IMG/VR virus record: IMGVR_UViG_3300042309_001896
Coordinates: 1-28,034 of that record
Source: a virus
Reading direction: 5' to 3' (one strand)
Length of the DNA stretch: 28,034 nt
Under the pieces are notes generated by a model. That model was not told where the DNA came from. It saw only the letters and a list, made by a program, of their open reading frames with translations, and searched no databases. Within the stretch, counting starts at the first letter, position 1. Each line of letters starts with the position of its first letter. Below are positions 1 to 28,034 of the stretch, in pieces. Position numbers and translations under genes: made by a program.

Positions 1-3
1 ACC

Positions 4-192
4 ATGAAGACCGTATTTAATCTAGAGTATTCAGTCGTGGATGTGCTAGGTAGATCTAAAACTTCTACCCATGTCGGTGTATTTGGTAGTTTAGAAGAAC
101 GAGAAGTTGCAAAGAAAAAGATTATAGATGAGAATGATAAGAATGTAACTTTTGAGGTTTACCCCGTTGAACATATTTTTTCTAAGTCCTAA
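4..192 (+). CDS. Small hypothetical phage protein
   Basis: A 62-residue frame starting with ATG at the left edge of the window. Any upstream ribosome binding site lies outside. It is a small charged protein (many Lys, Glu and Val) with no signal peptide, membrane segment or recognisable motif. Its last 26 bases overlap the start of the next gene in another frame, which is typical of compact phage early operons. I do not recognise the family. Because the gene begins at base 4, an upstream extension with an earlier start cannot be excluded. Confidence 0.55.
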   Translation: MKTVFNLEYSVVDVLGRSKTSTHVGVFGSLEEREVAKKKIIDENDKNVTFEVYPVEHIFSKS

Positions 193-697
193 TCCTGCTA
201 TTTGTGCCTCTGAGCATGTAGACAAGCATGTAGTAAAAATGACGCTGGAATACGGCCAGCTTATGTCTACTGCTCACCGGGTTCTTGACGGTACCCCCTA
301 TTATGGTAAGACCGTAAATAACAGAAACATTTTACGTTTTCATTTGCCAGATGATCGCGAGCAGGTTATTTGGAAAGCCTCTCATATGAATCACCCGTCA
401 GGTTTGTGGGTAAGATCATCTAAGTCTCATTATGAGTGGCTATACGGGCTATGGTTAGAAATGCTCAAAGAGTATACTCATCGGTATAATAAAACCCATG
501 CTGCAGTAAGAATGAAGGATTGGTTCAAGCAACCTCCTACTAATATACCAAATAAAGGCTGGCTTAGTGATCCTCCTCCAGCTATGCCTGATAAATACAA
601 AGTAAGCGATAGTATTATGAGCTACCGTAACTACTACCGCGGTGATAAAGTATCATTTGCTAATTGGAAGAATAGAAATAAACCGGATTGGTTTTAA
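167..697 (+). CDS. Conserved phage protein of unknown function (TTG start)
   Basis: Encodes about 176 residues. No ATG lies near the expected N-terminus. A frame can be opened at TTG 152, but TTG 167 is preferred. It has GAGG at 154-157 about nine bases upstream, and it gives the N-terminus MNIFFLSPNP that I associate with this phage family. Conserved-looking blocks are the HVDKHVVKMTLEYGQLMSTA helix, the NHPSGLWVR segment, a KEYTHRYNK segment, an AMPDKYK segment and a C-terminal YRNYYRGDK...FANWKNRNKPDWF block. The His/Lys-rich N-terminal helix faintly recalls T4 DenV-like pyrimidine-dimer glycosylases, but this is weak and no function is assigned. The TAA stop shares one base with the ATG of the next gene. 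Confidence 0.75.
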   Translation: MNIFFLSPNPAICASEHVDKHVVKMTLEYGQLMSTAHRVLDGTPYYGKTVNNRNILRFHLPDDREQVIWKASHMNHPSGLWVRSSKSHYEWLYGLWLEMLKEYTHRYNKTHAAVRMKDWFKQPPTNIPNKGWLSDPPPAMPDKYKVSDSIMSYRNYYRGDKVSFANWKNRNKPDWF

Positions 698-942
698 TGC
701 CTACATACACTTTTCGAAATAAAGACACAGAAGAAATTTTTGATAAGATTATGTCCTGGGATTCCAGGCAAAAATTTCTAGAAGAAAATCCTAATCTAGA
801 AGTTCTTATGGGAGCCCCTGCAATGGGGGACTCAGTTAGACTCGGTGTTCGTAAAAACGACGATGGCTTTAGGGAGGTGCTATCTAAGATAAGCAAGGCT
901 AATTACAAGAGTAATCTTAAGGATAAGCTATCTAGATCATGA
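697..942 (+). CDS. Small FmdB-like phage protein lacking cysteines
   Basis: An 81-residue protein starting at ATG 697, which overlaps the preceding stop (TAATG). The N-terminus MPTYTFRNKDTEEIFDKIMS resembles FmdB-type zinc-ribbon proteins, which begin MPxYxxxC. Here the zinc-binding cysteines are absent throughout. The rest has a short FLEENPNLEVL turn and a C-terminal KNDDGFREVLSKISKANYKS helix. Similar Cys-less versions are, as I recall, common in marine T4-like phages, with no known function. An alternative TTG at 688 would add three residues but lies inside the upstream gene. Confidence 0.68.
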   Translation: MPTYTFRNKDTEEIFDKIMSWDSRQKFLEENPNLEVLMGAPAMGDSVRLGVRKNDDGFREVLSKISKANYKSNLKDKLSRS

Positions 943-972
943 AAAAGGTGGAACTTTACAACCATCAACCCG

Positions 973-1003
973 AAGGACCCTAGCCTGGCTACGGTCCTTT
1001 TTT
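973..1003 (+). terminator. Intrinsic terminator before phoH
   Basis: A long GC-rich hairpin followed by a T-run. The outer stem is AAGGACC (973-979) with GGTCCTT (993-999), and an inner TAGCC/GGCTA pairing covers 981-991. The T-run reaches 1003. It ends the transcript of the three upstream small genes. The phoH ribosome site (AAAGGGAC, 1008-1015) follows directly, so phoH must be read by read-through or from a promoter I cannot see. Confidence 0.85.
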
Positions 1004-1019
1004 ATTTAAAGGGACTTAA

Positions 1020-1799
1020 ATGTCAAAAAGAGTTGGTAAATTAGCAATCGTAGAAAACGATGAATTTTATGAAAATAATAACAAATCAACTACCAAGGTA
1101 ACCTCAAACAACGCATTACGAATAAAGCTTGATCACCTTAAAACTTTTGAACCTTTAACCGAAAATCAACGCAAATTTTACGAGGCATATAAACGCGGAG
1201 ATTATTTTGTAGCGCTGCATGGAGTCGCAGGAACCGGTAAAACATTTATAGCCCTTTATAAAGCACTAGAAGAAGTTCTAGATAAATTAAATCCCTTTAA
1301 TAAAATTATCATAGTACGGTCAGCAGTACCTTCAAGAGAGGTCGGACACTTGCCCGGTGATCTAGACGAAAAAACCGAAATCTATCGTCAACCGTATCAG
1401 CAAATTTGTCATACGTTGTTTGGCCGTAAAGACGCGTATCAGCGTCTAGAAGAACAAGGCCACATCGAGTTTATTTCCACCTCGTTCATTCGCGGAATGT
1501 CGTTTGACGATGCTATCATTATTGTTGATGAAATGCAAAATATGACATTTGAAGAAATTGATACCGTAATGACGCGAGTCGGTTATCGATCTAAGATTAT
1601 TTGGTGCGGAGACTACAGGCAAACAGACCTAAATAAAAAGAAGAATGATGTAAGTGGCATTCTCAAATTCTTTGATGTAGCGCACCATATGTCAGCGTTT
1701 ACCAGAATAGAATTTACCCCTGATGATATTGTAAGAAGTTCTTTAGTGAAAGACTATATATTAGCTAAACTACAACAAGAAGATTCTGAGAATAGATAG
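1020..1799 (+). CDS. phoH: PhoH-family ATPase
   Basis: A 259-residue P-loop ATPase of the PhoH family, common in marine phages as an auxiliary gene. Walker A is GVAGTGKT at residues 68-75 and Walker B is IIIVDEMQN at 166-174, with D170 and E171. The VRSAVPSREVGHLPGD segment (about 99-114) and the later IIWCGDYRQTD segment are family signatures. The first 40 residues are a low-complexity Asn/Lys-rich leader. The start is ATG 1020 with AAAGGGA upstream. Bacterial PhoH has been linked to phosphate starvation and to RNA metabolism. Its role in phage is not settled. The next gene begins nine bases downstream, so co-transcription with the endolysin is likely. Confidence 0.95.
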   Translation: MSKRVGKLAIVENDEFYENNNKSTTKVTSNNALRIKLDHLKTFEPLTENQRKFYEAYKRGDYFVALHGVAGTGKTFIALYKALEEVLDKLNPFNKIIIVRSAVPSREVGHLPGDLDEKTEIYRQPYQQICHTLFGRKDAYQRLEEQGHIEFISTSFIRGMSFDDAIIIVDEMQNMTFEEIDTVMTRVGYRSKIIWCGDYRQTDLNKKKNDVSGILKFFDVAHHMSAFTRIEFTPDDIVRSSLVKDYILAKLQQEDSENR

Positions 1800-1807
1800 G
1801 AGCATAT

Positions 1808-2446
1808 ATGAGTTTTGAGTTTAACTTTACCGCTGAGCATGTAAGAGAGTTGGTACCCCGGGCTCTGGGAGGACCAGACTGGTGGTTTAATGAAATGCAG
1901 GAAGCATTTCCAAAGTACGATATAGTTACAATTCCACGCGTGGCTTCTTTCATTGCACAATGTGCGCACGAAAGCGGTGGTTTTTCCATGATGGAGGAAA
2001 ACCTAAACTATAAAGCTGCTACTTTAACCAAGCTGTGGCCTCAACGCTACCCTCCTGGTATTGCCGAACAATATGCCGGTAAGCCTGAACTTATCGCAAA
2101 TAAGTCTTACGGTGGTAGAATGGGTAACGGCCCTGAACAGACTGGCGACGGATGGAAGTTTAGAGGTAGAGGTCTAATACAACTTACCGGCCGTAGTAAC
2201 TACACAGCTTGCTCTAGAGCTATGTTTGGGGATGATACGCTGGTTGAAAATCCTGATATTCTTTTTGATCCGTACTATGCAATTCACTCGGCTTGCTGGT
2301 TCTGGGAAAAGAATAAACTAAATCAGTTTGCGGACAACGGAGACTTTATTACAATGACCAAGCGTATCAATGGTGGTACCATTGGTTTAGCTGATAGACA
2401 GAAACATTATAAGCACGCTGTCGAGGTACTATCCGGCAGTCATTAA
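1808..2446 (+). CDS. GH19 chitinase-like endolysin
   Basis: A 212-residue glycoside hydrolase family 19 protein, predicted to cleave the glycan backbone of peptidoglycan at lysis. The first catalytic glutamate lies in the AHESGGF motif (about E55), and the family core motif GRGLIQLTGRSNY lies at about 120-132. A C-terminal CWFWEKNKLN and KRINGG segment matches the rest of the fold. There is no signal peptide, so export would need a holin. AGGAG just upstream supports ATG 1808. The gene is packed between phoH and the exonuclease, with a one-base gap before the latter. A second cell-wall hydrolase lies at 3900-4436. Confidence 0.9.
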   Translation: MSFEFNFTAEHVRELVPRALGGPDWWFNEMQEAFPKYDIVTIPRVASFIAQCAHESGGFSMMEENLNYKAATLTKLWPQRYPPGIAEQYAGKPELIANKSYGGRMGNGPEQTGDGWKFRGRGLIQLTGRSNYTACSRAMFGDDTLVENPDILFDPYYAIHSACWFWEKNKLNQFADNGDFITMTKRINGGTIGLADRQKHYKHAVEVLSGSH

Positions 2447-2447
2447 T

Positions 2448-3107
2448 ATGAATTTTAATCATGTAGCGCTTGATAAAGAGATACCAAAACTTACTCAAGT
2501 AAACGAAAACGGAACCAGATATTATGTTACAATGGAGGGGAACAAATACCCCTCCATTACTACTGTTTTGTCTGCTTATAACCAGAAAGCTATTTACGAG
2601 TGGCGGCAGAGAGTCGGGGAAGAAGAAGCTAATAGAATCTCCAAGCAGGCATCCGGAAGAGGTACTCGCATTCATACCTTATGCGAGAATTATCTTAACA
2701 ATGAAAAGCCTGAATTTAAGAATCCTTTAGATATCGAGATGTTCGACTCATTTAAACCGGTCTTACATCGCATTAACAATATCTACGCGCAAGAAATTAG
2801 AATGTATTCTGATCATTTGCGTATCGCTGGAACAGTTGACTGTGTAGCAGAATTTGATGGTAGGTTGTCCGTAATCGATTTTAAGACAGCGCGCAAACCT
2901 AAACGCGAAGAGGACATTGAGAATTACTTTATGCAGGCTACTGCTTATGCAATAATGTTTGAAGAGCGGTTCGGTATCCCGGTAGGGAGAACGGTAATTG
3001 CAATAGCGGTCGACGATGAAACGCCTCAAGTCTTTGTCAACCGTAGAGATGACTATGTTGAGAGACTTCTTTACTATCGAGATCTTTACGAGCGTAAAGT
3101 TGCCTAA
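2448..3107 (+). CDS. PD-(D/E)XK exonuclease, MGME1/Cas4-like
   Basis: A 219-residue nuclease of the PD-(D/E)XK superfamily, resembling the phage and mitochondrial genome maintenance exonucleases (MGME1-like). Motifs appear in the expected order: SITTVL near residue 36, GRGTRIHTLCE with H76 and E80, GTVDCV with D131, VIDFKTARK with D144 and K146, and QATAYA with Q163. It is expected to trim single-stranded ends of DNA in replication or recombination, in the same early region as gp32 and gp59. The start ATG 2448 follows the endolysin stop by one base. A 10-bp perfect hairpin lies inside the coding sequence at 2531-2558. Confidence 0.88.
   Translation: MNFNHVALDKEIPKLTQVNENGTRYYVTMEGNKYPSITTVLSAYNQKAIYEWRQRVGEEEANRISKQASGRGTRIHTLCENYLNNEKPEFKNPLDIEMFDSFKPVLHRINNIYAQEIRMYSDHLRIAGTVDCVAEFDGRLSVIDFKTARKPKREEDIENYFMQATAYAIMFEERFGIPVGRTVIAIAVDDETPQVFVNRRDDYVERLLYYRDLYERKVA
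2531..2558 (+). repeat. Perfect 10-bp inverted repeat in exonuclease gene
   Basis: AATGGAGGGG (2531-2540) is the exact reverse complement of CCCCTCCATT (2549-2558), with an 8-base AT-rich loop. It lies 83 bases inside the exonuclease gene and encodes the TMEGNKYPSITT segment. No T-run follows directly. It would form a stable hairpin in mRNA. Function unknown. Confidence 0.6.
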
Positions 3108-3128
3108 ATTTTAAATCGCATATATAAT
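3100..3128 (+). promoter_or_regulatory. Sigma70-like promoter for tmRNA
   Basis: A TTGCCT element at 3100-3105 is followed by a perfect TATAAT at 3123-3128, with 17-base spacing. Transcription would start near 3135, just before the tmRNA acceptor piece. The -35 box overlaps the end of the exonuclease gene. The match is good, but the -35 element agrees at only four of six positions. Confidence 0.5.
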
Positions 3129-3134
3129 TATAGC

Positions 3135-3199
3135 TATTGCTGTATGAAGCAAAGAGAAAAGTGTTCTGGACGCGGGTTCGAATCCCGCCACCTCCACCA
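3135..3199 (+). ncRNA. ssrA: tmRNA acceptor piece (3' part of permuted ssrA)
   Basis: This is the 3' (acceptor) part of a two-piece tmRNA, placed upstream of the coding piece. It contains a T arm (GCGGG 3172-3176, loop TTCGAAT 3177-3183, CCCGC 3184-3188), the 3' acceptor strand CACCTCC (3189-3195), discriminator A3196 and encoded CCA 3197-3199. CACCTCC pairs fully with GGGGGTG at 3386-3392, including a G3-U pair at G3388/T3193, the alanyl-tRNA identity element. Upstream, TGTTCT (3162-3167) pairs with AGGGCA (3406-3411) and TGCTGT (3138-3143) with ACAGCA (3428-3433), forming helix P2. The mature 5' end is inferred from the promoter and is uncertain by a few bases. It is not an ordinary tRNA: there is no anticodon arm or D arm. 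Confidence 0.88.
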
Positions 3200-3208
3200 A
3201 AAGATATT

Positions 3209-3445
3209 ATGAAGACGAGAAAGCTGCAGTCCGGTGAAGAAGTTACTGAGCTTGATTCTGCTAAGACATTGACGGTCTATACTAAGTGCCCTGAAAAATG
3301 GCTGCTTACAGACATGGAAACCGGAGAGCAGTATGTAGGTTTTACGACTGATGGTAGCTTAAGCTGGAAAAAAGTATCTTTTGGTGGGGGTGTACTGGTT
3401 TCGACAGGGCAAAGAGTAACAGAGTGGACAGCACGTCAGGAGTAG
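3209..3445 (+). CDS. Possible small protein encoded in the tmRNA spacer
   Basis: An ATG frame of 78 codons begins ten bases after the acceptor CCA. Codons 1-59 lie in the spacer removed between the tmRNA pieces. The last 19 codons and the stop lie in the mature tmRNA coding piece. The spacer part looks protein-like: residues 27-54 include CPEKWLLTDMETGEQYVGF followed by a TTDGSLSWKK segment, suggesting a small beta-rich domain. There is only a weak purine stretch (AAAAGA) upstream as a ribosome site. It could be a real gene, a decayed gene whose 3' end was displaced by the tmRNA, or chance. I favour a real or recently real coding segment, but cannot show it. Confidence 0.4.
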   Translation: MKTRKLQSGEEVTELDSAKTLTVYTKCPEKWLLTDMETGEQYVGFTTDGSLSWKKVSFGGGVLVSTGQRVTEWTARQE

Positions 3446-3548
3446 ACGTAAAAAGCAAATCAAGTAAATGCAAACGACGAAAAGTTCGCATTAGCAGCCT
3501 AAACGCTGCTTAGGGTTCGGTGGGTTCCTCGTAACAGAATACCCACCA
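3386..3548 (+). ncRNA. ssrA: tmRNA coding piece (5' part of permuted ssrA)
   Basis: This is the tag-encoding part of the two-piece tmRNA. It opens with the acceptor 5' strand GGGGGTG (3386-3392) and the conserved D-loop-like TACTGGTTTCGAC, then the P2 strands pairing back to 3138-3167. The tag frame lies at 3470-3502. The tag end is within a P5-like helix (TTAGCAGC with GCTGCTTA). The piece ends with a 7-bp hairpin, GGTGGGT (3519-3525) with ACCCACC (3541-3547), a 3' end shape like that of bacterial two-piece tmRNA coding RNAs. tmRNA with SmpB rescues stalled ribosomes and tags the product for proteolysis. No smpB gene is visible here, so host SmpB would be used. The exact 3' end is inferred. 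Confidence 0.9.
3470..3502 (+). other. tmRNA proteolysis-tag reading frame (ANDEKFALAA)
   Basis: Starting at the resume codon GCA 3470 the frame reads A-N-D-E-K-F-A-L-A-A and then stops at TAA 3500-3502. With the alanine carried on the tmRNA the added tag would be AANDEKFALAA. The C-terminal ALAA is the ClpXP/ClpAP degron. The tag is close to the E. coli tag (ANDENYALAA). Confidence 0.85.
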
Positions 3549-3577
3549 TTTTACTCACACACACAAAGGAGATTAAT

Positions 3578-3847
3578 ATGAGTAATATGACACCGTTCGA
3601 GATTCGCCTAGAACTTCTAAAAATGGCGAAAGACATGCTTACTGAAGACTATTACGGTAGGCGAGAGCAAGTTTCCAATGACTGGCAAGTCAAAGTAGAA
3701 AATGCTCGACACGCAGGTGCCCAGCCACCTGATCACCCAGGCTTTCCAGCCTATCCGACCGAAGCTGAGATTATTAACAAGGCTCAGACCTTGAATGGCT
3801 TCGTTTCACAAATACCTGTAGATACAAAAACTTCAACCAAGAAGTAA
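3578..3847 (+). CDS. Conserved small phage protein of unknown function
   Basis: An 89-residue protein with a strong ribosome site (AAAGGAG, 3565-3571) before ATG 3578. It has an amphipathic N-terminal helix (TPFEIRLELLKMAKDML), a Pro-rich middle (about 49-60) and a second helix (TEAEIINKAQTLNGFVSQ), then a Lys/Thr tail. I recall similar proteins in T4-like cyanophages, with no known function. It directly follows the tmRNA coding piece, by 29 bases. It is followed by a GC-rich hairpin and then the SleB hydrolase gene. Confidence 0.8.
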   Translation: MSNMTPFEIRLELLKMAKDMLTEDYYGRREQVSNDWQVKVENARHAGAQPPDHPGFPAYPTEAEIINKAQTLNGFVSQIPVDTKTSTKK

Positions 3848-3857
3848 TCTGACGGTT

Positions 3858-3882
3858 GGCGGGGGGCTTTTTGTTCCCCGTC
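3858..3882 (+). terminator. GC-rich hairpin, possible terminator or processing site
   Basis: GGCGGGG (3858-3864) pairs with CCCCGTC (3876-3882), 7 bp with one G-T, and the loop contains TTTTT. No T-run follows the stem, so classical termination is doubtful. It may be an mRNA-stabilising or processing hairpin between the two genes. Confidence 0.4.
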
Positions 3883-3899
3883 CAAAATAAGGAGAACCA

Positions 3900-4436
3900 A
3901 TGGTAAGTATTTTAAACTGGATACTTAGAATTTTCTTTCTTGTCCTTGTGGCAAAAGGGCTACTATACATTATTGAAACAAAAACTGAGTACCTTAAAAC
4001 CAAAGACTACAACGCCAAGTACATTACAATGGCTGAAAGAGAAAAACAGCTTGCTTGTCTGGCAAAGAACATTTACTTCGAAGCTGGTTATGAGCCCTTC
4101 GAAGGTAAAGTAGCAGTAGCACAAGTTACAATTAATCGTGTTAATTCAGGAAAATTTCCTGATGATATCTGCGATGTTGTATTCCAGAAAACTAAATTTA
4201 CAGATCGAGTCGTCTGTCAGTTTTCCTGGTACTGTGAGCGCGGTCCTGTGGTGCCTAAGAAGTCACCAGCATATATTGAGTCACAGGAAGTAGCAAAGAA
4301 AGTATTGCTGGAAAATTTCCGACTACCTTCATTGCATGGTGCATTGTACTACCACGCTGATTATGTAAACCCTAATTGGAAGTTACCTCGAATTACTAAA
4401 ATCGGTCAACATATCTTTTACGGAGAAAATAAGTGA
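3900..4436 (+). CDS. Membrane-anchored SleB-type cell-wall hydrolase
   Basis: A 178-residue protein with a hydrophobic N-terminal segment (about residues 4-25), which acts as a signal anchor or uncleaved signal, followed by a Hydrolase_2 (SleB-like) domain. Family features seen are NIYFEAGYEPFEGKVAVAQV with the conserved Glu near residue 60, TINRVNSGKFPDDICDVVFQ, CQFSWYC and a late GALYYHADYVNP-PNW region. SleB-like enzymes cleave peptidoglycan glycan strands. AAGGAG upstream sets ATG 3900. The stop overlaps the start of the next gene (GTGA). Together with the GH19 enzyme and the membrane protein downstream it may form the lysis set, acting from the periplasmic side. Confidence 0.88.
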   Translation: MVSILNWILRIFFLVLVAKGLLYIIETKTEYLKTKDYNAKYITMAEREKQLACLAKNIYFEAGYEPFEGKVAVAQVTINRVNSGKFPDDICDVVFQKTKFTDRVVCQFSWYCERGPVVPKKSPAYIESQEVAKKVLLENFRLPSLHGALYYHADYVNPNWKLPRITKIGQHIFYGENK

Positions 4437-4762
4437 ACATCGATCCTAGAATTACCAATGCTCTTTCAACAACCAAGGATTATGTACTTAGATTTTTTCA
4501 AAGCCTTAATAAGCCCACTGCTGATACTTTTGCATGGCTTAGCATGGTTGTTCTTAACTGCGCAACAATTCCAAGCTTTCTTGCGGTTAAATCTGGACTG
4601 ACGGATAAAATGCCTCCTCTTGATCTAGTAATTATTCTTTGGGTTGGTCTATTGCTATACTTTATCAGATCAGCTATACTTAAAGACATGCTTATGGTTG
4701 TAACTCTAGGCATTGGCTTTGCTCTTCAATCCATTGCACTAGGGCTTATCTTTTTCGTATGA
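4433..4762 (+). CDS. Three-helix membrane protein, possible holin
   Basis: A 109-residue protein with a GTG start inside the GTGA overlap, with CGGAG upstream. The soluble N-terminus (about 35 residues, MNIDPRITNALST...) precedes three predicted membrane helices at roughly 36-53, 62-81 and 86-108. Size, topology and position next to the SleB hydrolase make a holin role possible. I recall homologues in other marine T4-like phages annotated only as membrane proteins. The holin call is inference from context. The gene ends in an ATGA overlap with gp33. Confidence 0.78.
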   Translation: MNIDPRITNALSTTKDYVLRFFQSLNKPTADTFAWLSMVVLNCATIPSFLAVKSGLTDKMPPLDLVIILWVGLLLYFIRSAILKDMLMVVTLGIGFALQSIALGLIFFV

Positions 4763-5025
4763 ACGACGTTACTGCAGAATCTCTAACTGATTCGTTAATT
4801 ATTACCAAGCGCTTTCGCTCACCCAACGAGTTCAGTATCTATATTGACGAGATTGTATCTAAGAAAAAGATAAGCTATATGGATGCTGTAATTGAGTATT
4901 GTAACGAAAAAGACATTGATGTGGATAGTATCGGTCCTCTCATCAATGTGAAGTTACGTGAAAAGATTCAACTCGAAGCCGAGAACGCAAATTTGATTAA
5001 ACCCAGAGGTCATCTTCCTGTATGA
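4759..5025 (+). CDS. 33: gp33-like late transcription coactivator
   Basis: An 88-residue protein resembling T4 gp33, which bridges RNA polymerase and the sliding clamp to activate late promoters. Recognisable parts are the SPNEFSIYIDEIVSKKKISY-MDAVIEYCNEKDIDVD helix block and the LREKIQLEAENANLI segment, ending in a RGHLPV tail that could serve the clamp contact. T4 gp33 is 112 residues, so this is a compact version. The ATG overlaps the preceding stop, and its own TGA overlaps the gp59 start. The neighbour gp59 and the late-promoter boxes near 12360 support the call. Confidence 0.7.
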   Translation: MNDVTAESLTDSLIITKRFRSPNEFSIYIDEIVSKKKISYMDAVIEYCNEKDIDVDSIGPLINVKLREKIQLEAENANLIKPRGHLPV

Positions 5026-5636
5026 TTGCAATGGAACCTTTTGAAGTTTATCGTTACTATTTGGCACTAAGGTTACATTTTACAACAGAAACTTACGATG
5101 CTATTAAACAGCAAGGTCGTGTAAAAGCGTCTAAGCAGGCATTCTTTAAACGTAAAGATCTCTTTGCTATTAAAAAGGTTGCCGAGTCATATTCTGATAA
5201 AGAAGTAGTAAACTTTCTAGTGGCTAATTTCGTTTCCGGGGATCGCTGGGGCGGGGTATTCGATGTAAATGCTAAAGATCGTTACGTTGACTGGAAGAAA
5301 CGTATCGAATCTATCTCTTATACTTTTGAAAAAGAGCTAGTAAAGATTCTCAATCATGCTGAAAAAGCAGGTAAAAGTTTCGACTGGGCATTTACATTTG
5401 AAAAAAATCAGCATCCACTTATAATGAAGATGTTCCTTAGAAATGAACTCTCCATAGAAAGCCTGGTTATCCTAAATAAATTAAACGGCTTTGTAGAAAA
5501 GCTGGATAATGAGTTACGTGACGACTTGATTTGGACTGATTTATCACGTATAATTAAGAAGTACACACCGTTTCTAAACATCGATAAAAACAAGTACGAT
5601 GGAATTTATAGAAGAGCAGTTGGACATAACGACTAA
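5022..5636 (+). CDS. 59: gp59-like helicase loader
   Basis: A 204-residue homologue of T4 gp59 (217 residues), which loads the replicative helicase gp41 onto gp32-coated forked DNA. Matching features are PFEVYRYYLALRLHFTTETY at the N-terminus, FKRKDLFAIKKVA, a central NFVSGDRWGGVFDVNAKD segment and the C-terminal ILNKLNGFVEKLDNELRDDL and KKYTPFLN helices. ATG 5022 overlaps the gp33 stop. A second ATG at 5031 would give the more typical N-terminus MEPFEVYRYY, and either could be used. The last 38 bases overlap the next small gene. Confidence 0.85.
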   Translation: MIAMEPFEVYRYYLALRLHFTTETYDAIKQQGRVKASKQAFFKRKDLFAIKKVAESYSDKEVVNFLVANFVSGDRWGGVFDVNAKDRYVDWKKRIESISYTFEKELVKILNHAEKAGKSFDWAFTFEKNQHPLIMKMFLRNELSIESLVILNKLNGFVEKLDNELRDDLIWTDLSRIIKKYTPFLNIDKNKYDGIYRRAVGHND

Positions 5637-5814
5637 CAGAGTAGCACAGCTTGAAACAGAAATGGTCAGGCTGGAGGAAAATATTACTGTGTTAAACGAA
5701 CAGTTAAACGACATTAAACGCTATCTTATCAAAATGGCTCATAATCAAGCCGAAATCGCCAAGCGCCTAAGCGCATGGCCTTACATTGCTGTACCAGAGA
5801 AAAAAGGAGAGTGA
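5599..5814 (+). CDS. Small coiled-coil phage protein
   Basis: A 71-residue protein made almost entirely of one heptad-patterned helix (about 1-57: IEEQLDITTNRVAQLETEMV then RLEENITVLNEQLNDIKRYL), followed by a RLSAWPYIAVPEK end. The start ATG 5599 lies within gp59 in another frame, giving a 38-base overlap. The next ATG (5662) would remove half the coil. I do not recognise a function. It probably forms oligomers. Its place between gp59 and gp32 suggests a replication or late-transcription accessory role, which is inference only. Confidence 0.6.
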   Translation: MEFIEEQLDITTNRVAQLETEMVRLEENITVLNEQLNDIKRYLIKMAHNQAEIAKRLSAWPYIAVPEKKGE

Positions 5815-5822
5815 GTTTTTAA

Positions 5823-6026
5823 ATGAAACGCAGCAGAGACGATTTCGATCGTGAAAAGAAGCTTAGAAAAATCGTTAAGGGGACCGATAAAGCAGCTAAG
5901 CATCGAAAAAGCCTATATAATATGTTATCCAGTGATGAAGATAATGATGATCTGGATGACGATCAAGGTGAAGTTGGTAAACATTATGGTTATCATGGTA
6001 ACAATAATTATACTAAACAACGCTAA
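5823..6026 (+). CDS. Small highly charged phage protein
   Basis: A 67-residue protein with a basic N-terminal half (KRSRDDFDREKKLRKIVKG, then AAKHRKS) and an acidic middle (SSDEDNDDLDDD), ending in a Gly/His/Asn-rich tail. AAAGGAG at about 5802-5808 is rather far from ATG 5823. The gene fills the space between the coiled-coil gene and gp32. An overlapping frame from 5851 to 6072 runs into gp32 and has no comparable support. Function unknown; the charge pattern would suit a nucleic-acid or polymerase-binding peptide. Confidence 0.58.
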   Translation: MKRSRDDFDREKKLRKIVKGTDKAAKHRKSLYNMLSSDEDNDDLDDDQGEVGKHYGYHGNNNYTKQR

Positions 6027-6062
6027 TACATCGCAAATACAACGTTTATACGGAGAATACAA

Positions 6063-6956
6063 ATGGCACTAGATTTTGCAGCCCTGAAAAAGAACCGTGG
6101 TAATTTCGGTGACCTTATGAAAGAGGTCGAAAAAATTGCACAACCTGTAACACAGGAGTCTCAAAAGGATGACCGCTTCTGGCAACCAGAAGTAGATAAA
6201 GCCGGAAATGGCTCTGCGGTTATTCGCTTCCTACCCCCCTCCAAAGGTGAAGAGCTTCCTTGGGTTCGTATCTGGAATCACGGCTTCCAAGGACCTACAG
6301 GTAAGTGGTATATTGAGAACTCTCTCACCACGCTAGGCAAGCCTGATCCTGTTTCTGAGCTTAATACTGAGCTTTGGAATTCTGGTATTGAGGCTAATAA
6401 GGACCTGGTACGTAAGCAGAAACGTCGCCTGACTTATATTTCGAATATATACGTTGTTAAGGATCCTGCGCATCCTGAGAACGAAGGTAAAGTATTCCTT
6501 TATAAGTTCGGTAAGAAAATCTTCGATAAGATTAAAGATGTAATGCAGCCTCAATTCGAAGATGAAGAGCCTATTAACCCTTTCGATTTCTGGAAGGGTG
6601 CAAACTTCAAGCTCAAGATTCGTAATGTAGAAGGCTATCGTAATTATGATAAGTCTTCGTTTGATTCATCCTCACCTTTGGCAGAAGATGATGATCTTGA
6701 AGCAATTTGGACTAAGCAGCATTCGCTGGTTGAGTTCCTTGATCCTAAGAACTTCAAGTCTTATGAAGAGCTGAAGGCTAAGTTGGACTCTGTACTTAAC
6801 GGTTCAGCAGCTAGCATGCCGCGCGCTGAAGAAGTTAAGTTGGCAGATAAGCCTGTTGTAACGGCTGCTGCTAAACCAGCACCAAAGAAACAAGTCGATT
6901 TTGATGACGATGATGAGTCGCTGTCATACTTTGCTAAACTAGCAAACGACGAGTAA
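6063..6956 (+). CDS. 32: gp32-like single-stranded DNA-binding protein
   Basis: A 297-residue homologue of T4 gp32 (301 residues), which coats single-stranded DNA in replication, recombination and repair. The basic N-terminal segment (LDFAALKKNRGNF) serves cooperativity. The OB-fold core includes GSAVIRFLPPSKGEELPWVR, KWYIENSLTTLGKPDPVSEL and NPFDFWKGANFKLKIRN. The acidic C-terminal tail (DFDDDDESLSYF...) is the usual partner-binding tail. The protein contains no cysteine at all, so the T4 zinc site (one His, three Cys) is missing. CGGAG sets ATG 6063. A strong terminator follows the stop. Confidence 0.92.
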   Translation: MALDFAALKKNRGNFGDLMKEVEKIAQPVTQESQKDDRFWQPEVDKAGNGSAVIRFLPPSKGEELPWVRIWNHGFQGPTGKWYIENSLTTLGKPDPVSELNTELWNSGIEANKDLVRKQKRRLTYISNIYVVKDPAHPENEGKVFLYKFGKKIFDKIKDVMQPQFEDEEPINPFDFWKGANFKLKIRNVEGYRNYDKSSFDSSSPLAEDDDLEAIWTKQHSLVEFLDPKNFKSYEELKAKLDSVLNGSAASMPRAEEVKLADKPVVTAAAKPAPKKQVDFDDDDESLSYFAKLANDE

Positions 6957-6962
6957 TTTTTC

Positions 6963-6983
6963 GGCCCCGTCTGGGGCCTTTTT
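6963..6983 (+). terminator. Intrinsic terminator after gp32
   Basis: GGCCCC (6963-6968), loop GTCT, GGGGCC (6973-6978), then TTTTT to 6983. A short but very GC-rich stem directly after the gp32 stop, closing the replication gene group. Confidence 0.88.
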
Positions 6984-6997
6984 CATAGGGAGAAAAA

Positions 6998-7225
6998 ATG
7001 AAGTACCTTATCGCACTAGTAGCATCTATGTTTATGCTTTCTGCATATGCCAGCGATGCAAAGAAGGAAGAAAAGAAGGAACCAGCTAAGGCTGCTGAAG
7101 TAAAGAAAGATGATAAGAAGGCTGACGCTAAGGCAGAACCAAAGGTAAAGAAGCCTTGTAAGGAAGGTCAGACCGAAGAGAAGGACGGCTGTCACGAAGT
7201 AAAGAAAGCCGAAAAGAAGAAGTAA
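6998..7225 (+). CDS. Secreted lysine/alanine-rich small protein
   Basis: A 75-residue protein with a typical signal peptide: MKYL, a hydrophobic core (IALVASMFMLSA) and an AYA-S cleavage site near residue 19. The mature part is over a third Lys, with Ala and Glu in short KKxxK-type repeats, and holds two cysteines (KKPCKEG and DGCHEV) that could form one disulfide. It would be exported to the periplasm or beyond. AGGGAG precedes ATG 6998. Terminators bound it on both sides, so it looks like a separate cassette. Such proteins are common in bacteria, and it may have been taken from a host. Function unknown. Confidence 0.75.
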   Translation: MKYLIALVASMFMLSAYASDAKKEEKKEPAKAAEVKKDDKKADAKAEPKVKKPCKEGQTEEKDGCHEVKKAEKKK

Positions 7226-7227
7226 AG

Positions 7228-7251
7228 AAAAGCCCCGTAAGGGGCTTTTTT
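7228..7251. terminator. Bidirectional terminator between convergent operons
   Basis: AAAAGCCCC (7228-7236), loop GTAA, GGGGCTTTT (7241-7249), with T-runs readable on both strands. It lies where the + strand early region meets the - strand tail operon and overlaps the stop codon of the tape-measure gene. It probably ends both transcripts. Confidence 0.88.
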
Positions 7252-9727
7252 AATATACGGCTATTCTATCTAAGTAACGCGAAAGAGAAGAGCTTGAATT
7301 AGTTCTAGGCTCGGCTTTAACTGGCACGTACTTTGTTGTATTGGTAGTAGTAACGTTATTAGAGACAATTGGTGTTACGTTAGTAGGCTTAGAGGATACT
7401 TCTCTATTTAAATCTTTATTTTCGATAGAATCTTTTACAACGGATAGACCTTTTGCACCTGGGGAAACCGGGGTAAGCGACTCCTCTGGTGACTTAATAC
7501 CGGCTTCAACCTCTTTACTCACCTCTCTGCTCATTTTAATGTTGGCCATTAGCTTTTCAGCTTCTTCAGTTTTGCCTTCTTTAGCCAGCTTTTGAATCTT
7601 GAAATAATCTGATTTAGAAACATCCATTTCTTCACCAGAAGCCCCAGCTACCTTATAGGTATCTGATTTAAATAAGCTACCTGAAGCAATACGTCTACCA
7701 AGTATTGAGCCTGTCTTTTGCTCTTGTGAGGATATGTCTCTACCTTCTACTTTACCGGTAGTAACTCTAGATTTTTCTGAGCTACCGGAGAATCCACCTA
7801 CCTCTAACCCTTTAGCAGAGAATAAAGAACCAAGCGTTGTACTACCCAGTACAGATTTCTCAGCTACTGTACCGCCTTTCATTTCCGTAGTACTAGTAGT
7901 TACACCACCCTGTGATATTTCTTTTTGTGTAAGCTCTTCTTTGGCGCTTATAGCTTGTGTAGCTAATTTATTTGCAGAAGGGTCCGCGGTCTTTATCTCA
8001 TCAGTAACTTGCTTGCTTATCTTATTATACTTGTCATAATCTGTAATGTTGCCGTCTTTATCGATAATTCCGGCTTCTTTAGCACGTTTATTAATTTCTT
8101 GGTCTTTGTTCTGGAACGCAAGGGTGCCACCAGTTCCGCGATTGTAGGTATCTTTAATTTCAGCTTTTTTATTACTAAACCAATCGCTGATGCCTTTACC
8201 TAGTGAGCTAGCTTTTTCTCCGACGTAGTTAATGCCTTCGCCTACTTTTTCACCAACATACTTACCAGCTTTGGTACCACCAAATGCTCCTAGAGCACCA
8301 CCTGCAATTGTACCAACACCAGCACCTATAGCCGTACCAACCGGGCCTCCTACGAATGTACCGATAGTTGCACCAAGCTTGGCACCAGCCATACCACCAG
8401 CAATTGCGCCGCCAGCTAAACCTGTACCCTCGCCTACAGCTCCTGATTTTTCTACTGTGGCGGTATTACCTATTTCTTTTCTTTGTTCAGCAGCTTGTTC
8501 TGAAGTAAGTTCACCTGCGTCTACTTTTGCCTGTACTTCTTCTAACTTAGCTTGCTTGGAGTCTTCAGCCGCAGTATAACCTTTATATGCAGTATATGCG
8601 CCTAGTCCAACTGCAGCAGCTGCACCTAAAGCTTTACCAGCTCCTGAGCCTGCAAACCTAGCTGCTTTAGCACCTGCTCCTAGAGCAGCCGATCCTGCAG
8701 CCTTAGCACCTCTGCCTAAGGCACCTAGAGCCTTTTTACCAAAACCTAGTCCAGCGTCTAACAAGCTAGGTCCCCCGTCTTCAGATTCTTTTTCTAAAGC
8801 TGCACCTTTCTTACCTGCTGATTGATCTTGCAATTCAGCCGGTGTTTTAGGAGCTAGAGCATCTCTTATTTCTTGAAGAGTTTTTAACTGTTCTTTAGTA
8901 GTACCCAGTAACTGCTTAGATAGATCTAAATCTTGTTTAGCATAATCAGCTTGAGCCTCGGTAGCGGAAACAACATTATCTGATTCCGGATTTTCAGGGG
9001 ATTCAACTTTTTGTCTATCACTCGATATTTTCTGTTCACGTTCTTTCTTAATCACATCTTTAGGTGGTTTCTGGAACACCCCATATCCGGGCTCCTCAGA
9101 CTTACCATCAGTTAAAAAGAATTTTATACCGCTTTTAAGTTCCTCGAAGAAACCTTGATACTTAGTTTTTTCTATGTCAGCATTAGGTTCTTCTGGTGCA
9201 CCTAGGGCACGGGGTACTTTACTACCCGAAGTAATATCAATAGGTGTAAGTTTAAGCTTATTACCTTCAGATTCACGAACGCGTTTACCCTGCCCGGTCA
9301 AGCGATCAGCCGCAGTTTCAAAATCTACATAACCACCTTTTTTAATCTCTTTACCAGATACAACACTAGTTATTTCTCTACCACTAGTATTTCTATACTG
9401 AGCGCTTTCCTTATCATATTCTAAACTACCTTCGTTAATTTTTCTAATTATAGAAAGCTCTTCTAAAGACTTAGTTAGAAGCTGGGTTTGATTGTCTATG
9501 CCTCTTAGCATCTGACTAAAGTCTACTCCTATAACGCTAGTCCTAATGCCCTTAAGTTCGGTATTAATAGAATCTAACTGTTTTTCACGCTTGTCATTAT
9601 CTTCACCAGCAATCTCTCTCTCGGCTTTTAGCTGAAAGAGTTGCGTAGCAAACTGCTGACTGTTTTGCTTTTTAATATCTTCTAAAAACTTAGCAAAACT
9701 TGGATCGCTGGCTGATGGTGATTGCAT
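7250..9727 (-). CDS. Tape-measure-like tail protein
   Basis: An 825-residue protein, the largest here. The first 110 residues are helical and coiled-coil-like. The middle (about 180-320) is charged. Two Gly/Ala-rich hydrophobic stretches follow (about 321-385 and 430-485), and the C-terminal half is polar and Ser/Lys/Glu-rich. Such hydrophobic stretches flanked by helical regions, plus the position directly after the gp26/gp51-like pair, fit a tail tape measure (the role of T4 gp29). It shows no clear sequence match to gp29. At about 1.5 angstrom per residue it would set a tail of roughly 120 nm. It starts three bases after the gp51-like stop, without a strong ribosome site, which suggests translational coupling. 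Confidence 0.62.
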   Translation of the reverse strand: MQSPSASDPSFAKFLEDIKKQNSQQFATQLFQLKAEREIAGEDNDKREKQLDSINTELKGIRTSVIGVDFSQMLRGIDNQTQLLTKSLEELSIIRKINEGSLEYDKESAQYRNTSGREITSVVSGKEIKKGGYVDFETAADRLTGQGKRVRESEGNKLKLTPIDITSGSKVPRALGAPEEPNADIEKTKYQGFFEELKSGIKFFLTDGKSEEPGYGVFQKPPKDVIKKEREQKISSDRQKVESPENPESDNVVSATEAQADYAKQDLDLSKQLLGTTKEQLKTLQEIRDALAPKTPAELQDQSAGKKGAALEKESEDGGPSLLDAGLGFGKKALGALGRGAKAAGSAALGAGAKAARFAGSGAGKALGAAAAVGLGAYTAYKGYTAAEDSKQAKLEEVQAKVDAGELTSEQAAEQRKEIGNTATVEKSGAVGEGTGLAGGAIAGGMAGAKLGATIGTFVGGPVGTAIGAGVGTIAGGALGAFGGTKAGKYVGEKVGEGINYVGEKASSLGKGISDWFSNKKAEIKDTYNRGTGGTLAFQNKDQEINKRAKEAGIIDKDGNITDYDKYNKISKQVTDEIKTADPSANKLATQAISAKEELTQKEISQGGVTTSTTEMKGGTVAEKSVLGSTTLGSLFSAKGLEVGGFSGSSEKSRVTTGKVEGRDISSQEQKTGSILGRRIASGSLFKSDTYKVAGASGEEMDVSKSDYFKIQKLAKEGKTEEAEKLMANIKMSREVSKEVEAGIKSPEESLTPVSPGAKGLSVVKDSIENKDLNREVSSKPTNVTPIVSNNVTTTNTTKYVPVKAEPRTNSSSSLSRYLDRIAVY

Positions 9728-9730
9728 AGC

Positions 9731-9934
9731 TTATGTGTTCTTTGCGTTTTGTTTAAGCATTCTTAATTTTTCATTTTCAGTTTTAATATATTCAACAAGT
9801 AAGGATACGTAAACTTCCCTTTCCCAAGGCATCATATTTTCTAACTCTGTTAAACTATACTTGTGATGTTGCATGAGTGAAAAGTTTAAAGTAAAGTAGT
9901 TAGCTAGATTATCTTGAGAAAGGGTTATACGAAA
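9731..9934 (-). CDS. 51: gp51-like frame, probably made by -1 frameshift from gp26
   Basis: Read leftwards in the -1 frame from the slippery site, this gives 67 residues: FRITLSQDNLANYFTLNFSL, then MQHHKYSLTELENMMPWERE, then VYVSLLVEYI and a Lys/Glu-rich helix. The PWERE-VY core resembles small gp51-like tail/baseplate chaperones of T4-like phages. An internal ATG exists at 9874 (47 residues), but it has no ribosome site and would drop the NYFTLNFSL block, which I also regard as family-like. The protein is therefore likely to be the C-terminal extension of gp26 after frameshifting. It sits between gp26 and the tape measure, as tail assembly chaperones do. A stand-alone product from 9874 is the main alternative. 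Confidence 0.65.
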   Translation of the reverse strand, partial: FRITLSQDNLANYFTLNFSLMQHHKYSLTELENMMPWEREVYVSLLVEYIKTENEKLRMLKQNAKNT

Positions 9935-10620
9935 AAATTTTGTAAGCCTTCTAACTTAGATACATTATGCTTTCCACACTTAGGGCAGTCAGCTTCTATC
10001 GTTTGAACTACCTTAGGAGCGGTAACGAAAAATTCTTCAACTTTTTCAAACTGCTGTTTTGTTAAAGAAAATACAAATTCTTCTAGTTCTTCTTTGGTAT
10101 GGTCTTTAACGTCCCAGTAGTTTTCGGTGTCATAGATACCTTTAATACTTTCTAAGATAAGCTCAATAACTTTGGCATTATTATTTGAACCGAACACATC
10201 AATTACTTTTTCAAGTGTCGGGTATTTCATTTCAACACCGAAGGTATCATTCAGTTGTATCTTGTTAGAATGATCAGGCTTCTTTTCTATCTTTACGTCC
10301 TCAATGTTGTATGATGTCTCTATCTTATTACCACATTCGCAGTTTAAGATTACATCCACCTGCTCGCCAATAGACTTGGCGCGTAGATGTAAAAATATAA
10401 ACTCTATATCAAAGTGAGCTAACTCATCTACATTGAGCTTATTAAATGTGCATACGTCTACGAGGTCGCGAATAATACGCCAGACTTCTTCGTTTTCTGC
10501 CTCCGACATGGTTAAGAGAACTTTATGCTCCTTAACCAAAAACGGTCTAAACTTTATTTTTTTACCTGTTGAAGGTAAGTTCAATTCAAATACTGGGGAT
10601 TCTAATTTAGGTAAGGCCAT
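9925..10620 (-). CDS. 26: gp26-like baseplate hub / tail assembly protein
   Basis: A 231-residue protein of the T4 gp26 baseplate family (T4 gp26 is 208 residues). The N-terminal region has FELNLPSTGKKIKFRPFLVK and EHKVLLTMSEAENEE. The zinc-ribbon-like pair C94/C96 (NCECGN) and C212/C215 (CPKCGKH) could bind one metal ion. The C-terminus SKLEGLQNFFV contains the codons of the slippery site, nine bases before the stop. In T4 gp26 takes part in the hub pathway. The position before the tape measure suggests an assembly-chaperone role. The gene starts 12 bases after gp54. Confidence 0.85.
   Translation of the reverse strand: MALPKLESPVFELNLPSTGKKIKFRPFLVKEHKVLLTMSEAENEEVWRIIRDLVDVCTFNKLNVDELAHFDIEFIFLHLRAKSIGEQVDVILNCECGNKIETSYNIEDVKIEKKPDHSNKIQLNDTFGVEMKYPTLEKVIDVFGSNNNAKVIELILESIKGIYDTENYWDVKDHTKEELEEFVFSLTKQQFEKVEEFFVTAPKVVQTIEADCPKCGKHNVSKLEGLQNFFV
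9934..9940 (-). promoter_or_regulatory. Putative -1 frameshift slippery heptamer (A AAT TTT)
   Basis: On the - strand the gp26 frame reads CAA AAT TTT TTC GTA TAA. The heptamer A AAT TTT fits the X XXY YYZ rule exactly in the zero frame. Slippage by -1 enters an open frame of 67 codons that ends just before the tape measure. No strong downstream hairpin or pseudoknot is evident, and the zero-frame stop lies nine bases beyond the site. Confidence 0.6.
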
Positions 10621-10632
10621 AATGACTCCATA

Positions 10633-11319
10633 TTATGCAGAAGGGGGCAAATCAGAACCGGGCTCACTAGTCAGTTCTCCGGTTTGCCAATTAAAGGTAT
10701 CTCGAATTTCAGGCACTCTAAAGTCAGCTCTAGGTATTTCAGGTGTAATAACAGCTCTCGGTATAGCTACTGGGTTAACCCTTTCTGGATTTCTCCAGTA
10801 CCTGTAAGCGAATAAAATGTTTAACCTATGAGTTTGATTTGTAGAAGCATTGTTCAATTCTAAAATGTTCATGTTTCTTGGAAATGCTTCGAGTAGCTCT
10901 ACTTCATGCGTTACATTTTCCTGTTCATCAAGCTGTCGTATTAGTATTTTTGTAATGTATTCAGATTGATAGTTAACCTCGAATGTGACGGGGTCAACCA
11001 CGACGTGCATCCAGTCCTCAAAGAATTTTTTTACGGCCATATTTCTATCAACATTAAAAGTCAAAGATATGCCTTCTCCACCATATTCAGATGTAATAGG
11101 TCTTTGATAGGTAGGACCAAAAATCTTTTGCTGTTTTGTAGCTATATTAAGCAACGGAAAGCTAGCTTGCTCGACATACAAACTTACCAACTCACCGTAC
11201 TTAAAGTCACGAAGACCTGGCGGTGGTGCAATCAGCACCTCAAAACGATTAGTTCTTGCAAGGCTTGTTGTGCCTACTGTTGCTAGAAATCTAGTTAGAT
11301 TGAAATTGGCTTTTGCCAT
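10633..11319 (-). CDS. 54: gp54-like baseplate tail-tube initiator
   Basis: A 228-residue protein resembling T4 gp54 (320 residues) and tail-tube-like folds. Features include ARTNRFEVLIAPPPGLRDF, SLYVEQASFPLLNIATKQQK and a FFEDWMHVVVDPVTFEVNYQ segment, then RQLDEQ and FAYRYWRNPERVNP near the end. gp54 caps the baseplate and starts tube polymerisation with gp48. A frame opens earlier at TTG 11346. ATG 11319 is preferred because a GGAAG ribosome site precedes it and it overlaps the upstream stop (TAATG). It is read in the same operon as gp26. Confidence 0.8.
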   Translation of the reverse strand: MAKANFNLTRFLATVGTTSLARTNRFEVLIAPPPGLRDFKYGELVSLYVEQASFPLLNIATKQQKIFGPTYQRPITSEYGGEGISLTFNVDRNMAVKKFFEDWMHVVVDPVTFEVNYQSEYITKILIRQLDEQENVTHEVELLEAFPRNMNILELNNASTNQTHRLNILFAYRYWRNPERVNPVAIPRAVITPEIPRADFRVPEIRDTFNWQTGELTSEPGSDLPPSA

Positions 11320-11888
11320 TAATATTTCTTCCTTGAGTCTTCCCAAACCGCAGTCTTATTCGCTCCTACGAATCTTTCGACAGGTAGCATAGCAGCGGTA
11401 ATCCAATCTGGATATTGTACCTGTAAAAACCTTGACTTTAACTGCTCGTACAAATAATGTTTTACACAAGCCTTCGCGGGTGCAAATCTGGAAGCACTAT
11501 TCAATAGGCGCCAGTTCAATCTTAATCTATTATCCTCGCTCATTTCTTTCTTTATTGATAGATCATGTAAATAACCTAACAACTTAAAACGAGCGCCATA
11601 AGGTAGATAGTGTAAATTTAAACCAAAAAATCCGTCCTGTACGCTTCTAAAAGGAAGTACAAGTGGGAACATATCCCAGTATGGTAACTTGTCTTGATGC
11701 TTGGCATCGTAGAAAAACATATACATGTTACCTGGTAAAATTCTACTGGTAAGATCAGGCGCATTACTTAATAGTCTATTAGGGGTAATGCTCGATAAAG
11801 ATTTAATCTGCGCCTTGTACCAAGACATAGATTTTTCTTCATCTCCTATCTTAGAGCGTATGTTTAAAAACGGATTTGTTGTAGCCAT
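11319..11888 (-). CDS. Conserved T4-like virion protein, possibly gp2 (DNA end protector)
   Basis: A 189-residue protein with an ILPGNMYMFFYDAKHQDKLP segment, then YWDMFPLVLPFRSVQDGFFG, a GLNLHYLPYGARFKLLGYL core, NSASRFAPAKACVKHYL and a C-terminal AMLPVERFVG. I recall this pattern in T4-like cyanophages, in places annotated as DNA end protector gp2. In T4 gene 2 lies next to gene 4, and here the gp4-like gene is directly upstream, which supports the call. The identification rests on memory and context. A general head-completion or structural role is the safe reading. The stop overlaps the gp54 start. Confidence 0.55.
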   Translation of the reverse strand: MATTNPFLNIRSKIGDEEKSMSWYKAQIKSLSSITPNRLLSNAPDLTSRILPGNMYMFFYDAKHQDKLPYWDMFPLVLPFRSVQDGFFGLNLHYLPYGARFKLLGYLHDLSIKKEMSEDNRLRLNWRLLNSASRFAPAKACVKHYLYEQLKSRFLQVQYPDWITAAMLPVERFVGANKTAVWEDSRKKY

Positions 11889-11899
11889 CTTAATATTTA

Positions 11900-12346
11900 T
11901 TACCGTACTCCGAGGTCTTTTTCTGTAAGAACTAGGAACTTCATGCCTTTAGCTACGCAAAACTCATTAGCTGCCTTCCATTTAGCTTGATTTTGACCGT
12001 ATAAAAATACCTCATCTATAAATTTTTTGGTCTGACGTTTAGGTATTTCCGGCGGCTTGGTAAATTTTTCCGGTTTAATTTCAACTAAGTACTTCATTAT
12101 GTTGCCGTTCTTATCTTTTACCTTAATGTAAAAATCTACAAAGTACCGATGAATTTTGCTATCTAAAGGCGACTTATATGGAATAACCATGGTTTCAGAT
12201 CCCCATTCTAAAACAGATGGGTTGGTATCGCACCATTTCATGAATTTAAGCTCCCATGAAGAGCGATAAATTATTTCATTGAGATCACCGCGATATTTTG
12301 AAGCATTAGTAACGCGATATCTCCCCTTGTAAGTTGCCTTGTACAT
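11900..12346 (-). CDS. 4: gp4-like head completion nuclease
   Basis: A 148-residue homologue of T4 gp4 (150 residues), a head-completion protein with a TnsA-like PD-(D/E)XK fold. Candidate catalytic residues are in order: E32 (RSSWELKF), D71 (RYFVDFYIK) and E89-x-K91 (YLVEIKPEKF). The C-terminal QAKWKAANEFCVAKGMKFLV helix-strand fits the fold. In T4 gp4 is needed before tail joining. It is the first gene of the leftward operon, 27 bases from a TATAAATA late-promoter box on its strand. Confidence 0.88.
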   Translation of the reverse strand: MYKATYKGRYRVTNASKYRGDLNEIIYRSSWELKFMKWCDTNPSVLEWGSETMVIPYKSPLDSKIHRYFVDFYIKVKDKNGNIMKYLVEIKPEKFTKPPEIPKRQTKKFIDEVFLYGQNQAKWKAANEFCVAKGMKFLVLTEKDLGVR

Positions 12347-12351
12347 AACCG

Positions 12352-12359
12352 GATAAATA
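12352..12359 (+). promoter_or_regulatory. T4-type late promoter box, rightward
   Basis: GATAAATA, seven of eight bases of the T4 late consensus TATAAATA, in the 42-base gap before gp48 (ATG 12389). Transcription would start near 12365, leaving room for the gp48 ribosome site (AGGAAC). Confidence 0.45.
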
Positions 12360-12372
12360 TAACATGGTTAAC

Positions 12373-12380
12373 TATTTATA
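12373..12380 (-). promoter_or_regulatory. T4-type late promoter box, leftward
   Basis: The - strand reads TATAAATA, an exact T4 late promoter box, 27 bases before the gp4 start at 12346. It interleaves with the rightward box at 12352-12359, so the two start sites nearly coincide. gp33 at 4759-5025 supplies the expected coactivator. Confidence 0.6.
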
Positions 12381-12388
12381 GGAACCTC

Positions 12389-13477
12389 ATGTCAGCCTAT
12401 ACAGACTATGTCGACAAAGTTCAGAGAGAATACTCCAATCCGACTCAGGATGAACTTGTTGTTGACAGATATAACATTCAGTACACCCAATACCCTTCAG
12501 ATCTTGGCGAGCCGGATCTGAAGCATTTCGTTTTGTTTAATATAAATGTTCGTGGTAAATCTAAACTTGATGAGAGTAAGAGACTTTTTGAAGTAAAACG
12601 AGATCCAGATTCTGCTAATCTTTCGCGTGAACAACTCGGTGCTGACTCCATAAGAAATGTTACGGCTGCAGCTGCGGGCGTGGCGGCCGGTGTTGCAGTT
12701 ACAGCTCTAGCAGATACCGCTGCAAGAGCATTTGGTAAGACAGGTTCAACTGCTAAAGTAGTTACTAAGGTTGTAGGTACTGGGGCAGGTGTAGCAGTTG
12801 CTGGTGCTACATTGGCTTCCGACCTTTTAAAGCCGGACACCATGCATCGAATTTCGGATGCTATAGCACTTCATTTAGACGGTCCTCCTACCGTCAAGTA
12901 TAATATGAATTACGCCAATAAAGACCTTGGCACGTTGTTAGGTGCGCTAGGCGGTGGGTTGTTTGATTCAAAAGGCGCAGTAACTGGCGGCGAGGCAGCT
13001 GCAGCGCTTGGAGCAACTCTAGCTAAATTACCCGGTGCATTTGGTGCAGCTGATGTTCAATCAGCAATGAGTTCTGCGGCTGGTGTGTCACTTAACCCAT
13101 TTAAAGAGACTGTTTTCGAATCCGTAGATTTTAGATCTTTTGGATTTAAATACAAATTCTTTCCAAAGAACAAAAGAGAAACTGATGCTGTATTCTCTAT
13201 TATAAAAAAGTTTAAAGAGCACATGCATCCTCAGCTATCTGAAGGCAAACTATTTTTTATTTACCCTTCTGAATTTCAAATAACTTACTACTACGGCGCT
13301 GGAGAAAATACCTATTTTCATAAATTTAGACCCTGCGCATTAGAGTCTTTAGAAGTTACATATGGTAGTGATCAGTTTACTTCTTTTAAAGATGGTGCCC
13401 CTACAGAAATTAATTTAAGTATGACGTTCAGAGAGCTTGAAATCCTTACTCGCAACATGATAAAGGATAACTACTAA
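12389..13477 (+). CDS. 48: gp48-like baseplate tail-tube cap
   Basis: A 362-residue protein (T4 gp48 is 364) with the tail-tube cap architecture. The N-terminal part contains DRYNIQYTQYPSDLGEPDLK. A long Ala/Gly/Val-rich stretch (about 91-146) is followed by a second Ala-rich region (about 205-235). The C-terminal tube-like domain has FESVDFRSFGFKYKFFPKN, FIYPSEFQITYYYG, FRPCALESLEVTYGS and INLSMTFRELEILTR. gp48 sits under gp54 at the top of the baseplate. AGGAAC precedes ATG 12389. The stop overlaps the gp53 start by one base. Confidence 0.85.
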   Translation: MSAYTDYVDKVQREYSNPTQDELVVDRYNIQYTQYPSDLGEPDLKHFVLFNINVRGKSKLDESKRLFEVKRDPDSANLSREQLGADSIRNVTAAAAGVAAGVAVTALADTAARAFGKTGSTAKVVTKVVGTGAGVAVAGATLASDLLKPDTMHRISDAIALHLDGPPTVKYNMNYANKDLGTLLGALGGGLFDSKGAVTGGEAAAALGATLAKLPGAFGAADVQSAMSSAAGVSLNPFKETVFESVDFRSFGFKYKFFPKNKRETDAVFSIIKKFKEHMHPQLSEGKLFFIYPSEFQITYYYGAGENTYFHKFRPCALESLEVTYGSDQFTSFKDGAPTEINLSMTFRELEILTRNMIKDNY

Positions 13478-14178
13478 TGTACTTTCAAGACTTTCCACTC
13501 ACGTATTATTCTTTATATGATGATTTAAGCAATGTAAAAGTAGTTACCAATATAACTGCCAGAGTTAAACTTAGTGATGAGGTAAAAGACAACCTTAGCT
13601 TATTTGATGAATACGATATTAAAGATGAAGATACGCCTGAAATTTTAGCCGATCGTTTTTATAACAACCCGATGCTACATTGGGTAATACTGCATACTAA
13701 TGAAATACTCGATGCGAGATTTGACTGGCCGCTTAGCACCCACAATTTGAGAAAGTATGTTGAGGGTAAATACGGCGGCAATTTAAACGCAATTCATCAT
13801 TATGAGGATACCAATGGTGTACAAGTTAACGGCAATGTCTATATTGTTTCCTCGTCTGGCTTTGAAAATTTTTACGTTGGTAATGTTATAACCAATACTT
13901 CTAATAACGGAACGGCTGTTGTAACTGAGAAAGTAAGTAGCAGTAACATTAGAATTCTGGTATCTGAAGGGGGCTTTGTTACCTCCAATCAAGTCGAAAA
14001 CGCAGGTAATACGTTAGCTAACTGTATTTTAACAGCAACTAATACGGTGTCGGGCATTCCAGTTACAAATCTCAACTACGAAGATTCTGTAAACGAGTCG
14101 AAGAGAAGAATAAAAATTTTAAAAGCCAGATATGTTGACGGTGTAGTTAAAGATTTCAAAAAGCAATTAGAGCTATAA
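13477..14178 (+). CDS. 53: gp53-like baseplate wedge protein
   Basis: A 233-residue homologue of T4 gp53 (196 residues), a wedge component that joins wedges to the hub. Characteristic blocks are FPLTYYSL, NITARVKLSDEVKDNLSLFD, EYDIKDEDTPEILADRFYNN and LHWVILHTNEILDARFDWPL. Residues about 112-190 form a beta-rich insertion (NGNVYIVSSSGF..., GNVITNTSNNGTAVV) that accounts for the extra length. The C-terminal NESKRRIKILKARYVDGVVK helix returns to the family pattern. ATG overlaps the gp48 TAA by one base and the next gene follows with no gap. Confidence 0.88.
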   Translation: MYFQDFPLTYYSLYDDLSNVKVVTNITARVKLSDEVKDNLSLFDEYDIKDEDTPEILADRFYNNPMLHWVILHTNEILDARFDWPLSTHNLRKYVEGKYGGNLNAIHHYEDTNGVQVNGNVYIVSSSGFENFYVGNVITNTSNNGTAVVTEKVSSSNIRILVSEGGFVTSNQVENAGNTLANCILTATNTVSGIPVTNLNYEDSVNESKRRIKILKARYVDGVVKDFKKQLEL

Positions 14179-15558
14179 ATGGTTGAAAATGAAGGCTTAC
14201 AGCGCGCCGGTCAGATAAAGATCGAGCAGCTTAAATTAATAACTACCGGCAATGATATTATTGATCTAACTGAGTTTTTGTTAGAGCTTAACATTTACGA
14301 AGATATTTTTTCAAACTATCTTCGCGGTGAGATATTGCTCACCGATAGTAGAAATCTACTTGACAAGTTTTACATACATGGAGAAGAACTACTTAACATA
14401 AAAATAAGAACGCCTTCTTTTAAAGAAGAAGATTGTATTCAAAAAACGTTTAGGGTGTATAAGGTATCAGATAGAGAGATCGTACGAGATACCAACACAC
14501 AGAACTACACCTTACATTTTGTATCTGTAGAAGTATTTTATGACTTCTTACTCCCGCTTTACGTACCGTTTAAAGGTAATGTTGTAGATGTAGCTGGTGA
14601 AATTTTTTCTAATTACATTGCTGCATCGAGAAATTTTAATATAAGCGAAGATGGTAGCGAAATTAAAGAAGACCCTAACCCTACAGAGCTTATTATTTTA
14701 AACGAAGCGTCTAATAAGGTAAAGTTTGTTTCCCCGGGATGGTCGCCTCTTAAATGTATAAACTGGTTATCTTCAAAAGCCATCCCTGAAACAGGTAAAT
14801 CAAAGAATTTTATGTTCTTTGAATCTACTAAGAATTTTTATTTCGGTACACTTGAAGGGTTATTTAAGAACGCGGTAGAAAGAAATAACTACCTAGGCAG
14901 GTATACGATATCCGTTTCAAACGTTAGAGAGCAAGAAAACGCTGCTAACGTTAACAGAGAGATGTTTCTTGCTAAAGACGTGGAATTAGTAGAATCTATA
15001 GACTATGTTAAAAATTATACCAATGGTTATCTCGCTAATCGGTTAGTATATCTAGACGTCTTTAATAAAGAATACGAATTAATAGACTATGACTATGTAA
15101 ATGAATATGAAAGCTTTTACCATACATCAGGAGAAGGTAATAAAGCAATACCGTTCTTTAGTAAAGACACAGTAAGAAATTTTGCTACTAATGTAAGTTT
15201 TTACCCCAAGAATCCTAAGTTGTTTGATAACTTTACAGACAACATAAACGAAAAAATGGGTGAGATACACGGTAATCGTTTATCAAGTATGATAGAACTT
15301 ACTAATGTAAGAATGAATATCACTGTGCCTGGTAGAACTGATGCAGAAATTGGTAGACTGTTATATTTCCACTATCCTGCATTAGGCGCACGTGAGGAAT
15401 CAGATAAAGCTACTGATTCACAAGATAAGCTTTATTCCGGGTATTACTTCATAACAGCTATCCGACATAAGATTAACAAAAACGAACATATGATGTCTAT
15501 GGAGATAGTTAAAGATTCCCTCTATGTAGATTCTGAAAGTGAAAGAAGAGTAGAATAA
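14179..15558 (+). CDS. 27: gp27-like baseplate hub protein
   Basis: A 459-residue hub protein comparable to T4 gp27 (391 residues) and the Gp27 part of VgrG. It has early beta-strands (IKIEQLKLITTGNDIIDLTE, NYLRGEILLTDSRNLLDKF), a VYKVSDREI and YTLHFVSVEVFYDFLLPLY segment and the family-like SPGWSPLKCINWLSSKAIPE block. A C-terminal FITAIRHKINKNEHMMSMEI segment resembles hub proteins that end in a 'HxI' strand. It would form the trimeric ring linking tube and spike. It abuts gp53 (TAAATG) and overlaps the next gene by one base. Confidence 0.8.
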   Translation: MVENEGLQRAGQIKIEQLKLITTGNDIIDLTEFLLELNIYEDIFSNYLRGEILLTDSRNLLDKFYIHGEELLNIKIRTPSFKEEDCIQKTFRVYKVSDREIVRDTNTQNYTLHFVSVEVFYDFLLPLYVPFKGNVVDVAGEIFSNYIAASRNFNISEDGSEIKEDPNPTELIILNEASNKVKFVSPGWSPLKCINWLSSKAIPETGKSKNFMFFESTKNFYFGTLEGLFKNAVERNNYLGRYTISVSNVREQENAANVNREMFLAKDVELVESIDYVKNYTNGYLANRLVYLDVFNKEYELIDYDYVNEYESFYHTSGEGNKAIPFFSKDTVRNFATNVSFYPKNPKLFDNFTDNINEKMGEIHGNRLSSMIELTNVRMNITVPGRTDAEIGRLLYFHYPALGAREESDKATDSQDKLYSGYYFITAIRHKINKNEHMMSMEIVKDSLYVDSESERRVE

Positions 15559-16655
15559 TGCAGAAGATCTTTAATAAAGACGGCTTCAATTGGTGGATTG
15601 GGGTAGTGGAAGATAGAATGGACCCAGAAAAAATGGGTCGCGTCAAGGTGCGAATTTTCGGCTATCACACCGATAATAAGACTCTTTTACCTACCGCAGA
15701 TCTACCCTGGGCTGTCCCTATTCAACCGATAACATCAGCTGCTGTTTCCGGTCTAGGGTCTTCGCCTCTCGGTCCAGTAGAAGGTACCTGGGTTATAGGT
15801 TTCTTCTTAGATGGTCTAGATATGCAGCAACCTGCTGTATTCGGTACTATAGCTACTAAAACCGCTAAGAAAGTCTTTACTGAGTCACCACCGGATGCTA
15901 GTATTAATAACCAAATTACTAACCCTGTAGACGGTGTGCTGCGAGATGGCTCAGGTAATGTTGTGACTGACAGTCAAGGCGAGCCTGTACGTTCGGGATC
16001 AGCTCCTATTGAGGGTTGGGAGCTTGGTCAGACTTCAGAAAAATATGAATCTGGCGGTAAGGGCCCTAGTACCATTAACGCATATACAGGAGCTGCTAAT
16101 GGTGATTTAGGCGGTGCTTCTTATGGTACCTATCAGCTTGCATCTTACCTACCTGCTACAATGGCAAGCGGTAAAGCCAGGCCTTCAGCTAAAAATTCAC
16201 CTGTTAAACAGTTCCTGGCAAATTCTAGATTTAAAGATCGGTTCCAGGGGCTTGAGCCTGCTACTCCAGAATTTGATAGTAAGTGGAGAGAAGTGGCTGC
16301 GCAAAACCCTAAAGAATTTAAAAACGATCAGCACGACTACATTAAAGCAAAATATTATGATGTTGCTGTAGCTAACTTACAACGTATTGGTTTAGACCTT
16401 ACAAAATACGGACCTGCTGTTCAAGATTTAATTTGGTCAGGAGCCGTACAGTTTGGTCCAGCGAATATTTCTGCATTCAAAGAAACCTTGCAAGGTAAGA
16501 GCGAACTAACGGATAAAGATATTGTTAATATTGTAAGTGAATGGAAGATCAAAAACGTTGATAGATTGTTTAAATCTAGTTCGGAAAATATTCGCAACGG
16601 AGTTAAAGCTCGCTATGTGGCAGAAAAAGAATCTTTACTTAAGCTAATAACATGA
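15558..16655 (+). CDS. 5: gp5-like OB-fold protein with C-terminal muramidase-like domain
   Basis: A 365-residue spike component. Residues about 10-105 form a gp5/VgrG-type OB domain (FNWWIGVVEDRMDPEKMGRV, WAVPIQPI, GTWVIGFFLDG, QPAVFGTI). A linker (about 106-155) precedes a domain starting TSEKYESGGKGPSTINAY, with E164 as a candidate catalytic residue, GGASYGTYQLASYLP, QHDYIKAKYYDVAVANLQ and VQDLIWSGAVQFGP. This is not the T4 gp5 lysozyme (GH24) type. It resembles a family of phage or bacterial cell-wall lytic domains with a YESGG motif. Unlike T4 gp5 it has no beta-helix, which is on the next gene. The start overlaps the hub stop. Confidence 0.8.
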   Translation: MQKIFNKDGFNWWIGVVEDRMDPEKMGRVKVRIFGYHTDNKTLLPTADLPWAVPIQPITSAAVSGLGSSPLGPVEGTWVIGFFLDGLDMQQPAVFGTIATKTAKKVFTESPPDASINNQITNPVDGVLRDGSGNVVTDSQGEPVRSGSAPIEGWELGQTSEKYESGGKGPSTINAYTGAANGDLGGASYGTYQLASYLPATMASGKARPSAKNSPVKQFLANSRFKDRFQGLEPATPEFDSKWREVAAQNPKEFKNDQHDYIKAKYYDVAVANLQRIGLDLTKYGPAVQDLIWSGAVQFGPANISAFKETLQGKSELTDKDIVNIVSEWKIKNVDRLFKSSSENIRNGVKARYVAEKESLLKLIT

Positions 16656-19051
16656 TAGACCTATTAACAAAACAAGTCACCGGTGCGCTAGAGAATAAGA
16701 TCTTTACACAGATAAATTCTCTAGGGATAAAAGTACCTAATCAAATTCTTCGTGCGGTAATATCTAGAACTGCCGAAGAAGCAGCTGTATTATTGGTAAA
16801 AAATGTTAGCCTAGGTACAAATCAGCAGCTTAATGTAATACCAAGAGGGCTGGAAGGCTTAAAAAACCCTGTAGATCTCATATCATCTAATTTCGGTCCT
16901 AAAGATATAACCAACAACCTAGCCGGTATTCTACAGGTTCAGTATTCTTCCCAGGTAACCAATTTAATAGTCACTAAGTTAGAAAGTGAATTAAGAAAAG
17001 TTCTACCGGCTAATAAGCTTAATTTAATTAATTTTTCTGCTTTAGCAGCTACCCTAGTACAGGGCCTTACACCCACTATTAATAGTACCATCACAAGTGT
17101 GCTGGCCGGGGTAGCGGGTAATATATTTGGTACCAATAAGACTGATATAAGATCTACCATAACCGGTATTGAAAAGTTTTTTTCACAATCTGATAGCGGC
17201 ACAGCATTAACAAAAATAGATAATGCTTTTGCAGCGTCTACAACAGGTAAGGCATTAGAAGAAGCAAAAAAATTTGATATAAGTGCACCGGATAATCAGG
17301 AAAAACTTATTGTAGTGGAGAAGGGGTTCCTTGACCCTAATGCAAATTATCCTACTAAAGAATATAAAGACCTACCTGACACCAATAAGCTAGCCCAAGG
17401 TGAGGTTTCTGGTACAGTAGTTCAAAACAAAAATACTCAATTAATGAAGGGTGCTAAGCTACCTTTCGGTGAATCCTGGGATCAGCCAGAATCCCCATAT
17501 AGAGCCCGCTACCCCTACAATAAAGTTACACAGACTGAGTCAGGTCATATAATTGAAGTTGATGACACGCCTGGCTCAGAAAGATTGCACATCTATCATA
17601 AGTCAGGTACTTTCGTTGAAATTGATTCCAACGGCTCTGTTGTAAAAAGAACAGTAGGATCGTCTTATGAAATTATAGATCGCAATGGCAAGATAGCTAT
17701 TTCCGGCCGTGCGGATATTTCTGTAAACGGGGCCTGTAATATTTTTGTTGGAAATGATGCTAATATCGAGGTGGAAGGAGATGTGAATCTTACCTGTCAT
17801 AACGATATTACAGCTCAAGCCGGTGGTACTTTCAACATGTCAGCTAAGGAAGAAGTTAATATTACAGGTGGTAATGTTAACATTCAGGCATATGAGACCT
17901 TTAACCTCAAGGGGGATAAAGTTCTTAATATGCATTCTTCTAACGTTATCCACGCACACAGTAATGCAGACATTAAACTAGAGACTTTAGAATTTAACGT
18001 TAAGACCACTAATACCTATTTGCAATCGACTGAAAACACCAATATTAAAGGTGATAATTTATTCCAAGAAACAACGACCGATGTTAATGTCAAGGCCGGT
18101 GGTACAATTTACAACTATGCAGATTCTGATGTAAATATTAAAACTATCGGTGGCATTTATAATGATGCTGGTGGCGATGTTAATATAGTTTCGGGTTCAG
18201 ACACTAATATTGATACAGGTGGAAATCTGTATGAAAATTCAGGTACAGCTACCGGTGCTTCCAATGCTTCTGGAGCTACTGATGCTCAGAATAGCATCAT
18301 AGCCGGTTCTTCTAATATCGGAATTCTAAGCGGTAGAAAAGATACAGCAGCTAACGAACTAAATGACCCTGTAGCTTTAACGCTTGCAGATAATAAGTCC
18401 CTTCTTTTAGAAGAAGAAACCACATCAGCCGCTGATACTACTGAGCAAAAGAACCTTATTATAAGCAAGGGCTTTGCAACAGCTGCAGAAATTGATGAAG
18501 CACCTATTGCAATAGAAAGTGAGACCCCGTCTTCTGCTCAAAACAATTTCGTTGAGCCGAACGAAGATCTTAAGAAAGCAACTCAGCTCCCGGGTAATTA
18601 TAACCTTTCGCCTAACTTCACCTTAGAGATGCTATCATCCAAGGCCGCAGTATCTAATTACCCCGTGCAGGCTCAAAATGGGCTTACCTATGGAGAATTG
18701 GTCTATAATTTACAGGCCGTCGCGTTGAACGTATTAGAACCGGTTAAAAAGATGTATCCGAACATGTTTGTAACCAGTGCATTCAGGCCGTTTACTGGTA
18801 ATAAGACAAGTCAGCATATATTAGGTCAAGCAGTGGATATTCAGTTTAAAGGTATTACAAAACAGGAATATTACGATATTGCCTTGAAGCTAGCTAAAGT
18901 TTTAAGATACGATCAAATGCTACTCGAGTTCTGTAACTATACAAGAAACCCATGGATACATATTTCATATTCAGTTGAGAAAAACCGAATTCAAACCATG
19001 ACGTTCTTCAATCATAAAAAGCATTCAGACGGGTTTACCCAGTTAGCATAA
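16652..19051 (+). CDS. Beta-helix spike protein with C-terminal M15 peptidase
   Basis: A 799-residue protein. The N-terminal 200 residues are helical and polar. A VgrG/gp5-like segment follows (YNKVTQTESGHIIEVDDTPG, HIYHKSGTFVEIDSNGSVVK). From about 330 to 530 short repeats (ISVNGACNIFVGNDANIEVE, VNITGGNVNIQAYETF, DVNVKAGGTI) form a triple beta-helix needle. The C-terminal domain (about 640-799) is an M15-type D,D-peptidase with SAFRP, SQHILGQAVDIQF (H722, D729), LLEF and PWIHISY (H770) as zinc and catalytic residues. The needle would puncture the outer membrane and the peptidase cut peptide cross-links at entry. The start overlaps the previous gene (ATGATAG). Confidence 0.85.
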   Translation: MIDLLTKQVTGALENKIFTQINSLGIKVPNQILRAVISRTAEEAAVLLVKNVSLGTNQQLNVIPRGLEGLKNPVDLISSNFGPKDITNNLAGILQVQYSSQVTNLIVTKLESELRKVLPANKLNLINFSALAATLVQGLTPTINSTITSVLAGVAGNIFGTNKTDIRSTITGIEKFFSQSDSGTALTKIDNAFAASTTGKALEEAKKFDISAPDNQEKLIVVEKGFLDPNANYPTKEYKDLPDTNKLAQGEVSGTVVQNKNTQLMKGAKLPFGESWDQPESPYRARYPYNKVTQTESGHIIEVDDTPGSERLHIYHKSGTFVEIDSNGSVVKRTVGSSYEIIDRNGKIAISGRADISVNGACNIFVGNDANIEVEGDVNLTCHNDITAQAGGTFNMSAKEEVNITGGNVNIQAYETFNLKGDKVLNMHSSNVIHAHSNADIKLETLEFNVKTTNTYLQSTENTNIKGDNLFQETTTDVNVKAGGTIYNYADSDVNIKTIGGIYNDAGGDVNIVSGSDTNIDTGGNLYENSGTATGASNASGATDAQNSIIAGSSNIGILSGRKDTAANELNDPVALTLADNKSLLLEEETTSAADTTEQKNLIISKGFATAAEIDEAPIAIESETPSSAQNNFVEPNEDLKKATQLPGNYNLSPNFTLEMLSSKAAVSNYPVQAQNGLTYGELVYNLQAVALNVLEPVKKMYPNMFVTSAFRPFTGNKTSQHILGQAVDIQFKGITKQEYYDIALKLAKVLRYDQMLLEFCNYTRNPWIHISYSVEKNRIQTMTFFNHKKHSDGFTQLA
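16688..16724 (+). repeat. Perfect 9-bp inverted repeat near start of spike gene
   Basis: CTAGAGAAT (16688-16696) and ATTCTCTAG (16716-16724) are exact reverse complements around a 19-base loop, 36 bases inside the gene. It would form a hairpin in the mRNA. No T-run follows. Confidence 0.5.
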
Positions 19052-19296
19052 TGCCAGGCGCCGGAAGAATAGGGGACAAAGATTCCCGCAACGATACAAA
19101 AAATCAAGGAAGCACCAATGTCATTATCAATGGCCAAGGTGCTCTGCGTGTTGGTGATAAAGATACAAGAAATGATTCTATGCTCCAGGGCAGCAACAAT
19201 GTTTATGTTAATGGTAAGAAGAAATGCAGAATAGGTGATAGAGATACAAGAAATGACTCCTTAGTGCAGGGAAGCTCAGACGTTATCGTAAATTAA
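19051..19296 (+). CDS. PAAR-like spike tip protein
   Basis: An 81-residue PAAR-repeat protein expected to cap the spike needle (the role of T4 gp5.4). It consists of three near-identical repeats spaced 27 residues: RIGDKDSRNDTKNQGSTNV, RVGDKDTRNDSMLQGSNNV and RIGDRDTRNDSLVQGSSDV, each followed by a VxxN turn. Typical PAAR tips hold a metal with His/Cys. Here no His is present and only one Cys (KKKCRIG), so the metal site may be absent or different. ATG shares one base with the spike stop (TAATG). Confidence 0.82.
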   Translation: MPGAGRIGDKDSRNDTKNQGSTNVIINGQGALRVGDKDTRNDSMLQGSNNVYVNGKKKCRIGDRDTRNDSLVQGSSDVIVN

Positions 19297-19304
19297 GATA
19301 AATA
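19297..19304 (+). promoter_or_regulatory. Late-promoter-like box before gp25
   Basis: GATAAATA, the same variant as at 12352, lies in the 14-base gap before gp25. A start site would fall about at the gp25 ATG (19311), making a leaderless message. No ribosome site is visible before gp25. This may be chance. Confidence 0.25.
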
Positions 19305-19310
19305 ATCTTT

Positions 19311-19703
19311 ATGGCACGAAATACTCGACAATTTTCAGATTTAAACTTACTTTTTACCAGACATCCCGTGACGGGAGATGTCACAAAAAAGGTAGACGAA
19401 GAGGCTATCAAGGCTTCTTTGAGAAATCTTATTTCTACTCGCCACTACGAGCGCCCGTTTCATCCAGAAATAGGATGCCAAATACACGCTTTGCTATTTG
19501 AGAATTTTACACCGGTGACTGTTCAGATAATGAAACGTACGATTTTCGATGCAATTAATAAGTTTGAGCCTAGAGTCACTGTCTTAGAGGTCAATATCAG
19601 AGATAAGGCTGATGAAAATCGCTTAGATCTGGACATTATTTTTAAAATTAATAATTCTGAAAGACCTGTCACGCTAACAACATTCCTTTCACGAGCAAGA
19701 TAA
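19311..19703 (+). CDS. 25: gp25-like baseplate wedge protein
   Basis: A 130-residue homologue of T4 gp25 (132 residues) and type VI TssE, the conserved wedge subunit that nucleates the sheath. Recognisable parts are FSDLNLLFTRHPVTGDV, KASLRNLISTRHYERPFHPE, GCQIHALLFENFTPVT, the conserved FEPRV motif near residue 87 and the C-terminal LDIIFKINNSE strand. No Shine-Dalgarno sequence is evident upstream (AATAATCTTT before ATG). A bulged 9-bp hairpin at 19360-19382 lies in the coding region. The stop overlaps the gp6 start by one base. Confidence 0.92.
   Translation: MARNTRQFSDLNLLFTRHPVTGDVTKKVDEEAIKASLRNLISTRHYERPFHPEIGCQIHALLFENFTPVTVQIMKRTIFDAINKFEPRVTVLEVNIRDKADENRLDLDIIFKINNSERPVTLTTFLSRAR
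19360..19382 (+). repeat. Hairpin in gp25 coding region
   Basis: GACAT and CCCG (19360-19368) pair with CGGG and ATGTC (19372-19375, 19378-19382), with a TGA loop and an AG bulge, about 50 bases after the gp25 start. It is followed by ACAAAAAA, not a T-run. It could slow ribosomes or mark processing. Confidence 0.45.
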
Positions 19704-21550
19704 TGTCAAATTTAAGAATAGCAGAGTTAGATTTCGATCAGATTAAGTCTAACCTAAAAAACTATCTAAAAGCTCAAGACGAGTTTACAGATTATGACTT
19801 TGAAGGCTCAGGGCTTTCGGTGCTGTTAGATATTTTAGCTTATAACACTCATTACAATGCATACCTGGCCAACATGGCAATTAATGAGATGTTTATTGAT
19901 TCTGCGGTAAAGAGAAGCTCGGTTGTTTCTCTGGCCAAGCACCTTGGCTATACACCCCTATCTGTTAGAGGTTCGGTTGCTAATCTAGATGTAACTGTAA
20001 ATAACCCTACCGGGCTGCCACAGATACTTACCATGGATAGGTACACCCAGTTTACAACTACTGTAGATGGTAAGAACTATACCTTTTCAACGAATAAAGC
20101 ATATACTGCTACTAGAAATGATACAACTTATCTTTTTCAAGATGTTGAAGTAATTGAAGGTACCCTTTCTAATTTCAGTTTTGTTGTAAAGACCGCTACA
20201 CCGGATGAAAAATTTGTAATTCCAGAAGCTAATATTGACACCACTACAATAAAAGTCGTGGTGCAAAATTCAGCATCCGACATTACTCAATCCGTTTATA
20301 ATCTAGCTACCGATATTACAGGTCTTGACGAAGATTCTAAAGTGTTCTTTTTAGAGCAGAATTCTTTTGGTAAATATCAGATCTATTTTGGTGACGGAAT
20401 ACTTGGCAAGTCCCTAGCCCAGGGTAACATTATCACGGTAAGCTTTATTGTTTCGTCTGGTTCAGGTGCGAATGTATCAGGTACTACTACTCAGACATTT
20501 TCTGCACTAGGTACAGTTGGTGGTTCAAGTGAGATAACCACGGTAGTTAATTCTAATTCTACAGGTGGGGCAGATGCGGAAAGCATCACCTCTATTAGGT
20601 TTAATGCTACAAGAGTTAACGCAGCAAAAAATAGAGCTGTGACAGCGGCTGACTACGAGAGTTTAATCTTAGCTAATTATGCAGGAGCAGAATCCGTATC
20701 AGTATGGGGAGGGGAAGATAATGATCCCCCATATTATGGTGCTGTTATGATAAGCCTTAAGCCTTACTCTGGGTTCTCTATATCTGACGCTACAAAGACA
20801 AATCTGATAAACAATGTATTAAAAACTAAGCAAATTTTAAGTACCACACCTGTTTTTGTTGATCCAGAATATATCTATGTGGGCGTTAATGCTAGCGTCA
20901 AGTATAATACCAATTTAACTACGCTAACAACCGGTCAAGTAAAAACAACTGTGTTGAATGCTATAAACACTTACTTCTCAAGTGACCTGCAAAAATTCAA
21001 TAGAGCCTTTAACAACTCTAAACTTATATCACAAATATTAAGTAGCAACCAGTCCATAGAGAGTGTGGTAACTACTTTAAAGGTTCAAAAGAGAATTATA
21101 CCTACCTTGAACCAGCAAAACATTTTCAGCTCTGCTGCGCCTATTAAGCTTAGAAACCCAATCAAGCCTGGTAGTCTTGCTTCTAGTTATTTCTACGTTA
21201 ATTTTAACGGTGTTCAGACCGTCGCTAAGTTTGTAGATATCCCTGATGATTCCCCGCCTAATGAAAATGGAACAGGGGCATTACGCATGGTTAATGTGTT
21301 AAATAACTCGATTATTTTTAGAACTGTAGGTACCGTAGATTACAGCACAGGTAATATAACAATTGCTAATCTTACCCCAACATCGCTTCCTGCAGGTGCA
21401 GCGGATATTAGATTTACCGCTAGCGTACAAGAAAGTGGTTATAATTTAGGGGTGAGCAGAAACGAAATTCTTCTACCAGATGATACTACAACCAACGGGG
21501 TAGTAGGTAACAACCTGGGTATTAATGTATCGGTTAGCACCACAGTATAA
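19703..21550 (+). CDS. 6: gp6-like baseplate wedge protein
   Basis: A 615-residue homologue of T4 gp6 (660 residues), the wedge protein that forms the inner baseplate ring (J-like in P2). The N-terminus has LRIAELDFDQIKSNLKNYLK, FTDYDFEGSGLSVLLDILAY, NTHYNAYLANMAINEMFIDS and VKRSSVVSLAKHLGYTPLSV, all typical. The centre holds AVTAADYESLILANYAGAES with VWGGEDNDPPYYGAV, the baseplate J-like segment, and the C-terminal third is beta-rich. It overlaps gp25 and gp7-like by one base each. Confidence 0.92.
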   Translation: MSNLRIAELDFDQIKSNLKNYLKAQDEFTDYDFEGSGLSVLLDILAYNTHYNAYLANMAINEMFIDSAVKRSSVVSLAKHLGYTPLSVRGSVANLDVTVNNPTGLPQILTMDRYTQFTTTVDGKNYTFSTNKAYTATRNDTTYLFQDVEVIEGTLSNFSFVVKTATPDEKFVIPEANIDTTTIKVVVQNSASDITQSVYNLATDITGLDEDSKVFFLEQNSFGKYQIYFGDGILGKSLAQGNIITVSFIVSSGSGANVSGTTTQTFSALGTVGGSSEITTVVNSNSTGGADAESITSIRFNATRVNAAKNRAVTAADYESLILANYAGAESVSVWGGEDNDPPYYGAVMISLKPYSGFSISDATKTNLINNVLKTKQILSTTPVFVDPEYIYVGVNASVKYNTNLTTLTTGQVKTTVLNAINTYFSSDLQKFNRAFNNSKLISQILSSNQSIESVVTTLKVQKRIIPTLNQQNIFSSAAPIKLRNPIKPGSLASSYFYVNFNGVQTVAKFVDIPDDSPPNENGTGALRMVNVLNNSIIFRTVGTVDYSTGNITIANLTPTSLPAGAADIRFTASVQESGYNLGVSRNEILLPDDTTTNGVVGNNLGINVSVSTTV

Positions 21551-23529
21551 TGGCAACCACAAGACTAACTGAGAAAATATCTCAGCTGGTAAGCGGCCAG
21601 CTTCCAGAATTTTTAAGAAACGACTACACGCTTTTTGTCTCTTTAATCGAGGCCTACTATCGCTATCTCGAACAAGATCAACAATCATTAGAGCTAGTTC
21701 AAAACGCTTTATCATATAACGATATTGATAGAACGGCTAGTTCATTCGTACAGTATTTTCTTAAAAATTATGCAACAAATATACCGCTTACTGCACAATT
21801 AAATAAGAAATTCTTAGTTAAAAGAATAAACGACTTGTATGAAGCGAAGGGTAGTGAGCTGTCTTTTAAGCTACTATTCAAGCTTCTCTACGATGTATCT
21901 GTTGAACAATCAAGACCTTATGACTTCGTACTAAGGCCTTCAGATGGTATTTGGGATCAACGCGTATCTCTTCGTATTGAGCGTACAGGGGGTAGTGTAA
22001 GTGATTTAACTGATAGATTTATTTTTCTTACTAAAAATGGTATTGAATACCGTGATGCCATTATACGTGTTAAAAATCTAACCACTAATTTATACGAAGT
22101 ATTTTTAAAATCAACCACCAGCACACCTTACGAAGTAGATGACGTTGTAGTTGTAAAAGATGAAAATGGTGATGTTGTCTTCACTGGTGAGATAAGACCA
22201 ACCGCTGTATCATACAGCATTAGTCAACCCGGTACAGGTTTTCGCGCCGGACAGGTATTTACAATATCTTTTGGAGGTGCTGTAGATACTGTAATTAGAA
22301 TCTTAGAAGTTGATTCAAACGGTGGTATCGCTTTACTTAAAATTCTTAATTACGGATACGGCTTTACTGGTACTTCGCTTTCGATCGACTTATATAATGA
22401 CTTAACGGTTGCATCGAGAACTAAAACCTTTATAACTAAATCTGAAGGTTTTAGAGATACCATTATACTGACATTACCTCACACCCCGTCCACGGGAGCC
22501 AGATACTTTTTGTCAGATTACACCACACCAGGGGACTACACTGGCTCGCTGCTAGCAACTAATACAGATGATGCAACTGTTGCACCTTTCGATAGCACAG
22601 GCGAATCTGATGCTGCAGCTGCTGTTATTTCGTTTACCTATGGTGCGATCGCTAGATACCCCGGTCAATACCTCTCTTCCAAAGGATTCTTATCTGAACC
22701 GGTGGTGCGACTGCAAGACGGTGGGTTGTATCAACCTTTCGCATATCAGCTTAAAAATGAACTTGATATTACCTATTTCTATGATACGGTCTTAAAGTTA
22801 GTACACCCTGCTGGTACCAAACTATACAATGATAGAGTTATTGAAACATTTGCCAATGTGCGCGCAAATGTTAATGTGCTGACTAGATCCAATGTGTTCT
22901 TAGAACTTGAAGAAACTTTAAGTTTAACAGATCGTATAATTTTTGGTTACTACCTTGCTCCATTTGATGTTACGGCAGGTACGGTCGACAGTTTGGTTTA
23001 TAATTTAGGTAAGGTTGTTGAAGATTCAGCAAATATTACCGACGCAACCACATTTAACATAACTAAAGTAGCGGATCCGGATAGCGTCACCCCTACAGAT
23101 AGCTTGACGCTTCAAATTAATATAGTTCTGACTGATACTGCTAATGCTCTTGACAGTGTAGGTACGGTAACTAACTACGTAAGACAATTTAATAATCAAG
23201 TTTTCCCTGACGACGGTAATATTTCCTTCAATGTTAGCAAGGTTTTAGATAGCAACACTTCTATTGAAGACTATTCCGTCGCTGCTCTTTCTTTAGATCC
23301 GATACAAGACTCAGCATCATCACTTGATTCCACAACATTAAGTATTAATAAATTAATATCTGACGATGTTACCCCTGATGATACGCTAGTTAAGACCATA
23401 TACACCAATATAAATAATAACGTCAGTACAGTTTCTCTATCAGAGACTGCAAACGCAACAATAACCAGCTATGCTGTTCCCGGGTACTTCAGCGAATTGT
23501 ACGCCGGTTCAGTTGTAACCCTCATATAA
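21550..23529 (+). CDS. 7: gp7-like baseplate wedge / virion structural protein
   Basis: A 659-residue structural protein in the gp7 position, after gp6. The N-terminal domain (about 1-140) has LPEFLRNDYTLFVSLIEAYY, NDIDRTASSFVQYFLKNYA, KKFLVKRINDLYEAKGSELS and LRPSDGIWDQR, a pattern seen in T4-like wedge proteins of marine phages. The middle is beta-rich (about 150-460). The C-terminal 190 residues contain irregular repeats of 25-35 residues built on 'DS...T..K..D' (DSANITDATTFNITKV, DSVTPTDSLTLQINIVL, DSASSLDSTTLSINKLI). T4 gp7 is 1032 residues, so the match is by position and N-terminal pattern rather than length. Confidence 0.65.
   Translation: MATTRLTEKISQLVSGQLPEFLRNDYTLFVSLIEAYYRYLEQDQQSLELVQNALSYNDIDRTASSFVQYFLKNYATNIPLTAQLNKKFLVKRINDLYEAKGSELSFKLLFKLLYDVSVEQSRPYDFVLRPSDGIWDQRVSLRIERTGGSVSDLTDRFIFLTKNGIEYRDAIIRVKNLTTNLYEVFLKSTTSTPYEVDDVVVVKDENGDVVFTGEIRPTAVSYSISQPGTGFRAGQVFTISFGGAVDTVIRILEVDSNGGIALLKILNYGYGFTGTSLSIDLYNDLTVASRTKTFITKSEGFRDTIILTLPHTPSTGARYFLSDYTTPGDYTGSLLATNTDDATVAPFDSTGESDAAAAVISFTYGAIARYPGQYLSSKGFLSEPVVRLQDGGLYQPFAYQLKNELDITYFYDTVLKLVHPAGTKLYNDRVIETFANVRANVNVLTRSNVFLELEETLSLTDRIIFGYYLAPFDVTAGTVDSLVYNLGKVVEDSANITDATTFNITKVADPDSVTPTDSLTLQINIVLTDTANALDSVGTVTNYVRQFNNQVFPDDGNISFNVSKVLDSNTSIEDYSVAALSLDPIQDSASSLDSTTLSINKLISDDVTPDDTLVKTIYTNINNNVSTVSLSETANATITSYAVPGYFSELYAGSVVTLI
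23409..23416 (+). promoter_or_regulatory. Late-promoter-like TATAAATA inside gp7-like gene
   Basis: An exact TATAAATA octamer lies about 120 bases upstream of the next gene (ATG 23539), within the last part of the gp7-like coding region. It could serve as an internal late promoter. In AT-rich DNA about one such match per 15 kb is expected by chance, so confidence is low. Confidence 0.28.
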
Positions 23530-23538
23530 GGAACATTT

Positions 23539-23979
23539 ATGTTTACAGAATCCGTAACAATCAAAGGCAATCTAGAAGTTGCTCTTTATGATGAGTCTGG
23601 CGCAATTAAGGATAGTAGAAAAGTTAACAACCTGGTTGTTGCGGTAGGCAAGGACCTTATTGCATCTCGCCTGGTTGGAAACTCTTTACCTATTCCTAGC
23701 CATATGGCTCTAGGTGCGAGCTCTACAGCTGCTTCCACATCTCAAACTGCGCTAGGTTCCGAACTGGGTAGAGTTTCGTTAGATTCTACTGCTCGAACTT
23801 CCAATACTGTGTCCTACGTAGCTACTTTCCCTGCTGGCACCGGTACAGGAACAGTTCAAGAAGCCGGTATTTTTAATGATGGTTCTAGCGGTAACATGTT
23901 ATGCCGTACAACGTTCAGCGCTGTTAATAAAGCAGCTGGTGATACTGTTGTTGTAACCTGGAACGTAACCGTAGCGTAA
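23539..23979 (+). CDS. Small virion structural protein (tail/baseplate)
   Basis: A 146-residue beta-rich protein with an AAGGAAC ribosome site before ATG 23539. It begins FTESVTIKGNLEVALYDESG and has a VNNLVVAVGKDLIASRLVG segment, HMALGASSTAASTSQTALGS and a C-terminal VQEAGIFNDGSSGNMLCRTT strand pair ending in VTWNVTVA. The MALG...TALGSELGRV pattern recurs in many phage structural proteins near baseplate or fibre genes. The exact place in the virion is unknown. It lies between gp7-like and gp8-like genes, so a baseplate or fibre-attachment role is likely. Confidence 0.72.
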   Translation: MFTESVTIKGNLEVALYDESGAIKDSRKVNNLVVAVGKDLIASRLVGNSLPIPSHMALGASSTAASTSQTALGSELGRVSLDSTARTSNTVSYVATFPAGTGTGTVQEAGIFNDGSSGNMLCRTTFSAVNKAAGDTVVVTWNVTVA

Positions 23980-23988
23980 TATCGCACC

Positions 23989-26121
23989 ATGCCTTTTTTG
24001 CTAAAAGATAGTTTCCACCAGTCATTGGTGGAAACGGTATATAATGATTTTTTGTCTCAGAGATCGACTTATTACTATTTTACTGGTAAGACTATTGACT
24101 GGGCGGATGAACTCGCACCTGAGACACCCGAGGTAACAGGTGATTATGAGTATGTGACAAGAAATAACATTATTAACGTAAAAAAGATAAATTTAAGAGA
24201 CGTTAGTTTTGTTGTAAGAAGAATTGACTGGACCTCCAATACTGTTTATGATCAGTTTGATCCGAATTACAGCCCATCTAATCCATCCAGCACCGGTGCA
24301 GTTAATTTAAAAGATTCTAACTTTTATGTTTTAACAAGCGAATTTAACGTCTATAAATGCTTGTTTAACAAAAACGGCGCAGAATCAACAGTAGAGCCTA
24401 CAGGTGTAGAAACAACACCGATTTCTACTGCAGACGGGTATGTCTGGAAATACCTGTATACCGTTTCTTTAGCAACAAGAAACAAGTTTTTAACTTTAGA
24501 CTATATGCCGGTCCAAAGATCGGTAACTAATGCGTTTTACTCCAACGGCGAGATAAGTAGTGTAATTATTGATAGTGTTGGATCAGGCTACTTAGGCAAT
24601 TCAACAGTTACTCTTACTGTTAATAATCAATACCTTGGTGGAACAGGTAATGTGCAGGCTAATGTTAAACCTGTATTTAACGCCTCTGGTGAAATAATAG
24701 ATGTAAGAATTACCAACCCTGGTAATAATATTAAAACAGCATCCATTACCATTAATGAGTCAACATACACCGGTAGAAGCAAATATCTAGGTGTAAGTAA
24801 TGTAAGAATTTTTTCACCCGGTAATGGTTATGTTAGTGCAGCTGTGAGCAACACAACTGCAACAATTTCTACTACCGGTGTGTTTCAACCTACAGCTAAT
24901 GCATTTGCGAATTTAATTTTTGTTGGTAATCTTTTAGCAGATGTGGTAATTACTAACCCTGGAGCTGGGTATACAACTGCAGCACAGGCAAATACTACAA
25001 TTACCATTTCTACTTCAGGTAGTACGCAGCCTACTTCTAACGCACAAGCAAATTTATATTTTGCTAATTCTGCTATTATCACCCCTGTTCTTTATAACGG
25101 TCAGTTGCAAGATGTATTAATAAGCGACCCGGGAACAGGATATGATTCAAATGCACAGACCGTGGTCTCTATTTTCGGAGACGGATCTGGAGCAGTTCTT
25201 ACCCCATACGTTAATGAGGCAGGACAGGTTGAAGATATTATAATTGAGGCAAGAGGCTCGGGTTATACTTATGCTGATATTAGCGTAGTTAGTAGTACCG
25301 GTGTAAATGCTAATGCCTACGTAAATTTAACACTTAACGATCTTGAAACATTGCAGACAGTTGTAGAGCTAGCTGCAGTTAAAGGGTCGGTAAACTGCAT
25401 TAGAGTGCATGACGGTGGTCAAGATTATTCCTATGCCAACGTAGTAATAACCGGTAATGGGGTGAATTTTGTTGGTAATGTGGTACTGTTAGATAACTCT
25501 GTTAGTTATGTAGAAGTTATTGCCCCTGGGCAAAATTACACATATGGTAACGTGAGTATTGTAGGTGATGGTAGTAATGCTAATGTCTCAGCAATATTTT
25601 CACCTGCAGGGGGTCATGGTAGTGATGCTGTTGCAGAGCTATTTGCAGATGCCATTATGTTTACCTCCAGTATAAACAACGAAAAGAATCACGGGTTTGA
25701 AATTAATAACGATTACAGACAGTTTGGTATTATTCGAAATCTTAAGGTGTATAACGGGCTTGGTACTTATACCAGCTTAAATGGAACAGCTACTCACCTA
25801 CTAACTTTAGGTTCTGTAGCTGGCCTTACCGCTGACGGAATGTTAGAGCTCTATGACGGTAGCTTAACAAAACAATTCATTATTGTAAGAGTAATAGCTG
25901 CTAGCAGCCAGGTTATTGTTCAAAACTTAAACAATCATACTATAGAGGCAGACGATGTCCTTGTTGACCCGTTGACAGATATTCCATACACGGTAATAAG
26001 TGTTAATGGAGACCCCGATATAAATAAATTTAGCGGACAATTATTGTACATTGATAATAGAACTACTGTAAGCCACAGTGATCAACAGCTGGTCACTTTA
26101 AGAACGGTAATAAGAATGTAA
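23989..26121 (+). CDS. 8: gp8-like baseplate wedge protein with inserted repeats
   Basis: A 710-residue protein, more than twice the length of T4 gp8 (334). The N-terminal domain has SFHQSLVETVYNDFL, FVVRRIDWTSNTVYDQFDPN, YVLTSEFNVYKCLFNKNGAE and TADGYVWKYLYTVSLATRNK, matching gp8. From about 185 to 540 lie tandem beta-repeats, each centred on a 'PGxGY' or 'GSGY' turn (VITNPGAGYTTAAQANTTIT, LISDPGTGYDSNAQTV, IIEARGSGYTYADISVV). The gp8 pattern resumes with DAIMFTSSINNEKNHGFEIN, NDYRQFGIIRNLK and GQLLYIDNRTTVSHSDQQL. The repeats may form a surface-exposed module. Confidence 0.82.
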   Translation: MPFLLKDSFHQSLVETVYNDFLSQRSTYYYFTGKTIDWADELAPETPEVTGDYEYVTRNNIINVKKINLRDVSFVVRRIDWTSNTVYDQFDPNYSPSNPSSTGAVNLKDSNFYVLTSEFNVYKCLFNKNGAESTVEPTGVETTPISTADGYVWKYLYTVSLATRNKFLTLDYMPVQRSVTNAFYSNGEISSVIIDSVGSGYLGNSTVTLTVNNQYLGGTGNVQANVKPVFNASGEIIDVRITNPGNNIKTASITINESTYTGRSKYLGVSNVRIFSPGNGYVSAAVSNTTATISTTGVFQPTANAFANLIFVGNLLADVVITNPGAGYTTAAQANTTITISTSGSTQPTSNAQANLYFANSAIITPVLYNGQLQDVLISDPGTGYDSNAQTVVSIFGDGSGAVLTPYVNEAGQVEDIIIEARGSGYTYADISVVSSTGVNANAYVNLTLNDLETLQTVVELAAVKGSVNCIRVHDGGQDYSYANVVITGNGVNFVGNVVLLDNSVSYVEVIAPGQNYTYGNVSIVGDGSNANVSAIFSPAGGHGSDAVAELFADAIMFTSSINNEKNHGFEINNDYRQFGIIRNLKVYNGLGTYTSLNGTATHLLTLGSVAGLTADGMLELYDGSLTKQFIIVRVIAASSQVIVQNLNNHTIEADDVLVDPLTDIPYTVISVNGDPDINKFSGQLLYIDNRTTVSHSDQQLVTLRTVIRM
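24011..24035 (+). repeat. Perfect 10-bp inverted repeat at start of gp8-like gene
   Basis: GTTTCCACCA (24011-24020) and TGGTGGAAAC (24026-24035) are exact reverse complements with a 5-base loop, only 22 bases after the ATG at 23989. It would form a very stable mRNA hairpin. There is no T-run after it. Confidence 0.6.
26019..26026 (+). promoter_or_regulatory. Late-promoter-like TATAAATA inside gp8-like gene
   Basis: An exact TATAAATA about 110 bases before the next gene (ATG 26132), at a similar offset to the box at 23409. It may be an internal late promoter, or a chance match in AT-rich coding sequence. Confidence 0.3.
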
Positions 26122-26131
26122 TAGGGTAGAA

Positions 26132-28034
26132 ATGACTATCAAATTTAATACAGAGCCATATCACGATAACTTTGACGAAACAAAGCAGTTTTATAAAATT
26201 TTGTTTCGTCCCGGTCGTGCCGTTCAGGCAAGAGAGCTGACTCAGCTTCAAACCGCACTACAAAATCAAATTGCTCGTTTTGGCCAGAACATATTTAAAG
26301 AAGGTTCTGTAGTAGTACCTGGTCAGCTCAATCTAGACCTGTTTGCTCGTTATGTTAAATTAACTGAGACATATAATTCTGTAATTACCGATGATCAAAT
26401 TGAAAATCTAGAGGGTAGCATCATTGAGGGTCAGACCTCGGGTATGCGAGCCCTGGTAGTAAAAGTATCTAAAACAACCGCTACAGATCCCCCTACACTT
26501 TTCGTTAAGTATCTTAATTCAGGTACAGACGGTACAACATATAACTTCGCCGACGGTGAAGTTTTTAATAACGAAGATAACACTATTGTCCTTCAGGTTG
26601 CTGCTTCTTCTGCTACCGGTAAGGGCACGTTGTTTTCAGTACAACCCGGTGTAATTTTCTGTAGAAATGTTTTTGCTTATTTTGATGCTCAAACTATAAT
26701 TGTATCTAAGTACACTGATACACCTACAGCTTCTATAGGCTTTAAGGTAACAGAATCTGCTGTAACCAGTGATGAAGATGAATCCTTATTAGACCCTGCA
26801 ATTGGGTCATATAACTACTTTGCCCCAGGTGCTGATAGATATAAGCTTGCGCTTGACTTAGAAGTTAGAAATCTAATACCAACCGGTAATGAAGCAGATG
26901 ATTATGTCGAACTCGCTCGAGTTGAAAACGGGGTAATTATTCTTCTTAAGAAGAATGCTGATTACAATATTTTAGCTGATACTCTCGCAAGACGTACATT
27001 CGATGAGTCTGGCAACTATGTGGTTAGACCTTATGGGTTAGAGGTAATAGATCATCTAAGAACCAGTAATACATCGATTAGAGACGGTCTATATGACCAG
27101 TACAACGGTGGTAATGCTGACTTGTATGTCAATGTTATTAAACCTGGTAAGTCATATGTTCTTGGTTATGAGCTGGAAAATCTAAAGACTCAGTATATCT
27201 CTGCCCCTAAGGCAAGAGATTTTGTAACGGTAAACAACGGTACAATTAACACTGAAGTTGGTAGCTTTGTTTATGTTACTGGCTTGTATTCTATACCTGA
27301 GCTGGCAACCTTATCTGAAGTAGATCTTTATAGCAATTACACCGCAGCAGCTGGATCTGCATCTGGTACTAAAGTAGGTACAGCAAGAGCAAGAACCATA
27401 GAATACCATAGCGGGTCGGGTTCATCAGCTGTTTACAAGTTGTATCTTTTTGATATCGAAATGCTTGCAGGATACTCTTTCGAGCACGACGTTAAACAAA
27501 TCTATTATAACGCTTCCGGTTATCCTGACTTTACCGGAAATATTGTACCTGTTCTTACCGCCTTAACGGGCTCAGTTACAACTGTTGATGGTAGCAGCAC
27601 AATAACAGGGGCTGGAACAAGATTTACAGAAGAACTTCATTCTGCTGCTACAAACTTCCTAACAATCAATGGTAATTTAATACAGATCAGCTCTGTAGTT
27701 AGCGATGTGACACTAACCGCTAGCGCTGCGGTAACCGGTAATGTATCAGGTGTAAGTGTTAGTCGACATGATGCTAATATCGTACTAGCAGATAAAGCCG
27801 CATATCTATTCGAGCTTCCATACTCTACAATTAAATCGGTTGATTCAACAGGTCTTGAAACTCAGTACTCTTCAAGAAGAGTTTATGATAGAACACTATC
27901 ACTAGGTAGTGTAACTATAACTGCAGGTTCGGATGAGGTCTTTACACCGTACTCTAATGATAATTACATCTGTGTTAACAAGACCACAGGTGCATATCTA
28001 GATGTATCAAGCAATATTACTCTAGGTGGCTCTC
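26132..28034 (+). CDS. DUF4815-type virion structural protein (3' end cut off)
   Basis: An open frame of at least 634 codons that runs off the right edge without a stop. AGGGTAG precedes ATG 26132. The N-terminus matches the DUF4815-type phage structural protein pattern: NTEPYHDNFDETKQFYKILF, RPGRAVQARELTQLQTALQN, QIARFGQNIFKEGSVVVPG. Later parts include DRYKLALDLEVRN, NADYNILADTLARRTFDESG, NYVVRPYGLEV and YVNVIKPGKSYVLGYELEN. The family occurs in marine T4-like phages next to wedge genes and is thought to be a baseplate or fibre-connecting protein. A strong 11-bp inverted repeat lies near the start. Confidence 0.8.
   Translation, partial: MTIKFNTEPYHDNFDETKQFYKILFRPGRAVQARELTQLQTALQNQIARFGQNIFKEGSVVVPGQLNLDLFARYVKLTETYNSVITDDQIENLEGSIIEGQTSGMRALVVKVSKTTATDPPTLFVKYLNSGTDGTTYNFADGEVFNNEDNTIVLQVAASSATGKGTLFSVQPGVIFCRNVFAYFDAQTIIVSKYTDTPTASIGFKVTESAVTSDEDESLLDPAIGSYNYFAPGADRYKLALDLEVRNLIPTGNEADDYVELARVENGVIILLKKNADYNILADTLARRTFDESGNYVVRPYGLEVIDHLRTSNTSIRDGLYDQYNGGNADLYVNVIKPGKSYVLGYELENLKTQYISAPKARDFVTVNNGTINTEVGSFVYVTGLYSIPELATLSEVDLYSNYTAAAGSASGTKVGTARARTIEYHSGSGSSAVYKLYLFDIEMLAGYSFEHDVKQIYYNASGYPDFTGNIVPVLTALTGSVTTVDGSSTITGAGTRFTEELHSAATNFLTINGNLIQISSVVSDVTLTASAAVTGNVSGVSVSRHDANIVLADKAAYLFELPYSTIKSVDSTGLETQYSSRRVYDRTLSLGSVTITAGSDEVFTPYSNDNYICVNKTTGAYLDVSSNITLGGS
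26174..26210 (+). repeat. Perfect 11-bp inverted repeat near start of DUF4815-type gene
   Basis: GACGAAACAAA (26174-26184) and TTTGTTTCGTC (26200-26210) are exact reverse complements. The 15-base loop itself contains the palindrome TTTTATAAAA. It lies 42 bases after the ATG at 26132 and is not followed by a T-run. Confidence 0.6.

Follow-up and report, generated by a model that had tools for sequence, protein, structure and literature searches.

The intervening segment (ITS) of a permuted two-piece tmRNA gene in a T4-like phage has probably been colonized by a small protein gene, with one precursor RNA serving both as mRNA and as pre-tmRNA and with tmRNA maturation making translation of the nested gene self-limiting. 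The locus lies in a 28,034-nt stretch of viral DNA (positions 1 to 28,034 of the IMG/VR record IMGVR_UViG_3300042309_001896), the whole of which is referred to below as the window. The original prediction for this locus described the tmRNA and overlooked the protein gene in the 186-nt gap between its pieces, which is the unusual part of the locus; taken as a whole, that interpretation is partly supported. The features of the locus are listed in Table 1. Comparison sequences fetched for the analysis, both viral contigs and bacterial genomes, are designated by L-numbers.

Table 1. Features at and around the permuted tmRNA gene of the window
Feature	Position	Strand	Basis or remark
PDDEXK exonuclease	2448..3107	+	Conserved upstream neighbor
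Promoter-like TTGCCT-17-TATAAT	3100..3129	+	10/12 positions matching
3′ (acceptor) piece: P2 5′ strand, T arm, CACCTCC, discriminator A, encoded CCA	3138..3199	+	ARAGORN and Rfam
Predicted terminal helix, 5′ strand: acceptor strand, ACCA, then AAAGATATT	3189..3208	+	Covers the bases just upstream of the nested ATG
ITS between the tmRNA pieces, 186 nt	3200..3385	+	
Nested phrog_4098-like gene	3209..3445	+	Profile match, tblastn, pN/pS
Predicted terminal helix, 3′ strand: last nested codons GTA TCT TTT GGT and acceptor strand GGGGGTG	3373..3392	+	
5′ (tag-coding) piece, beginning GGGGGTG	3386..3549 (3′ end approximate)	+	ARAGORN and Rfam
Resume codon and tag frame ANDEKFALAA*	3470..3502	+	ARAGORN
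gp33-like late-transcription coactivator	4759..5025	+	

Permuted tmRNA gene and its genomic context

A permuted tmRNA of betaproteobacterial type was confirmed at positions 3138–3549 of the window. The ARAGORN program reported it at 3107–3593 (margins included) with the tag ANDEKFALAA. According to the covariance-model search that the original prediction had proposed as a check, both the beta_tmRNA model RF01850 (3091–3557, 138.9 bits, cut-off 84, E = 1e-42) and the tmRNA_permuted model RF04321 (3138–3502, 136.7 bits, cut-off 47) scored above their cut-offs, and the betaproteobacterial model gave the best fit. The two-piece gene earlier placed at 3100–3548 is thereby borne out with correct coordinates, as are the end of its 3′ piece (CACCTCC-A-CCA, at 3199) and the start of its 5′ piece (GGGGGTG, from 3386). 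The acceptor stem that joins both pieces had also been read correctly (7 bp, including the G3·U70 wobble), and the covariance model agrees with the two P2 pairings claimed across the spacer, namely, 3138–3143 with 3428–3433 and 3162–3167 with 3406–3411, the second of which contains two G-U pairs. The ALAA end of tmRNA tags is read by ClpXP, and it is kept in the window tag. The promoter-like sequence noted earlier is present, but matches of its quality are not above chance in this AT-rich stretch (1 found, 1.3 expected). A stronger sequence, TTGACA-16/17-TATAA(T/A), is located directly upstream of the 3′ piece in L103, L104, and the phage Melnitz.

The neighboring genes are T4-like and encode PhoH, the PDDEXK exonuclease, the gp33-like coactivator, a gp59-like helicase loader, gp32, and baseplate proteins. 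The best isolate matches of baseplate gp6 were found in Melnitz and pelagimyophage HTVC008M (about 41%). The tmRNA gene is located between the PDDEXK exonuclease and the late-transcription coactivator in both Melnitz and the window; S-PM2 and S-ShM2, two cyanophages, have no tmRNA there, and their exonuclease and gp33 genes overlap. Most of the viral contigs nearest in the exonuclease also carry a permuted tmRNA just downstream. Since Melnitz and most of these contigs share the position, the window tmRNA occupies an established tmRNA locus of the phage group.

The original prediction, which made no claim as to an earlier description, was correct in assigning a permuted tmRNA to a T4-like phage. 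The two-piece tmRNA of Melnitz (an OM43 myophage; Methylophilales) is already published, in a paper that classed 53 of 133 distinct phage tmRNA structures as two-piece (PMC9004378). The window tmRNA by itself is therefore not new in kind, and the permuted phage tmRNA as such was rejected as a new finding (PMC9004378).

As for the host, for which a lineage with two-piece tmRNA had been proposed, the tag and the best-fitting model point to a betaproteobacterial-type source. A search for the exact tag (TAAATGCAAACGACGAAAAGTTCGC) gave no match in bacterial genomes. With a relaxed tag pattern, 12 of 12 genome hits in an 84,980-species genome collection belonged to Betaproteobacteria, to Cupriavidus or Zoogloea only. 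In several Cupriavidus genomes (L282–L292), extra permuted tmRNA copies with the tag ANDEKFALAA were observed on chromosomes and plasmids; these copies accompany the main ANDERFALAA gene (L428), as if borne by mobile elements.

Two different cell-wall enzymes flank the tmRNA locus within 3 kb (1808–2446 and 3900–4436), a chitinase-class endolysin and a cell-wall hydrolase (Hydrolase_2). In addition, positions 6998–7225 encode a small protein that is predicted to be secreted; its N terminus is signal-like and its tail is rich in Lys, Glu, and Ala.

Protein gene within the intervening segment

The ITS of the window consists almost wholly of one ORF, which starts with an ATG 9 nt after the CCA. 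Its product up to the predicted cleavage site (MKTRKLQSGEEVTELDSAKTLTVYTKCPEKWLLTDMETGEQYVGFTTDGSLSWKKVSFG; 59 codons, 3209–3385) is similar to phrog_4098 with E = 1.1e-10; residues 3–56 align with profile positions 506–559 of 559, that is, to the last position and the C terminus of the family, and conserved residues are retained. The tblastn analysis found similar sequences in Straboviridae, including T4-like phages of Serratia and Proteus, with E = 2e-9. The AlphaFold model of the product has a pLDDT of 90, and its matches in BFVD were RB69ORF052c and proteins of uncultured phages. A fold search against the PDB revealed nothing significant, and a sequence search against solved structures found no match. 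Relatives of the product were detected in 351 viral stretches (8 in the first search). Most of the best 80 of these 351, which were examined, lie in records without a permuted tmRNA, and a role of the product as a tmRNA-specific partner protein was rejected on this ground.

The same nesting was found in an independent contig, L104, which has an alpha-type tmRNA and in which the ORF starts 11 nt after the CCA. Comparison of its nested copy with that of the window gave 29 synonymous and 25 non-synonymous changes (pN/pS 0.25), and in three further nested families pN/pS was 0.18, 0.29, and 0.07. Judging from these sequence comparisons, the nested genes evolve under purifying selection. The number of open frames in ITS of at least 50 nt (8 observed, 4.25 expected) is weak evidence alone; because such simple counting is weak, the argument for coding rests on homology, the length of the ITS, and the synonymous bias. 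The Shine-Dalgarno sequence of the window gene is itself weak (AAAAG), and AAAGG or AAAGGAG precedes most other nested genes.

A pattern search for more nested phrog_4098 copies added L104 alone (L279 denotes this contig too); CDS-less tmRNA-like genes or chance matches accounted for the remaining hits. Minimal tmRNA-like genes of about 75 nt, with standard order and without a tag-coding part, were observed in L276, L277, L278, L280, and L002, where the following phage gene begins immediately after them with a AGAGGATTTAATG-type start. A CDS-less tmRNA that they resemble, that of phage DS6A, has been described as an inhibitor of host tmRNA (PMC11915505).

Missing stop codon and terminal helix

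The nested frame of the window continues past the predicted RNase P site (3385/3386), up to which it has exactly 59 codons and no stop. On uncleaved RNA, it enters the 5′ piece for 19 codons and ends at the TAG at 3443–3445. In L104, 58 codons without a stop precede the 5′ piece and 19 more follow. A stop of its own after the conserved WKK end is present in the free-standing genes of L103, L105, L106, and L107 and absent in the window and L104. The loss of the stop from the message by cleavage is a prediction from the position of the RNase P site. In a single case, a lost stop is weak evidence of selection, because only about three codons separate the usual C terminus of the family from the cleavage site. 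Among 32 tabulated nested examples, no stop precedes the cleavage site in 17, and a stop is present in 15 (in ten of them exactly 1 nt before the site); every non-stop frame in this set ends within 3–22 codons on uncleaved RNA. The non-stop step thus cannot apply to all nested genes, about half of the others being provided with a stop that often falls 1 nt short of the cleavage site. Avoidance of one reading frame by the nested genes where the ITS ends was considered and dropped, as that frame is present in L433, L441, and L486.

The two ends of the ITS are complementary, which is general in permuted tmRNA genes, including bacterial ones (L282). In the window, they are predicted to form an uninterrupted 20-bp helix that prolongs the acceptor stem of the pre-tmRNA and in which the ribosome-binding region of the nested gene pairs with its own last codons. 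According to predicted folding of the isolated ITS with the acceptor strands rather than of the whole precursor, the unpaired probability of the first six ITS bases is about 0. In the other nested cases, folded in the same way, the Shine-Dalgarno sequence lies within the helix with an unpaired probability near zero in most of them. The nested starts are situated at a near-constant distance of 9–15 nt after the CCA, the Shine-Dalgarno sequence being inside the helix strand.

Occurrence of nested genes in other phages

Two scans of fetched phage contigs were made. The first, which selected for a Shine-Dalgarno sequence and an ATG after the CCA, gave many nested ORFs. The second selected only for the 3′ end of the ITS and the 5′ start of the tmRNA and is unbiased with respect to ORFs but favors ITS beginning with AAAAG; here, 15 of 20 non-redundant ITS of at least 90 nt contained an ORF of 25 or more codons whose start lay within the first 23 nt, with 2.3 in shuffled sequences. 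Four of the remaining five belong to a two-ORF family (GDSDEEP plus membrane peptide). Two overlapping small ORFs per ITS were observed in L149, L185, L364, L381, L396, L438, and L495. The first of them (..GDSDEEPSSK..) has a perfect AAAGGAG; the second, encoding a membrane peptide, starts inside the first in another frame and terminates at a TGA located 1 nt ahead of the 5′ piece. In the exonuclease-neighbor set, an ORF was present in two of five non-redundant long ITS (0.48 expected), and many 109-nt ITS contain no ORF. Because the share is lower in this set, nesting is regarded as common but not universal.

The nested genes span many unrelated families. DUF6356 was identified in L190 (34.2 bits, cut-off 24.4), PGDYG in L472 (29.2, cut-off 27; phrog_419, 4e-12), and phrog_13558 in L458 (9.8e-13); several membrane peptides without known relatives were found as further cargo. 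The family C microgene occurs with the acceptor types GGGCCTG, GGGGATG, and GGGGGTG and with differing tags, which indicates that microgene and tmRNA are exchanged separately. As for the phrog_4098-like gene, in L103 it precedes the tmRNA gene and ends with a stop of its own, and the short ITS of L103 lacks it. The upstream flanks of L103 and L104 are nearly identical and the place of the gene differs (upstream of the tmRNA versus in the ITS), so the gene has moved between positions; the pair appears to record a recent move into or out of the ITS.

In bacteria, the ITS in ARAGORN calls was 0–57 nt long in 34 of 36 cases, usually 25–37 nt, with no ORF; the remaining two (78 and 215 nt) have abnormal tags and look like miscalls. 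Permuted tmRNAs of other phage isolates (Rhodobacter, Roseobacter, Caulobacter, Mesorhizobium, Xanthomonas, and Stenotrophomonas phages) have ITS of 89–126 nt with no comparable gene, and the ITS of HTVC008M and Mosig are 44–49 nt long. The ITS of Melnitz contains a 41-codon open frame running into the 5′ piece, which is a weak case; no homologue of this frame was found.

Proposed mechanism and alternative explanations

One precursor RNA would act as both mRNA and pre-tmRNA. Translation of the microgene would need the terminal helix open, and RNase P together with 3′-end maturation would need it folded and would remove or truncate the message. On the 59-codon fragment left by cleavage, a ribosome would then be translating a non-stop mRNA, and tmRNA from the same transcript could rescue the stalled ribosome and tag the microprotein. 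Synthesis of the microprotein would occur chiefly while tmRNA maturation is slow, a self-limiting arrangement that recalls the E. coli ArfA message. The microgene is most probably read from uncleaved pre-tmRNA, and maturation of the tmRNA would either shut it off or leave it non-stop and subject to tagging, the final step being one that we infer. A wider version, in which the ITS of T4-like phages is a dedicated nest for exchangeable microgenes, the precursor alternates between message and pre-tmRNA, and the stop-less members tag themselves via RNase P, can be offered only tentatively.

The alternative that survives best is that the nested microgene has no regulatory meaning and the ITS is simply a tolerated, safe insertion site, which we consider unlikely. 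Ribosomes would then read the uncleaved precursor and terminate either where the ITS ends or at the first stop codon encountered in the 5′ piece; retention of the ITS helix would account, as a side effect, for the absent stop and the buried ribosome-binding site. This would agree with the variety of unrelated families among the nested genes and with the early ends of all non-stop frames on uncleaved RNA. Close relatives of the window also differ in cargo: the ITS of L143, whose exonuclease is 82% identical to that of the window, encodes a peptide with a single membrane span, and phages of the L114 type have a 109-nt ITS without an ORF. However, the near-constant spacing of the starts and the position of the Shine-Dalgarno sequence in the helix fit coupling to tmRNA maturation better than accident, and 3′ processing to the CCA should destroy the message.

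It is far less probable that the ORF is a decaying relic that yields no protein, its sequence being kept as spacer or RNA structure only. In permuted tmRNAs from phages of alpha- and gammaproteobacteria (L575–L584), ITS of comparable length contain no long ORF, so long ITS exist for other reasons as well. A relic would nevertheless not be expected to retain intact homology to free-standing proteins and Shine-Dalgarno sequences, a synonymous excess in five nested families, or ORFs in such a share of the ITS relative to shuffled sequences. The explanation given originally, an ordinary phage tmRNA that frees ribosomes late in infection or redirects proteolysis and nothing more, is consistent with the presence of all core tmRNA features and with the ALAA end of the tag, but it leaves the coding content of the ITS unexplained and has a negligible probability.

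Comparison with known systems and implications

The window tmRNA shares with permuted two-piece tmRNAs (RF04321; alpha, beta, and cyano models RF01849–RF01851) the gene order, the acceptor stem with a G·U pair, the T arm, P2, the encoded CCA, the resume codon, and a tag ending in ALAA; it differs from the bacterial ones in that its ITS is 186 nt long and contains a gene, whereas theirs is about 30 nt and empty. The Melnitz ssrA (MZ577097, 45984–46436) is likewise phage-encoded, permuted, and found at the same locus, but it is described by its authors as alphaproteobacterial-type, and the window fits the beta model (PMC9004378). No ORF in the intervening segment is mentioned in the Melnitz paper, in which the word "intervening" is absent (PMC9004378). 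The nested product has the 55-residue C-terminal domain of phrog_4098 (RB69ORF052c-like, Straboviridae) with a predicted fold matching RB69ORF052c; elsewhere, in contrast, phrog_4098 is free-standing or a C-terminal domain and has its own stop codon.

The E. coli arfA message loses its stop by RNase III cleavage and becomes a tmRNA substrate (PMC3985003). The window message is predicted to resemble it in losing the stop by RNase cleavage and in being a tmRNA substrate; the enzyme is RNase III there and, by prediction, RNase P in the window, where message and rescuing RNA would come from one transcript. A protein gene inside a tmRNA gene is also known from the tmRNA group I intron with a homing endonuclease (PMC11915505), but that element is self-splicing, mobile, and located in the T loop, whereas in the window there is no intron and the gene lies in the processing spacer.

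Searches of the open-licence literature, including the 2025 tmRNA database paper (PMC11915505), revealed no reference to protein genes located in the intervening segment of tmRNA. On sequence evidence, a stop-less gene nested in the tmRNA ITS appears to recur in many related phages, and no earlier description of it was found in that literature. Such genes have escaped annotation owing to their location within an RNA gene; the Melnitz record has none there.

A processing spacer that is normally about 30 nt long and discarded thus serves many phages as a coding locus for unrelated proteins. It suggests concretely how one transcript could yield either a protein or a ribosome-rescuing RNA but not both, and the cases with known families (DUF6356, PGDYG, and phrog_4098) make the idea of transcript sharing testable with standard reporters.
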